Source: Macrococcus epidermidis (GTDB taxonomy: Bacteria > Bacillota > Bacilli > Staphylococcales > Staphylococcaceae). Taken from it: 64,000 nucleotides of DNA. The stretch lies in contig NZ_PZJH01000001.1 of the NCBI RefSeq assembly GCF_003259695.1, positions 744,001 through 808,000 on the forward strand, written 5' to 3'. The number at the start of each line of letters is the position of its first letter. The stretch's first letter is position 1. The position numbers and the translations under genes were made by a program. Shown here one piece after another: positions 1-64,000 of the stretch. Under the pieces are notes generated by a model. The model saw nothing but the letters and a program-made list of their open reading frames with translations, was not told the origin of the DNA and ran no database searches.

Positions 1-333
1 ATCCGTTTCTTTTTCGTCCTTTATATTTAATGGATAATAATTTTTAGAATTATACGCTCCTTTAAAGAATAATTATTGTTTACAATGTAAATATATAAAA
101 AAGGTATGTTGTTTTACACTTAATGTGTCGTATTTACATAAAATTTACAATTAAATAGTATGATAATTATAAAAAAATAATAATATTATTAAAAATGATT
201 AAAAAGGGTATATACATATTGAAACTATCCATAGATTAATATAGAATATGTTGAATGTGGCTAATTATTATTTATATTTATTATGAAAAATATAGAATTA
301 ATAGTTTATAAATAAATAAATGGAGGCAGCAAG
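1..333. other. AT-rich region upstream of the DUF2332 gene
   Basis: I see no convincing gene, RNA or regulatory motif in this very AT-rich stretch. A GGGTAT element at 206-211 has no matching GTTT-type -35, so I do not call a sigma-B promoter. The ribosome binding site of the next gene (GGAGGCAGC) lies at its right end. Confidence 0.5.
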
Positions 334-1368
334 ATGCCAGAAAAAATTAAAAAGCAATTTATTGCATATTCAGAAGCTGTCAAAGAAGACAGCCCGCTGT
401 ATAGTTACATCACTAAGCAAATCGCAGAAGAAGAACAATTAATGATAAAGATTAAGCCTCATTTTTTTAATGCACATTTTATTTCTTTATACTTGTCTTC
501 TGTGTTAAAACATCTATATATTTACGAGGATCAATTACGTGATTATTATCTAAACTTTACGAATGATCCAAGGAAACCTTCAAAAGAGATGATAAAAGCA
601 TTTCTTGCTTTTCAGGAATCACATTTCTCTGATTTATTAGGTGACATTGAACGATTTAACTTGAAGAAGAATATTGTTGAACGCTCTTCTGTGTTAGTTC
701 CTGTCTTTCAGCATATTATTAAGTTAAGTGGACAGGAACAATTTAATGTTGTAGAACTTGGTTCAAAGGGTGGATTATTACTTAATTATGATTGGTATGG
801 CTATACTTTCAATAAAAAAATAGAAATTGGTAATACGAAAGATTTTAATATTAAAGTTAAATTAAATGGCTATGACGAAGGGTTTGATATATCAAATCTT
901 GCACATCCACATAAAAAAGTGGGTATCACAAAAAATAAGATTGATTTAACGCTGGATGATGAATATTTCTGGCTGATGAGTCTTTATTATCCGGAAGAGA
1001 CGAAGCGACGTAAACATTTTATGAAAGCACGCAAAGTATTTCTGGAACATCCTGTTGAAATATTAGAAGGCGATGAGCTTACGCTTTTACCAGATGTACT
1101 TGCGACATTACCAGAAGATGAAGCTGTTATTTTATTTCATATTCATGTGACCAAAAATTGGTCAGATGATAAAAAGCAACAGTTAATGGAAATCATTAGT
1201 GATTTTTCACAAACGCATGAAATATATCATGTTCATCATCAAATTTTTAATAATGATATCTATCTGGATTCATTTGTTGAGGGTAAATTACAACGTCAAA
1301 AACTAGCACATTTTGATTTAAATACATTGACCATTGATTGGTTACATAATCAAAAAGTGATATTTTAA
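334..1368 (+). CDS. DUF2332 family protein
   Basis: A 344-residue soluble protein of unknown function. The central stretch ELGSKGGLLLNYDWYGY (about residue 140) resembles the conserved ELGxSAGLNL-like block of the DUF2332 family, and the N-terminal SPLYSYITKQIAEE also fits that family. It has no signal peptide or membrane segment. The ATG follows GGAGGCAGC at good spacing. It converges with the aspartokinase gene and shares its terminator. The family assignment is by pattern memory; no biochemical role is known to me. Confidence 0.7.
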   Translation: MPEKIKKQFIAYSEAVKEDSPLYSYITKQIAEEEQLMIKIKPHFFNAHFISLYLSSVLKHLYIYEDQLRDYYLNFTNDPRKPSKEMIKAFLAFQESHFSDLLGDIERFNLKKNIVERSSVLVPVFQHIIKLSGQEQFNVVELGSKGGLLLNYDWYGYTFNKKIEIGNTKDFNIKVKLNGYDEGFDISNLAHPHKKVGITKNKIDLTLDDEYFWLMSLYYPEETKRRKHFMKARKVFLEHPVEILEGDELTLLPDVLATLPEDEAVILFHIHVTKNWSDDKKQQLMEIISDFSQTHEIYHVHHQIFNNDIYLDSFVEGKLQRQKLAHFDLNTLTIDWLHNQKVIF

Positions 1369-1378
1369 ATTGAGCAAT

Positions 1379-1408
1379 AAAAAACAGCGCGTTTTGCGCT
1401 GTTTTTTT
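1379..1408. terminator. bidirectional terminator
   Basis: A hairpin with CAGCGC/GCGCTG stem flanked by A and T runs lies between the convergent DUF2332 and aspartokinase genes and can serve both. Confidence 0.85.
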
Positions 1409-2753
1409 ATGCCGTAAAATATGCATCATATATGGCTTGTACTGCTTTTCTTTCATCTGTTTCATCTATCCCAAACATCATACTAATTTCTGAAGACCCC
1501 TGATTGATCATCTTCAAGTTAATATTATTCCGTCTGAATGCTTCTGTCGCTTTATTTGCTGTACCAACCTGAGTTTTCATACCTAGTCCAACAATCATGA
1601 GAATTGCTATATTCTCTTCTACAGAAATATCATCAACATTGAGTTGATTTTTTATTTCAGTGATCAGTGCATACAAATTATCGTTGAACTGATTTTTTCT
1701 AATGATTAAACTGATATCATCAATACCAGATGGCATATGTTCATAAGAAATATTATTGCTTTCAAGTATCGTTAATAACTTTCTTGTAAAACCTATTTCT
1801 CTATTCATTAAATACTTAGTCATATTAATACTAACAAAGCCAGAATCACAACTTACACCGACAACACCGCTTGAAGCTCTAGTTTTAGTAATCATCGTTC
1901 CAGGATGGTCTGGATCGTTTGTATTTTTAATATTGACGGGAATACCTTCTTTGTATAATGGCATTAATGCTTCATCATGAAAAACATTGAATCCGGCATA
2001 TGAAAGTTCGCGCATTTCTGCATATGTTAAGTTGTGTATGGAAGCTGGATTTTCCACTATATTAGGGTTGGCGGCAAAAATTCCTGAGACATCCGTGAAG
2101 TTTTCATAAATTTCAGCATGAACACTTCTTGAAATAATTGCTCCTGTTATATCACTTCCGCCTCTGGAGAAAGTGACGCGATCTCCGTTTTCATTTACGC
2201 CAAAAAATCCTGGAATAATTATTTTTCCTTCGATATTTTGAATAACCTTATAAATTTTTTCATAGCTATCATCTAGTATAATCGCGTTACCTGGTTCGTC
2301 TGACACAATCATATTTAATGCTTTCGGAGATAGATAAGTTGTTTTTATACCATTTTGATTATTATATGCTGCAATGAGCTGTGCATTAAAATCTTCACCT
2401 GAACTTTTTAGTGCATCAAGTAATCGTAATGGCTGATTATTATATTTTTGTATAAAGTCCAGAAGTTGTGTCTTGAAAAGAGGGGTTAATGATGTCGTTA
2501 ATCCTAATTCATCTTCTATACTTTCAAAACGGTGAAGAATATCATTTAATTTATTGTCATATTTTTCACTTAGCAGTACTTTATCGTATAATTGAATTAA
2601 TAAGTCAGTTACTTTGACATCTTCAGCATATCGTTTCCCTGGTGCTGAAACAATTACAATTTTTCGTTGATCATTTTGATTTATTATATTTAGGATTTTC
2701 CTTATTTGCTGCGCATTTGCAACACTGCTGCCTCCAAATTTACATACGATCAT
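1407..2753 (-). CDS. lysC: aspartate kinase
   Basis: Phosphorylates L-aspartate, the first step toward threonine, methionine and lysine. The N-terminal motif CKFGGSSVA and the later FSRGGSDITGA are typical of the kinase domain, and the C-terminal ~150 residues look like tandem ACT domains (feedback sensing). I choose ATG at 2753 (MIVCKFGG), which has a GAGAG ribosome binding site 8 bases upstream; a GTG at 2762 overlaps that site. It is divergent from hom-thrC-thrB, as in S. aureus, which suggests this isozyme serves the threonine branch. Confidence 0.93.
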   Translation of the reverse strand: MIVCKFGGSSVANAQQIRKILNIINQNDQRKIVIVSAPGKRYAEDVKVTDLLIQLYDKVLLSEKYDNKLNDILHRFESIEDELGLTTSLTPLFKTQLLDFIQKYNNQPLRLLDALKSSGEDFNAQLIAAYNNQNGIKTTYLSPKALNMIVSDEPGNAIILDDSYEKIYKVIQNIEGKIIIPGFFGVNENGDRVTFSRGGSDITGAIISRSVHAEIYENFTDVSGIFAANPNIVENPASIHNLTYAEMRELSYAGFNVFHDEALMPLYKEGIPVNIKNTNDPDHPGTMITKTRASSGVVGVSCDSGFVSINMTKYLMNREIGFTRKLLTILESNNISYEHMPSGIDDISLIIRKNQFNDNLYALITEIKNQLNVDDISVEENIAILMIVGLGMKTQVGTANKATEAFRRNNINLKMINQGSSEISMMFGIDETDERKAVQAIYDAYFTA

Positions 2754-2872
2754 TAACAACACTCTCTTCTTTTTGTATTTTAAGCTTTACTTTATTAATG
2801 ACTTAGTTATACTATAAATATAAATCTTTTTCAAGAGTACATTTGTATTTATGAGAAAAACAGGAGGTTGCT

Positions 2873-4108
2873 ATGAAACAATTAAAGATTGGCTTACTCG
2901 GACTAGGAACAGTAGGAACAGGTGTTGTTCGTATCATAGAAGAAAATAAAGAACAAATTAAAGAAAAGCTTAATACAGAATTACTTATCACCGCAATCGG
3001 TGTTCATAATATAAATAAAAAACGTGATATAGATGTAGAACAATATCACTTAACAACAGATTTAAAATCAATCGTGAATAGCGACATTGATATTCTTATT
3101 GAAGTGATGGGTGGAATAGATGACACTTATGTATTAATTAAAGCAGCATTACAGAATAAAATTCATGTGATTACCGCAAATAAAGATTTACTTGCAGAGC
3201 GATTAGAAGTATTAGAAAATGCATCCCGTAAATCTGGCGTTTCATTAAAATACGAAGCAGCAGTAGCTGGAGGTATTCCGATTATCAATGCGTTGAACTA
3301 TGGCTTAAGTGCTAATGGTATTACACATTTTATGGGTATATTTAATGGTACAAGTAATTTTATTTTAAGTAAGATGAGCAATGAAGGTCAGTCTTATGAA
3401 GAAGCTTTGAAAATTGCTACTGAATTAGGATATGCCGAAGCAGATCCAACAGCAGATGTTGATGGTATCGATGCGCAAAGAAAAGTAGTGATTATGAGCT
3501 ACTTAGCGTTTAATCAGTTCAACAAATTACAGGATTGTGCGGTTGAAGGTATTCGAGATGTGCGATTAAGTCATATAGAGCTGGCAAAACAGCTTGGATA
3601 TCGCATAAAATTAATCGGTAACGGTTTATATGATGGAAAACAAGCTAAGTTATCTGTTGCACCAACTGCTATTCCACAAACGCACCAGTTAGCTCATGTT
3701 GAAAATGAATATAACGCAATCTATATTGATGGTAACGCTGTAGGCGATACGATGTATTATGGTAAAGGTGCTGGTAGTCTTGCCACTGGTAGTGCAGTAG
3801 TTAGTGATTTACTGCATATTATTGAAATGTTTGACACTGATAACCATAATTTACCGCTTCATCTTGAAGTAAATACTAAATCAGTACAATCTAATCACTC
3901 TCACAATATGCTGCTAATGATTGATTTATTTGCTGATAGTAAGGTCGATACATTGTTAAAGGATATCAAACATTCTCGATATATCGTTCAGGACGGCATT
4001 GTTGCACTTGAATGTAATGAATTAAATGCACAGGATTATGAGACGATTAAGGATTATTTAAATCAATTAAATGAAATATACAAAATATACAGAATCGAAG
4101 GTGTTTAG
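2873..4108 (+). CDS. hom: homoserine dehydrogenase
   Basis: Reduces aspartate semialdehyde to homoserine with NAD(P)H. The 411-residue protein has the N-terminal Rossmann motif [12 protein letters not shown], the catalytic-domain block [15 protein letters not shown] and [11 protein letters not shown], and a C-terminal part (after about residue 330) consistent with an ACT domain. AGGAGGTTGCT precedes the ATG. It is the first gene of the hom-thrC-thrB operon, and its stop codon is one base before the thrC start. A TATACT/TATAAA-rich promoter region lies at about 2805-2825. Confidence 0.95.
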
Positions 4109-4109
4109 C

Positions 4110-5171
4110 ATGAAAAGATGGAATGGATTACTAGAAGAATATAAAGCCTATTTACCGATAAATGAAAATACACCATCACTTACATTGAATGAAGGAGGAA
4201 CACCATTAATTCATATGCCATTTCTTTCTGAATTACTGGAAAATGAAGTGTATGTAAAAGTTGAGGGTGCAAATCCTACAGGTTCTTTTAAAGATAGAGG
4301 TATGGTGATGGCTGTTGCTAAAGCAAAAGAAGAAGGTAAGGAAATCGTTATCTGTGCATCTACTGGTAATACTTCAGCATCTGCTGCAGCTTATGCAGCC
4401 CGTGCTGGATTAAAGACTGTCGTTGTCATTCCGGAAGGAAAGATTGCGATGGGGAAACTTGCACAGGCAATTATTTATGGCGCTGAAATTGTATCGATTG
4501 AAGGCAACTTTGATGAAGCGTTAAATATCGTTAGAAAAGTGAGTGAAATAAGAGATGATATCGCACTCGTAAATTCAGTTAATCCATATCGTCTTGAAGG
4601 ACAAAAAACTGCAGCTTTTGAAGTGATAGAACAACTTGGTGCATCTCCAGATATTTTAGCAATTCCAGTAGGGAATGCCGGAAATATTTCTGCATACTGG
4701 AAAGGTTTTAAAGAGTATGCAGAAAAGCATAATACTTCATTACCTCAAATGTTTGGTTTTCAGGCTGAAGGTGCGGCACCTATTGTAAAAGGTCATGTGA
4801 TTGACAAACCGGAAACAATTGCTACAGCGATTCGTATCGGAAATCCTGCAAGCTGGAAACTCGCTGAAAATGCACGAGATGAATCTTCAGGATTAATAGA
4901 TGCAGTAACTGATGAAGAAATTTTAGAAGCTTATCAACTCATTACGAGTAAAGAAGGTGTATTTGCTGAACCAGGTAGTAACGCAAGCATCGCAGGTTTA
5001 ATTAAGACGCATAAAGCTGGTAAACTCCCGAAAGGCAAAAGAATCGTCGCAGTATTAACAGGTAACGGACTAAAAGATCCACAAACAGCGATAGATACTA
5101 TAGAAGTACAACCTAAAGTATTAAAAAATGAAGAAGAAGCTATCATAAAATATATTGAGTCGGTGATTTAA
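4110..5171 (+). CDS. thrC: threonine synthase
   Basis: PLP enzyme that converts O-phosphohomoserine to threonine. The PLP-lysine motif [11 protein letters not shown] is near residue 60, and [15 protein letters not shown] and [12 protein letters not shown] are also present. I start at ATG 4110 ([11 protein letters not shown]), directly after the hom stop and behind GAAGGTG inside the hom end; a longer open frame from 4071 lies inside hom and is not used. Length is 353 residues, usual for the Gram-positive short form. It is followed without a gap by thrB. Confidence 0.95.
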
Positions 5172-6056
5172 ATGTTATATATAAAAGTACCTGCATCTAC
5201 ATCGAATTTAGGACCAGGATTTGATTCATTGGGGATGGCAGTTAATCTTTATTTAGAATTAGAAGTTTCAGAAAGTGACGCGTGGAATATCCAGCATTTT
5301 GGTGAGGAACTTGCTGGTTTAGAAAATAATGAGGAACATTATATACGTAAATACTGTTCATATTTTATGGAAAAATTTAATTTACAAACAAAATCCTTTA
5401 CTGTTGTTATGCATACAGATATTCCTTTAGCAAGAGGTTTAGGTAGTTCAGGTTCAGCTTTAATTGCGAGCCTTGAAATCATTGATTATTTTTATGGGCT
5501 GGATTTGTCGAAAGAGGAAAAAGTAAGTCTATTATCTGAAATTGAAGGTCATCCTGACAATGTTGCACCAAGTGTATTGGGTGGTGTTGTGGTAGGCTAT
5601 TATAATGCACATCACAATACTACAAGAACATTGCAGGTTCCTGTCATTGAATGGCCGATTATGGTGGTTATTCCAAACTATGAACTAAAAACAAGTGAAG
5701 CACGTGAAGCCTTACCTGCAAGCTTACAATATAGTAAAGCTGTTGAAGCAGGTGCAATTGGAAATATGCTCATTGCAGCATTGTACGCAAAAGATTACGT
5801 TACTGCTGGTCAAATGATGATGCAGGATGTATACCATGAACCATATCGTAAACATTTAGTGCCACATTATGAAATGGTGAGAGCAGCAATTACCGGAGAT
5901 TGTTTTGCATTTTTAAGTGGTGCAGGCCCGTCCATCTTTGTCGTATGTCATCCAGATCATTTCAATGAAAACTTTAAACAACTCAATCAGTTACAAAATT
6001 GTGAAGTTAAACACATTCAAGTTGATGTTAATGGTGTTATTGCATACGAAAAATAA
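5172..6056 (+). CDS. thrB: homoserine kinase
   Basis: GHMP-family kinase that makes O-phosphohomoserine, the substrate of the preceding ThrC. The ATP-binding motif PLARGLGSSGSALIAS is near residue 90, and the N-terminal block VPASTSNLGPGFDSLG is family-typical. The C-terminal GHMP motif FLSGAGPSIFVV is present. The ATG begins right after the thrC stop codon, with GGTGA inside the thrC end as ribosome binding site. Translational coupling is likely. Confidence 0.95.
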   Translation: MLYIKVPASTSNLGPGFDSLGMAVNLYLELEVSESDAWNIQHFGEELAGLENNEEHYIRKYCSYFMEKFNLQTKSFTVVMHTDIPLARGLGSSGSALIASLEIIDYFYGLDLSKEEKVSLLSEIEGHPDNVAPSVLGGVVVGYYNAHHNTTRTLQVPVIEWPIMVVIPNYELKTSEAREALPASLQYSKAVEAGAIGNMLIAALYAKDYVTAGQMMMQDVYHEPYRKHLVPHYEMVRAAITGDCFAFLSGAGPSIFVVCHPDHFNENFKQLNQLQNCEVKHIQVDVNGVIAYEK

Positions 6057-6103
6057 TTATTTTATGATACGATAACTTTATTAAATGATATGGAGTGAAG
6101 AAA

Positions 6104-6904
6104 ATGCAATATAAAATGATTGTTTTAGATATGGATGATACGCTTTTAACATCTAACAATACTATTCTAGATTCAACGAAAGAAGTATTAATAGAGGCAC
6201 AGGAAAAAGGCATCAAAGTGGTACTTGCATCTGGAAGACCAACTGGTGGTATGCTTGTTGCTGCAAAAACTTTAAAACTTGCTGAATATGGATCATACAT
6301 CTTAAGTTATAATGGGGCTGAAGTAACAGATATGCAAACAGGAGAACGTATTGCAGAGACATATGTCAGCAAAGCGTCGTTCGATGAAGTTTATGATTAT
6401 TTAAAGGCACGTGATGTCTTTGTTTTAACATATATCGATAACACAATCGTTTATGAAGGCACACATGAATACATGAATGTTGAACATGAATTAACAGGTC
6501 TGCCGATGCAGCCTGTTGATGATTTGAAAACATTTGTACAGATAAATGTTCCGAAATTAATGGGTGTTGATGATATCGATAAAATTAGTGCGATGAACGA
6601 GACAATCGGTGGTAGATTTAACGATGATATCCATGCTACGACTTCTAAACCATTCTTCCTTGAGTTTATGAATAAAAATGTATCTAAAGGTAAAGTTTTA
6701 AAACAGCTCGTTGATAAGTTAGACATTCAACCAAGTGAGGTTATGGCTTTCGGAGATAGTAATAACGATAAGGATATGCTTGAATTTGCAGGACTTGGTG
6801 TTGCAATGGGTAATGCAAATGACAATATAAAAGCAATCGCGGATGTTATAACTGACGATCATAATCAGGATGGAATCGCACGTATTGTTAAACAATATTT
6901 ATAA
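6104..6904 (+). CDS. Cof-type HAD family phosphatase
   Basis: A 266-residue HAD hydrolase of the Cof/YidA (IIB) type, expected to act on sugar phosphates or other small phosphate esters. The nucleophile motif LDMDDTLL is near the N-terminus, ASGRP follows, and the C-terminal GDSNNDKDMLEFAGLGVAMGNA is the metal-binding loop. ATG 6104 has GGAG at 6092-6095; the GTG at 6095 overlaps that site and is rejected. It sits 47 bases behind thrB in the same order as in S. aureus. The physiological substrate is not visible. Confidence 0.9.
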   Translation: MQYKMIVLDMDDTLLTSNNTILDSTKEVLIEAQEKGIKVVLASGRPTGGMLVAAKTLKLAEYGSYILSYNGAEVTDMQTGERIAETYVSKASFDEVYDYLKARDVFVLTYIDNTIVYEGTHEYMNVEHELTGLPMQPVDDLKTFVQINVPKLMGVDDIDKISAMNETIGGRFNDDIHATTSKPFFLEFMNKNVSKGKVLKQLVDKLDIQPSEVMAFGDSNNDKDMLEFAGLGVAMGNANDNIKAIADVITDDHNQDGIARIVKQYL

Positions 6905-6908
6905 TAAT

Positions 6909-6949
6909 AAAACGCAGGTCATCAAATTTATTATGACCTGCGTTTTTTT
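6909..6949. terminator. bidirectional terminator
   Basis: AACGCAGGTCAT pairs with ATGACCTGCGTT and is followed by a T run. It lies between the convergent HAD phosphatase and panE genes. Confidence 0.9.
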
Positions 6950-7812
6950 CAACGGTTATATTGATATCCTTTTAAGAGTGCATAAACGATGTCTAGTAAA
7001 GGGGTATTTAGTTGATGATGTCTTGCACGTGTATAAATATATCCCTGAATAAACTCAAATTCTGTTAATGCATTTTCTTGTACATCATAGTACATCGATG
7101 TGCCCATATGATCAGGATAGCCGTTATATATATTTAATATTTCATCTATCGTATCTTCATTAAATGTCAATCCGTCTTTATTTGCCACTGCGATACCTTC
7201 TTTTAATAACTGATTTAAAACTTGATTAACTTCCTCTACTTTTAATACTTGTGCGGTATTTTTCGTTAATGCTGTCATTGAGTTGATGCCAAGATTAACA
7301 AGCAGTTTAAACCAGATTTGTTGAAGATAATTATCGCTAATCGTTATATCAAGGTCTGTATTTAGAAATATCGATTGCAGTTTATTAGTATGCGCATTGT
7401 TCGGCAATACAAGTCGATTATCTCTAAAATATATTACGATATCATCTTTTTTCTGTCCGCTAATATAGACGACTGCATGGAAGGTGTTAGGATGCGTTAT
7501 TCGCTCTGTTTGAGAGTAACCATTCTGGCAAATGATAATAATTGTTTCAGGGTGCGTTATATTCTCAATATAGGGTACGATGTCTTTTAATGTATATGCT
7601 TTTGTTGTAATAAATATGACATCGTATTTTTTAGATGATTCTTTTAGCATTTGTGTTTTGTAGGGTAACGATATTTTTTTATTATCTATTTGTAAGTTGA
7701 TGTCTCTCTTATTTGTCGCAAATATATCGATATTAAGAGATTTATCTTTTGATATTAGATGCAGTATAATACTTCCGACAGCACCAGCACCAATAATTGC
7801 TATATTCTTCAT
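6949..7812 (-). CDS. panE: 2-dehydropantoate 2-reductase (ketopantoate reductase)
   Basis: Reduces ketopantoate to pantoate with NADPH in pantothenate/CoA synthesis. The N-terminus NIAIIGAGAVGSI is the dinucleotide-binding loop. The C-terminal half carries KLLVNLGINSMTALT, the substrate-side helix typical of ApbA/PanE proteins. There are two adjacent ATG codons; I choose the second (7812) because GGAG then has 7-base spacing, while 7815 is possible. It is divergent from panBCD, which encodes the other steps of the pathway. Confidence 0.88.
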   Translation of the reverse strand: MKNIAIIGAGAVGSIILHLISKDKSLNIDIFATNKRDINLQIDNKKISLPYKTQMLKESSKKYDVIFITTKAYTLKDIVPYIENITHPETIIIICQNGYSQTERITHPNTFHAVVYISGQKKDDIVIYFRDNRLVLPNNAHTNKLQSIFLNTDLDITISDNYLQQIWFKLLVNLGINSMTALTKNTAQVLKVEEVNQVLNQLLKEGIAVANKDGLTFNEDTIDEILNIYNGYPDHMGTSMYYDVQENALTEFEFIQGYIYTRARHHQLNTPLLDIVYALLKGYQYNR

Positions 7813-7924
7813 CATAATTCTCCTCGTATAATAAATTATTTCATTAATATATTATTATATTAAACTATACACATACTCCTTTACACACTATAATGTATAT
7901 ACTATGAAAAAAGGTGTGAAGAAT

Positions 7925-9603
<1,679 letters not shown>

Positions 9604-9987
9604 GTGATTAGAACAATGATGAACGGTAAGATTCACCGTGCACGCGTTACAGAAGCAAATTTAAATTATGTTGGCAGTATTACAATAGATCAGGACATAT
9701 TGGATGCAGTTGATATGTTACCAAATGAAAAAGTACAAATCGTAAATAATAATAACGGTGCGCGTCTTGAAACGTATGTTATTTCAGGAGAAAGAGGAAG
9801 TGGCGTTATTTGTTTAAATGGTGCTGCAGCCCGTTTAGTACAAGTTGATGATATTATTATCATTATTTCTTATGCACAATTAAACGAAGAAGAATTGAAA
9901 CATCACGAACCTAAAGTTGCGATAATGGATGAGAATAATAAGATTAAATCATTGCTGCATGAAACTGCACATACAATCGTTTTATAA
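9604..9987 (+). CDS. panD: aspartate 1-decarboxylase
   Basis: Supplies beta-alanine for PanC. The proenzyme self-cleaves between Gly24 and Ser25 (here in NYVGSITID) to form the pyruvoyl cofactor; both residues are present, as are the catalytic-region residues [13 protein letters not shown]. The GTG start at 9604 abuts the panC stop. It has the usual length of 127 residues and is the last gene of the panBCD operon, followed by a terminator. Confidence 0.95.
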
Positions 9988-10020
9988 ATAAAGAGACGTC
10001 AAAAGACGTCTCTTTATTTT
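9988..10020. terminator. terminator after panD
   Basis: AAAGAGACGTC pairs with GACGTCTCTTT, followed by ATTTT. It also lies just beyond the restored stop codon of the frameshifted minus-strand gene (10014). Confidence 0.85.
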
Positions 10021-10330
10021 GGCGTATGTGTCCATGTATTGCTTCCGCGTAGTCGTTTTGTATGTGCAAATAGATTATCAGCTGCATAATCTTCATTGTA
10101 TATACTGATATATCATAAAATACCATATGATCTTCAAATGGTTCAGAGAGATAAGTATCTTTTAAATGTTCAAATAGACGGTGCATTGCTGTACTATCTA
10201 AACTTGGATATTCTCTTAATATTTTTTTGATGATTTGTCCATTCTTTTCGTAGACACCTTGTACGACAATAACAAATTTTTCATCTGTTTTTAATACATT
10301 ATCAAATAGGTTCGTTTGTCCTGCACTCAT
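10014..10330 (-). pseudogene. hypothetical protein, frameshifted
   Basis: Begins at ATG 10330 (MSAGQTNLFDNVLKTDEKF) behind a good AAGGAGTG site. The frame reads to about 10100 (VFYDISVY), after which it would run through the panD terminator and antisense into panD up to 9944. In the neighbouring frame the sequence continues sensibly as YNEDYAADNLFAHTKRLRG and ends ...TWTHTPK with TAA at 10016-10014, just before the terminator. A one-base indel near 10095-10115 (in GATATATCAGTATATAC) explains this. The restored protein would be about 105 residues, soluble, of unknown family. A sequencing error is the alternative. Confidence 0.6.
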
Positions 10331-10367
10331 CTTAATCACTCCTTTGTTACTATAATTATACAAAGAA

Positions 10368-10400
10368 ACCCTTTACAATGTACAGTACATTGTAAAGGGT
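10368..10400. terminator. perfect 16-bp inverted repeat, probable lysP terminator
   Basis: ACCCTTTACAATGTAC and its exact complement are separated by one base. It follows the permease stop on the minus strand, where a moderately T-rich sequence (GGGTTTCTTTG) comes after the hairpin. It may equally be an operator for the small gene that starts at 10330. Confidence 0.6.
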
Positions 10401-10404
10401 GATT

Positions 10405-11844
10405 TTATAGCTGATGTTCATCTAAATTAATTTTTTGTGCTGGGATAACATTAACTTTACGTATAACTTTATAAGAGAAATATACGGCTAACGCAATAAT
10501 TAACGGTAAGAATGATTCAAACACTTTAACCCAGTTCATTGCCTGAATATCAGCAAATGATTGACCAATCATCAAAAATGCAATTGTTATGAGAACAATT
10601 ATCGGACCGACTGGATATAGTGGTGCTTTAAATGGTAACAGCTGATCAACACTTTTTCCTTGTGCTTTTATTGCCTGACGTAATCTTATGTGACTGATAA
10701 TACTAATTGACCAAACAATCAAGACAAGTGAACCGACCATGCTCAGTAGCTTACCATAACCACCCATATTTATATTGGCATAAATTAATATGATAATGAT
10801 AAATGCTGTTGTTACAAGTAACGCATTGAACGGCATTTTATTCTTATTTAAATTCCCTAAGAAACGAGGAGCCTTACCATCCTGACTTAAAGAAAAGAGT
10901 AATCTGCTTGTTGCATATAAACCTGAGTTACCAGCACTTAATACAGCTGTTAAGATAATAGTATTCATAACTGATGCTGCAAACAGAATGCCGACCTTTT
11001 CAAAGATAATCGTAAATGGACTCATCGCAACATCGCTATTTTGATTTAATAATCTCGGATCCGTATAAGGAATGATACAAGCGATAATAAATATAGAACC
11101 GATATAGAATAACAAAATTCTCCAGAAAACTTGCTTGATTGCTTTCGGCATCGATTCTTGTGGATTTTCTGATTCTCCTGCAGTTACTGCTACTACTTCA
11201 GTACCACCAAAAGAGAAACCAGCAACAACGAGTACCCCAAGTAAACCAAGAATACCATTATGGAACGGTGCATCTCCGATAGTGAAATTTTTAAATCCGA
11301 TCGGTTCTCCACCGATAATCCCGAAGATTAATAACAATCCCATGATTAAGAAGATTATAATTGTCGCCACTTTAATAATACTGAACCAGAATTCAGCTTC
11401 ACCAAATGATTTTACTGAAAATGCATTTAATGCAAATAATAAAGCTAAAAATACAAGACACCATATAAAAGGATGAAGACCTCCAAAAATTTGCCAGTAA
11501 CTTAAAACTTGTGAAGCGGTTAAAATATCAACACTAGTTACTAAACTCCAGATAATCCAATATAACCAACCTACAGTAAATCCTGCAGCAGGATCGATAA
11601 AACGACTTGCATAAGCATTAAATGCACCTGATACTGGATAAAATGTTGCAAGTTCTCCAAGTGCTGTCATCAGAAAATAAATCATAATTCCGATAATTGC
11701 ATAAGCGACAATAGCACCACCAGGACCAGCCTGTGAAATTACAGCACCACTTGCCATAAATAGACCTGTACCAATAGAGCCTCCGATCGCAATCATGGAT
11801 ATATGACGCGTTTTTAAATCTCTGTCCATCTGTTTCTTTTCCAT
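10405..11844 (-). CDS. lysP: APC-family amino acid permease (lysine permease-like)
   Basis: A 479-residue membrane transporter with about 12 hydrophobic segments. The N-terminal LKTRHISMIAIGGSIGTGLFMASG and the AGFTVGWLYW block are hallmarks of the AAT/LysP type of APC permeases, proton symporters for amino acids. The S. aureus gene in the same position, just before katA, is annotated lysP. Substrate specificity cannot be read from sequence. AGGTG precedes the ATG by 7 bases. No lysine riboswitch is visible upstream. Confidence 0.85.
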   Translation of the reverse strand: MEKKQMDRDLKTRHISMIAIGGSIGTGLFMASGAVISQAGPGGAIVAYAIIGIMIYFLMTALGELATFYPVSGAFNAYASRFIDPAAGFTVGWLYWIIWSLVTSVDILTASQVLSYWQIFGGLHPFIWCLVFLALLFALNAFSVKSFGEAEFWFSIIKVATIIIFLIMGLLLIFGIIGGEPIGFKNFTIGDAPFHNGILGLLGVLVVAGFSFGGTEVVAVTAGESENPQESMPKAIKQVFWRILLFYIGSIFIIACIIPYTDPRLLNQNSDVAMSPFTIIFEKVGILFAASVMNTIILTAVLSAGNSGLYATSRLLFSLSQDGKAPRFLGNLNKNKMPFNALLVTTAFIIIILIYANINMGGYGKLLSMVGSLVLIVWSISIISHIRLRQAIKAQGKSVDQLLPFKAPLYPVGPIIVLITIAFLMIGQSFADIQAMNWVKVFESFLPLIIALAVYFSYKVIRKVNVIPAQKINLDEHQL

Positions 11845-12028
11845 AACAACACCTAACTTTCTTTCGTTGATTTATAAAGATAAAAGTAATATGTTTTATA
11901 TTGTATGACTATTCTAAAAATTTATCAAGCAAAAGTTTTAATGCGTCTATGCTTTTATGCGTTAAAGCAAAAAGAAATCCATTTATGACGGCATTTTCAC
12001 TAGTAAAAAAATTTAAGAAACAATTAAA

Positions 12029-12065
12029 TTGCATTATTATATTTTCTAGATTATAATAATTATAA
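12029..12065 (+). promoter_or_regulatory. katA promoter with PerR box
   Basis: TTGCAT (12029-12034) and TATAAT (12052-12057) are 17 bases apart. Overlapping the -10 is TTATAATAATTATAA (12051-12065), a perfect match to the PerR box TTAnAATnATTnTAA. PerR-Fe/Mn bound here would block RNA polymerase, and peroxide would release it. Confidence 0.88.
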
Positions 12066-12108
12066 ATAAGACCTATTCTAATCGTTATCAACAAGGAGGA
12101 AAAATTAT

Positions 12109-13587
12109 ATGACAGAAAATAATAATCAATTAAGAGGTTTGTTTGGTGCACCAGTTGGCGATAGAGAAAATTCTATGACAGCAGGGCCTCGTGGTCCTTT
12201 AGTAATGCAGGATATTTTCTTTTTAGAGCAGATGGCACATTTCGATCGTGAAGTTATTCCTGAAAGAAGAATGCATGCAAAAGGTAGTGGCGCTTATGGT
12301 ACTTTTACAGTAACACATGATATCACAAAGTATACAAATGCTAATATTTTTAGTGAAGTTGGTAAACAAACACAAATGTTTGCTCGATTCTCAACAGTTG
12401 CAGGTGAACGTGGTGCAGCAGAAGCAGAACGTGATATCCGTGGATTTGCACTAAAATTTTATACTGAAGAAGGTAACTGGGATTTAGTCGGTAATAATAC
12501 ACCGGTATTCTTCTTCCGTGATCCTAAGTTATTTGCTAGTTTAAATCACGTTGTTAAAAGAGATCCAAGAACAAATATGCATAATCCGGAAAGTAACTGG
12601 GATTTCTGGACATCATTACCTGAGGCTTTACACCAAGTTACAATATTAATGAGTGATCGTGGTATTCCAAAAGGGTTCCGTCATATGCATGGATTTGGTT
12701 CTCATACTTACAGTATGTATAACGATGCTGGAGAGCGTGTATGGGTGAAATTCCATTTCAGAACTGAGCAAGGCATTGAAAATTTAACTTCAGAGGAAGC
12801 AGCACAAATTATTGCGACAGATCGTGAATCAAGTCAACGTGACTTATACAATGCGATTGAAGCGGGTGACTTCCCTAAATGGAAAATGTATATTCAGGTG
12901 ATGACTGAAGAACAAGCAGGAAATCATAAAGATAATCCATTCGATTTAACGAAAGTATGGTATAAAGGTGAGTACCCATTAATACCAGTTGGGGAATTTG
13001 AATTAAATAGAAATCCTGAGAATTATTTTGCTGAAGTGGAACAAGCTGCATTTGCTCCGACAAATATTATCCCAGGTTTAGATTTTTCACCTGATAAAAT
13101 GTTACAAGGTAGATTATTCTCATATGGTGATGCGCAAAGATACCGTTTAGGTGTTAACCATCATCAAATTCCAGTAAACGCACCAAAAGCAGTTACTGGT
13201 GGATGTCCATTCTCAAGAGATGGTGCAATGCGTGTAGATGGTAATTTAGGTAGCCATACAAATTATTATCCTAATCAGTATCAACACCATCAGGATGATG
13301 CAAAGTATAAAAAACCTGCACTAGCAGTTGATAGTGCAGTATACGAATGGAACTTTAGAGAAGATGATGATAATTATTTCGAACAACCTGGAAGATTATT
13401 TAATATTTTATCTCCAGAAGAACAAAAACGTTTATTTATCAATACAGCTAATGAAATGAAAGATGTTTCAACACCAATTAAACATCGTCATATCAGACAC
13501 TGCTATAAAGCAGATCCATTATACGGACAAGGTGTAGCAGCTGCCATGAATATTGATATTAATGAAGTTGATTTAGTAGGGGAATAG
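12109..13587 (+). CDS. katA: catalase
   Basis: Monofunctional haem catalase, 492 residues. The catalytic His (about residue 56) is in [13 protein letters not shown], the distal Asn lies in the region around [15 protein letters not shown], and the proximal haem Tyr is in [30 protein letters not shown] precedes the ATG. It stands alone between a PerR-controlled promoter and its own terminator. It is expected to be induced by hydrogen peroxide. Confidence 0.97.
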
Positions 13588-13597
13588 AAGTATTTTT

Positions 13598-13638
13598 AAA
13601 GCCTGCACCCAATTTGGGTGCAGGTTTTGTTTGTTTTA
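13598..13638 (+). terminator. katA terminator
   Basis: CCTGCACCC pairs with GGGTGCAGG, followed by TTTTGTTTGTTTT. Confidence 0.9.
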
Positions 13639-13641
13639 ATT

Positions 13642-13797
13642 GTAAGTGTCGTCAAAAGAAGTTTGAAGTCACTTACTAAATGAAATTGAAAAAAGGTTTG
13701 AGTAAGTGTCGTCAAAAGAAGTTTGAAGTCACTTACTTAACGAAAATGAAAAAAAGGTTTGAGTAAGTGTCGTCAAAAGAAGTTTGAAGTCACTTAC
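13642..13797. repeat. three tandem copies of a hairpin-forming 35-bp repeat
   Basis: Copies at 13642-13676, 13702-13736 and 13763-13797 are identical over 35 bases (period 60, then 61). Each is imperfectly palindromic: outer arms GTAAGTG/CACTTAC, inner arms TCAAA/TTTGA, loop AGAAG. The spacers (25-26 bases, TGAAA...GGTTTGA) are similar but not identical. The array lies between the katA terminator and the rpmG terminator and codes for nothing I can see. Confidence 0.9.
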
Positions 13798-13855
13798 TTA
13801 TTTAATCTCTATAATTATGATCAATAATATGTTCAGACAGCATGAATGTAATTAA

Positions 13856-13881
13856 AATAGGCATCCGCAACCGGATGCCTT
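13856..13881 (-). terminator. terminator of the GTPase-rpmG operon
   Basis: AGGCATCCG and CGGATGCCT form a stem with a 3-4 base loop; on the minus strand it is followed by ATTTTAATT. It lies 50 bases beyond the rpmG stop. Confidence 0.8.
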
Positions 13882-13929
13882 GTGTCGTATTGATATATAA
13901 CCGCAATAATATTGCACGTTTAACGATAA

Positions 13930-14079
13930 TTATTTTGTTTCGCGATGTAAAGTGTATTTTTTTAATCTTGGGCTGTATTTCATTAATTCAATACGCTCAG
14001 GATTATTTCTTTTATTTTTCTTTGTAATATAGTTACGATCTCCACATTCTGTACAAGCTAAAGTTACATTTACTCTCAT
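13930..14079 (-). CDS. rpmG: 50S ribosomal protein L33
   Basis: A 49-residue ribosomal protein beginning [19 protein letters not shown] and ending KYTLHRETK. The first CxxC pair (CTEC) is kept, but the second pair is absent: the usual KYCPR is KYSPR here. AAAGGAGAGC precedes the ATG. It lies 33 bases downstream of the CobW-family GTPase gene on the same strand and so probably falls under the Zur-type box upstream of that gene. This fits an L33 version that does not need bound zinc. Confidence 0.92.
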
Positions 14080-14112
14080 TTTTATGCTCTCCTTTAAATT
14101 TTATTTAATATT

Positions 14113-15309
14113 TTATAAAACAACATCGGCTTCAACTGGTTCGGCAACTGTGAACTGTGGAAGCGGATCATTAAATGTTGACCAATCTTGTTTCATCTCA
14201 TCATCAGTTAACAGGCAATTATCTAAATCCTGAATAATTTGTTCTTTATTCATCTCAATGCCAATGAATACGAGCTCAGTTTGACGGTCACCAAATTCAT
14301 GATGCCATCTGACTTTCAATGTAGGGTCTTCCAGCATTTCTGCTTTAATATCTGCTTCATTATAAGTTGCAATCCATTCACCGGCACCTTGTATTTGCAT
14401 AGAATTTCCTGCCTGAGAAAGTAAACCGCACATATTATTTCGAGATGCTAGCCAGAAGAAACCTTTTGAACGAATAATATCTAATGAGAAATGTTCTAGG
14501 AAATGCATAAATCGCTCTGGATGGAATGGACGCTGTCTTCTATAAACAAATGAAGCTATCCCGTATTCTTCTGTTTCAGGTGTGTGTTCTTCATTTAATT
14601 CTTTTATCCAGCCTGCTGCCTGACTGGCTTTATCGAAATCAAATAGTCGTGTATTTAAGATGTTATCTAATGTAATATTTGAATGCTCAGTACGATAAAT
14701 TTTAGCATCAGGATTCAATTGATGCAGTAATGCTTCTAATTCTTTTAAATCTTCAACGTGTACAAGGTCACACTTGTTTAAAAGGATGACATTTGCAAAT
14801 TCAATCTGATCGATCAATAAATCGATGACTTCACGTGTGTCAGTTTCGTCGTTCGCCATTTTACGATCTATTAAAGAATCACCAGATGCATAATCGTCCC
14901 AGAATCGATTGGCATCTACAACGGTTACCATCGTATCTAAAATTGTATTATCAGCTAGATTTATATTGAGCACTTCATCATTTAAAGTTAATGTTTGTGC
15001 AACAGGTACAGGTTCTGAAATACCTGTAGATTCAATAACAATATAGTCTAACTGATTGTTTTTAACTAATTTATCGATTTCGATTAATAAATCTTCTCTT
15101 AATGTGCAGCATATACAACCGTTTTGAAGTTGTATCATTTTTTCGTCTGTACGTGACATGTGTACTAAGTCAGCATCGACATTCACTTCACTCATATCAT
15201 TAACAATTACACCGATTTTTTTATTTTCATTATTGGTAAGGATATGATTGAGCAACGTCGTTTTACCACTACCTAAGAAACCACTTAATACTGTAATAGG
15301 TACTTTCAA
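14113..15309 (-). CDS. CobW/COG0523-family GTPase, probable zinc metallochaperone
   Basis: A 398-residue GTPase with Walker [14 protein letters not shown], the hallmark metal motif CICC ([13 protein letters not shown]), [11 protein letters not shown], and the NKCD base-recognition motif, followed by the CobW C-terminal domain. Members with a Zur box (ZigA/YciC/ZagA type) deliver zinc when it is scarce. The start is TTG at 15309 behind GGAGG. A Zur-type box lies 16 bases upstream, and rpmG follows in the operon. A shortened paralogue lies at 16.6-17.3 kb. Confidence 0.9.
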
Positions 15310-15324
15310 AATCTTGCCTCCAAT

Positions 15325-15339
15325 TCGTAATCTTTACGA
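15325..15339 (-). promoter_or_regulatory. Zur-type box upstream of the GTPase-rpmG operon
   Basis: TCGTAATCTTTACGA differs at one position from the Zur consensus TCGTAATnATTACGA. A TATAAA -10-like element lies immediately upstream on the minus strand. Confidence 0.8.
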
Positions 15340-15543
15340 TTTATAATGATACGCCTTGAATGAATTTTTGTAAAGCTTTTTTATTAAATTTTTCTTAATA
15401 CTTTTTCTTCTATATAATGGAGATATTACTTGCTATAATAAAATGTATTTATATAGACCTTTATATTGGATTAAAATGACTTAGGGTTAAAAAATAAAAA
15501 ATTAGTGATTGATTTCTTATTAAATAAGGTTTAGAATGTTAAA

Positions 15544-15558
15544 GCGTAATGATTACGA
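15544..15558 (+). promoter_or_regulatory. Zur-type box upstream of the ZnuA-like gene
   Basis: GCGTAATGATTACGA matches TCGTAATnATTACGA except at the first base. It lies 16 bases before the ATG, at the same distance as in the divergent GTPase operon. Confidence 0.82.
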
Positions 15559-15574
15559 AATAGGAGATGAACGT

Positions 15575-16513
15575 ATGAAGAAGTTATTTTCATTATTATT
15601 AATTGCAACATTAGTATTGATGGCTGCATGTGGTAATAAAAGTAGTGAGAAAGAGTCTGGCGATAAACTACAGGTTTATACTACTGTCTTTCCATTTAAA
15701 AGCATGATAGAACAAATTGGTGGTGATCATGTCACTGTATCGAGTATCTATCCAAATGGTATCGATATACATACATATGAACCAACACAAAAAGATACGA
15801 TGCGTATTGCAAAAAGTGACCTTTTCTTTTATTCAGGTGATGAATTAGATCAGGTGAGTGCTAAAATAGCGAAAGTTATTAACAAAAAGGATAAGACAGT
15901 TCAACTTGCAAAAGATATCGATGAGCATGATTTATTAGCGGGAGAGGAACATGATCATGATCATGAAGCGGACCATGAGCATGACCATGGCGCACATGAC
16001 CCACATGTTTGGCTTGATCCAGAAATGAATAAATCATTTGCAAAAGTGATTAAAGATGAATTAGTTAAAAAGGATAAAGAGCATGAAAAAGAATACACAA
16101 AAAACTATGAAAAACTTGTAAAAGATATCGATGAAATAGATAAACAGCTAAAAACAATTACAAAAACTAAAAAGCAGGATACAGTTTTTATTTCACATGA
16201 TTCAATAGGCTATCTTGCTAAACGTTACGGCTTTAAACAGGAAGGGGTTTCAGGTATGAATAATGAAGAACCTTCTCAAAGTGATATTATTAACATGATT
16301 AATCATATTAATAAATCAAAAGCAACAGTAATCCTATATGAACAAAATATTCCTACAAAAACAGTTGATATTATTAAAGATAAAACGAATGCTACTGCTG
16401 TGCCATTCCACAATATGGCTGTGTTAACAGATAAGGATAAAAAAGATGTAACATATCAGGATCTCATGAAAACAAATATTGATTCATTAGATAAAGCACT
16501 TAACAATAAATAA
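15575..16513 (+). CDS. znuA: zinc ABC transporter substrate-binding lipoprotein (ZnuA/AdcA-like)
   Basis: Extracellular zinc-binding lipoprotein. The ATG at 15575 follows AGGAGATGAACGT; the signal peptide ends in lipobox LMAAC. Family features are a His/Asp-rich loop (about residues 120-140, EHDHDHEADHEHDHG), DPHVWLDPE, and SHDSIGYLAKRYG. Unlike S. aureus AdcA it has no ZinT domain at its end; a separate ZinT-like lipoprotein is at 21 kb. No permease or ATPase gene adjoins it, so it must work with a transporter encoded elsewhere. It is expected to be repressed by zinc via Zur. Confidence 0.92.
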   Translation: MKKLFSLLLIATLVLMAACGNKSSEKESGDKLQVYTTVFPFKSMIEQIGGDHVTVSSIYPNGIDIHTYEPTQKDTMRIAKSDLFFYSGDELDQVSAKIAKVINKKDKTVQLAKDIDEHDLLAGEEHDHDHEADHEHDHGAHDPHVWLDPEMNKSFAKVIKDELVKKDKEHEKEYTKNYEKLVKDIDEIDKQLKTITKTKKQDTVFISHDSIGYLAKRYGFKQEGVSGMNNEEPSQSDIINMINHINKSKATVILYEQNIPTKTVDIIKDKTNATAVPFHNMAVLTDKDKKDVTYQDLMKTNIDSLDKALNNK

Positions 16514-16538
16514 AGGTTTTATAAAGTAAATTAATCTT

Positions 16539-16580
16539 TGAAATTTGGGTTCGGTATAGCCGGACTCAAATTTTTTATTT
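16539..16580 (+). terminator. terminator after znuA
   Basis: AATTTGGGTTCGG pairs (with two G-T wobbles) with CCGGACTCAAATT, followed by TTTTATTTT. Confidence 0.8.
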
Positions 16581-16612
16581 TACATGCATAGTATGGTATG
16601 CTATATTATAAA

Positions 16613-16627
16613 TCGTAATAATTATGA
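16613..16627 (+). promoter_or_regulatory. Zur-type box upstream of the broken GTPase and rpsN
   Basis: TCGTAATAATTATGA differs from TCGTAATnATTACGA at one position. It lies 14 bases before the vestigial ATG at 16642 and probably still controls rpsN. Confidence 0.8.
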
Positions 16628-16641
16628 TTTAGGAGATTTAA

Positions 16642-17279
16642 ATGATGAAGTTGACAAAGAAAAACTAATCCAGGTCTTAAGAACACTTCAACCCACAGCG
16701 CGCTTTATTGAAACAAGTCATTCACAAGTAGATCCGAGCGAGATACTTAATACCAATTTATTTGATTTTGAAACGGCTGCTAATTCTGCAGGATGGATTA
16801 AAGAACTTACAGAAGGAGGACATCATACGCATACACCAGAAACAGAGGAGTATGGTATAAGTTCATTTGTTTATCATAGAACATTACCTTTTCATCCGAA
16901 ACGTTTTTATGATTGGTCACAATCAATGGATGTATCAATTGTCAGAGCAAAAGGAATAGCTTGGCTCGCAAATTATAATACTGTCGCATGTTTATTCTCA
17001 CAAGCAGGGCCGTCAGTAGAAATTAATCCAGTAACATTTTGAGTAGCTGCAATGCCAAAAGATGAACAAGATAGAATATTAAGTGAACGTCCTGAAGTAT
17101 TACAGGGCTGGGATTTGGAATATGGTGACAGACATACAAAAATTGTGATTATCGGGACAGATTTAGAACAAGAAAAAATAACAGCAGAACTTGATGCATG
17201 TTTATTAAAAATGAATGAAATTGATGAAGCGTGGGAAAGTTTTGCTGATCCTTATGGATGGCAAATCAGAAAAATATAA
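16642..17279 (+). pseudogene. broken second CobW/COG0523-family GTPase
   Basis: Zur box, AGGAG ribosome binding site and ATG (16642) are intact, but this ATG opens only an 8-codon frame. In another frame the sequence reads DEVDKEKLIQVLRTLQPTARF and continues as the C-terminal half of a COG0523 protein ([34 protein letters not shown]). It parallels the intact paralogue at 14.1-15.3 kb from its post-NKCD region onward. The whole G domain (Walker A, CxCC) is missing. A TGA at 17040-17042, where TGG is expected (NPVTF-stop-VAAMPKDEQ), breaks the rest. Confidence 0.85.
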
Positions 17280-17294
17280 ATTAAAGGAGAAATT

Positions 17295-17564
17295 ATGGCT
17301 AAAAAATCAAAAATTGCAAAAGAAGCTAAAAGACAAGCATTAGTAGAACAATATAGAGAGAAAAGAGAAGCATTAAAAGCAGCAGGAGATTACGAAGGTC
17401 TTCAAAAATTACCAAGGGACTCAGCACCTTCAAGACTTACTACACGTTGCCAAGTAACTGGAAGACCGAGAAGTGTTTATCGTAAATTCGGATTGTCTAG
17501 AATAGCTTTTCGAGAACTAGCACATAAAGGACAAATTCCAGGTGTTAAAAAAGCGAGCTGGTAA
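17295..17564 (+). CDS. rpsN: 30S ribosomal protein S14, zinc-independent form
   Basis: An 89-residue S14 of the long, cysteine-poor type ([14 protein letters not shown]... [28 protein letters not shown]). It has one Cys instead of the CxxC...CxxC ribbon, so it needs no zinc. This form replaces the zinc-binding S14 when zinc is limiting. AAGGAGAAATT precedes the ATG. It lies 15 bases behind the broken GTPase remnant and shares its Zur-type box. Confidence 0.95.
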
Positions 17565-17585
17565 TCAATATAAAACAAGAACAAA

Positions 17586-17619
17586 GACGAATGAGTTAAT
17601 TTAATTCATTCGTCTTTTC
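17586..17619 (+). terminator. rpsN terminator
   Basis: AAGACGAATGA pairs with TCATTCGTCTT, followed by TTCATTG. Confidence 0.85.
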
Positions 17620-17750
17620 ATTGTATATCACTTTACTTTTATTCTAAACAGTAGTAAAGTTTCCATTGGATAAATGATAATAATAAAATTTTATTAATGA
17701 AAAATTCTATATTATTCATAAAATATAACAAATGATTAGAGGTTTTAAAT

Positions 17751-18734
17751 ATGCAGGATGTATTTGATTATGAAGATATTCAACTGATACCTAATAAATG
17801 TATCGTAAAAAGTCGTTCTGAATGTGATACATCAATTCAGTTTGGTCCATTACGTTTTCGAATCCCAGTTGTACCGGCAAATATGCAGACAGTTATCAAT
17901 GAAGAACTTGCTGAGATGTTTGCTCAAAATGGCTATTTTTATATTATGCATCGATTTGATGAGGCAGCAAGATTACCATTTATCAAGAATATGCACGAAA
18001 AAGGTTTATATGCATCGATTTCAGTAGGTGTAAAATCATCCGAATATGATTTTATTAAAACGCTGGCCAATGAAAATATTGTACCTGAATATATCACAAT
18101 TGATATTGCACATGGCCATTCTGATCAGGTCATTGAAATGATTCATCATATTAAAAAGTTGATACCGGAAACATTCCTGATAGCAGGTAACGTTGGTACA
18201 CCAGAAGCGGTTCGTGAACTTGAAAATGCAGGAGCAGATGCTACTAAAGTTGGTATCGGACCAGGTCGGGTGTGCATTACAAAGATAAAAACTGGCTTCG
18301 GAACAGGTGGATGGCAACTTGCAGCATTAAGATTATGTTCAAAAGCTGCGCGTAAACCATTAATTGCCGATGGTGGCATTCGTACGCATGGCGACATCGC
18401 TAAATCCATTCGTTTTGGTGCTTCCATGGTGATGATTGGATCATTACTTGCGGCGCATGAAGAATCACCAGGAGAAATGATTGAAAAAGATGGTAAACAC
18501 TATAAAGAATATTTTGGTAGTGCATCAGAATTTCAAAAGGGCATACGTAAAAATGTCGAAGGTAAAAAGCTATTCGTTGAACATAAAGGTTCCTTAAAAG
18601 AGAAACTCATAGAAATGGAACAGGATATACAATCATCAATTTCATACGCAGGTGGAAAAGACCTTAAAGCAATAACAACGGTAGATTATGTTATTGTGAG
18701 AAACTCTATATTTAATGGAGATACTGATTATTAA
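17751..18734 (+). CDS. guaC: GMP reductase
   Basis: Deaminates GMP reductively to IMP in purine salvage. The 327-residue protein is an IMPDH/GMPR barrel with the catalytic Cys in [11 protein letters not shown], preceded by IAHGHSDQV and [38 protein letters not shown] is the phosphate-binding part. Length and motif spacing indicate GMP reductase (type 2), not IMP dehydrogenase, and there is no CBS insertion. I saw no purine riboswitch in the 130 bases upstream. It is alone between two terminators. Confidence 0.94.
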
Positions 18735-18770
18735 GCAATTCGTACAGAAAAAGAATTAAATTTGATATAA

Positions 18771-18803
18771 TTAAAAACATACACGCTGTGTATGTTTTTA
18801 ATT
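18771..18803 (+). terminator. guaC terminator
   Basis: AAAAACATACAC pairs with TGTGTATGTTTTT, followed by AATTTAT. The next gene starts 15 bases later, so it needs its own promoter or read-through. Confidence 0.8.
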
Positions 18804-18817
18804 TATAGAGGTGTTAC

Positions 18818-19897
18818 ATGAAGCAAATATTGTCATTATGCCTAGTAATAATATTTATACTTATTTTTCCGATTAGTTTTCTTCAATTATCCGATAATAT
18901 TATTTTGAATATAAAGTCTGAACTACGTGAAATGATTAAAGAAAATCATTTACTGACTGAAAAGCCGGAAAAAGCAAAAAATATAAATGTCGGAAAAATT
19001 AAAATGGGGATGACCCAATCACAAGTCAATCATATTTTAGGTAAACCGCATGAACAATTGTTAAATGAATACCAACAGTACTGGACGGTCTATCATAGAG
19101 ATTATGATGACTTTATGCTGGTTATGTATTTAAATGGTAAGGTGAGTGGTGTCTATTCCAATCAGAATATGATCGTTACTGATAATGGTATAAAGTATGG
19201 TTTGACACGCGAAAATGTTGAGAAAAAACTAGGTCAGCCGTTGGAAGTTTTTCAAGGTAAAGATTATCAACTTGCTTTAGACAATAAAGAAAGTGCGATT
19301 TATCAGTATGGACAGTACTTTGTTACAATTTATTATGATAAGTATCGTAATAATACAGTAAGTGGAATAAAAATTATTAATAAGTCAATTGATCAGTTGA
19401 AGCAAAATTATTATGCTTATCCAAATGATAATTTAGAGAAAGATTATGCAAGGTTACACTTTGAGTTAACAAATGCAACAAGAAAAATGTTTGGTAAGCA
19501 AATACTAAATGTACATCCAGAAATTGCAAAAGTTGCATCTGCACACGCAAAAGATATGGCTGAACATCATTATTTCAGTCATACAAATAAACAGAATGAA
19601 ACACCATTTGACCGTATTAAAAAAGCAAATTTAAATTATAGTGTCGCTGGTGAAAATATCGCTTACGGTCAAGTATCACCCATCGAAGCGCATCATGGAT
19701 TGATGAATAGTTTAGGCCATAGAAAAAATATTCTGAAACAGAATTATTTGAGTTTAGGCGTAGGAATAGCATTCAATGACAACAATCAGCCATATTATGC
19801 TGAAAACTATATTACGCAATATAAAAAAAAAAATTTATTTTCAAAAGGAGTTTCAAATGAAAGAAAAAATATCTGCTTCATTATTGATAACAACTGA
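18818..19897 (+). CDS. CAP-domain protein with N-terminal membrane anchor
   Basis: An N-terminal hydrophobic segment (residues 5-25) is a signal or anchor. Residues ~65-190 hold two GMTQSQV/GLTRENV-type repeats of the CAP-associated domain, and the C-terminal ~130 residues form a CAP/SCP domain (HPEIAKVASAHAKDMAEHHYFSH, SVAGENIAYG, HRKNIL). It is probably a surface protein of unknown activity. The CAP domain should end near YYAENYITQYKKK; an A11 run (19823-19833) then leads into a tail overlapping the next gene by 41 bases. One more A would end the protein at a TGA overlapping the next ATG. Confidence 0.82.
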   Translation: MKQILSLCLVIIFILIFPISFLQLSDNIILNIKSELREMIKENHLLTEKPEKAKNINVGKIKMGMTQSQVNHILGKPHEQLLNEYQQYWTVYHRDYDDFMLVMYLNGKVSGVYSNQNMIVTDNGIKYGLTRENVEKKLGQPLEVFQGKDYQLALDNKESAIYQYGQYFVTIYYDKYRNNTVSGIKIINKSIDQLKQNYYAYPNDNLEKDYARLHFELTNATRKMFGKQILNVHPEIAKVASAHAKDMAEHHYFSHTNKQNETPFDRIKKANLNYSVAGENIAYGQVSPIEAHHGLMNSLGHRKNILKQNYLSLGVGIAFNDNNQPYYAENYITQYKKKNLFSKGVSNERKNICFIIDNN

Positions 19898-20273
19898 AGA
19901 CAAAATATTAGTACAGGATTTCGGAAATAAACAAATGAAATTACCAAGTGTCGTAAAATCAGGTCAATCAACAATTAAAGATACTGCAGAACAATTTGCA
20001 CGTAAATTAAATCACGATATTAAAGTTGGGGGTATATTGTTTGTCGTTGAAGAGAAAAAAGAATTCAAGACATGGTTATCGAAAACGATGGCCAATGATA
20101 CTGCATTTGTGTTTAACGCTAAAAATAAACAAGAATTTAGAGTTCGTGCACCATATGCCTGGTTAGACTTTGACTATCTAGATCAGCTTGATATCGCAGA
20201 TGAGTTAAAACATTTAATTGTTTCGAACCAAGTGATAAAATCAAGTGTACCACTTATTAATTTACACAAATAA
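19857..20273 (+). CDS. NUDIX-like hypothetical protein
   Basis: A 138-residue protein. The ATG at 19857 has AAGGAG six bases upstream. The beginning (SASLLITTEDKILVQDFGNKQMKLPSVVKSGQSTIKDTAEQFARKL) looks like the first half of a NUDIX fold, but the catalytic REXXEE signature is missing, so it is probably not an active NUDIX hydrolase. It overlaps the CAP gene end and is followed by a VOC gene. Function unknown; the fold assignment is tentative. Confidence 0.6.
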   Translation: MKEKISASLLITTEDKILVQDFGNKQMKLPSVVKSGQSTIKDTAEQFARKLNHDIKVGGILFVVEEKKEFKTWLSKTMANDTAFVFNAKNKQEFRVRAPYAWLDFDYLDQLDIADELKHLIVSNQVIKSSVPLINLHK

Positions 20274-20293
20274 AAAGAGCAGAGGGAGAATAA

Positions 20294-20674
20294 ATGAAAT
20301 CATACTGGATTAATTTACCTGTTGCAGATGTGAAAGCATCAACTGAATTTTTTAGAAATATTGGTTTTGAGATTAATGAAGAGCGTTCAAATGATGATAC
20401 ATTAGCTGGAATAATGGTAGGGAAACAAGTAATTTGTTTATTTAGAAAAGATGTTCTGGAAGGCTTTATGGGACGTGAAAGTAGAAGGAGATCTGATTAT
20501 CCTGAAACGATTATTTCTTTTGATATGGAGAGTGATGAAGCAGTTGATGAATTGGCAAGATTAATAGAACAAAATGGTGGGAAAGTATTGAGTCCTCCAG
20601 GTAAGAAAAATGGTTATTATGGTATAATGTTTTCAGATTTAGATGATCATTTATTCAATGTTATCGTAATGTAG
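20294..20674 (+). CDS. VOC (glyoxalase/dioxygenase superfamily) protein
   Basis: A 126-residue single-domain vicinal-oxygen-chelate protein. The pattern WINLPVADVKASTEFFRNIGFEI at the start and YYGIMFSDLDDHLFNVIVM at the end are typical of glyoxalase/bleomycin-resistance-like folds. The sequence lacks clear evidence for a particular substrate. AGAGGGAG precedes the ATG. It sits 20 bases behind the NUDIX-like gene. Confidence 0.8.
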   Translation: MKSYWINLPVADVKASTEFFRNIGFEINEERSNDDTLAGIMVGKQVICLFRKDVLEGFMGRESRRRSDYPETIISFDMESDEAVDELARLIEQNGGKVLSPPGKKNGYYGIMFSDLDDHLFNVIVM

Positions 20675-20694
20675 GAATAAAGGCAGGAATTATT

Positions 20695-20946
20695 ATGTAT
20701 CGTTTTATTGTAATATTATTATTATTAATGAGTTCACTTTTATTGATATTTACACCATTTATTCATGGAAGAGGTCAAATTAATTTATATGTACAGATGC
20801 TTTTGTATGTAACGACCTTACTTGGTTTATATATGAGTGCTTTATTTGGTAATGTAAGTCATAGAAAGCTATTTGTTGGATTAAATCTTATCATTGTGAT
20901 ATTAATTATTTCAATGCATACATTCAACTTCTGGATAGGAAAATAA
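20695..20946 (+). CDS. small membrane protein
   Basis: An 83-residue protein with three hydrophobic segments (about residues 4-24, 30-50 and 58-78) joined by short polar loops (FIHGRGQ and NVSHRK). AGGCAGG lies upstream of the ATG. It is the last gene of the CAP/NUDIX-like/VOC group. I do not recognise the family. Confidence 0.7.
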   Translation: MYRFIVILLLLMSSLLLIFTPFIHGRGQINLYVQMLLYVTTLLGLYMSALFGNVSHRKLFVGLNLIIVILIISMHTFNFWIGK

Positions 20947-20990
20947 AAACCAGGAGCTTATCATATTAGGATAAGTTCCTGGTTTTTTAT
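20945..20990. terminator. bidirectional terminator
   Basis: AAACCAGGA(G)CTTATC pairs with GATAAG(T)TCCTGGTTT followed by T-rich sequence. It lies between the convergent small membrane protein and zinT-like genes. Confidence 0.85.
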
Positions 20991-21766
20991 TAATGTGCTA
21001 ACATTTCTTCTTTTACTTCTTCACCTTTTAAATCACTTGGATAATATGTTGGCCAATTATCCATTTCTTTGAGTAACTGTGCACGATCATTACCCATATA
21101 TATATGGTAGTGTAATGCTTTTTCAGGTGCGATAATATGGTCGCTAAATTGTATAAACTTTGGTGCAGCATCATCACCGCTCACTTTTTTAAAGATAAAT
21201 CGTACACCACGGTTGCCTGCTTCATAAGTTAATATTTCTTTACCATCATATGTATATTCACCTGTCGATTTTTCTTTTCCTTTATAAAAAGATATTGATT
21301 TTTCACCGATATTAATTCGATTTACATCAGTCTTATAGCCTGTTGTATAATATGCTTTATATTCCTTAGCAGATTTTGAATCATCTTCTTCTGCTTTATG
21401 CTCAAATACATCATCTAGCGTTCCATCTTTTAAATAAGGATATACGGATTGCCAATCGCCTTCCCAATCTGTTAATGGACGATCTTTAACTTGTTCATCT
21501 TTAAAAATACCTTTATAAATATTTTCTTCTTCTTTCGTCATTGCATGACCACCATGTGAATGACCATGATCGTGAGCATGTTCGCTTTGTTCTTGTTCAT
21601 GGTCATTTGCATGCTCTTTAGAAGTCGTTTTCTCATGCGTTGCGTTAGAATTTGTCTCAGTCTTATGTGTTTGTTCTTTTTCATTTTCAGTGTTAGCATC
21701 CTGACAGCCCACTAATAATACACCTAATGATAAGATGCCTAAACCTGTTAATATACTTTGTTTCAT
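20990..21766 (-). CDS. zinT: ZinT-like zinc-binding lipoprotein
   Basis: Signal peptide with lipobox LLVGC, then a charged His-rich linker (about residues 45-75, HEQEQSEHAHDHGHSHGGHA). The ZinT/YodA domain begins at about residue 95 (PLTDWEGDWQSVYPYLKDGTLD) and ends with the HYHIYMGND motif. It captures zinc at the cell surface; in S. aureus and streptococci this domain is fused to AdcA, but here it is a separate gene. A perfect Zur box lies 16 bases upstream. Confidence 0.9.
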   Translation of the reverse strand: MKQSILTGLGILSLGVLLVGCQDANTENEKEQTHKTETNSNATHEKTTSKEHANDHEQEQSEHAHDHGHSHGGHAMTKEEENIYKGIFKDEQVKDRPLTDWEGDWQSVYPYLKDGTLDDVFEHKAEEDDSKSAKEYKAYYTTGYKTDVNRINIGEKSISFYKGKEKSTGEYTYDGKEILTYEAGNRGVRFIFKKVSGDDAAPKFIQFSDHIIAPEKALHYHIYMGNDRAQLLKEMDNWPTYYPSDLKGEEVKEEMLAH

Positions 21767-21781
21767 AATAATTCTCCTTTT

Positions 21782-21796
21782 TCGTAATCATTACGA
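21782..21796 (-). promoter_or_regulatory. perfect Zur box upstream of zinT
   Basis: TCGTAATCATTACGA matches TCGTAATnATTACGA at every defined position and sits just before the lipoprotein start. Confidence 0.9.
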
Positions 21797-21919
21797 TTCA
21801 ATACTAAAGCAATACAATATAAAAGTAAATAGGAATTATTACTATTTAAACAAAAAGTTAAATATATTAAAAAAAGATGGTATGATGAACATCATATAAT
21901 ATAGAAAAGTAGGGTTGAA

Positions 21920-22075
21920 ATGTCTAACTATCATATCAAGATACTCGTTTTGTTTATTTATGCATTCATATTATTCATATGTCGTTATGGCTTAATGATC
22001 ATTGATGATAAAATAACGATATTATTGCTCGTATTAGGATTTGGGACTGTGGCGTTATTAAATAAGAGGGAATAA
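21920..22075 (+). CDS. small membrane protein, 51 residues
   Basis: ATG at 21920 behind AGGG, stop at 22073-22075. It begins MSNYHIKILVLFIYAFILF and has two hydrophobic helices (about residues 6-22 and 32-46) and a basic end (LNKRE). The codons are like those of neighbouring genes and the frame fills the gap up to a terminator, so it is probably real. I do not recognise the family. Confidence 0.55.
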   Translation: MSNYHIKILVLFIYAFILFICRYGLMIIDDKITILLLVLGFGTVALLNKRE

Positions 22076-22104
22076 GTAGCAAATATTAAAATGAATAAGC
22101 AGAG

Positions 22105-22150
22105 AAAGAGCTTAAGACAAATGTGCGAATACACATTGTCTTAAGCTTTG
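22105..22150. terminator. bidirectional terminator
   Basis: AGCTTAAGACA(A)ATGTG pairs with CACATTGTCTTAAGCT, followed by TTGTTT; it lies between the 51-residue protein gene and the PspC gene. Confidence 0.85.
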
Positions 22151-22171
22151 TTTAATTTAATAAATTTTTAA

Positions 22172-22381
22172 TTAGTAACGATCGATAACATCAACGTCTT
22201 TTGGCATAAAGAGTGCAAGAATAAGATAGATTGTAAATGTTGGGATATGTACAGTTAAGAATGAAACAAGAATAAAGATAACACGGAGTAGTGTTGAATC
22301 CATGTTTAAATATTCAGCAAAACCGCCTAATACACCAGCCAAATATCTATCAGTTGTAGAACGTGCTAATTTTCTATGCAT
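22172..22381 (-). CDS. PspC-domain protein
   Basis: A 69-residue protein with the PspC signature LARSTTDRYLAGVLGGFAEYLNMDSTLLRVIFIL, including one or two hydrophobic segments (about 33-60). PspC proteins act in envelope stress sensing in other bacteria, though the role of such single-domain versions in Firmicutes is unclear. AAGGAGGCGAATGAC precedes the ATG. It is monocistronic. Confidence 0.88.
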   Translation of the reverse strand: MHRKLARSTTDRYLAGVLGGFAEYLNMDSTLLRVIFILVSFLTVHIPTFTIYLILALFMPKDVDVIDRY

Positions 22382-22545
22382 GTCATTCGCCTCCTTAACT
22401 ATATTATATCAAGGAAAAGGAAAGTTATAAAATTTCTGAAGTGGAAAAAGTGAAATATTTGTATGTTCTCATGAATTATTGTAAAATATTAGTAGTTAAT
22501 TTAATATAAATTGTTACTTCCTGTATTAAAAACAAATACATCGAT

Positions 22546-22570
22546 GTTTGATTCATTTCTTTTTGGGTAT
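22546..22570 (+). promoter_or_regulatory. sigma-B-like promoter
   Basis: GTTTGA (22546-22551), 13 bases, GGGTAT (22565-22570) fits the sigma-B pattern GTTTAA-N12-15-GGGTAT of Bacillus and Staphylococcus. It points to the 22-codon ORF at 22634. Confidence 0.55.
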
Positions 22571-22633
22571 ATTTTATAAGTAAGCCTTTTATAATGAATA
22601 TACATTATAAGAATGAGATAAGGGGATAGTACG

Positions 22634-22702
22634 ATGGAAACAAAATCAAAAGAACATAAAGACATATTAGAACAAGTAAAAGAAATCATTGGACGTAAAT
22701 AA
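22634..22702 (+). CDS. 22-residue peptide ORF
   Basis: ATG at 22634 follows AAGGGGATAGTACG. It reads METKSKEHKDILEQ... ending EIIGRK with TAA at 22700-22702. It is a charged, probably amphipathic helix. It lies between a sigma-B-like promoter and a strong terminator, so a transcript of about 210 bases is expected. It could be a real small protein or part of a regulatory RNA. Confidence 0.45.
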   Translation: METKSKEHKDILEQVKEIIGRK

Positions 22703-22750
22703 TCGTAATAGTAAAATAATTATTATCTAAATGTAAAATAATATAAACGA

Positions 22751-22790
22751 AAATAAGAGCGAATGACATTAGTCATGCGCTCTTATTTTT
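22751..22790. terminator. bidirectional terminator
   Basis: AAATAAGAGCG(A)ATGAC pairs with GTCAT(G)CGCTCTTATTT followed by T-rich sequence; it is shared by the 22-codon ORF transcript and lexA. Confidence 0.9.
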
Positions 22791-23406
22791 AAAATTCTCT
22801 AAACAACCCAACAACTTTGCCTAAAACAGTTACAGAATCTAAATAGATTGGATCCATTGAACTATTTTCTGGTTGTAATCGATAACGATTATTTTCTTTA
22901 TAGAATCTTTTGACAGTTGCTTCGTCTTCTTCAGTCATAGCAACGATAATATCCCCATTCTCTGCAATAGACTGTCTTCTAACAATCACTTTATCTTTAT
23001 CATATATACCAGCTTCTATCATACTTTCACCAACAACATCTAAAATAAAGATGTCACTATTATGACTACTTGTAAAGTGAGCAGGTAATGGAAAGTATTC
23101 TTCAACATTCTCAATCGCAGTAATAGGGACCCCTGCTGTTACTTTACCGATAACCGGAACGTGAATGGTTTCTGAATAATCAGTAGGTGTTTCATCCTGT
23201 ACTATTTCTATCGCTCGTGGCTTAGTTGGGTCTCTTTTAATATATCCTTTTTCTTCTAATCGAGATAAATGCCCATGAACTGTCGAAGATGAAGCTAAAC
23301 CAACCGCTTCTCCGATCTCTCGAACACTAGGTGGGTATCCTTTAGTTGATACAACATGTTTTAAATATTCATATATTTCTTCTTGCCTTTTAGTTAGTTC
23401 TCTCAT
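22789..23406 (-). CDS. lexA: LexA repressor, SOS regulator
   Basis: A 205-residue repressor. The N-terminal winged helix ([15 protein letters not shown]... [21 protein letters not shown]) binds SOS boxes. The self-cleavage site is Ala-Gly in KVTAGVPIT, and the catalytic Ser ([10 protein letters not shown]) and Lys (EATVKRF) are present. It is divergent from sosA. LexA boxes lie in the shared intergenic region, so it should repress itself. AGGAGTG precedes the ATG. Confidence 0.97.
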
Positions 23407-23465
23407 TTATAAACACTCCTTAGCATTGGTGTTATTTGTATTATAGCATATACGTTCGCATGTAA

Positions 23466-23479
23466 CAAACATTTGTTCG
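23466..23479. promoter_or_regulatory. LexA (SOS) box 1
   Basis: On the minus strand CGAACAAATGTTTG, one base from CGAACnnnnGTTCG. It lies on the lexA side of the divergent region. Confidence 0.85.
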
Positions 23480-23487
23480 TGTTTTTA

Positions 23488-23516
23488 TTGACACAGAACA
23501 AATGTTCTGTTAAAGT
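23488..23516 (+). promoter_or_regulatory. sosA promoter with LexA box 2
   Basis: TTGACA (23488-23493) and TAAAGT (23511-23516) are 17 bases apart. The box AGAACAAATGTTCT (23495-23508) fills the spacer, an ideal position for LexA repression. Confidence 0.88.
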
Positions 23517-23523
23517 ATAAATA

Positions 23524-23537
23524 CAAACAAATGTTCT
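23524..23537. promoter_or_regulatory. LexA box 3 (imperfect)
   Basis: CAAACAAATGTTCT keeps the right half GTTC and differs by one base in the left half. It lies just downstream of the sosA -10. Confidence 0.6.
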
Positions 23538-23551
23538 AGGAGGAATTAACT

Positions 23552-23773
23552 ATGACAGTTACTATTTCAAAGGAATTTATGATGTATTTTCTATTATTTA
23601 TTGTAATTACAGTCTTCGGCCTTTTATATATGACGCAATCTCATTATATTTATGAACAAACTTCACCAGGCATTACAGAACAAGTAAGCGAACAAAATGA
23701 TGTTCGTAATGATAAAGAACAAACGATACATGATCCAGTGCAAAATGGAGAGGTTTTAGGTGTTGTAAATTAA
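23552..23773 (+). CDS. sosA: SosA-like SOS cell-division inhibitor
   Basis: A 73-residue protein with one membrane segment (about residues 8-27, FMMYFLLFIVITVFGLLYMT) and a polar outer tail. Size, topology and position, divergent from lexA under LexA boxes, match staphylococcal SosA, which blocks division during DNA damage. AGGAGGAATTAACT precedes the ATG. Sequence likeness outside the membrane segment is weak, so the call rests largely on synteny and regulation. Confidence 0.82.
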   Translation: MTVTISKEFMMYFLLFIVITVFGLLYMTQSHYIYEQTSPGITEQVSEQNDVRNDKEQTIHDPVQNGEVLGVVN

Positions 23774-23791
23774 ACGTCCATATAATTTTTT

Positions 23792-23833
23792 AATTAAGCG
23801 AGTGTGACCAGTTGGTTTCACGCGCTTTTTTTG
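23792..23833 (+). terminator. sosA terminator
   Basis: AAGCGAGTGTGA and TTTCACGCGCTT form an imperfect stem followed by seven T. Confidence 0.8.
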
Positions 23834-23861
23834 GTATCTTTAAATGGAAAGGAATGAGGGT

Positions 23862-24098
23862 ATGTTAGAACAAGAAAAAATGAATAGAATAAATGAATTA
23901 GCACAAAAAAAGAAAACTGAAGGATTAACTGAAGAAGAAGGTAGAGAGCAAACGTTATTACGTAAAGAATATCTTCAGACTTTCAGAAATAGCTTTCAAA
24001 AAACAATAGAGAACGCAAAGGTAATCGATCCTGAAGGCAATGATGTTACGCCTGAGAAAGTGAAAGAAATTCAAAGAAACAATAATTTAAGAGAATAA
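23862..24098 (+). CDS. DUF896 (YnzC/UPF0291) family protein
   Basis: A 78-residue cytoplasmic helical protein. The family core INELAQKKKTEGLTEEEGREQTLLRKEYLQTFR and VIDPEGNDVTPEKVKEIQ is clear. I start at ATG 23862 (MLEQEKMN) because the upstream in-frame ATG at 23844 lacks a ribosome binding site. B. subtilis YnzC is in the SOS operon with yneA, and here too it follows the SOS division inhibitor. Its biochemical role is unknown. Confidence 0.9.
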   Translation: MLEQEKMNRINELAQKKKTEGLTEEEGREQTLLRKEYLQTFRNSFQKTIENAKVIDPEGNDVTPEKVKEIQRNNNLRE

Positions 24099-24107
24099 TA
24101 AATAGTA

Positions 24108-24132
24108 TATTAATGAGTAATTAATATACTAG
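24108..24132. repeat. inverted repeat upstream of tkt
   Basis: AGTATATTAAT and ATTAATATACT form a perfect 11-bp stem with a 5-base loop. No T run follows, so it is either a weak terminator of the DUF896 gene or a leader hairpin for tkt. Confidence 0.5.
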
Positions 24133-24190
24133 ATAATTATGTATTAGTTTAGTTGAATAATTTAAAATATATTATAAAGGAGAAATAAAT

Positions 24191-26173
24191 ATGTTTACAA
24201 AAGAAGATCAACTTGCAATTGACACGATCAGAGCATTAAGTATCGATCAGATTGAGGCTGCAAATTCTGGTCATCCGGGTTTACCGATGGGTGCTGCACC
24301 ATTTGCTTATACATTATGGACGCGTCACCTGAACTTTAATCCTAGCTCAATGAATTTCTTCAATCGAGATAGATTTATTCTTTCTGCTGGTCACGGATCG
24401 GCATTATTATATTCTTTATTACATGTTTCTGGTGGATTAGCACTAGAGGAACTGAAAAACTTTAGACAATGGGATTCTAAAACACCAGGACATCCGGAAT
24501 TTCGTCATACTGAAGGTGTGGAAATTACAACTGGACCATTAGGTCAAGGATTTGCGATGAGTGTTGGTTTTGCCATGGCTGAGAAGCATTTAGCTGCTAC
24601 GTATAACAAAGATATAGATATCGTGGATCATTATACGTATGCACTTGTTTCAGACGGAGATTTAATGGAAGGTATATCTCATGAAGCTGCAAGTTTAGCA
24701 GGTCATCTTAAATTAAATAAACTGATTGCTTTATACGATTCAAATGATATTTCTTTAGATGGAGATCTTGACAAAGCATTCTCTGAGGATGTAAAAGGTC
24801 GCTTTGAAGCTTATGGCTGGGAGCATATCTTAGTTGAAGATGGTAATGACTGTGATGCGATTGATAAAGCGATTACGCAGGCAAAATCTTCAGACAAACC
24901 TTCAATTATTGAAGTTAAGACAATCATCGGTTATGGTTCACCAAACCGTCAGGGAACAAATGGTGTGCATGGTGCGCCACTTGGTAATGAAGAGAGAATT
25001 TTAGCATTTGAAACATATGGATTAGATGCAAACTTAAAATTTGAAGTACCACAATCTGTATATGACATCTTTAATGAAACGATGTTAAAACGTGCAAATG
25101 AAGCAGAAGAAACATGGAATAATAAATTTGCAGAATATAAAGAAAAGCAACCAGAACTTGCAGCTCAATTTGAATTAGCGATTAAAGGTGAACTTCCAGA
25201 AGGTTATGATACTGAATTACCAAAATATGAAGTAGGTAAATCTGCTGCTACAAGAAGTACATCTGGAGACATGATTCAGGCAATCGCTAAAACAGTACCA
25301 TCATTCTTTGGTGGGTCTGCAGACTTAGCATCATCAAATAAATCAAATGTTAAAGATACTGCTGATTTCTCAGCTGAATCTCCTGAAGGTAAAAATATAT
25401 GGTTCGGTGTTAGAGAATTTGCGATGGGAGCTGCATTAAATGGGATGGCTGCTCACGGTGGTTTAAAAGTATACGGGGCGACATTCTTCGTATTTAGTGA
25501 CTATTTAAAACCTGCTGTAAGATTATCAGCGCTCATGGGACTACCTGTAACATACGTATTTACGCATGATTCAATTGCAGTTGGTGAAGATGGACCAACA
25601 CATGAGCCGATTGAACAATTAGCAGGATTACGTGCAATCCCTAATCTGAATGTGATTCGTCCGGCAGATGGTAATGAATCTCGCATTGCATGGAAGATTG
25701 CTTTGGAATCAAAAGATGTACCTACAGCATTAGTATTAACACGTCAGAACTTAGACGTTACTGATGTTTCTGAAGATGCTCTAGAAGAGGGTGTACGAAA
25801 AGGTGCTTATGTCGTATATCAATCTGAAACACCTGAGTATTTACTGATCGCTACTGGATCAGAAGTTGGTCTTGCAGTTGAAGCAGCAAAAGCTTTAGAA
25901 GCACAAGGTAAAGGGGTACAAGTTGTTTCAGTACCGAATACACGTGTATTTGATTTACAGGATGATAATTATAAAGAACAAGTGATGCCAAGAGATTTAA
26001 CGAAACGTGTTGCAATTGAAATGGCTGCCACTGCTACATGGTTCAAATATGTTGGCTTAGATGGTAAAGTGATAGGTATTGATACATTTGGTGCAAGTGC
26101 CCCAGGCGAATTAGTTATGGAGAAATTTGGATTTACAGTAGACAATATTGTTAGAGAAATTTTAGACTTATAA
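24191..26173 (+). CDS. tkt: transketolase
   Basis: Thiamine-diphosphate enzyme of the pentose phosphate pathway, 660 residues. The N-terminal ThDP domain has [36 protein letters not shown] and the Mg-binding VSDGDLMEG. The pyrimidine domain has [14 protein letters not shown] and [18 protein letters not shown], and the C-terminal domain ends with [30 protein letters not shown] precedes the ATG. Length is normal. Confidence 0.97.
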
Positions 26174-26191
26174 TATTAATGATCGTTGTTA

Positions 26192-26222
26192 AAGAAGACT
26201 GACTCAGTTCAGTCTTCTTTAT
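26192..26222 (+). terminator. tkt terminator
   Basis: AAGAAGACTGA pairs with TCAGTCTTCTT, followed by TATTC. Confidence 0.85.
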
Positions 26223-26297
26223 TCATGATAAATAACTATTGAAAATTAGACTTTAATCTAGTAAACTTTTAAAAGAATGAGAAAGTGGGTGAAGTGA

Positions 26298-26528
26298 ATG
26301 GATACTTGGATTTGGATATTATTAATTATTTTAGCATTAGCAGCAGGTGCAGCTGGTGGTTTCTTCTTAGCACGTAAATACATGATGGATTACTTAAAGA
26401 AAAATCCACCAATCAATGAAGAAATGTTACGCATGATGATGATGCAAATGGGTCAAAAACCTTCACAAAAGAAAATTAACCAAATGATGCAAATGATGAA
26501 CCGCAATATGAATCAAAATTTAAAATAG
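26298..26528 (+). CDS. yneF: YneF (UPF0154) family membrane protein
   Basis: A 76-residue protein with one N-terminal membrane helix (about residues 4-25) followed by a basic [40 protein letters not shown] segment, the mark of the YneF family. It lies behind tkt, as in B. subtilis and S. aureus. GTGGGTGAAGTGA is the likely ribosome binding region. Function unknown. Confidence 0.93.
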
Positions 26529-26550
26529 TAAGACAGTAATTTATTTTACA

Positions 26551-26583
26551 AAAAAAGCATGAGGAATTTCCTCATGCTTTTTA
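26551..26583. terminator. bidirectional terminator
   Basis: AAAAAGCATGAGGAA pairs with TTCCTCATGCTTTTT between the convergent yneF and lipoprotein genes. Confidence 0.9.
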
Positions 26584-27321
26584 TTATTGACCTGGCATCG
26601 GCTCGATAAATCCATCATTAGATGAAGGTGGCTCAGGTGTTGCCGGTTGTGTTGTAGCCGGTTGAGTCGTCGTCGGTTGTGTTGGTCTTGGTGTTGTCGT
26701 TGGTGTTGTTGGACGTGTTGTCGTTGGTGCTGTCGGTGTCGTTGGTCGTACAGTCACTGTCGGTGTTGATGGTCTTGTCGTTGGTGATTGTGTTGCAGGA
26801 CGTGTCACAGCAGGTTGAGACGTACTTGATGCTGGTCTTGATGTAGAAGTATTTGAACTGGTATTACTGTTAGATGTGTTACTAGATGAATTGCTTGATG
26901 ATGTTGAACGACTTGATGCAGTTGATTTTTTCTTTGATGACGTTTTAGTAGACTCTTTTTTAGAATCGCTTTTACTTTCAGAAGTAGATTTTTCAGTTGT
27001 ATCATTACTTTCTGATTGTGTTTCTTTATCTGTATCACTGGAAGCAATTTCTTTATTATCTGCTTCTTCAATATCATTTTTACTGTTTTTCTTTTTATTT
27101 TTACCGCGTTCTTTTGCAGCTTTGATTTTTTCAAGTGCAGCTTTAGATTTATTTTTGTCTGTTACCTTTTTATCTTCGTCAGTTGATTCTTTATTTTTCG
27201 TTTCAAATGCAACTTTTGCTTTATTGACTTCTGATTCATCACGTGCATCTTTTCCACACGCTGCTAACAAGGATACCGATAAAAGTGAAGTCATCGATAA
27301 TAAGAGATATTTATTTTTCAT
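26584..27321 (-). CDS. low-complexity Ser/Thr/Pro-rich lipoprotein
   Basis: Signal peptide with lipobox SLLAAC, so a membrane-anchored lipoprotein. Residues ~25-125 are highly charged (Lys/Glu/Asp/Ser); ~125-165 are almost all Ser/Thr/Asn; ~165-235 are rich in Thr and Pro with TRPTTPT/TTQPATTQPA-type repeats; the end is DGFIEPMPGQ. No folded domain is visible. It looks like a wall-spanning stalk. The repeat-rich part may vary in length between strains. AGGAGG precedes the ATG. Confidence 0.8.
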   Translation of the reverse strand: MKNKYLLLSMTSLLSVSLLAACGKDARDESEVNKAKVAFETKNKESTDEDKKVTDKNKSKAALEKIKAAKERGKNKKKNSKNDIEEADNKEIASSDTDKETQSESNDTTEKSTSESKSDSKKESTKTSSKKKSTASSRSTSSSNSSSNTSNSNTSSNTSTSRPASSTSQPAVTRPATQSPTTRPSTPTVTVRPTTPTAPTTTRPTTPTTTPRPTQPTTTQPATTQPATPEPPSSNDGFIEPMPGQ

Positions 27322-27518
27322 AGCAAGTCCTCCTGTTAATGTAAATATAGCATTTTTTTCTTAATTTGAACATGATAATCTTCTGATTGTTTAATGTATT
27401 TGGTGTGATAAATATTAATGAAATAGACTCAAGATTCTATGAATGTCACATTTCGTTCAAAATCTTAGCATTAAGATGCGCAAATATTTGATAAAATGAT
27501 TGAGAATGGAGGTTGATT

Positions 27519-28193
27519 ATGGGAGATATTACGATAGCCGTTGCTTTCGGCGCTGGTATACTTAGTTTTATTTCACCGTGTGTTCTGCCGATTTATCCTG
27601 CATTTTTATCTTATATTACTGGTGTAAGTTATAATGATCTAAAAGATAATAAAATGGATAAAAAAGCCTTATTACACACTGTATTCTTTTTAATTGGTTT
27701 TTCTATTGTCTATATTTCGTTAGGTGTGGGATTAGGTTTTGTTTCAGATTTTCTACAGTCGTATGATAATACGATTCGTATGGTTGGAGGACTACTATGT
27801 ATAATATTTGGTTTAGTGGTACTAGGCATCTTCAACCCACAGTTTTTAATGAAAGATCGTAAATTTGAATTTAAGAATAGACCGACTGGCTTTATCGGAA
27901 CGTTACTGATAGGCATTGCATTTGCGGCAGGCTGGACTCCATGTATGGGTCCGATTATCGGAACTATTTTTTCTATGGCAGCTGTTAATCAATCGTTAGC
28001 GCTGATCTATATGATTGCCTATGTTCTTGGATTTTGTATTCCATTTTTCTTATTGACATTCTTTATCACAAAAATTAATATATTAAAGAAATATAGTCAG
28101 ATAATCACTAAAATTGGTGGAGTAATGATGATTATTATGGGATTGTTATTATTCTTTGATAAGTTAACAGCAATCACCCAATTTTTTAGTTAG
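27519..28193 (+). CDS. ccdA: cytochrome c biogenesis protein CcdA
   Basis: A membrane thiol-disulfide carrier of the DsbD family, with six hydrophobic segments and the two membrane-embedded Cys in SPCVLPIYPAFLS and GWTPCMGPIIG. It passes reducing power across the membrane, to apocytochrome c or other extracytoplasmic thiols. I start at ATG 27519, six bases after GGAGG; the TTG at 27513 is too close. It is followed by ccdC, and the Sco-like protein at 34 kb may use the same thiol chemistry (inference). Confidence 0.92.
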   Translation: MGDITIAVAFGAGILSFISPCVLPIYPAFLSYITGVSYNDLKDNKMDKKALLHTVFFLIGFSIVYISLGVGLGFVSDFLQSYDNTIRMVGGLLCIIFGLVVLGIFNPQFLMKDRKFEFKNRPTGFIGTLLIGIAFAAGWTPCMGPIIGTIFSMAAVNQSLALIYMIAYVLGFCIPFFLLTFFITKINILKKYSQIITKIGGVMMIIMGLLLFFDKLTAITQFFS

Positions 28194-28207
28194 AAAGAAG
28201 GATGGAT

Positions 28208-28675
28208 ATGTATTTTGTGATATCGATGCTCGTAGCATTATTTATGGGTACGGCAGTTATTATAGTTAGAATGAAGGCTCAAAATTATCCCACAAATGTT
28301 AAGAAAATTATTCTTCCACCGTTTTTTATGTCTACGGGAGCGTTGATGTATGTAGTACCTTACTTTCGATTGACACCGATGGAAATATTAGAAGCGGTTG
28401 TCGTCGGAATGTTCTTTTCGATTTTCTTAATCTATACTTCTAACTTTGTTGTTAAAGATAACTTAATTTATATGAAACGATCGAAGTTATTTCCGCTCAT
28501 TTTAATTTCTTTACTGATTATTCGTAGTGTGATGAAATTTTACTTAAGTAGTACGATTCATCCAGGTGAATTAGCTGGTATGTTCTTCTTACTGGCATTC
28601 AGTATGATTGTGCCATGGCGTATTGCGATGTATATTAAATATAAGAAGTTAGAGCGCACTTTAATTAAAGATTGA
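28208..28675 (+). CDS. ccdC: CcdC family membrane protein
   Basis: A 155-residue protein with about five membrane helices, of the CcdC/YneJ family (blocks PTNVKKIILPPFFMSTGALMY and ELAGMFFLLAFSMIVPWR). ATG 28208 has AAGAAGG at proper spacing, better than ATG 28202. It lies directly behind ccdA, as in Bacillus; the ccdB thioredoxin-like response-regulator gene found there is absent here. Confidence 0.88.
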   Translation: MYFVISMLVALFMGTAVIIVRMKAQNYPTNVKKIILPPFFMSTGALMYVVPYFRLTPMEILEAVVVGMFFSIFLIYTSNFVVKDNLIYMKRSKLFPLILISLLIIRSVMKFYLSSTIHPGELAGMFFLLAFSMIVPWRIAMYIKYKKLERTLIKD

Positions 28676-28678
28676 CAT

Positions 28679-28722
28679 AAAAATAAGCCGGGTAGTGAAT
28701 GATCACTGCTCGGCTTATTTTT
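28679..28722. terminator. bidirectional terminator
   Basis: AAATAAGCCG(G)GTAGTGA pairs with TCACT(G)CTCGGCTTATTT, followed by TTGTTTTT; it serves ccdC and the convergent DUF2621 gene. Confidence 0.88.
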
Positions 28723-29212
28723 GTTTTTCAGTTTTCACTATTTCTGAATGATCAAATATAGAGAATTTTTGTTTCTCATCATCCGCATACTTAAAGTAAT
28801 CTTCGTAGGGCGAATAATCAATTCCTAATTGATTGAGTTTCTTTTTCATAAAAGGGTGATCACGTTTTGGTGTAGCGATGATGTATCCGCGTAATATATG
28901 ATCAAGTTCTATACTTTCGGCTTGTTCGTCTAACGCAATTTTTGAGATACGTCCTGCGATACGTTCTTTTGCAACATCACGAAATAGTTCCGGTACAGGA
29001 GAAACCAGTTCATTGAGTAAACTTTTAGCATCATCTCCCCAGAGTGGTAAAGCTTTATTAATGTAATAATCTTGCCAGTCAAGCTCACTTTTACCATCTT
29101 CTTTTGGCATACGCTTTAAAAATTTACGGAACATAAAGAAACCACCGATTGCCAGCATAGAAATAAAGAATACTGTCCATAAGAAAATAAATATCATAAA
29201 CCAGTCGTTCAT
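28715..29212 (-). CDS. DUF2621 (YneK-like) membrane-anchored protein
   Basis: A 165-residue protein with one N-terminal membrane helix (about 4-28) and a cytoplasmic domain (ELDWQDYYINKALPLWGDDAKSLLNELVSPVPELFRDVAKERIAGRI) and ATPKRDHPFMKKKL. This matches YneK-type DUF2621 proteins, which also sit beside ccdC in Bacillus. ATG 29212 has AGAGGTG six bases before it; the longer frame from 29233 has no such site. Function unknown. Confidence 0.85.
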   Translation of the reverse strand: MNDWFMIFIFLWTVFFISMLAIGGFFMFRKFLKRMPKEDGKSELDWQDYYINKALPLWGDDAKSLLNELVSPVPELFRDVAKERIAGRISKIALDEQAESIELDHILRGYIIATPKRDHPFMKKKLNQLGIDYSPYEDYFKYADDEKQKFSIFDHSEIVKTEKQK

Positions 29213-29306
29213 GTCGTTCACCTCTAAACACATTATATAGAACTAAAAAATATGTGTCTATCTAATAATCTTTATTCGATATATAAAGTGTAAAGGAGGT
29301 GAGAAC

Positions 29307-29510
29307 ATGTTAAAAGAAGTTGTATTAAATCTTATGTATGTTACAGGTGTAAAAGAAGATGGTAAAGAAGTATTTAAGACAAGACGTTTTAATCAAGTGC
29401 GTATGGATTTGCTTGATAGTGATTTACAAAACTTTGCAACATTAATGTCTGAATTGACTGGTGAAGATTATGTAAAGATTGATAAAGTTGAAACGAAAGC
29501 AGTGATTTAA
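29307..29510 (+). CDS. DUF1659 family small protein
   Basis: A 67-residue protein (YVTGVKEDGKEVFKTRRFNQVRMD...). It pairs with the following DUF2922 gene, an arrangement common in Bacilli. A very strong ribosome binding site (AAAGGAGGTGAGAAC) precedes the ATG. Both proteins are predicted to be small beta-rich cytoplasmic proteins of unknown role. Confidence 0.85.
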   Translation: MLKEVVLNLMYVTGVKEDGKEVFKTRRFNQVRMDLLDSDLQNFATLMSELTGEDYVKIDKVETKAVI

Positions 29511-29529
29511 TTATTAGCGGGAGGAATAA

Positions 29530-29757
29530 ATGATGAAAAGCTTACAAATGAACTTTTTAACGGATACTGGAAAAAACTACACATTTACAGTGAATCAGCC
29601 GAAACAGGATTTGACACGTGAAACGGTATTATCTGTAATGGAGAGCATCGTCAATAGTAAATATTTTATTACGACAGCAGGTGTTCCAGTATCGATAAAA
29701 TCAGCAAAATTAGTCGATAAAGTTGAAACGATTCTTTTTGATTTAGAGGAAAAGTAA
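29530..29757 (+). CDS. DUF2922 family small protein
   Basis: A 75-residue protein (LQMNFLTDTGKNYTFTVNQPKQDLTRETVLSVMESIV...) of the DUF2922 family, 19 bases behind the DUF1659 gene. GGGAGGAATAA precedes two adjacent ATG codons (29530 and 29533). Upstream of sbcDC but separated from it by a terminator. Function unknown. Confidence 0.85.
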   Translation: MMKSLQMNFLTDTGKNYTFTVNQPKQDLTRETVLSVMESIVNSKYFITTAGVPVSIKSAKLVDKVETILFDLEEK

Positions 29758-29801
29758 TAATAACATATTAATAAATGCATACTTGTTGAATATACCATCG
29801 G

Positions 29802-29831
29802 CACATCCCTATATCAGGGATGTGTTTTTTT
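29802..29831 (+). terminator. terminator after the DUF2922 gene
   Basis: CACATCCCT pairs with AGGGATGTG, followed by seven T. Confidence 0.92.
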
Positions 29832-29858
29832 GTATAATAAATGCTGAGGTGAAAAAGT

Positions 29859-30974
29859 ATGAAGATAATGCATATCGCAGATTTACATATTGGACGAACA
29901 ATCAATCAGTTTTCTTTACTAAATGATCAGCAGATGATTTTAAATCAGCTCATAGAACGAATTGATGAAGAGGGCATAGATGTACTTGTCATAGCAGGTG
30001 ATATATATGATCGTTCAATACCATCAAAGGAAGCAATGCAGGTATATGAGTCATTTTTACTATCAGTAAATGTAGATAGAAAAATTCCGGTGCTCGCTGT
30101 AAGCGGAAATCACGATGGTGCTGAACGTTTAGGTCATGCAAGAAATTATTTTAAGCAGTTCCAATATTATCTTTCAACTACGATTGAAGATAGTTTAACA
30201 CCTGTAATCATTGATGGTGTTCATTTCTACTTAGTCCCTTATATTGATCTGGCATATGCCCGTCAGTATTTCAATGATGAATCGATAAGAACGCATCAGG
30301 ATACATATCAGAAGATAATATCAAACATAGAAAACAATATGGATAAAAATAAGAAAAACATATTGATCAGTCATCTATTTGTTGCTGGTGGTGCGGTAAC
30401 AGAATCTGAAAGAGAACTCGTTATCGGGACTGTCGAGCATGTGAATAAATCATTATTTGATGAATTTGACTATACGCTGCTCGGTCATCTGCATACACCA
30501 GACGCAATAAAAGATGAGAAAGTTTTTTATAGTGGGAGTTTAATGCGTTATTCTTTCTCTGAAATTGGCCAACGTAAGGGTTATAGAATATTTGATTTAA
30601 ATGAAAATGTAGTAAATTTTAAACCTCTAAAATATGAAAGAGATTTAGAGGTTGCACAAGGAACGTTTAATGAGGCGATGCATTTACAGCTTAAGTGTAA
30701 TCAGCATGCATATTTAAGGCTTGAACTTAGTGAGATGGAAGCGGTTAATGAACCTATGGCTAAATTAAAACAAATTTATCCGAATTTACTCGAATTAAAA
30801 CCGATATTGAAAGCAAATAATACATTTACGATGAGTAAGGATGTTACAAGTCTAAATACAATGGATCTCATAGCGACATTCTATCAAGAAATGACGGAAG
30901 AAACGTTAAATGATCAACAAATTGATACGCTTCATTCATTACTGACAGCAGGAGGTGATTCAGATGAGACCTAA
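29859..30974 (+). CDS. sbcD: SbcD exonuclease subunit (Mre11-like nuclease)
   Basis: Metallophosphoesterase subunit of the SbcCD nuclease, which cuts DNA hairpins and processes blocked ends. All phosphoesterase motifs are visible: IADLHIGR, VIAGDIYDR, VSGNHDG, LISHLFVAGG and LLGHLHTP. 371 residues. GAGGTGAAAAAGT precedes the ATG. Its end overlaps the sbcC start by 11 bases, so the two subunits are translationally coupled. Confidence 0.95.
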   Translation: MKIMHIADLHIGRTINQFSLLNDQQMILNQLIERIDEEGIDVLVIAGDIYDRSIPSKEAMQVYESFLLSVNVDRKIPVLAVSGNHDGAERLGHARNYFKQFQYYLSTTIEDSLTPVIIDGVHFYLVPYIDLAYARQYFNDESIRTHQDTYQKIISNIENNMDKNKKNILISHLFVAGGAVTESERELVIGTVEHVNKSLFDEFDYTLLGHLHTPDAIKDEKVFYSGSLMRYSFSEIGQRKGYRIFDLNENVVNFKPLKYERDLEVAQGTFNEAMHLQLKCNQHAYLRLELSEMEAVNEPMAKLKQIYPNLLELKPILKANNTFTMSKDVTSLNTMDLIATFYQEMTEETLNDQQIDTLHSLLTAGGDSDET

Positions 30975-33900
30975 TACATTAACGTTAAAAGCATTTGGTC
31001 CTTTTAAGGAAGAAACAATCGATTTTAAAAGCCTTCAAAATCATCAGCTGTTTCTAATCAGTGGTAAGACCGGTGCAGGAAAAACGACGATATTTGATGG
31101 GATGATGTACGCATTATTTGGTGTCGCGTCGACGAGTGATCGTGAGGAATCAAATTTAAGAAATATAAATGCACAGGATGATGAACCCACAGAAGTTATC
31201 TATAACTTTTATATGCAGGGCAAACAATATGAAATTTACAGAGACATATCCTTTATAAAAAATGGTAATAAGACGAAGAAACCAACTCAGCTCAATGTTT
31301 ATGAAATCGATGCAAACGAGAAACGATTGCTAGCATCTGGACTGACTGCTGGAAAAGAAAAGATAAAAGATATTATAAAGCTGGATGCCCATCAATTTAG
31401 AAAAATTTTTATATTACCACAAGGTGAATTTAAATCATTACTTGTCTCGGGATCAAAAGAAAAGTCAGATATATTACGTACACTTTTCGATACGACGAAC
31501 ATTCAAAAGTTGTCTGCACAACTGCGAGAAAAAGTTCAGCAGGATCAAAAAGAAATGCTGGCATTAGAATCTGAAATAGGTGTCCAGTTTGCCATGTTCA
31601 ATGGACTAATCGATCAAAATGGGGCAAAAACTTATACCGATAAACGTGATGCAATTCAATCTGCTTTATTAACGATGAATGATGAAATTAAAAAGTCTAA
31701 AGAAACGCTTGAAATTAAACGTAATTTGTTAAAGGAAAAAGAGAAAGAAGTAAGTGACGCAGAAATTTTAAATGATAGTATCATACAATTAAAGGAACAT
31801 GAAGCGGAACGTATTCGTTTAATGGAAAACGAAAAAAATATTAATGACAAGCAAAATGATTTAAAATACCTTATTCAGTTTGATCATTATAAGATGATTG
31901 AAAATGATTTATTTTCTCATATTAAGAAAAGAGAAATAGTAGAACAAAACATAAAGCGCCTTAACATTCAATTTCAGGAAATAGAAAAAAGGTTGAAAGT
32001 ATTACGTAAGCAACAAGAAACATTTCAACAAAGTTATGAAGATATCACTGAAAAGAAAAAATATGTTGTTCAAAATGAGCGTTATACACATTCAAAATAT
32101 AAAAATTTACAGCAAGATATTCGTAAAAGTAAAGAAAAAATAACCACTTTAACAAATAAGATTGAATCAATACAAGAAAAAGTAAATGATGCGCAAAACT
32201 ATGAAAGAGAAAAACAGTTGATACAAACGCAAGTACTTGAAAATGATTCAAAAATTACCACACTGGACAATACAATCACAAAAGTTAAGATGCAGATTGT
32301 TACATTATCAAAAATTATACAACAATTAGACCGTTTGCTATCAACTAAGGAATCCTATCAAAATATCGATGAATCAATAAAATCATTAAAAAGTAAATTA
32401 AATGATTTACAAAGTAGTGAGAAAGTACAGGATGTTGAACAAATAGAAAACATCAAATCTCAATTAAATGTTGGGGATAAATGTCCGGTTTGTGCGAATG
32501 TTATTCACAATCTAGATGATACATCACATATAGAAGCACATAAATACCAAATAGAACTAGAACAAATGAAACAACGTCAGCAAAAATTGAGTACTTCTAT
32601 TGAAATTTACATAAATGAACTTGAAAAAATTCCATCAATTACTCATATTCATGATGAAGATAAATCGAAATTTAATACAATCGAAATTGGTGCATTAAAT
32701 GAATGGATTGATAATATAACAATCGAAAATATAGGTAATGCAGTGTATTTGGCAATACAGGAACAGGTACAAGCTAATATTAAGGTACTTTCTCATGATA
32801 TAAAACGTGCAGATAATGAACTTCTGGAACTAACAAATGTTAATTTAAAGTATCAAGAGCAATTACATACGCTTGACGCAGCACACGATGAAACAGTTCA
32901 ATTTGTTGAATCACTTAAATCAATTCAAGAGGAAGTTACTGTGGTCGAGAAACAATATCACACAGACGCATCTGATTTTTCAAAGTTTCTGCAAGATACG
33001 AATACGGATAATCACGAGTCATTTATCAAACGATTCAATACCTATAAAAATGAAATCTCAACTTATGAATCGTCCTTTGAACAATGTAAAGATAATATCG
33101 CACAAGACGAAAAAGAAAAACTGGTTATTCATCAAAATGTTGAGAGTTTGAACAGACAAAAAGAAGAAATCGTTCAATCAATTCAACTTTACAATGAAAG
33201 AATAGAACAATATCAAATCCCTGAAGCAATTAAACTAAAGTATACTGATAAAAATATTAGTGTTATTATTGAACAATTTGAGAAAGAAATTAAAGCGTTC
33301 CATGATAAGCGACTTACACTATCCAATGAAATAGATCGATTCAATCAGATTATTGACAATCGTAAATCACCTAATCTGGATAATTTGCATCAGGAACTAG
33401 AAACAATGAGAGAAATGATAGATGAACTGGTTTCAAATGTTGGTTCTATGCAGGAGAAATATCAGAATTATACAAACCAGTTTATAAAGCTTGAAGATAG
33501 ACTTACTTATTATGAATCAACAATGAAAGATGTAAGATCACTTGTATTATTGAGCGATGCTTTAAATGGAAATAATGCTCAGAAGATAGATATTGAAACT
33601 TATGTATTAATGTATTATCTGGAACAGACATTGCTATTAGCTAATAATCGACTAAGACAGATGACGGGTAATCGTTATGAGTTACGACGTCGTGCTGAAA
33701 AGCGAGGTGGTGGCAGACAAGGCCTTGTTATAGATGTATTTGATTATAATGCGAATAAAACGAGAAATATATCTTCATTGTCTGGAGGAGAGACGTTTAT
33801 TGCCTCATTATGCCTAGCATTAGGCTTATCAGATTTTGTGATGCAAATTTCTGGGGGGATTCATCTGGAATCTGTGTTTATTGATGAAGGTTTTGGAACG

Positions 33901-34071
33901 TTGGATGATGAAACTTTAGAAGTAGCAGTTAACGCATTAATCGATCTGCAAACATCAGGTAAACTCGTTGGAATGATTAGTCATGTACAATTACTCAAAG
34001 AAAGAATACCAGCAATATTAAAGATTGAGTCGAACGGTTTTGATAGCAGTGCCACATTTATCATTCAATAA
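30964..34071 (+). CDS. sbcC: SbcC exonuclease subunit (Rad50-like SMC ATPase)
   Basis: A 1035-residue ATPase partner of SbcD. Walker A is LISGKTGAGKTTIFDGM near the N-terminus; two long coiled-coil arms flank a zinc hook CPVC (residues 507-510); the ABC signature LSSLSGGETFIASL and Walker B ESVFIDEGFGTLDDE are near the end. I start at ATG 30964, which follows GGAGGTGATT inside sbcD; the frame open from 30955 is not used. It is complete. Confidence 0.95.
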   Translation: MRPNTLTLKAFGPFKEETIDFKSLQNHQLFLISGKTGAGKTTIFDGMMYALFGVASTSDREESNLRNINAQDDEPTEVIYNFYMQGKQYEIYRDISFIKNGNKTKKPTQLNVYEIDANEKRLLASGLTAGKEKIKDIIKLDAHQFRKIFILPQGEFKSLLVSGSKEKSDILRTLFDTTNIQKLSAQLREKVQQDQKEMLALESEIGVQFAMFNGLIDQNGAKTYTDKRDAIQSALLTMNDEIKKSKETLEIKRNLLKEKEKEVSDAEILNDSIIQLKEHEAERIRLMENEKNINDKQNDLKYLIQFDHYKMIENDLFSHIKKREIVEQNIKRLNIQFQEIEKRLKVLRKQQETFQQSYEDITEKKKYVVQNERYTHSKYKNLQQDIRKSKEKITTLTNKIESIQEKVNDAQNYEREKQLIQTQVLENDSKITTLDNTITKVKMQIVTLSKIIQQLDRLLSTKESYQNIDESIKSLKSKLNDLQSSEKVQDVEQIENIKSQLNVGDKCPVCANVIHNLDDTSHIEAHKYQIELEQMKQRQQKLSTSIEIYINELEKIPSITHIHDEDKSKFNTIEIGALNEWIDNITIENIGNAVYLAIQEQVQANIKVLSHDIKRADNELLELTNVNLKYQEQLHTLDAAHDETVQFVESLKSIQEEVTVVEKQYHTDASDFSKFLQDTNTDNHESFIKRFNTYKNEISTYESSFEQCKDNIAQDEKEKLVIHQNVESLNRQKEEIVQSIQLYNERIEQYQIPEAIKLKYTDKNISVIIEQFEKEIKAFHDKRLTLSNEIDRFNQIIDNRKSPNLDNLHQELETMREMIDELVSNVGSMQEKYQNYTNQFIKLEDRLTYYESTMKDVRSLVLLSDALNGNNAQKIDIETYVLMYYLEQTLLLANNRLRQMTGNRYELRRRAEKRGGGRQGLVIDVFDYNANKTRNISSLSGGETFIASLCLALGLSDFVMQISGGIHLESVFIDEGFGTLDDETLEVAVNALIDLQTSGKLVGMISHVQLLKERIPAILKIESNGFDSSATFIIQ

Positions 34072-34180
34072 TTTCAGGAATCTTAAAAATTGTAATAATT
34101 ATGACAAAACTTTCGTTGTATTCATATACTCATTACACCTATTATTTGTTATATTAATGTTTGATAAATAGGAGGGAATT

Positions 34181-34807
34181 ATGAAAAAATTACGAATTTT
34201 TACAATTATTTTAACTACTTTATTTATTTTTGCGGCTTGTAGTAATTCAAGAATAGTACCGAAGTCTTTATTTGGGAATACCATTACTGAATTTTCAGGG
34301 ACAAATGAAGAAGGTAAAGCAATTTCTGAGAAAGATTTGAAAGGCAAAGTCTGGTTAGTAGATTTTATCTTTACTAACTGTAAAACTGTTTGTCCACCGA
34401 TGACTTATAATATGAGTCAAGTTGCAGATGAACTGAAAAAAGAGGGTGTATCTCCTAAAGACTACGGAATTATTAGTTTTAGTGTGGATCCAAAGAAAGA
34501 CACGCCTGAAAAATTGAAAAAATATATTAATCAGTATAATCCGCCAAAAGGTGTGTGGACAGCTGTTACTGATTATGATGAAAAGTTCATCCGACAGTTT
34601 GCAGAAGAGAATTTTAAAACGATTGTCGTTCCACCGACTGCTGACAATGATCAGGCGACACATGGTACATCGTTTTACTTAGTTGACCAAAATGGTGTAA
34701 TTATGAAAGATTATGCAGGAAAAGATACTGGAGATAAAAAATTTCCGAAAGCAGAAATTGTTGAAGATGTGAAGACAATGATAAAAGAAGGACCTTATAA
34801 AAAGTAA
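34181..34807 (+). CDS. SCO1/SenC family lipoprotein
   Basis: Signal peptide with lipobox IFAAC; mature thioredoxin-fold Sco domain with the copper/redox motif CKTVCP (CxxxC) and the conserved distal His in DQATHGTSFYLVD. Sco proteins help build the CuA centre of cytochrome c oxidase or act as extracytoplasmic thiol reductases. 208 residues. AGGAGGGAATT precedes the ATG. It is monocistronic, with a terminator shared with mscL. Confidence 0.92.
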   Translation: MKKLRIFTIILTTLFIFAACSNSRIVPKSLFGNTITEFSGTNEEGKAISEKDLKGKVWLVDFIFTNCKTVCPPMTYNMSQVADELKKEGVSPKDYGIISFSVDPKKDTPEKLKKYINQYNPPKGVWTAVTDYDEKFIRQFAEENFKTIVVPPTADNDQATHGTSFYLVDQNGVIMKDYAGKDTGDKKFPKAEIVEDVKTMIKEGPYKK

Positions 34808-34815
34808 AAAAGATA

Positions 34816-34850
34816 AGAAAAAGAGATTGCAATCGCAATCTCTTTTTAAT
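34816..34850. terminator. bidirectional terminator
   Basis: AAAAGAGATTGC pairs with GCAATCTCTTTT between the convergent Sco and mscL genes. Confidence 0.9.
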
Positions 34851-34851
34851 A

Positions 34852-35220
34852 TTATTTAGAACGCAATAAATCTCTAATTTCAGTTAATAATACAGTATTT
34901 TCTTCTACTGCTTCCTCAACTTCTTCAACATCGCTCTTACGTGTTAATTTATTGATTAATTTAACGAATAAGAAGATGGCTGCGGCAACGATTAAGAAAT
35001 CAACGATAGATTGAATGAAGACACCATATTTAATACCTTTATAAGCCCAGTTTGATGCGAAATCAGTATCACCAAAGATAAGACCGATTATTGGCATAAT
35101 AACATCTGCTACTAATGAAGATACGATTTTACCAAATGCTGCACCGATTACCACTGCAACTGCTAAATCAAGAACGTTTCCTTTAATAGCAAATTCTTTA
35201 AATTCTTTTATTAATGACAT
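34852..35220 (-). CDS. mscL: large-conductance mechanosensitive channel
   Basis: A 122-residue inner-membrane channel that opens under hypo-osmotic stress. The N-terminal amphipathic helix and first membrane segment ([37 protein letters not shown]) are highly conserved, and a second membrane helix (about 70-92) and acidic C-terminal bundle follow. AGGAGGTGACT precedes the ATG. It neighbours an osmolyte importer. Confidence 0.97.
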
Positions 35221-35527
35221 GTATAGTCACCTCCTATAATAATTCTATTTTACAATCAAAAATATAAAAAATCAATCTCTATTTATTTATTAAATTAATT
35301 TTTATTAAATTTTTATCATTTTACAAATAATATTTCTTTCAATTATAAATAATAAGTATATTTGAAATGAGGTGATGAGAAATAAAATTTTTAGATTATA
35401 AAGAAATAGCAATGAAAACGATTTAAATTTTTCATTTTGATATTTTCTTAATATTTATTTATTTGAAATTAACTTTTCTCTTTGTTATACTATAGACTGT
35501 TTTTAATAATTAGAGAGGAGTTTTTTA
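35221..35527. other. intergenic region between mscL and opuD
   Basis: Very AT-rich. The only clear element is the opuD promoter at 35463-35491; no other structure or gene is evident. Confidence 0.6.
35463..35491 (+). promoter_or_regulatory. opuD promoter
   Basis: TTGAAA (35463-35468), 17-base spacer, TATACT (35486-35491): a near-consensus sigma-A promoter 37 bases before the opuD start. Confidence 0.75.
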
Positions 35528-37081
35528 ATGAAAGAAGGTAGAAAATTAACACCTGTATTTTTTATTGCACTAGCTTTAGTGGCCGTTACAGTGATTTTAG
35601 GTATTACTATTCCAGAAGAATTTAGTAAAATAACAGGTAATATTAACCAATGGATTTCTAAATATTTTGGTTGGTATTATGTTATGGTGACTTCTATATT
35701 TGTCTTTACATGTTTATTCTTAATATTAAGTCCGATCGGTAAACTTAAATTAGGTAAACCAAAGGATAAACCTGAATTTAGTACAATCTCATGGTTTGCA
35801 ATGTTATTTAGTGCAGGTATGGGGATCGGTTTAGTCTTTTATGGTGCATCAGAACCTTTAAGTCATTTTATTACCTCACCTGTTGCTGAACCAGAGACGG
35901 ATGAAGCGATGAAAGATGCATTTCGTTATACATTTTTCCACTGGGGATTTCATGCGTGGGCAACATATGGCGTTGTAGCGCTTGGACTTGCATATGCACA
36001 ATTTAGAAAAGGTGAACCAGGATTAATTTCAAGAACACTACGTCCTGTGTTAGGGAATAAGGTTGATGGATGGATTGGAACAATCATTGATGTACTTGCA
36101 GTATTTGCAACAGTAGTAGGGGTTGCAGTTTCACTTGGTATGGGTGCTCAGCAGATCAATGGTGGTTTGCATTATCTCTTTAATATTCCAAATACATTTA
36201 ACGTGAAATTAATCATTGTTATTATCGTTACAATATTATTCTTGATAAGTGCGTGGAGTGGCTTATCAAAAGGTATCCAAATTTTAAGTAATGCAAATAT
36301 TACGCTCGCAACATTATTATTATTTGCAGTATTATTTTTAGGTCCAACAGTATTAATTTTAAATATGTTTTCAACATCAATCGGTAATTTATTACAGAAT
36401 TTCTTAAGTATGAGTTTTGATGTTGCGCCACTTGATAAAAATAAACATGACTGGATGAACAGCTGGACAATTTATTATTGGGGCTGGTGGATGAGCTGGA
36501 GCCCATTTGTTGGTATCTTTATCGCACGTGTTTCAAAAGGAAGAACGATTCGTGAATTTTTAATCGGTGTATTACTCGTTCCTACTATTATCAGTGCACT
36601 ATGGTTTAGTGTGTTTGGTGTAACAGGTATTGAAGTATTCAAGGATGTTCCGAAAATTGGTGAAATGGTCGTTGAAACTCAATTGTTTGCAATCTTTGAA
36701 CATTTGCCGATGGCGATGGGCTTATCATTGATAGCTTTATCATTGATTTGTACTTTCTTTATAACGTCAGCAGATTCTGCGACGTTTGTATTAGGTATGC
36801 AGTCTACAAACGGCTCTTTAGAACCAGCAAACTATATTAAAGTGATTTGGGGTGTTGCGCAATCTTTAATCGCGCTTGTGTTAATTTATGCAGGTGGTCT
36901 TTCTGCATTGCAAAGCGCAGCGATCATTGCAGCTTTCCCATTCTCATTTGTATTAATGTTGATGTTAGTTTCTGTCTATAAAGACGGAAATAAAGAAAGA
37001 ATGAGGCTTGGGTTAACGTTGAAACCCGATAAAAAGTTTAGAAATAAAACTTATGAGGTCAATCCTCAGAAAAATAAATAA
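35528..37081 (+). CDS. opuD: BCCT-family glycine betaine transporter
   Basis: A 517-residue secondary transporter with 12 membrane helices. The BCCT signature lies in WTIYYWGWWMSWSPFVGIFIARVSKGRTIREF, and the Gly-rich stretch FSAGMGIGLVFYGASEPLSHF is present. It imports betaine or related osmolytes under high salt. AGAGAGGAG precedes the ATG. The exact substrate (betaine, choline or carnitine) cannot be read with certainty. Confidence 0.9.
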   Translation: MKEGRKLTPVFFIALALVAVTVILGITIPEEFSKITGNINQWISKYFGWYYVMVTSIFVFTCLFLILSPIGKLKLGKPKDKPEFSTISWFAMLFSAGMGIGLVFYGASEPLSHFITSPVAEPETDEAMKDAFRYTFFHWGFHAWATYGVVALGLAYAQFRKGEPGLISRTLRPVLGNKVDGWIGTIIDVLAVFATVVGVAVSLGMGAQQINGGLHYLFNIPNTFNVKLIIVIIVTILFLISAWSGLSKGIQILSNANITLATLLLFAVLFLGPTVLILNMFSTSIGNLLQNFLSMSFDVAPLDKNKHDWMNSWTIYYWGWWMSWSPFVGIFIARVSKGRTIREFLIGVLLVPTIISALWFSVFGVTGIEVFKDVPKIGEMVVETQLFAIFEHLPMAMGLSLIALSLICTFFITSADSATFVLGMQSTNGSLEPANYIKVIWGVAQSLIALVLIYAGGLSALQSAAIIAAFPFSFVLMLMLVSVYKDGNKERMRLGLTLKPDKKFRNKTYEVNPQKNK

Positions 37082-37082
37082 T

Positions 37083-37125
37083 AGTAAAGACAGTTCAGGT
37101 TATTTTACTTGAACTGTCTTTTTAT
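37083..37125 (+). terminator. opuD terminator
   Basis: AAAGACAGTTCA(G)GT pairs with AC(T)TGAACTGTCTTT, followed by TTATC. Confidence 0.88.
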
Positions 37126-37243
37126 CATAAGTAAAACTTATAAACTGGTATAGCTTATTTGGAATGTGATAATATTTACTTCTCATTCTATTTTGATTAA
37201 AATAGGGTTGTAAAGGCTTTAATAATCTTTAGGGGGAACGAAT

Positions 37244-39952
37244 ATGAATTCAAATTTACAACAAACTGCAAAACAGATATTTGAATTAAATGGTAAATCG
37301 TACACGTTTTATAGTTTAAAATCTTTAGAATCATTAGGTTTAGGAGAAATTAAAAATTTACCTTATTCTATTCGTGTATTACTAGAATCAGTGTTACGCC
37401 AATATGATGGTCGTGTAATTAACGAGGATCATATTAAGCATTTAGTAAAATGGGGCAAAAAGAATGATCCAAACGCTGAAGTGCCGTTTAAACCATCACG
37501 TGTTATTTTACAGGACTTTACTGGTGTGCCTGCGGTCGTTGACTTAGCATCACTTCGTAAAGCAATGGATGACGTTGGTGGGGATGTTACGAAGATTAAT
37601 CCGGAAGTACCTGTAGATTTAGTAATTGACCACTCTGTACAAGTGGATGCCTATGGTAATGAAACTGCATTAAAACGTAACATGGAGTTAGAATTTGCAC
37701 GTAACAAAGAACGTTATCAATTCTTAAACTGGGCGACAAAAGCATTTGATAACTATCGTGCGGTTCCGCCAGCAACAGGTATCGTACATCAAGTAAACTT
37801 AGAATATTTAGCGAACGTTGTTCACGTACGTGACGTAAATGGTGAACAAGTTACTTTCCCTGATACGTTAGTAGGTACTGACTCACATACAACGATGATC
37901 AATGGTATCGGTGTACTTGGATGGGGTGTAGGTGGAATTGAAGCAGAAGCGGGTATGCTTGGTCAACCATCTTATTTCCCTGTACCGGAAGTAATTGGTG
38001 TAAAACTGACGGGAGAACTTCCTGAAGGTGCAACTGCCACTGACTTAGCGTTACGTGTGACTCAGGAATTACGTAAAAAAGGTGTTGTCGGTAAATTTGT
38101 TGAATTCTTCGGCCCAGGTGTAGTGAACTTACCACTTGCAGACCGTGCGACAATTGCTAATATGGCCCCTGAATATGGTGCTACGTGTGGTTTCTTCCCA
38201 GTTGATGAAGAAGCTTTAAATTATATGCGTTTAACAGGTCGTGATGAAGCACATATCCAGCTTGTAAAAGAATATTTAGTAAAGAATGACATGTTTTTTA
38301 CAACAGATAAAGAAGATCCTACGTACACTGATACATTAAATTTAGATCTTTCAACTGTGGAAGCTTCATTATCAGGACCGAAACGTCCTCAAGATTTAAT
38401 CAAACTTAGCGATATGAAAAAAGAATTTGTGAAATCCGTTACTGCTAAAGCGGGCAATCAAGGTCATGGATTAGATAAAGCTGAATTTGATAAAACTGCA
38501 TCGGCTACACTTGCTGATGGTAAATCCATCACAATGAAAACGGGAGATATCGCAATTGCGGCGATTACATCTTGTACAAATACATCAAACCCTTACGTGA
38601 TGTTAGGTGCTGGATTAGTTGCTAAAAAAGCTGTAGAAAAAGGATTACAAGTGCCTGCTTATGTGAAAACTTCATTAGCACCGGGTTCTAAAGTTGTTAC
38701 AGGATATCTTGAAGATTCAGGATTACAAACGTATCTTAATCAATTAGGATTTAATACTGTCGGTTACGGATGTACGACATGTATCGGTAACTCAGGTCCG
38801 TTATTACCTGAAATTGAAGAAACAATTTCAAAAGAAGATTTATTAGTAACTTCTGTATTATCTGGTAACCGTAACTTTGAAGGTCGTATTCATCCATTAG
38901 TGAAAGCAAACTACCTTGCTTCACCGCAACTTGTTGTGGCATACGCGTTAGCTGGTACTGTTGACATCGATTTACAAAATGATCCGATCGGTAAAGGTCA
39001 CGATGGTAAAGATGTATTCTTAAAAGATATCTGGCCAACGATTGATGAAGTTAAAAATGAAGTTAATGCTGTTGTAACACCAGAATTATTTAGAAAAGAA
39101 TATGAAAATGTCTTTAATTCAAATGAAATGTGGAACCAAATTGAATCAACTGATCAACCTTTATATGATTTTGATCCGACATCGACATATATTCAAAATC
39201 CTACATTCTTCCAGGGATTATCTAAAGAACCAGGAAGTATTGCACCACTTAAAGATTTAGCGGTTATGGGTAAATTTGGTGACTCAGTTACAACTGACCA
39301 TATTTCTCCGGCAGGTGCTATCGGTAAAGATACACCAGCAGGAAAATACTTAAGAGAAAATGGCGTTGAAATCCGTGACTTTAACTCATATGGCTCTCGT
39401 CGTGGTAATCATGAAGTAATGATGCGTGGTACATTTGCAAATATCCGTATTAAAAACCAAATCGCACCAGGTACAGAAGGTGGATTTACAACGTATTGGC
39501 CAACGGGTGAAGTAATGCCGATTTTCGATGCTTGTATGAAATATCAGGCAGATGGTAAAGGATTAGTCGTGTTAGCTGGAAATGACTACGGTATGGGTTC
39601 TAGTCGTGACTGGGCTGCAAAAGGTACTAATCTTTTAGGCGTAAAAACAGTGATCGCTCAAAGTTACGAGCGTATTCACCGTTCTAACTTAGTGATGATG
39701 GGTGTATTACCTTTACAATTCTTAAAAGGTGATTCTGCAGATGCATTAGGGTTAGATGGTTCTGAAACATTCTCAGTTGAAATCAATGAAGGTATCAAAC
39801 CACGTGATGAAGTGAAAGTTACTGCAGTGAAAACTGATGGAACTGTTGTTGAATTCAATGCTTTAGCACGATTTGACTCAGAAGTAGAATTAGATTACTA
39901 CCGTCATGGTGGTATTCTACAAATGGTTTTAAGAGATAAGTTAACGCAATAA
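37244..39952 (+). CDS. acnA: aconitate hydratase
   Basis: [4Fe-4S] enzyme that isomerises citrate and isocitrate in the TCA cycle, 902 residues. Cluster ligands are in [12 protein letters not shown] and [59 protein letters not shown] and [18 protein letters not shown] are typical of the AcnA/IRP type. This type can double as an RNA-binding protein when the cluster is lost in related bacteria. AGGGGGAACGAAT precedes the ATG. Confidence 0.97.
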
Positions 39953-39956
39953 AAAT

Positions 39957-39994
39957 AATTGACCTATGAATTAAAAATTCATAGGTCTTTTTTT
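39957..39994 (+). terminator. acnA terminator
   Basis: GACCTATGAA pairs with TTCATAGGTC, followed by eight T. The FapR-like box begins within the end of this T run. Confidence 0.9.
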
Positions 39995-40009
39995 AGTACC
40001 AAGTACTAA
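39993..40009. promoter_or_regulatory. FapR-like operator upstream of the thioesterase gene
   Basis: TTAGTACCAAGTACTAA is a palindrome with perfect 7-base arms, and its TTAGTACC half matches the FapR operator core. A TACAAT -10-like hexamer is at 40018-40023, so the box would overlap the -35 region. Confidence 0.6.
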
Positions 40010-40053
40010 ACATTTGGTACAATAGAGTTATCATTTATAAGAAGGTGGATAAT

Positions 40054-40482
40054 TTGTATTATACAGAAAAAGAAATAGAAGTGCGTTATGCAGAAACAGA
40101 CAAAATGGATGTCGTTTATCATGCAAATTATTTAATATGGTTTGAAGTTGCTCGAACAGATTTTATTGCAAAAGCTGGATTCAGCTATGCAGATATGGAA
40201 AAAGATGATCTAATCTCACCTGTATTAGATGTAAATGTAAAATATAAACGCTCAATTACTTATCCTGAAAAGATAACAATCAAAACATGGATACATGCTT
40301 ATTCAAAGTTAAAAACTGTCTATGCTTACGAAGTGATTAAAGAGAATGGGGAGATTGCTGCCACAGGACAAACAACACATGTCGTACTAAAAAAAGGTAG
40401 CGATCGACCAATACGATTAGATCGCTATTATCCAGAGTGGCATGCCAAGTATCTGGAGTTTGTTGCAATGGGTGAACTTTAA
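40054..40482 (+). CDS. acyl-CoA thioesterase, YbgC/FadM (4HBT) family
   Basis: A 142-residue hot-dog-fold thioesterase. The active-site block RYAETDKMDVVYHANYLIWFEVARTDFI holds the conserved Asp and the YHxxY motif. I choose TTG 40054 (YYTEKEIEVRYAETD) because GAAGGTGG precedes it; the GTG at 40045 would overlap that site. It may hydrolyse acyl-CoA or 4-hydroxybenzoyl-CoA-like esters. The FapR-like box upstream suggests a link to fatty-acid synthesis. Confidence 0.88.
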   Translation: MYYTEKEIEVRYAETDKMDVVYHANYLIWFEVARTDFIAKAGFSYADMEKDDLISPVLDVNVKYKRSITYPEKITIKTWIHAYSKLKTVYAYEVIKENGEIAATGQTTHVVLKKGSDRPIRLDRYYPEWHAKYLEFVAMGEL

Positions 40483-40490
40483 AATATACA

Positions 40491-40525
40491 AAAGTAGCCG
40501 GGTCAATATTGACCCAGCTTTTTTG
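40491..40525. terminator. bidirectional terminator
   Basis: AGC(C)GGGTCA pairs with TGACCC(A)GCT followed by TTTTT, between the convergent thioesterase and HesB-like genes. Confidence 0.88.
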
Positions 40526-40805
40526 GAGCTATTCTATACTTAATTTCATCATTTACTGCCACAACATTCATCGTGTCATCTTTGTAATACCATAGATCCG
40601 TTTCTTCAACAAAGTAGACGAGTCCACCTTTTTCATCCTGATAGCCGACATTTTGTAGTTTATCAACCATAAATCCTGGTGAATAGCCTTGTTTTAATTG
40701 AAATGAGCCACCATAACGAATAAAAAACTTTAAACCTGAACCTTCTGGGAAATCAAATTCTGATTTAAACCACTCAACTGCTGTATCATTTAAATTTATC
40801 TGCAT
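40503..40805 (-). CDS. HesB-like (YneR family) protein
   Basis: A 100-residue protein with the iron-sulfur biogenesis (HesB) fold pattern (LNDTAVEWFKSEFDFPEGSGLKFFIRYGGS... SPGFMVDKLQNVGY). It has no cysteine, as in YneR-type members, so it is not a classical A-type Fe-S carrier. ATG 40805 has GTGAGG at good spacing; the longer frame begins with that GTG. It lies directly behind plsY, as in S. aureus. Confidence 0.85.
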   Translation of the reverse strand: MQINLNDTAVEWFKSEFDFPEGSGLKFFIRYGGSFQLKQGYSPGFMVDKLQNVGYQDEKGGLVYFVEETDLWYYKDDTMNVVAVNDEIKYRIAPKKLGQY

Positions 40806-40813
40806 GATAAACC

Positions 40814-41401
40814 TCACTTCTTCTTATAATTTATTTTAGGTTCTGAACCGTTCATGATACGTTCTATATTTGATTTATGTCTAACGATGATAACAATCAT
40901 AATGATAAACGATACAACCATTAAAATTTTATCATCAAAAAATAGTGAACCGATAAAATTTGCGATACTTGTTAGCATACTTGTTAGTGACACCATTTTC
41001 GTTGTAAACAATAAACTAAAGAAGATGACAGCAATGATTAAGAATAGCACCGGATTTGTACCAAGGATCACACCTGCACTTGTAGCAACAGCTTTGCCAC
41101 CTTTAAATTTTAAGTATATTGGATATACATGGCCGATAACTGCTGCAACACCAATGATAATGGGATGAACATTCTGATTAAATATAACTGGGAATAGTGC
41201 GGGTATCGTACCTTTTAAAACATCAAAGATCGTTACGAATATTCCTGCCTTCTTACCGAGGATTCTAAACGTATTCGTTGCACCTAAATTCCCACTGCCA
41301 TGTTGTCTAATATCTATATTGTAAAATAATTTACCAATAATTAATCCTGTAGGGATACTACCGATTAAATATGCTGCGATTAACATCATCGCGATAACCA
41401 T
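40814..41401 (-). CDS. plsY: acyl-phosphate:glycerol-3-phosphate acyltransferase
   Basis: Membrane enzyme that makes lysophosphatidic acid from acyl-phosphate and glycerol 3-phosphate, the entry step of phospholipid synthesis. 195 residues, about five membrane helices; conserved loops include GSIPTGLIIGK, GSGNLGATNTFRILGKKAG and KFKGGKAVATSAG. AAGGAGAGATTTT precedes the ATG. A FapR-like box lies just upstream. It is divergent from parE. Confidence 0.96.
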   Translation of the reverse strand: MVIAMMLIAAYLIGSIPTGLIIGKLFYNIDIRQHGSGNLGATNTFRILGKKAGIFVTIFDVLKGTIPALFPVIFNQNVHPIIIGVAAVIGHVYPIYLKFKGGKAVATSAGVILGTNPVLFLIIAVIFFSLLFTTKMVSLTSMLTSIANFIGSLFFDDKILMVVSFIIMIVIIVRHKSNIERIMNGSEPKINYKKK

Positions 41402-41412
41402 AAAATCTCTCC

Positions 41413-41432
41413 TTATATTAGCAGGTACTAAT
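41413..41432 (-). promoter_or_regulatory. FapR-like operator upstream of plsY
   Basis: On the minus strand ATTAGTACCTGCTAATATAA; the first eleven bases match the Bacillus FapR operator ATTAGTACCTR and the right half partly matches. It ends just before the plsY ribosome binding site. Confidence 0.6.
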
Positions 41433-41631
41433 AGTTATTCATAAAATCATACTATTATTATAGCTTATTCAGATGAAATAGAAAATAATTATCGAAATTC
41501 CATCGCTATTATTTTAATTCATCTATGATAGCCCGTACCGTTTTTATAATGTTTATGATAAAGTTGAATAGAGCACAACTATTTACTACTATAAATATAT
41601 TATGTAAACTTTTATGTTTTTGTATAAATAC

Positions 41632-41659
41632 TTGCAAAAATATAGGGATTAGATAAAAT
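41632..41659 (+). promoter_or_regulatory. parE promoter
   Basis: TTGCAA (41632-41637), 16 bases, TAAAAT (41654-41659), about 50 bases before the TTG start of parE. Confidence 0.6.
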
Positions 41660-41708
41660 AGTGAATGTGTATAAATTAAACGAACGTATGTTTGTAGGGG
41701 GTAATATT

Positions 41709-43727
41709 TTGCCGAAAAATCAATATAATGATGAATCGATACAAGTTTTAGAAGGTTTAGAAGCAGTTAGAAAAAGACCTGGTATGTATATCGGTTCTAC
41801 TGACACAAGAGGGCTTCATCATCTTGTATATGAAATTTTAGATAATTCTATCGATGAAGCGTTAAATGGTCATGGTAATAAAATAGATGTGATATTGAAT
41901 GAAGATGATTCTGTAACAGTAACAGATAATGGGCGTGGGATGCCGACAGGTCTGCATAAGACAGGTAAACCGACACCTGAAGTAATTTTTACTGTATTGC
42001 ATGCCGGAGGTAAGTTTGGACAGGGTGGATATAAAACGACAGGTGGTCTACACGGTGTAGGGGCCTCTGTAGTAAATGCTTTAAGTGAATGGTTAGAAGT
42101 AACGATTCATAATAATGGTAAGATTTTTAAACAACGTTTTGAAAGTGGTGGTGTGGCTGTAACTACTTTAGAAGAAATAGGGACATCAAAAAAAACAGGA
42201 ACGCGTGTAACATTTAAACCGGATCCCTCAATTTTTAAGCAAACGACGAAATTTAACTATGAAACGTTAAGCGAGCGTCTACGTGAGTCAGCATTTTTAT
42301 TAAAAGACTTACATATTTCAATCACGGATAATCGTGTAGTTCCGGAACGTCACGATGATTTTTATTTTGAAGATGGCTTAAGTGATTTCGTGAAATTTGT
42401 TAATGAAGGTAAAGAAACCTTACATGAAGTGGCGCATTTCAGCGGTACATCAAATGAGATTGAAGTGGAAGTTGCCTTCCAGTACAATGATCAGTATTCA
42501 GAGACGATACTTTCATTTGTTAACAACGTACGTACGAAAGATGGCGGGACACATGAAGTTGGTATGAAGACAGCGATGACGCGTGTATTTAATGAATATG
42601 CGAGAAAGATTGGTGAATTAAAACAAAAAGATAAAAATCTGGACGGTAATGATATTAGAGAAGGTATGACTGCGATTATCTCTGTTAAGATTCCAGAACA
42701 TCTTTTACAGTTTGAAGGTCAAACGAAATCTAAGCTTGGGACAAGTGAAGCAAGAAGTGCAGTAGATGCGATGCTTGCTGAACAGCTACCGTATTATTTT
42801 GAAGAGAATGGTAAGCTGAGCCAGGTACTTGTGAAAAAAGCTGTAAAAGCAGCTCAAGCAAGGAATGCTGCACGCAAAGCACGTGAAGAGGCTAGAAATG
42901 GTAAGAAAAATAAGCGTAAAGAAACATTATTGTCAGGTAAATTAACACCTGCTCAAAGTAAAAATACAGAGAAAAATGAACTATATTTAGTAGAGGGTGA
43001 CTCTGCCGGCGGTTCTGCTAAACTAGGACGCGATCGAAAATTTCAAGCGATACTGCCATTGCGTGGTAAAGTCATTAATACAGAGAAAGCTAAGCTTGAA
43101 GATATATTAAAGAATGAAGAGATCAGTACGATTATTCATACGATCGGTGCCGGTGTCGGCAACGACTTTAATATTGAAGATAGCAATTACAATAAAGTGA
43201 TTATCATGACAGATGCAGATACAGATGGTGCACATATCCAGGTATTATTACTTACATTCTTCTTTAAATATATGCGCCCGCTTATTGAAGCAGGAAAAGT
43301 TTATATAGCGTTACCACCTTTATATAAAGTTTCAAAAGGTAAAGGTAAAACAGAAGTGATTGAATATGCATGGACGGACGATGAATTAAAAGATGTACAG
43401 AAAAAAGTAGGTAAAGGATTTATTTTACAGCGATATAAAGGTTTAGGTGAAATGAATGCCGATCAGCTTTGGGATACAACGATGAATCCTGAAACGCGCA
43501 CATTAATTCGTGTTGAAATAGATGATGAACTAAGAAGTGCCAAACGTGTATCAACATTAATGGGTGATAAAGTTGAGCCACGACGTGACTGGATTGAACA
43601 AAATGTTGAATTTGGTATGCAGGAAGATGCCAGTATACTTGAAAGTGATGAGTTATTGTTACTTGAAGAAGAAGAGGATGTTGCTGTGATTAAAGATGTA
43701 GATTTATCTGAAGGAGGTATAGCGTAA
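41709..43727 (+). CDS. parE: DNA topoisomerase IV subunit B
   Basis: ATPase subunit of topoisomerase IV, which decatenates daughter chromosomes. The GHKL ATPase domain has [23 protein letters not shown] and [15 protein letters not shown]; the Toprim domain has [19 protein letters not shown] and [13 protein letters not shown] start at TTG 41709 ([24 protein letters not shown]), 7 bases after AGGGGG, giving 672 residues. The frame open from 41661 adds an unlikely N-terminus. Its stop codon overlaps the parC ATG by one base. Confidence 0.95.
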
Positions 43728-46138
43728 TGCAGGAAAATATACAAAGCTTACCTTTAGAAGATGTTATAGGTGATCGATTTGGACGCTATAGTAAATATAT
43801 AATTCAGGATCGTGCAATACCAGATGTCAGAGACGGCCTAAAACCAGTACAACGTCGTATTTTATTTGCGATGCATGCTGAAGGTAATACTTATGATAAG
43901 AACTTCAGAAAAAGTGCTAAAACAGTAGGTAACGTTATCGGTAATTATCACCCACATGGTGATACTTCAGTATATGATGCCATGGTCCGTATGAGTCAGG
44001 ACTGGAAATTACGTCACGTACTCGTTGAAATGCACGGTAATAACGGTAGCATCGATAATGATCCTCCTGCAGCAATGCGTTATACAGAAGCAAAATTATC
44101 TAAACTTGCCAGTGTATTATTACGTAATATTAATCAGGATACTGTTGATTGGGTACAAAACTTTGATGATACTGCAATGGAGCCTATGGTGCTACCTGCA
44201 AATTATCCTAATCTATTAGTCAATGGGTCAACAGGTATCTCTGCAGGTTATGCCACTGATATACCACCACATAATTTGAGTGAAGTAATCGATGCCACAT
44301 TAATGATCATCGATAATCCTAATGTTACTACTGAAGAAATTATGACAGTCATGCCAGGACCAGATTTTCCGACAGGTGGTATTATTCAAGGTAAGTCAGG
44401 TATAAAACAAGCATATGAAACGGGTAAAGGTAAAGCGATTGTACGTGGTAAAGTTGAGATTGAAAAATTACGTGGCGGCAGAGAAGAGATTGTTATTACT
44501 GAAATTCCTTTTGAAGTGAATAAAAGTACGCTTGTTAAACGTATTGATGAATTAAGAGCTGATAAGAAGATTGAAGGCATTCTTGAAGTTCGTGATGAAA
44601 CAGATAGAAATGGTTTGAGAATTGCCGTTGAGCTTAAGAAAGATGCTAATGCAGAAGGTATATTAAACTATTTATATAAAAATACTGATTTACAAGTTGC
44701 CTATAACTTTAATATGGTAGCAATCAGTGACAGACGCCCAAGTCTTTTAGGTGTCAAAGCGATGCTACAAAGTTATATCAAGCATCAACAGGAAGTTATT
44801 TTACGTCGTAGTCAGTTTGAGCTAGATCAGGCTAAAAAACGAATGCACATTGTTGAAGGTCTCATTAAAGCATTGTCGATTTTAGATGAAGTGATTGAAA
44901 CGATTCGTCAGTCTAAAAACAAAAGCGATGCAAAAGAAAATTTAAAAACTAAATATGACTTTACAGAAGCACAAGCTGAAGCCATTGTGATGTTACAGTT
45001 ATATCGTTTAACGAATACGGATATCGTGCAATTAGAAAATGAACATGATGAATTAAAGGCAACTTTAGAAAAGCTTGAAAAAATCCTTAACGATAAAAAG
45101 CACTTAATGTCGGTGATTAAACGTGAACTTAAAGCTGTACAAAAAGACTTTAGTGAACCTAGATTAAGTACTATTGAAGACAAGATTCAGGAAATTAAGA
45201 TTTCTAAAGAGATTTTAATTCCTAGCGAAGAAGCAATTGTAAGTATTACGAAAGACGGTTATATTAAACGTACTTCACCAAGAAGTTTTGGAGCAAGTGG
45301 ATTAAATGAACTCGGAACTAAAGAAGGAGATTCAATACTTGATTATAAAGAGAGTAATCTGCAGGATGTACTGCTTGTGTTTACAAACTTAGGGCACTAT
45401 ATCTACATACCAGTTCATCAGTTACCTGATGTGAAATGGAAGGAACTTGGTACACATTTATCACAAATTGTCCCACTCACGCAAAATGAATATGTTGTAG
45501 GAATGATCAATGTTACTGACTTTAATCAGGAACAAAGTATAATGATAGCGACACAAAATGGAATGATTAAAAAGACATTGCTTAATGATTTTAATGTGAC
45601 ACGTTATTCAAGACCGATTGTCTGTATGAAGTTAAAAGATGATGATCAGGTAATTACTGTACAATCTATCACAGGTGAAGAACATATACTTGTAGTTACT
45701 CAAAATGGTTTTGCATTACATTATTCCTTAGCTGAAATCAATAATATTGGTATTAAAGCTGCGGGCGTAAAATCAATTAATCTCAAAGATAATGATAAAG
45801 TTGTTTCAACTGAAATTCTTTATCCGGAGAGTGATCTTATTATTGCGACGCAACGTGGGGCAATGAAAAAGATGAAAATAGATTTATTTGAAGAAAGTAA
45901 GCGAGCGAATAGAGGCGTTGTTATCTTAAAAGAGCTCAAATCTAATCCGCATAAAGTAGTTAATGCATATATCATAACCGATGATTTAAACTTTACATTA
46001 TCTGCTTCAAATGAAACATATCAGTCTAATACAAAAACAATACGTAATGCTGATCGATATACAAACGGTAGCTTTATCGTAGATGAAAAAGAATTTGGAC
46101 AGATTGATGCATTTAATCTTATGATTGCTGATGAGTAA
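43727..46138 (+). CDS. parC: DNA topoisomerase IV subunit A
   Basis: DNA cleavage subunit, 803 residues. The catalytic Tyr region is [12 protein letters not shown]. The quinolone region reads [15 protein letters not shown], so positions 80 and 84 (S. aureus GrlA numbering, same residue count here) are Thr and Asp instead of Ser and Glu. The C-terminal beta-pinwheel domain follows from about residue 490. AAGGAGG lies inside the parE end; the TAATG overlap implies coupled translation. Confidence 0.96.
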
Positions 46139-46217
46139 GTATTAAATTTTACGGTTAAATATTGTTTGATAGCTTATTAATATATAATAAATAAATTTAT
46201 ATATAAAAAAATAAAAA

Positions 46218-46245
46218 TTGAAACCTTCATATTCTATGATAAAAT
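46218..46245 (+). promoter_or_regulatory. alsT promoter
   Basis: TTGAAA (46218-46223), 16 bases, TAAAAT (46240-46245), 41 bases before the alsT start. Confidence 0.65.
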
Positions 46246-46286
46246 GAACTTTGTATTATTTTTATTAAAGAATATGGAGGTTTTAT

Positions 46287-47792
46287 ATGTTTTCGAATGT
46301 TGATTTTGATGCAATGATACCAGAGTGGTTTAAATCGATTGTCACTGCTGGTAATGATTTAATATGGACTGAATTTTTAATCGGTTTATTATTACTTGCT
46401 GGATTCTTCTTTAGTTTAAGTTCAAGATTTGTTCAGTTTAGATGGTTACCTGAAATGTTTAGGGTAATCGGTGAGAAACCTGAAACACTCGAAGATGGGA
46501 AAAAAGGTATTTCATCTTTTCAGGCTTTTGCTATAAGTGCAGCAAGCCGAGTAGGTACTGGTAATATCGCTGGTGTTGCAACTGCAATTGTCTTAGGGGG
46601 TCCAGGTGCAGTTTTCTGGATGTGGGTCATTGCATTCTTTGGTGCTGCAAGTGCATTTTTTGAAGCGACACTCGCGCAAGTATATAAAGTTAAAGATGAA
46701 AAAGGTGGTTTCCGCGGGGGACCAGCTTACTATATGGAACATGGATTAGGTCAAAAATGGTTAGGTACAACATTTGCAATACTTATTACCGCAACATTTG
46801 CTTTTGTCTTTAATACGGTACAATCAAATACGATTGCTGCAAGTTTTAAAGAACAATATAATTTTGATCCATTCTGGACAGGAATCATCCTGGCTGTGAT
46901 TACGGCACTTGTAATCTTTGGTGGCGTACGTTGGATTGCTAACGTGTCAACAGCAATTGTTCCTTTAATGGCGATTCTTTATATCGTTATCGTATTGTTT
47001 GTATTAATCACACATATAGGTGACGTTATACCGATGCTTATGCAAATCGTAAAAGGTGCATTCGGTTTAGAACCAGCATTTGGTGGTGCTTTAGGATTTA
47101 CCATCATGCAAGGTATTAAACGTGGATTATTCTCAAATGAAGCAGGTATGGGTTCTGCTCCAAATGCTGCAGCTACTGCAGCAGTAAGTCATCCGGTTAA
47201 ACAAGGGTTAATACAATCCCTTGGTGTATTCTTTGATACGATGCTAGTATGTACGGCTACTGCAATAATGATTTTATTATATGGTGGTTTAGAGTTTGGT
47301 GAGAAAGCACCTCAAGGGATTGAAGTTACTCAAGCAGCTTTAAACAGTCATATCGGTTCATTTGGCGGAGTATTTTTAACGATTGCAGTATTTTTATTTG
47401 CATATTCATCTGTGTTAGGTAATTACTATTATGGACAATCAAACATCGAATATTTGACAACAAATAAAACAGTAATGTTTATCTTCAGATTGTTAGTAGT
47501 ACTCATGGTATTTTTCGGAGCTGTTATTAAAGTTGAAACAGTTTGGTCTACAGCTGATTTATTTATGGGATTAATGGCCATCTTAAATATTACAGCAATC
47601 ATTGGATTAGCACATGTTGTATTCGAAGTTGCAAAAGATTACGGAGAACAACGCAAAAAAGGTTTAAATCCAGTGTTTAAGACAAAACATGTTAAAGCAG
47701 ATTTATCATCTGTTGAAACATGGGGAGAGAATCCTTACGAATATCATCCTGAACAGGATAATCTAGAAACGAAAGAGATTAAAAAAAATTAA
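46287..47792 (+). CDS. alsT: sodium:alanine symporter (AGCS family)
   Basis: A 501-residue transporter with about ten to eleven membrane helices. The AGCS blocks SSFQAFAISAASRVGTGNIAGVATAI, GGPGAVFWMWVIAFFGAASAFFEATLAQVYK and GIKRGLFSNEAGMGSAPNAAATA are well kept. It imports alanine, glycine or glutamine with sodium. Position behind parC matches S. aureus. ATATGGAGG precedes the ATG. Confidence 0.94.
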   Translation: MFSNVDFDAMIPEWFKSIVTAGNDLIWTEFLIGLLLLAGFFFSLSSRFVQFRWLPEMFRVIGEKPETLEDGKKGISSFQAFAISAASRVGTGNIAGVATAIVLGGPGAVFWMWVIAFFGAASAFFEATLAQVYKVKDEKGGFRGGPAYYMEHGLGQKWLGTTFAILITATFAFVFNTVQSNTIAASFKEQYNFDPFWTGIILAVITALVIFGGVRWIANVSTAIVPLMAILYIVIVLFVLITHIGDVIPMLMQIVKGAFGLEPAFGGALGFTIMQGIKRGLFSNEAGMGSAPNAAATAAVSHPVKQGLIQSLGVFFDTMLVCTATAIMILLYGGLEFGEKAPQGIEVTQAALNSHIGSFGGVFLTIAVFLFAYSSVLGNYYYGQSNIEYLTTNKTVMFIFRLLVVLMVFFGAVIKVETVWSTADLFMGLMAILNITAIIGLAHVVFEVAKDYGEQRKKGLNPVFKTKHVKADLSSVETWGENPYEYHPEQDNLETKEIKKN

Positions 47793-47818
47793 ATAGTAAA
47801 ACAATTTTCTAAATAAAG

Positions 47819-47861
47819 ACAAAAAGAATCAGCGAATGAAATCATCCGCTGATTCTTTTTA
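47819..47861. terminator. bidirectional terminator
   Basis: AAAAAGAATCAGCG pairs with CGCTGATTCTTTTT between the convergent alsT and DUF1002 genes. Confidence 0.9.
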
Positions 47862-47868
47862 TATAACA

Positions 47869-48843
47869 TTATTTAAATAATCCCATAATTGCATCGATAA
47901 TGGATTGAATAAAGTTCATAAATTTATCCCATACGCCTTCTTTTTCAAGAGAATCCTGGATACTTTTCCCCATATCTTTTGCTTTATCAGTAGCTTGTTT
48001 AAAGCCATCTGAATTTTTAATCTCATTGACATAGTCTTTTGCACCATTGATAAACTTATCTTTATTTTCTCCACTGAATACACCAGAATTTTGTGCATTA
48101 TTAATGAAGTTAACGATGATGTTAATTTGGTTGTCAGAAATAATGTTATTCAGTCCATTGTTTTCAATCTTCTGTACAACGATATTTTTAATTTCAGTCG
48201 TATTTAAGTTAGCACCTTGCTTGGCAATTTCCGCTTTAGCTTCGGCGATTGCTTTATTTAATTGTTCTTGAGAGAACCCTTCTTTGCCGGCATTTTCTGC
48301 ATTAATATTTGAAATTGAATTCAATTCATTTTGAGCGGCTTGCGTCTGTGCAGTGTCAATTGTTTCGCCTTGAGCTTCAAATGCTTTATATACACCAGCT
48401 AACGCACTTTCACCAGTAACATCTTCTGCTGCTGCAATCGTAACTTCAGCATCCGTTACACCAGCAGTGAGTAATGCATTTTTGTAAGTATCTTCGGTAA
48501 TTTTAGTGATTTTACCTGCTGATTGGTTTATATTTAAAGAAAGACCAGATCCAGCTGATAATTTTTTGATTCGAATACTAGATTTTAAAACACTATCGTT
48601 AGATTGTAAGCCTAAATATTTTGTTAAATCTGCAGCATGGACATATGTTGTCTTATCACTATCATCTGTGCCGAGTAATGATTTAGTTTTACTTTGCAGA
48701 TCACTATTTTGTTCAAGGGCAGCACCGTAAACAGTAACAGCTTCAGACCAGGCTTCTTCAGTAACAGCGTCAGCATTTTTAAATGGAACTACAAGTAGTA
48801 ATAATGCTATTGAAATGAATAATAACTTTTTGTATAATTTCAA
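47869..48843 (-). CDS. DUF1002 family secreted protein
   Basis: A 324-residue protein with an N-terminal signal peptide (hydrophobic residues 6-22, then KNADA) and a DUF1002 body (TVYGAALEQNSDLQSKTKSLLG, TGVTGESALAGVYKAFEAQGE-like region). The C-terminal third is helical and ends in FIQSIIDAIMGLF, an amphipathic or membrane-active helix. It is expected outside the membrane. Function unknown. GGAGGGATT precedes the ATG. Confidence 0.85.
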   Translation of the reverse strand: MKLYKKLLFISIALLLLVVPFKNADAVTEEAWSEAVTVYGAALEQNSDLQSKTKSLLGTDDSDKTTYVHAADLTKYLGLQSNDSVLKSSIRIKKLSAGSGLSLNINQSAGKITKITEDTYKNALLTAGVTDAEVTIAAAEDVTGESALAGVYKAFEAQGETIDTAQTQAAQNELNSISNINAENAGKEGFSQEQLNKAIAEAKAEIAKQGANLNTTEIKNIVVQKIENNGLNNIISDNQINIIVNFINNAQNSGVFSGENKDKFINGAKDYVNEIKNSDGFKQATDKAKDMGKSIQDSLEKEGVWDKFMNFIQSIIDAIMGLFK

Positions 48844-48902
48844 CTTAATCCCTCCAATTTTTATTTAATATTAAGTTTCACTATATTTACTTATAATATA
48901 GC

Positions 48903-48918
48903 AGCTATATATATAGCT
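48903..48918. repeat. short palindrome upstream of glcT
   Basis: AGCTATATATATAGCT is a perfect 16-base palindrome in the intergenic region between the divergent DUF1002 and glcT genes. It may be an operator; no known regulator motif is recognised. Confidence 0.35.
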
Positions 48919-48978
48919 AACATTATTTTACCATGTAACTAAATTGAACACATAGGTCTTTGGAATGAGGTATTTAAT

Positions 48979-49833
48979 ATGGGACAATATATTGTCGAAA
49001 AAGTGTTGAATAATAATGTGTTAATTGCACTTAAAAATAATAAGGAAGTTGTATTGATCGGTAAAGGTATAGGCTTCAATAAAAAAGCTGGGCATACAAT
49101 TATAGATCAGGATTTAAACAAGATAGAAAAAATGTTCGAACTTAAAACGGAACAGGAAAAAGAACGCTATAAAGATTTAATGACGTTAACAGATGACCAT
49201 GTTATTGCAACAGTCATCGAGATTGTGGAATTTATCGATAAGCGAACAGATGGACAGATGGACGATAAAATTATTTTATCATTAACGGATCATATCATTT
49301 TTGCTCTGAAACGTTATAAAGATGGTATTTTTGTTGCAAATCCATTTTTAAAAGAAACAGAAGCACTATATCAGAAAGAATTTTTAATTGCTGAACAAGT
49401 TGTTCAAATGTTAAATGATAAGCTACAAGTTAATTTTCCAAGAACGGAAGTAGGTTTTATTGCGTTACATATCCATTCATCCGTTAATAATCATTCGCTT
49501 CGTGATATGAATATGATGGCCGAAGTGATTACAAAAGCGATTCATATGATAGAACAGGATTTGAAAGTTAATATAGATAAGGATTCTATAGCTTATTCAA
49601 GATTTGTTAGACATATTAGTTTTGCTGTTCAACGCGTGATGGCTGATGATCGTATGCCTGAACAAAAAAAGTTAGAAAACCTATTGAAAGTACAATATCC
49701 ATTGTGTTACAATACGGCTGTAAAGGTTGTTAAGATGATGCAGACGCATTTAAACAAGCCGGTTTATGAATCAGAGCTTGTATATCTTACTATGCATATT
49801 CAAGCATTTAATACTGAAGTAGATAACGTGTAA
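48979..49833 (+). CDS. glcT: BglG-family transcription antiterminator GlcT
   Basis: RNA-binding antiterminator, 284 residues: N-terminal CAT domain (about 1-60, VEKVLNNNVLIALKNNKEVVLIGKGIGF), then PRD1 and PRD2, which carry His residues phosphorylated by the PTS (for example DHIIFALKR and FIALHIHSSVN). When glucose is taken up GlcT binds an RNA hairpin and prevents termination before the glucose PTS gene. Here ptsG follows directly, with an RAT/terminator-like structure between them. Confidence 0.92.
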   Translation: MGQYIVEKVLNNNVLIALKNNKEVVLIGKGIGFNKKAGHTIIDQDLNKIEKMFELKTEQEKERYKDLMTLTDDHVIATVIEIVEFIDKRTDGQMDDKIILSLTDHIIFALKRYKDGIFVANPFLKETEALYQKEFLIAEQVVQMLNDKLQVNFPRTEVGFIALHIHSSVNNHSLRDMNMMAEVITKAIHMIEQDLKVNIDKDSIAYSRFVRHISFAVQRVMADDRMPEQKKLENLLKVQYPLCYNTAVKVVKMMQTHLNKPVYESELVYLTMHIQAFNTEVDNV

Positions 49834-49842
49834 CTGATAAGC

Positions 49843-49896
49843 AGGCATGAGTTATTACTGGTACAAAGGGACCAGTATATACTTATGCCTTTTTTG
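49843..49896 (+). promoter_or_regulatory. GlcT antitermination site (RAT) and terminator before ptsG
   Basis: A two-part structure: an inner hairpin TACTGGT/ACCAGTA and an outer terminator stem AGGCAT.../...ATGCCT followed by six T. This is the layout of GlcT-controlled leaders, in which GlcT holds an RAT hairpin that overlaps the terminator. It also ends the glcT message. Confidence 0.75.
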
Positions 49897-49993
49897 TTAG
49901 CTTAGTATTTTATGAATATGTATGTAAATTTGCTTTTATCTTCTTCTTATCACATCTAACAATCTAAACAAAACATTTTAGGAGGAATAAAAT

Positions 49994-52048
49994 ATGTTCA
50001 AAACGTTATTCGGTCAATTACAACGTATCGGTAAAGCATTGATGTTACCGGTAGCAATCTTGCCAGCAGCCGGTTTACTTTTAGGGATTGGTGCTGCGCT
50101 ACAAACTGAATCATTAGTTAATTTTTTCCCGTTTTTAAGCAATGACATTATCGTCAAAGTTGCTTCTATGTTACAAGCCGCAGGTGGAATTATTTTTGAT
50201 AACTTGCCACTGCTCTTTGCACTCGGGGTCGCTGTAGGTTTAGCTGGTGGTGACGGTGTTGCAGCTATAGCAGCATTCGTTGGTTACCTAGTGTTAAACG
50301 TTACAATGGGACAAATTGGAGGCATTAATGCTGAAAATGTTGGTTCTAGTCCTGGTTATGCTACTGTATTAGGTATTCCAACATTACAAACAGGTGTGTT
50401 TGGTGGTATTATTATTGGTATTTTAGCTGCTTGGGCATACAATAAATTTTATAATATCCAACTACCGCCATTTTTAGGATTTTTTGCCGGAAAACGCTTT
50501 GTACCAATCGTTACAGCTTTTAGTGCTTTTATACTAGGGATTGCAATGTTCTTTATTTGGCCGGCAATACAAAGTGGAATGAATAGCTTATCACTTTACT
50601 TAATGGAAGAAAATAAAGCATTAGCAGTCTTCGCATTTGGTATGATTAAACGATTACTAATTCCATTTGGTCTTCATCATATCTTCCATGCACCATTCTG
50701 GTTCGAATTTGGAACATATACAAATGCAGCAGGAAAAGTTGTTCATGGTGATTTAAATATTTTCATGGCTCAAATTCAAGATAAAGTCCCATTAACAGCA
50801 GGTGCATTTATGCAGGGTGAATTCCCAGTCATGATGTTTGGTTTACCAGCAGCAGCTTTAGCAATATATCATACTGCTAAACCTGAAAAGAAAAAATTCG
50901 TAGGTGGTTTAATGGCGTCTGCAGCCTTAACATCTTTCTTAACAGGTATTACTGAGCCATTAGAATTTTCATTTTTATTTGTTGCACCAGTATTATTCTT
51001 TATTCATGCAGTATTAGATGGATTATCATTCTTAATCTTGTATTTAATGGATTTACATTTAGGTTATACGTTCTCAGGAGGATTTATTGATTTCTTCACT
51101 TTCGGTATTTTACAAGGCAGAACACCTTGGTGGTTAGTAATTCCTGTGGGATTAGTATATGCAGTTATTTACTACTCAGTATTTAGATTCTTTATTGTAA
51201 AATTGAATCTAAAAACACCTGGAAGAGAAGATGAAGAGGTTGTGAATAAAGTAACTTCTAATGATGAATTACCTTTCAGTGTGTTAGATGCAATGGGTGG
51301 TAAAGAAAATATCAAACATTTAGATGCTTGTATTACACGTCTTCGTGTGGAAGTTAAAGATAAATCTAAAGTTGATGTACCAGAATTAAAAGCGTTAGGT
51401 GCTGCAGGGGTATTAGAAGTTGGAAACAACATGCAAGCTATCTTCGGTCCAAAGTCAGATCAGATTAAACATGAAATGGCACGTATTATGTCTGGTGAAG
51501 TTACACGTCCAGAACAAGTGCATATCGAAGACCCAGGTGCTGTAAAAGCAGAAGAAACAATTGAAGCTGTTCCAGCAACATCAAATATTTCAACATCTAC
51601 AGCAACTTCAATTTATGCACCAATTACTGGTGAAGTGGTTGAACTTTCAACGGTACCTGATCAAGTATTCAGTCAAAAAATGATGGGTGACGGGGTAGCG
51701 ATTAAACCAGAAGAAGGATTAGTTGTTGCACCATTTGACGGTGAGGTTAAGATGGACTTCCCGACAAAACACGCACTTGGTCTTGAAAGTAATGATGGTA
51801 TTGAAGTTTTAATCCACTTCGGATTAGAAACAGTTGGATTAAAAGGTGCAGGTTTTGAAATGTTAGTTAAACCTGGTGATCATGTAACGAAAGGTCAAAC
51901 ATTATTAAAAGTAGACCTAGAATATATTCGTGCAAATGCTGATAGTGATATCACACCAATCATTTTCACAAACTTAACAGACAAATCAATGCACAATATT
52001 AAATATGGTCATACAGTTGCAGGAGATGCAATTTTAGATATCAAATAA
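49994..52048 (+). CDS. ptsG: glucose-specific PTS enzyme IICBA
   Basis: A 684-residue fusion that takes up and phosphorylates glucose. The membrane IIC domain covers about residues 1-400; the IIB domain has its phosphorylation Cys446 in [13 protein letters not shown]; the IIA domain has the active-site His608 in [12 protein letters not shown] and ends near the C-terminus. AGGAGGAATAAAAT precedes the ATG. It lies behind glcT and its RAT/terminator structure, so expression should follow glucose supply. Confidence 0.94.
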
Positions 52049-52062
52049 TTATATTGAAACGA

Positions 52063-52100
52063 TTAGGGACTAGCATGCGCTGGTCCCTAATTTGCTTTTT
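52063..52100 (+). terminator. ptsG terminator
   Basis: TTAGGGAC(T)AGC pairs with GCT(G)GTCCCTAA, followed by TTTGCTTTTTT. Confidence 0.88.
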
Positions 52101-52220
52101 TATGATAATTATGGTTAAATTTGATATTATATTTAACACTAAAGAATACAATAACTTGATTATGTAAACCTTAATTAATTTGTTAAAATCAAAATAAAAA
52201 ACATAAGGAGGAAACAATCT

Positions 52221-53378
52221 ATGCAGGATAATCGATTTATGCGTTTTTTAGGTGGAAAAAATCTCATCTTTTCATTATGTGTCCTTATTTTAGTAGGGAT
52301 ATTAATCTTTGTTTTTGCTAAAGTATCATTTGTATTTAAACCACTTCTCATTATCTTTAATACGATTATTGGTCCAATCATTTTAGCTTTTATACTTTTT
52401 TATCTATTAAATCCAATCGTAGATTTACTGGAACGCAATAGGGTCAAAAGACTTTATGCGATTATTATTTTGTTTTTATTGATTATCGGTGTATTCACAA
52501 TACTTATTACTGTATTAATACCTTTAATTGAACAGCAAATATTAAGTCTAGTAGCAAACTTTCCGGATTATATGAAACATCTCCTTAATAAGTTTAATGA
52601 TATTGCTTCTAATTCACGCATTGCTCCATATATGCAGGATATTCAGAAGTGGGTGAATACGAACTTAAGTGATCTACCTAATAAAGTAGGGGATTATCTC
52701 GGTAGCTTTTCATCTCGTTTAAAATCTATTATCGGCACAATTGCTAGTGTAGCAGTGGTAATTATGACATTTCCTTTTGTATTATTCTTTTTACTTAAAG
52801 ACGGTAAACAATTTAAAAGCTATTTGATCAAATTATTACCCCCACGCTATCGCAGTGATTTCAATGAAATTCTGGAGAAGATGAATGTCCAGGTTGGTTC
52901 ATATATTCAGGGACAAATGATTGTTGCTTTTTGTATAGGAGTGTTACTGTTTATCGGTTATAAAATTATAGGACTGGAATATGCACTTATCTTAGCGTGT
53001 ATTGCTGCAGTTACAAGTGTTGTGCCTTATTTAGGACCTATGATTGCCATCAGTCCGGCAATCATCATCGCACTTGTTGACTCACCACTTATGCTATTGA
53101 AGTTAGCTGTTGTGTGGATGGCGGTACAATTTTTAGAAGGTCATTTTATTTCTCCAAGTATTATGGGTAAAACGATGAAGATTCATCCACTTACAATTAT
53201 CTTCGTTCTGCTATGTGCAGGAAACATGCTCGGTATCATCGGTGTTATTCTTGGTATTCCGCTATACGCAATTATGAAAGTTTTAGTACAATTTTTCTTC
53301 CATAAATTTAAAATACGATATAATAAATATTTTCAGGATGCACATGGTCCATATGAGATTAATAAAAATGAAGCATAA
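52221..53378 (+). CDS. AI-2E family (PerM-like) transporter
   Basis: A 385-residue protein with seven to eight membrane helices in the AI-2E/PerM pattern (IIGPIILAFILFYLLNPIVDLLER, PFVLFFLLKDGKQF, GSYIQGQMIVAFCIG, PYLGPMIAISPAIIIA, FLEGHFISPSIMGKTMKIHPLTIIFVLL). Family members are claimed to export AI-2 or to act in Na+/H+ exchange; the substrate here is open. The same gene precedes mprF in S. aureus. Confidence 0.88.
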   Translation: MQDNRFMRFLGGKNLIFSLCVLILVGILIFVFAKVSFVFKPLLIIFNTIIGPIILAFILFYLLNPIVDLLERNRVKRLYAIIILFLLIIGVFTILITVLIPLIEQQILSLVANFPDYMKHLLNKFNDIASNSRIAPYMQDIQKWVNTNLSDLPNKVGDYLGSFSSRLKSIIGTIASVAVVIMTFPFVLFFLLKDGKQFKSYLIKLLPPRYRSDFNEILEKMNVQVGSYIQGQMIVAFCIGVLLFIGYKIIGLEYALILACIAAVTSVVPYLGPMIAISPAIIIALVDSPLMLLKLAVVWMAVQFLEGHFISPSIMGKTMKIHPLTIIFVLLCAGNMLGIIGVILGIPLYAIMKVLVQFFFHKFKIRYNKYFQDAHGPYEINKNEA

Positions 53379-53402
53379 CTCTTGTTTATGCTTCATTTTT
53401 TT
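53364..53402 (+). terminator. terminator after the AI-2E family gene
   Basis: AAAATGAAGCATAA pairs with TTTATGCTTCATTTT, with a T run. It overlaps the gene's last codons. Confidence 0.88.
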
Positions 53403-53501
53403 GTGATTTTGCAAAAATGTTATTTACATGTACAATAGTAATATCGTTTTTTTACATAAACAATATTTAAATACATTTTTTAACATAGAAAGTGGGTAAA
53501 T

Positions 53502-56500
53502 ATGAAAACATTTTTAAATTACCACCAAAACAAACTAAAAATATTATTTATATCTTTACTATTTGTTTTTATTTTTTATAAATTAATCGGTGAATTATCA
53601 TCTATTGATTATAAAGCAACCTATATTGCGTTTAAATCGTTGCAGTCTTATGAACTCGCTGGTCTGATTATATCAGGGTTTTTAGCAGTAATGTTGTTAT
53701 CGTTATATGACTTTGTATTGGCTAAAAATTTAAATTTATCAATTCCTAAGAAAAAGTTATTGAACACAAGTTTTATAGCGAATGCATTAAACGCTGTAAT
53801 TGGATTCGGAGGCATAATTGGTGCTGGACTGCGATTACTAGTTTATAGAAATTATGCTGATGACGAAAGAACTTTAGTTAAAGCAATCTCCTTGTTGTTA
53901 ATATCAATGATTTCGGGAATGAGCATTTTAAGTCTAGGTATCATATTCAATTTATTTAATAACACGCATGCCTTTGATCACTACCCATGGTATAACATTG
54001 CATTAATTATCACTGCTTTATTCTTACCTGTGTTTTTAGTATATACATTTATAAAACCGGTCAATCAGGATAAATTATTAGGATTAAAATTTACTTTAGT
54101 CTCTGCATTGGAGTGGATTGCAGCGAGTGGCGTAATGTACTTAATCTTTAAATGTATTGGTAATCCCGTACCATTTGCAGTTGTCATCGGCATATTTGTT
54201 GTAGCAGCTTTAGCAGGATTAATATCACTCGTACCAGGTGGATTTGGTGCATTTGATTTAATGATTCTTGTAGGTTTTAAAGCTATTGGAATTACAGAAG
54301 AACAAGTATTACTTGCTTTACTTATTTATCGCGTAGTTTATTACTTTGTACCATTCCTGCTTGCACTTGCATTATCGACTTTCGAGTATAGAGGTGTGGC
54401 GAGAAAACAATTTGAAGATCGATTTGAAGATCATAAATATGTTGGACCAGCAATTGAGACAAGCAATTTGTTTTTAAGCATTTTACGTGACGTAATTGTA
54501 AAACTTCCCGCAATTGCATTAGGAGTTATTGTTGGTATTACTGGTCTCTTATTATTTTTAAGTAACGGTTTAGTAATCATAGAAGCTATCTATGATGTGA
54601 AACATAATACGTATTTATTTCTAGCCGCATTATATGGAGTGGCTGCGCTGATATTAATCATTAATGCTAAGGGTATTATGCATGACACAAGACGCTCGCA
54701 TGTAATGAGTATGGTCGCAGTAAGTATTTTACTGATTGTCGTATATCTGACATATGGAAACTTTCTCATTTATATCTGGCTATTTATTGTGTTAATACTA
54801 TTGTTTATCGGCAATCGGAATGTCAGTTCGATTAGAAGACCAATAACATTAAAAAGAGCTGGATTAACCATTCTTTCATCAATCGTGTTATTATCAATCA
54901 ACGGATGGTTACTTTCATTACAATTAGAAGGTTTGATTCGCACAGAAAATATTGATTTCGATAGTAACTTACTAAAATATTATTTCCTGCTTTTAATCGT
55001 ATTATTTGCAGGTGTGACGTATACACTCTCTTATCTTTTCAATAAAAAATTTAAAACTAAAGTTGATATGCAAATGTCAACAGAGGAGATAGACAAAATT
55101 ATTCAGTCTTATGGCGGGAATTTTGTAAGTCATCTGGCATTCACTGGAGACAAATTATTCTTTACAAATGATGAGCGTGATGCATTTGTCATGTTTCAAT
55201 TTAAAAATGATAGTATTATCGTATTAGGTGATCCAATAGGGAATAAGGCATCTTTTCAATGTTTACTGACACAGTTCTATGATAAGACAGAATATTATGG
55301 TTATGACGTGGCATTCTATCAGGTTCAACCGCATCTGTTACCGATGTATCATGATTTCGGAAATATATTCTTTAAACTAGGTGAGGAAGCAGTCATTCCG
55401 CTTGAAGACTTTACAATCAGCGGAAAGAAAAAACGTGCATTTCGAGCAACTGTCAATAAATTCGAAACAGAAGGATATCGCTACGAAGTGCTAGAGCCTC
55501 CATTTGATGATTGTTTAATTGCACAATTACAAGAAGTTTCGAATGAATGGTTAAATGGACGTAACGAAATGAATTTCTCAGTAGGGCAGTTTAATCCTGA
55601 TTATTTAAGCAAAGCACCGATCGGAGTGATTAGAAATGATGCTGAAATCATTGGCTTCGTCTCATTCATGCCAACACATTATAATCATTCATTCTCAGTA
55701 GACATGATACGCTGGAAAGATAATGAACTCCAAATGATGGATGGTCTATATTTAAATACAATGCTATTAATGAAAGAGAAGGGCTATCATTCATTTAATA
55801 TGGGAATGGCACCACTATCAAACGTAGGCAGTCATAAACATGCATTTTATCGTGAACGACTGGCAGGTAAGATATTTGATTCTATCTCAAGACTTTATAG
55901 TTTTAAAGGATTACGTAAATATAAAGAAAAGTTCAATCCTGACTGGCAATCAAGATATTTAGTCTACCGAAAAGATAGTTCACTCATCACACAGATGATT
56001 CGTATTAATGCAATCATCAATCGATCAAAAAATCTGAGCATTAGCTCAGATTTTTTTGTGTCCTTATGTAATTTTCACGATCAATTTGTTCCTGTTTGTA
56101 ACGTTCAGGGTTTCTTTTATAGAAGTCCTGGTGCTCATCTTCAGCTAAATAGAACACTTCAGCGGCACGTATTTCAGTTACAATCGGCTTATCAAATCTA
56201 TCTTGAATACTTTCTATGTAATCTACTGTTTTCATTTTTTGCGTTTCATCAGTATAAAATACAGCAGTACTATATTGTGTGCCTCTGTCCATATATTGAC
56301 CGCCAGCATCTGTCGGATCAATTTGAGCAAAGAAAATCTCTAATAATTTATCAAATGAGAATACAGCATCATCATAAATTATTTCAACGACTTCAAGATG
56401 ATCTGTCGTACCTGTTTTCACTTGTTCATAAGTTGGATTTTCAATATGTCCACCCATATAACCACTCTTTACACTTTCAATACCATCAAATGAATCAAAA

Positions 56501-56570
56501 GGTTTTACCATGCACCAGAAGCAACCTCCGGCAAAATATATCGTTTTCATTTCAATCTACCTCCTTTTAA
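53502..56570 (+). CDS. mprF: phosphatidylglycerol lysyltransferase MprF, without a stop before its terminator
   Basis: Adds lysine to phosphatidylglycerol and flips the product, giving resistance to cationic peptides. The N-terminal flippase/membrane part (about residues 1-500) has about 14 helices; the C-terminal synthase domain (from ~515) has [22 protein letters not shown] and [15 protein letters not shown]. The protein should end near residue 840, after [19 protein letters not shown]. No stop occurs in frame; the frame passes the terminator at 56027-56057 and 180 codons antisense to msrA. Adding or removing one A in the A6 run at 56027 creates a stop in the terminator. Confidence 0.85.
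56027..56057. terminator. bidirectional terminator of mprF and msrA
   Basis: AAATCTGAGC pairs with GCTCAGATTT, followed by TTTT. The msrA stop codon (56041-56043) lies in the loop/stem, and mprF reads through without a stop. Confidence 0.9.
56041..56550 (-). CDS. msrA: peptide-methionine (S)-S-oxide reductase
   Basis: Repairs oxidised methionine. The catalytic motif AGGCFWCM is near residue 10, and [26 protein letters not shown] and [17 protein letters not shown] are family-typical. 169 residues. AAAGGAGGTAGATTGAA precedes the ATG. It is convergent with mprF and wholly contained, antisense, within the mprF open frame. Confidence 0.95.
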
Positions 56571-56676
56571 TTATTTTACGATAATAATGTACAATTACCA
56601 TAGGTATTTGCTTGCAATTTAGTCCTATTTTTTATAAGTTTAATATACTGGAGAATGGAAAGTAGGGTGTTTTATT

Positions 56677-57618
56677 ATGGATGGACAAACGCCACCTGTA
56701 CGTCGCCGAAAAAAGCGTCGTATTCGTAAGTTACCGTTTATATTATTATTTATTATTTGTATTTTATTAGGATGTTTTTTATACATAAAATCGAGTTATG
56801 AAAGTGGTTTAAAACAAGCAGAAAAACACGAACCGAAACATGAACAATATGAATTTAATGGTGTAAATAAAAAAGATGGGAAAATTAATATATTAATATT
56901 AGGTCAAGACCGTGCGGTTGATGGATCTGCAAGAACTGATTCAATCATGATTGGCCAGTATAACTACTTAAATAAAAAGATGAAAGTTATTTCCGTGATG
57001 CGTGATATTTATGCTGAAATACCAGGTTACAGAAATTATAAGATTAATACAGCATATACATTAGGTGGACCGGAACTTTTACGCCAAACGATTAAACAGA
57101 ATCTAGATATCGATATTGATCATTATGCGATTGTTGATTTTAAAGGATTTTCTGCAATGGTTGATGAAATATCACCGAATGGTGTACCTATTGATGTTGA
57201 AAAGGATATGTCAGAAAAAATCGGTGTCACGCTGACTGAAGGTAAACACAATCTAAATGGTAAAGAGTTACTTGGCTATGCACGATTCAGAAATGATGCT
57301 GAAGCTGACTTTGGTCGCGTTAGACGTCAACAGCAAGTAATCCGTGCTTTAAAGAAAGAAATGGTTAGTCTTCCAGTAATCTTAAAAACACCTAAACTTG
57401 CTGGTATTGCAAGAGGGTATATCAATACAGACATGACTGATGGAGAAATATTTAGAACAGGCACTTCGTTTGTAATTAGAGGGAGTAAAGACCCTAATAC
57501 ACTAGTTATTCCAGTGAAAGATAGTTATACTCAGATGAGTTATCCTGAAGCTGGCGCAGTATTAGAAATTGATAAAGAGAAAAATAAAGCAGCCATTAAG
57601 AAATTTCTAGAGGAATAA
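56677..57618 (+). CDS. msrR: LytR-CpsA-Psr (LCP) family protein, MsrR-like
   Basis: A 313-residue envelope protein: basic N-terminus, one membrane helix (about residues 19-40), then the LCP domain (NILILGQDRAVDGSARTDSIMIGQYN, VISVMRDIYAEIPGYRNYKINTAYTLGG, GYARFRNDAEADFGRVRRQQQVI). LCP proteins attach wall teichoic acid or capsule to peptidoglycan. In S. aureus msrR follows msrA at the same place. The Arg/Asp residues that bind the pyrophosphate lipid are present. Confidence 0.92.
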   Translation: MDGQTPPVRRRKKRRIRKLPFILLFIICILLGCFLYIKSSYESGLKQAEKHEPKHEQYEFNGVNKKDGKINILILGQDRAVDGSARTDSIMIGQYNYLNKKMKVISVMRDIYAEIPGYRNYKINTAYTLGGPELLRQTIKQNLDIDIDHYAIVDFKGFSAMVDEISPNGVPIDVEKDMSEKIGVTLTEGKHNLNGKELLGYARFRNDAEADFGRVRRQQQVIRALKKEMVSLPVILKTPKLAGIARGYINTDMTDGEIFRTGTSFVIRGSKDPNTLVIPVKDSYTQMSYPEAGAVLEIDKEKNKAAIKKFLEE

Positions 57619-57645
57619 ACTCAGTCAGAAGACTGAGTTTTTATT
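57614..57645 (+). terminator. terminator after msrR
   Basis: AAACTCAGTC pairs with GACTGAGTTT, followed by TTATT. Confidence 0.85.
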
Positions 57646-57705
57646 ATATGCATTCATAATATAACAATGATAAAATAAATTATGAATTAAATGGAGGGAT
57701 TTAAA

Positions 57706-58158
57706 ATGAATGATTTAGAAGCAATGTACCAGTATGCTGTGAAAGTTGCTGATACATTACAAGCGTCACCTGTATACGATGAACATAGTGATGCAGATGA
57801 TCAGGCAATGGTGGCGTATACTTTCGGTGTACTCAATGGTTATGCACAAAAAAATGACTTTGGCGCAGAAGAAATACAAGTTGTTATGGTCAGATTAATC
57901 TCAGAATTTATCGGCTATCCAGTTGATTACGCTGAAGCTTTAACACAATATATTATCTCTTGCACAAACAAAGAAGAAAATGAATCAATCTATATCATTA
58001 TCCATAAAGGACTCGATCAATATTTAGATGGGGGACGCGTTGTCGACTTCCAAAATGATTATTCGATGATACTAAATGATATAAAAGCAGTTGTAGAACC
58101 TGAGCCTGCTCCGAAACGTATTAATATGGCTGCACGAATCAATCCGAATGAACAATAA
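57706..58158 (+). CDS. hypothetical helical protein (possible Imm6-like)
   Basis: A 150-residue, mainly helical acidic protein; ATG 57706 follows GGAGGGATTTAAA. The body (AYTFGVLNGYAQKNDFGAEEIQVVMVRLISEFIGYPVDYAEALTQYIISC) might belong to the Imm6 family of predicted immunity proteins, but I cannot confirm it, and no toxin gene lies nearby. The C-terminal ~20 residues are Pro/Arg-rich (EPEPAPKRINMAARINP). Confidence 0.65.
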   Translation: MNDLEAMYQYAVKVADTLQASPVYDEHSDADDQAMVAYTFGVLNGYAQKNDFGAEEIQVVMVRLISEFIGYPVDYAEALTQYIISCTNKEENESIYIIIHKGLDQYLDGGRVVDFQNDYSMILNDIKAVVEPEPAPKRINMAARINPNEQ

Positions 58159-58196
58159 AAACCTGCTTGTCCGCTAAGGACAAACAGGTTTTTTCT
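58157..58196. terminator. bidirectional terminator
   Basis: AACCTG(C)TTGTCC pairs with GGACAA(A)CAGGTT followed by TTTT; convergent with the tautomerase gene. Confidence 0.9.
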
Positions 58197-58201
58197 TTGA
58201 A

Positions 58202-58387
58202 TTAAGATTCTGATTTTAATTTACCAGCCACTGCATAGCGCTCTTTTTTCAATTCTTTAATAAATACATGAATATTTTCTTTCGGTGCGTTCGCATTTGT
58301 AGCAACAACTTCTGTTACTTCTTCAACGATTTTCTTTAACTGTTCTTCTGAACGACCTTCTAGTAATTCTACTGTAATAAATGGCAT
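58202..58387 (-). CDS. 4-oxalocrotonate tautomerase family protein
   Basis: A 61-residue tautomerase with the catalytic N-terminal proline after Met ([28 protein letters not shown]) and Arg residues typical of the 4-OT/YwhB group. Natural substrate in staphylococci is unknown. It lies 12 bases behind the CDF transporter gene on the same strand, so the two probably share a message. Confidence 0.92.
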
Positions 58388-58399
58388 ATAATTCTCTCC

Positions 58400-59404
58400 T
58401 TATTTGTGTACTATATTTACTGATGATCCTTTACCACTGATCCAGTCATCCGTACCGTCATCTTCCATGATTTCGATATTGACATCTGTAACGTGTGGTT
58501 GTTGTAATAACTTTGTAACTAAATCTTTCTTGATTGCAGATAATTCACGTAGATTAAATTGATGACCTAATGTTTCCACAGTCGCTTCAATATGCTTATC
58601 TTCTCCTTCTTTCATAACGACTAAACGTTTAATATCAGAGATTTCAGGATGTTCTAAAATGATTTTAGAAGCATAAACTTCCATATCTTCATCAGCGCGA
58701 CCGATAGCACCAGCTGCATTTTCCATAAACACTTTAAATACAACGTAGAACATCGCTAAACCGATAATAACAGATACAATACCTTCAATCATTGTGAATC
58801 CTGTAAAACGAGAAACAATAACGGCGATTAAAGCGATAACACCGCCACCCGTTGCAACAGTATCTTCCATAAATACTAACTTCGTTGCAGGCTTAGCTTT
58901 AGCTAAATTGGCATAACTCGTAGTGAAAGGGTGAAGACCAGTTGTTGGTTTATTAACTTCTTCTAACACTTCTTTACCAGCTTTATATAAAACTGAACTT
59001 TCTAACACAACACCAATTAATAATACACCGACGTTGATTAAGAAGTGCGTAGGATTGTGATCACCCGCAGCAGCAGGGTGCTGAATATGGTGAATCCCTT
59101 CTAAAATTGTCTCGTACGCTAAAATTGCAACGATAATCACTGCAAATAAACAAACGATATTAACAAGACGACCATAACCAAATGGGAATTTCTCGTTCGG
59201 TTCTTTCTTAGAAACCGCTGAACCAACCCATACGAATAATTGGTTTGCAGCATCACCGAATGAATGCATCATTTCAGCGAACATAGCGACGTTACCAGTA
59301 AATACGTAAGCTCCGAACTTTAAACAACCTAGAATAAAATTTACGATTGCTGCAATTAGAGAAGACTTACTACCTTTTTTGAGTAAATTAAATAAACGTG
59401 ACAT
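58400..59404 (-). CDS. cation diffusion facilitator family transporter
   Basis: A 334-residue CDF protein with six membrane segments. The N-terminal GNVAMFAEMMHSFGDAANQLFVWVG holds the metal-site helix of the first pair; the second site reads FMEDTVATGGGVIALI, in which the usual HxxxD is ExxxA-like, as in the ZnT9-like branch. So the metal substrate and mechanism are uncertain. The C-terminal cytoplasmic CDF domain (about 230-320) is present. Confidence 0.88.
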   Translation of the reverse strand: MSRLFNLLKKGSKSSLIAAIVNFILGCLKFGAYVFTGNVAMFAEMMHSFGDAANQLFVWVGSAVSKKEPNEKFPFGYGRLVNIVCLFAVIIVAILAYETILEGIHHIQHPAAAGDHNPTHFLINVGVLLIGVVLESSVLYKAGKEVLEEVNKPTTGLHPFTTSYANLAKAKPATKLVFMEDTVATGGGVIALIAVIVSRFTGFTMIEGIVSVIIGLAMFYVVFKVFMENAAGAIGRADEDMEVYASKIILEHPEISDIKRLVVMKEGEDKHIEATVETLGHQFNLRELSAIKKDLVTKLLQQPHVTDVNIEIMEDDGTDDWISGKGSSVNIVHK

Positions 59405-59622
59405 AGAAAACTCCTTTATTCATTTTATTATTATATTGTAACCGAAATTAAAGTGAAAAACCTTAATAATCGTTGTATAACTGTAACCATAATTGAAAAG
59501 AAATAAACATTATTTCAATAGAATAAGGATATTATTTTAAGTCTAACATGCATTATGGTACGATTAATTTAATTTAAGAGAGATTATATTAAAAATTCAT
59601 ATACGCAATAAGGAGGTATATC

Positions 59623-60015
59623 ATGTTTAAAGAACTTCTTACATCAATAGGAATTGGAGATGCAAAAGTTGATACACTTGTTAAGAAAACAACATTTCAT
59701 CCTGAGGAACAGATTGCTGGTATCGTAAAATTAGAAAACTTAGCTGAGCAAGATATTGATCGTATTGAACTTATTTTAATCGAAAGAAAAGAAAATACTG
59801 ATGAAACAAGTGACTTCCATACAATCGATCTTCCTGTTTCTAAAATAATTCTTCAACATGACGGAACAGAAGAAGTACCATTTATATTTGATACACACGA
59901 AGAAATAGAAGACTATAACCATGAATTCTTTATCATGACACACGTATTTGTTGATAATGCAGTAGATTATTATGATGAAGATCAAATTTATTTTGAAAGT
60001 GTACAATCAAGTTAA
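59623..60015 (+). CDS. Spo0M-like arrestin-fold protein (short)
   Basis: A 130-residue protein resembling the N-terminal arrestin-like half of Spo0M (FKELLTSIGIGDAKVDTLVKKTTFHPEEQIAGIVKLENLAEQDIDRIELILIER). Bacillus Spo0M is about twice as long; here only the first domain exists, and Staphylococcaceae do not sporulate. AAGGAGGTATATC precedes the ATG. Function unknown. Confidence 0.85.
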   Translation: MFKELLTSIGIGDAKVDTLVKKTTFHPEEQIAGIVKLENLAEQDIDRIELILIERKENTDETSDFHTIDLPVSKIILQHDGTEEVPFIFDTHEEIEDYNHEFFIMTHVFVDNAVDYYDEDQIYFESVQSS

Positions 60016-60021
60016 TATTAT

Positions 60022-60064
60022 TATAGACAGGACGCAAATCAAATATTGCCGCCTGTCTATTTTT
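60022..60064 (+). terminator. terminator after the Spo0M-like gene
   Basis: ATAGACAGG and CCTGTCTAT form a stem around an 18-base loop with additional partial pairing, followed by TTTTATT. Confidence 0.75.
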
Positions 60065-60100
60065 ATTATCAATTAAGCTTTATACATACCTTCATAAGCC

Positions 60101-60187
60101 TTAATATTTATCTTCAACTTCCGGTACAATACTTACAAATAAGCGTTCAATGGCACATAAAATAATCAGTGATAAACAGCCATACAT
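60101..60187 (-). CDS. 28-residue hydrophobic peptide ORF
   Basis: On the minus strand ATG (60187) follows AAAGAGGTGATTGTA, a strong ribosome binding site. The peptide starts MYGCLSLIILCAIERL, is hydrophobic to about residue 21, then ends acidic (PEVEDKY); stop TAA at 60103-60101. The size and layout resemble small membrane peptides such as type I toxins, but I do not recognise a family. Its start lies in a 14-bp inverted repeat. Confidence 0.5.
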   Translation of the reverse strand: MYGCLSLIILCAIERLFVSIVPEVEDKY

Positions 60188-60224
60188 TACAATCACCTCT
60201 TTCTTAAGTCGATTGTAATGTATG
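60181..60224. repeat. 14-bp inverted repeat around the peptide start
   Basis: CATACATTACAATC (60181-60194) and GATTGTAATGTATG (60211-60224) are perfect complements 16 bases apart. In the minus-strand RNA the right arm holds the start codon of the 28-residue ORF and the loop holds its AAGAGGT site; in the plus strand the repeat lies upstream of the truncated lacI-type gene. Confidence 0.85.
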
Positions 60225-60256
60225 AAACGATTTTCATAGCAAGGGGGAATTGCTTC

Positions 60257-60643
60257 ATGTCAAATATTCGTGATATCGCAAAGGAAGCAGGTGTGTCAGT
60301 AACCACTGTATCCAGAGTAATAAATAATCATCCATATGTTACAGAAGAGAAACAACTCGCACAAAAAATACTGAAACAAACGAACTTACCTGATGCGTTA
60401 ATTGTGACCAATGATGCCCACTGTGCAGGACTATATGCAGAGTTTCAGAATCAAGGCATTAAAGTGCCAGAAGACATTGCACTCATATCCTACGAAAACG
60501 GTGAACTATCACAGGTAAATAACATAACAAGTATCGATCTGCCATTATTACAAATGGGAGATCGTAGTGTGGAATTAATACTGTCTGACTCGGCAACATC
60601 AGAGGAATTGTCGTCAAAATTGATTATTAGAAAGTCAACTTGA
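60257..60643 (+). pseudogene. LacI-family regulator with large internal deletion
   Basis: ATG 60257 follows AAGGGGG. Residues 1-33 are a complete LacI helix-turn-helix (MSNIRDIAKEAGVSVTTVSR, NNHPYVTEEK). The text then jumps to the end part of the sensor domain (QLAQKILKQTNLPDALIVTNDAHCAGLYAEF... VPEDIALISYENGELS) and ends with the usual LIIRKST. About 190 residues, including the hinge and most of the ligand domain, are missing, but the frame is kept; 128 residues remain against ~330. It probably cannot act as a normal regulator. Confidence 0.82.
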
Positions 60644-60646
60644 ATT

Positions 60647-60688
60647 CGGCTAAATAGGCGAAAAGAAGTGAATTCGTTTATTTAGCCG
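60647..60688. repeat. hairpin with core similar to the 13.6-kb repeats
   Basis: CGGCTAAATA (60647-60656) pairs with TATTTAGCCG (60679-60688). The intervening GCGAAAAGAAGTGAATTCG resembles the core CGTCAAAAGAAGTTTGAA of the three tandem repeats behind katA. It may terminate the lacI remnant, but no T run follows. Confidence 0.6.
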
Positions 60689-60727
60689 GATTTATTGAAA
60701 ATATTAATAAATCTCAAGGAGTAACTT

Positions 60728-61186
60728 ATGGACATCACATTTACTAAAGATAATAAGCGTTTCAAATACAGAGCTTCAGCTTTAATTATAGAAAATAATC
60801 ATATTTTACTTCAAAACATCAAAAATTACTGGGCACCACCGGGAGGCAAAGTTCAAATGCTGGAAGATTCTAGAATAGCGTTGAAAAGAGAGATATTTGA
60901 AGAACTTTCTACTGACATAGCGATTGAACAAAGTGCTATTTTCATTGAACAAACATATCATTCACAAGAAAAGTCATTCCATGAGCTCGGCGTTTATTAT
61001 TTTTGTCACTCCAAATTATTATGGGATAGAGGAATATCTATAATCGGATGTGAAAATGGAGAAGATATGGCGTATCGATGGTTTCCACTAAATGAAATCG
61101 AAAAGATTAATCTTCAACCTGCCGTATTAAAAGACAAGTTGTTAGGTGAGAATAAAATTTTTGAACATATTATTAATCATGAATAA
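60728..61186 (+). CDS. NUDIX hydrolase
   Basis: A 152-residue protein with a complete NUDIX box: PPGGKVQMLEDSRIALKREIFEELS (G-x5-E-x7-REIFEELS), so an active pyrophosphohydrolase is likely. Substrate unknown. AAGGAGTAACTT precedes the ATG. It is followed by its own terminator. Confidence 0.9.
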   Translation: MDITFTKDNKRFKYRASALIIENNHILLQNIKNYWAPPGGKVQMLEDSRIALKREIFEELSTDIAIEQSAIFIEQTYHSQEKSFHELGVYYFCHSKLLWDRGISIIGCENGEDMAYRWFPLNEIEKINLQPAVLKDKLLGENKIFEHIINHE

Positions 61187-61187
61187 G

Positions 61188-61222
61188 AAAAACAGCCATC
61201 GATAAACGATGGCTGTTAAAAT
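61188..61222 (+). terminator. terminator after the NUDIX gene
   Basis: AACAGCCATCG pairs with CGATGGCTGTT; a short AAAATTTATG follows. Confidence 0.75.
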
Positions 61223-61360
61223 TTATGTAAATTATTGTAAAATTATTTTTGTTACTTCTATAATACATCATACATATTTTTATAATATAAGTCTATTCTT
61301 TTTTGTAGTCATCGTTACAATTAAATTACTGGGCCCAAGTATAATTAGGAGATGAATAGA

Positions 61361-62098
61361 ATGTCACAAAATATTTATGATAATGAGCATTTCTACAAAG
61401 GTTATACAAAAATTCGTAACAATAAGTTAAGTTATAACGAAATGATTGAAATGCCGGTAATGAAAGAAGAGTTGCCAGATATAAAAGGGAAAACGGTATT
61501 AGACATTGGTTGTGGTATGGGGAAATTTATTCAATATATGCTCGAATTGAACCCAAAACAGATTGTAGGGTTAGATATTTCGAACAATATGATTTCTTAT
61601 GCGAAAGAGCATGTAAATGATGAACGCGTGTCATTTGTTGTATCTGATATACTTTCATATGAAACAGACATTAAATTTGATGTGATAGTATCAAGTCTGG
61701 CATTTCACTATATAGAAGAGTATGAAGCACTCGTTCTAAAACTATTTGGAATGCTAAATAACGGTGGGATATTACAGTTTTCAACAGAACATCCAGTTAC
61801 AACTGCAACAAAGCAGGAAGAAATCTGGTCACATGTAGAAAGTAAGTTTAATCACTATAAATTAGATCATTATTTTGAAGAAAGCGCAAGGCCGATAGAG
61901 TGGTTAGATACAGAAGTCATAAGATATCATCGAACGATAGGGACGTTAATGAATACTTTGATTGAAAATGGATTTCAAATTGAACGCGTTATAGATACTG
62001 GAAATACAGAAATATCACGAAAGTTTTGGGATGAGGAACATATTATGAAAGTAAATCATAGACCACCGTTTTTAGTGATAAAAGCGAAAAAATCGTAA
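61361..62098 (+). CDS. class I SAM-dependent methyltransferase
   Basis: A 245-residue methyltransferase. Motif I is TVLDIGCGMGKFIQYM, the acidic motif II is IVGLDISNNMISYAKE, then FVVSDIL and FDVIVSSLAFHYIEEYEALV. I start at ATG 61361 (MSQNIYDNEHFYKGY): TAGGAG lies 9 bases upstream, whereas ATG 61352 abuts that site. The substrate is unknown. It is alone. Confidence 0.88.
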   Translation: MSQNIYDNEHFYKGYTKIRNNKLSYNEMIEMPVMKEELPDIKGKTVLDIGCGMGKFIQYMLELNPKQIVGLDISNNMISYAKEHVNDERVSFVVSDILSYETDIKFDVIVSSLAFHYIEEYEALVLKLFGMLNNGGILQFSTEHPVTTATKQEEIWSHVESKFNHYKLDHYFEESARPIEWLDTEVIRYHRTIGTLMNTLIENGFQIERVIDTGNTEISRKFWDEEHIMKVNHRPPFLVIKAKKS

Positions 62099-62180
62099 TG
62101 TAAGAAGCTTGGGTATAAGGCACTCGTCGTTCACCACAGTTCTCAATACGTTAATATCATTGTTATATTGACATATATAG

Positions 62181-62218
62181 CACCTCTCGAAATTATTCGA
62201 GAGGTGGCTTTTTATTAT
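62181..62218. terminator. terminator-type hairpin
   Basis: CACCTCTCGAA pairs with TTCGAGAGGTG, followed by GCTTTTTATT. It lies between the convergent methyltransferase and nucleotidyltransferase-like genes. Confidence 0.85.
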
Positions 62219-62249
62219 TATCTTGCATGGTAACTTTATCTAATTACAA

Positions 62250-62750
62250 TTACTTATTAAGTACACGTTCTAAGTACAATATTTTTTCGAAATCTTTATT
62301 GTTATTATTATTATTTCTATAACTATCCTTAGAAGATGACTCATAAATTTTCAAATACTGCTCCAAACTTGGGACATAAAAATGAGCGCCATCTATATGC
62401 ATATCTTGTAAATCAGATAGTGGTATACCAGCGAACTCAGGTAAGGTATCAATACAACCATATTCTATACTTATAATGCCATTAGTGAATTCATGTTCAT
62501 GCCGATCTACTAAACGGTAATCTAACCTGTTCATAACTGAATAAATAACATTAAAATTATATATTCTATCTTCATCAGGTGCATCCCAACCTCGTGGATC
62601 TCCTGGAACATGAATATCAATATCACTCGGTTGCCAGTCTGTATTACTAACTAATTCTAACCCCAAAGATCCCATCAAAGTAGGTTTTATATCTACCTTA
62701 TTTAAATCTTTACAAACCTTAATAAATTCATTGAATAGCTGATTATTCAT
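62250..62750 (-). CDS. nucleotidyltransferase-like protein
   Basis: A 166-residue protein; ATG 62750 follows AAAGGAGAGAAAAT. MGSLGLELVSNTDWQPSDIDIHVPGD looks like a GS...DxD nucleotidyltransferase core, so it may be a small Mn-type NTase or an inactive relative; this is tentative. Near the end is a run of six Asn coded by AAT repeats. It lies 22 bases behind the TetR gene in the same direction, so probably co-transcribed. Confidence 0.6.
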   Translation of the reverse strand: MNNQLFNEFIKVCKDLNKVDIKPTLMGSLGLELVSNTDWQPSDIDIHVPGDPRGWDAPDEDRIYNFNVIYSVMNRLDYRLVDRHEHEFTNGIISIEYGCIDTLPEFAGIPLSDLQDMHIDGAHFYVPSLEQYLKIYESSSKDSYRNNNNNNKDFEKILYLERVLNK

Positions 62751-62772
62751 ATTTTCTCTCCTTTGGTGTTGA

Positions 62773-63327
62773 TTATTTAGAAACATTAAATTTAGTAATT
62801 TCAATGAAACTCTCTACTAATTCTTGAGTACTTTCTTCAAATCCACCCTCCATCCATTTCATTAAAATATTAAAGAATCCTCCTGTATTAAAATATAAAG
62901 CAAAAATAAGATGTTCGTCGCTTATTTGATAGTTAAATTTATTCTTAACAGATATATGGAGTTGAGGCAATATTTCATTAAACTGATTAAGTAATAAAAA
63001 GGACAGTCCTTGAGAATGTAACAGTCTTAATAAATTAATTTCTTCATAACAAATTTTAAAAAAGGCGAGAGATAAAAATTCCATATTTAATGATTGTGTG
63101 TTTTTTAATACATCCATGTATTTATTTTTAATTTTTGAAATGCCTACATTCAAAATATCTTCTTTAGAGTCAAAATTTCTATAAAACGTCGTCCTATCAA
63201 GATCAGCATTTTTTGTAATTTCACCAATTGTAATGCTATCAAATGGTTTATCTTTCATTAGCATTATTAAACTATTATATAGCCACTGTTGAGATCTAAT
63301 TACTGATGGATTATTAGATTTTTTCAT
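62773..63327 (-). CDS. TetR/AcrR family transcriptional regulator
   Basis: A 184-residue regulator with a typical TetR DNA-binding domain (SQQWLYNSLIMLMKDKPFDSITIGEITKNADLDRTTFYRNFDSKEDIL) and a TetR-C-like ligand domain. TAGGAGAAAATAGAA precedes the ATG. It is divergent from the AhpD-like gene, the usual arrangement for a repressor and its target. Ligand unknown. Confidence 0.9.
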   Translation of the reverse strand: MKKSNNPSVIRSQQWLYNSLIMLMKDKPFDSITIGEITKNADLDRTTFYRNFDSKEDILNVGISKIKNKYMDVLKNTQSLNMEFLSLAFFKICYEEINLLRLLHSQGLSFLLLNQFNEILPQLHISVKNKFNYQISDEHLIFALYFNTGGFFNILMKWMEGGFEESTQELVESFIEITKFNVSK

Positions 63328-63455
63328 TTCTATTTTCTCCTATGCAACAAAAATTGAATTATGTGGAACTTAATTAAGTAGTATTGAGTTTTTCTTATAA
63401 TAAATTTACTATATATACAAAAGTTCTACAAATGTTGCAAATAGGAGGAGTTTTA

Positions 63456-63962
63456 ATGAAAAATTTAGTATTAAAAGGTATCGTTAAGGCAGGTAGTTTT
63501 ATGAATATGAATAATAGAGTCAACTATTTTAAAGTATCTCCAGTTGGTATGGAAAATGTTATGTTACAAGAAAAGTATGTAAATAAAATAACGATGGACA
63601 GAAAACTAATACCATTAGTAAAGCTATATATTTCAGTATTAAATGGTTGTTCTTATTGTATTGAGTTGCACTATAAAGAAGCAGTAAAAAAGAAAGTTGA
63701 GAAAAAGTATATAGAAAACATAATTAACTTAGATATTGAAAATGAGATTTTTAATAATAAAGAGAAAACAATACTCTTATTCTCCAAAAAACTAACTCTA
63801 ATCACGGAACATTCTATTTCAGATGAAGATTATTTGAATATGAGAAAATACTTATCAGAAAAAGAGTATATTGATTTTATATTACTAATTAATCAAGTCA
63901 ATACATGGAACCGAATTTCGATAGGTTCAGGTAATATTGGAAACGAAATAGATGATAGATGA
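63456..63962 (+). CDS. carboxymuconolactone decarboxylase/AhpD-like protein
   Basis: A 168-residue protein with the AhpD redox motif in VLNGCSYCIELHYKEAVKK (CxxC and the following His), so it may be a peroxidase-type or thiol reductase. The ATG at 63456 follows AGGAGGAG; the longer frame from 63384 is not supported. It is divergent from the TetR gene, which may control it. It ends 38 bases before the window's end. Confidence 0.82.
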   Translation: MKNLVLKGIVKAGSFMNMNNRVNYFKVSPVGMENVMLQEKYVNKITMDRKLIPLVKLYISVLNGCSYCIELHYKEAVKKKVEKKYIENIINLDIENEIFNNKEKTILLFSKKLTLITEHSISDEDYLNMRKYLSEKEYIDFILLINQVNTWNRISIGSGNIGNEIDDR

Positions 63963-64000
63963 ATCAAGTCTGTATTGGTTGTTTCCGATTCTATTCATGA

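Follow-up and report, generated by a model that had tools for sequence, protein, structure and literature searches.

The peptide gene and its conservation

We analysed a window of 64,000 nucleotides of Macrococcus epidermidis DNA, in which a 28-codon open reading frame (ORF) and a lacI-family gene flank a common control region (table 1). The two genes are divergent here, as in every genome that carries the peptide. Upstream of the ORF, translation from an alternative GTG (60196) would lengthen the peptide by three residues; because this codon overlaps the Shine-Dalgarno (SD) sequence, the ATG at 60187 is the likely start. The lacI gene has its own SD sequence, AAGGGGGA, serving the ATG at 60257. 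Past the peptide stop codon, a hairpin able to end the mRNA is found in all six species with the peptide. A role as leader peptide was considered and rejected, since no gene lies close downstream on the same strand.

Table 1. Features of the lacI–peptide locus (positions in the window).
Feature	Position	Strand	Remarks
Terminator hairpin	60023..60060		inverted repeat common to spo0M-like gene (plus) and peptide mRNA (minus)
28-codon ORF, MYGCLSLIILCAIERLFVSIVPEVEDKY	60101..60187	-	ATG at 60187, TAA at 60101; one hydrophobic segment, residues 3-21; orthologues in five other genomes
Inverted-repeat arm 1	60181..60194		SD end, start codon, first peptide codons
Peptide SD, AAAGAGGTGAT	60192..60202	-	read from sequence; GAGGTGATT same in 6/6 species
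Inverted-repeat arm 2	60211..60224		TTACAAT on minus strand; 2-nt overlap with lacI operator
Candidate -10 box TACAAT, peptide promoter	60212..60217	-	invariant in six species; predicted
LacI-type operator	60223..60236		TGAAACGATTTTCA here, TGAAACTCGTTTCA or TGAAACGAGTTTCA in relatives; palindrome conserved
lacI-family regulator, 128 codons	60257..60643	+	186 codons deleted in frame compared with 314-aa orthologues

The initial annotation of this DNA had suggested looking for the peptide in related genomes. A DNA search of 60 of these located the region in six, one of them from another genus-level group: M. goetzii, M. bohemicum, M. caseolyticum, two further Macrococcus isolates and the window genome, which together represent two genus-level groups. 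The ORF has 28 codons in all six, with no indels, frameshifts or stops; the peptide reads MNGVLALISLCVIELLVVSIVPKVEDKY in genome G009 and MNGILALLSLCLIELFIVSVVPKVEDKY in G003, and the residues G, C, IE, VS, VP and DKY are invariant. Coding constraint was evident at both ends of the divergence range, with Ka of 0.20–0.29 against Ks of 1.1–1.5 for the most distant pairs and 0.03–0.05 against 0.19–0.27 for the closest three orthologues. Over pairs, silent changes per site exceeded replacement changes about 4- to 18-fold. Judged from these comparative sequence data, the ORF is a real, conserved gene, and the original description of a hydrophobic 28-residue ORF with a strong SD sequence is borne out in six genomes.

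The description of the product as a membrane-type peptide also agrees with its single hydrophobic segment, in which a 19-residue stretch reaches top hydropathy scores of 2.2–2.75 among the orthologues. A conserved Glu within this stretch counts against the membrane reading, as does an additional Arg that the peptide of the window genome carries there and that is absent from every relative.

A profile search of 108 genomes of the family and 157 of the order returned no homologues beyond the six, and no relatives were found among viral contigs or plasmids; the gene is present as a single chromosomal copy. No profile in Pfam, NCBIfam or PADLOC matched the peptide, while PHROGs gave one weak match (E 0.055) to a family of unknown function. 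An Rfam scan across the region yielded nothing credible, and a literature search found nothing on the peptide or on Macrococcus small RNAs. The peptide thus defines a small-protein family absent from the curated libraries searched.

The divergent regulator and its operator

The partner protein combines the Pfam domains LacI (helix-turn-helix, HTH) and Peripla_BP_3 (ligand domain), placing it in the LacI family, and scores far under all NCBIfam equivalog cut-offs. The gene is intact in the five relatives, which encode 314-residue orthologues. Against these, the truncated lacI recognized earlier in the window proved to be an in-frame deletion of 558 nt (186 codons), with imperfect short repeats flanking the missing part. 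The deletion spares most of the HTH but removes the hinge and the bulk of the ligand (effector) domain.

Linkage between the two genes is strict. The LacI-family orthologue and the peptide occur together in six of six genomes, and the peptide is found in none of the other 102 among the 108 family genomes. The partner orthologues share at least 76% identity; the next-best LacI proteins reach at most 38% and come without the peptide. No similar peptides were found beside these LacI relatives in other staphylococcal genera, a point against the module reading. The pair lies on the spo0M side in five genomes and has a different neighbourhood in G009, while G004–G007, of the same genus, have neither gene. 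Co-occurrence, joint absence and the second neighbourhood together indicate that lacI and the peptide gene are a unit, moving together.

The interval between the spo0M-like and NUDIX-like genes is a variable insertion spot. We observed it without the lacI–peptide pair at L087, L088 and L089 (G006, G007 and G005): the NUDIX-like gene comes directly after the spo0M-like gene in G007 and G005, and G006 has another gene there.

In the six-species alignment, the control region reads, in the peptide direction, lacI start and SD sequence, TGAAACnnGTTTCA, [CA]ATTACAAT, a spacer, the SD sequence GAGGTGATT and ATG; the spacer varies in length, with 14 additional nt in G003 and G002. The operator palindrome TGAAACnnGTTTCA thus sits in the region common to both divergent genes. 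It occurs in perfect form once each in G001, G008 and G009, at the lacI–peptide site only, and the window operator is one base off the palindrome. One-mismatch sites are about as frequent as those of a reversed-pattern control, and a wider operator regulon is therefore not claimed. Among the one-mismatch sites examined, two recur across species, one within a ribosomal-protein gene and one, present in all six, upstream of atp genes. Separately, a palindrome, TGAAAACCGTTTCA, lies upstream of an atpI-like gene (L101, L103, L105 and L106, near position 601), conserved in the four genomes examined; the sequence is also present in the remaining two and resembles a LacI/CcpA-type site.

Next to the operator, TTACAAT is invariant in all six species and would serve as the -10 box of a peptide promoter, with RNA predicted to start near 60205. 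The sole -35 candidate, TTGCTA, is poor (TTGC, with a 19-bp spacer), so the promoter assignment stays provisional.

The inverted repeat and alternative readings

The two repeat arms are complementary at 14 of 14 positions around a 16-nt loop. The window holds eight perfect inverted repeats with arms of at least 14 and loops of at most 30 nt, compared with none in four first-order Markov resamplings. When the upstream sequence was resampled 2000 times, pairing with the start region never extended to 14 pairs. The 14-bp repeat of the initial annotation is thus exact and beyond chance, and its geometry was also described correctly: in a fold of about -21 kcal/mol the start codon is paired and the SD sequence lies mostly in the loop. 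The annotation had gone on to propose that this hairpin controls the start. Here, an mRNA beginning upstream of arm 2 would fold and hide the start codon until a trigger opened the hairpin. Four genomes speak for such a switch, with a perfect 14-bp repeat in the window and G001, a nearly perfect one of 13 bp in G008 and a shortened one of 10 bp in G009, all above shuffled sequences, and folds of -16 to -21 kcal/mol. In G003 and G002, however, the start-side arm is altered (GATTTTAATG, GATTGAAATG) with no compensating change, leaving a longest perfect pairing of 6–7 nt, a longer loop and folds of -6 and -10 kcal/mol, although the peptide and TTACAAT are kept. The initial annotation had named relatives with a conserved repeat and no ORF as a refuting observation; the reverse was seen, an ORF that is conserved and a repeat that is not. 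Moreover, the SD sequence is mostly in the loop, hence open, and TTACAAT is more readily taken for a -10 box than for one side of a hairpin. If it is a -10 box, the upstream arm lies outside the mRNA. The repeat arises because [CA]ATTACAATC faces GATTGTAATG, and an inverted repeat at a start site can come about where a promoter box and a ribosome-binding site face each other; an RNA switch is not required. We therefore consider hairpin control unlikely. Nor does the mirror arm look like a copied start region: it does contain an ATG (60218, plus strand) in the lacI frame, but this has no SD sequence, and the arm reads ATTTATG in G009 and G003.

The initial annotation had also offered a toxin-like peptide or a small regulator. 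The second option may hold; for a toxin we found no positive evidence. A type I membrane toxin silenced by antisense RNA, of the Fst/PepA1 or holin-like type, would be of similar length, with one hydrophobic segment, a charged C-terminal end, a strong SD sequence and a hairpin terminator common with the other strand. Yet the PxxxG (or PxxxGC) motif is absent from all six orthologues, no Pfam toxin family is matched, and the region has no par-type direct repeats (DRa/DRb), the longest exact repeat being 7–10 nt. No conserved antisense promoter was recognized, and the terminator hairpin also ends the spo0M-like gene. A single chromosomal copy with no relatives on viral contigs or plasmids, linked strictly to a protein repressor, likewise argues against a toxin, which we regard as improbable and a minor rival to a modulator of a membrane protein. 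As for an ORF arising by chance within a control region, its shortness and the lack of matches in curated family libraries might suggest this, but amino-acid conservation over Ks >1, a reading frame uninterrupted in all six species and a conserved SD sequence make it barely credible.

A probable repressor-controlled membrane peptide and known systems

A single-pass membrane peptide that is controlled by a repressor and tunes a membrane protein is, in our view, the best reading and a fairly probable one. The two-gene module would consist of a LacI/CcpA-type repressor and a divergent, small monocistronic mRNA for the 28-residue peptide. Bound to the operator in the common intergenic region, the repressor would keep both its own gene and the peptide promoter repressed until released by a metabolite ligand; switching is thus probably by repressor rather than by RNA hairpin. 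The peptide may then insert in the membrane and, on the model of other small membrane proteins, bind and tune a single membrane protein. This could be a transporter, but the target is a guess, as neither a transporter gene nor a sugar gene borders the module. More tentatively, we suggest that the dedicated repressor has the peptide as its only target besides itself, forming a minimal metabolite-sensing switch whose repressor is lost in the window isolate. If true, the whole output of such a switch would be one membrane modulator.

Because the 186 codons missing from the window lacI include the hinge and the greater part of the ligand domain, the peptide probably escapes repression in this genome and is expressed uncontrolled. 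Together with the one-base operator change and the additional Arg, the deletion may perhaps reflect early decay of the module. With the regulator, a likely operator and a natural, putatively derepressed mutant in hand, function is directly testable in non-model staphylococcal relatives.

The closest parallel in logic is the SgrR-SgrS/SgrT system of enteric bacteria, in which a dedicated transcription factor likewise lies beside the gene for a small peptide acting on a membrane protein, SgrT inhibiting PtsG (PMC4021124, PMC3901232). SgrT is longer, with 43 residues against 28, and its coding sequence lies inside a base-pairing sRNA; the two peptides are not related in sequence. SgrR is an activator, not a LacI-type protein. 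Autoregulated repressors of the LacI/CcpA family share with the partner protein the LacI HTH, the periplasmic-binding-like domain and an operator upstream of their own gene, but the partner faces a lone membrane-peptide gene and no sugar operon. Fst/Ldr type I toxins (par of pAD1, PepA1), a family defined by the PxxxG (or PxxxGC) motif in the membrane segment, resemble the peptide in their single span of about 30 residues, charged C-terminal end, bidirectional terminator and structure near the SD sequence (PMC7472228). The peptide differs from them in having no PxxxG, no direct repeats and no evident antisense RNA, and in its linkage to a protein repressor.
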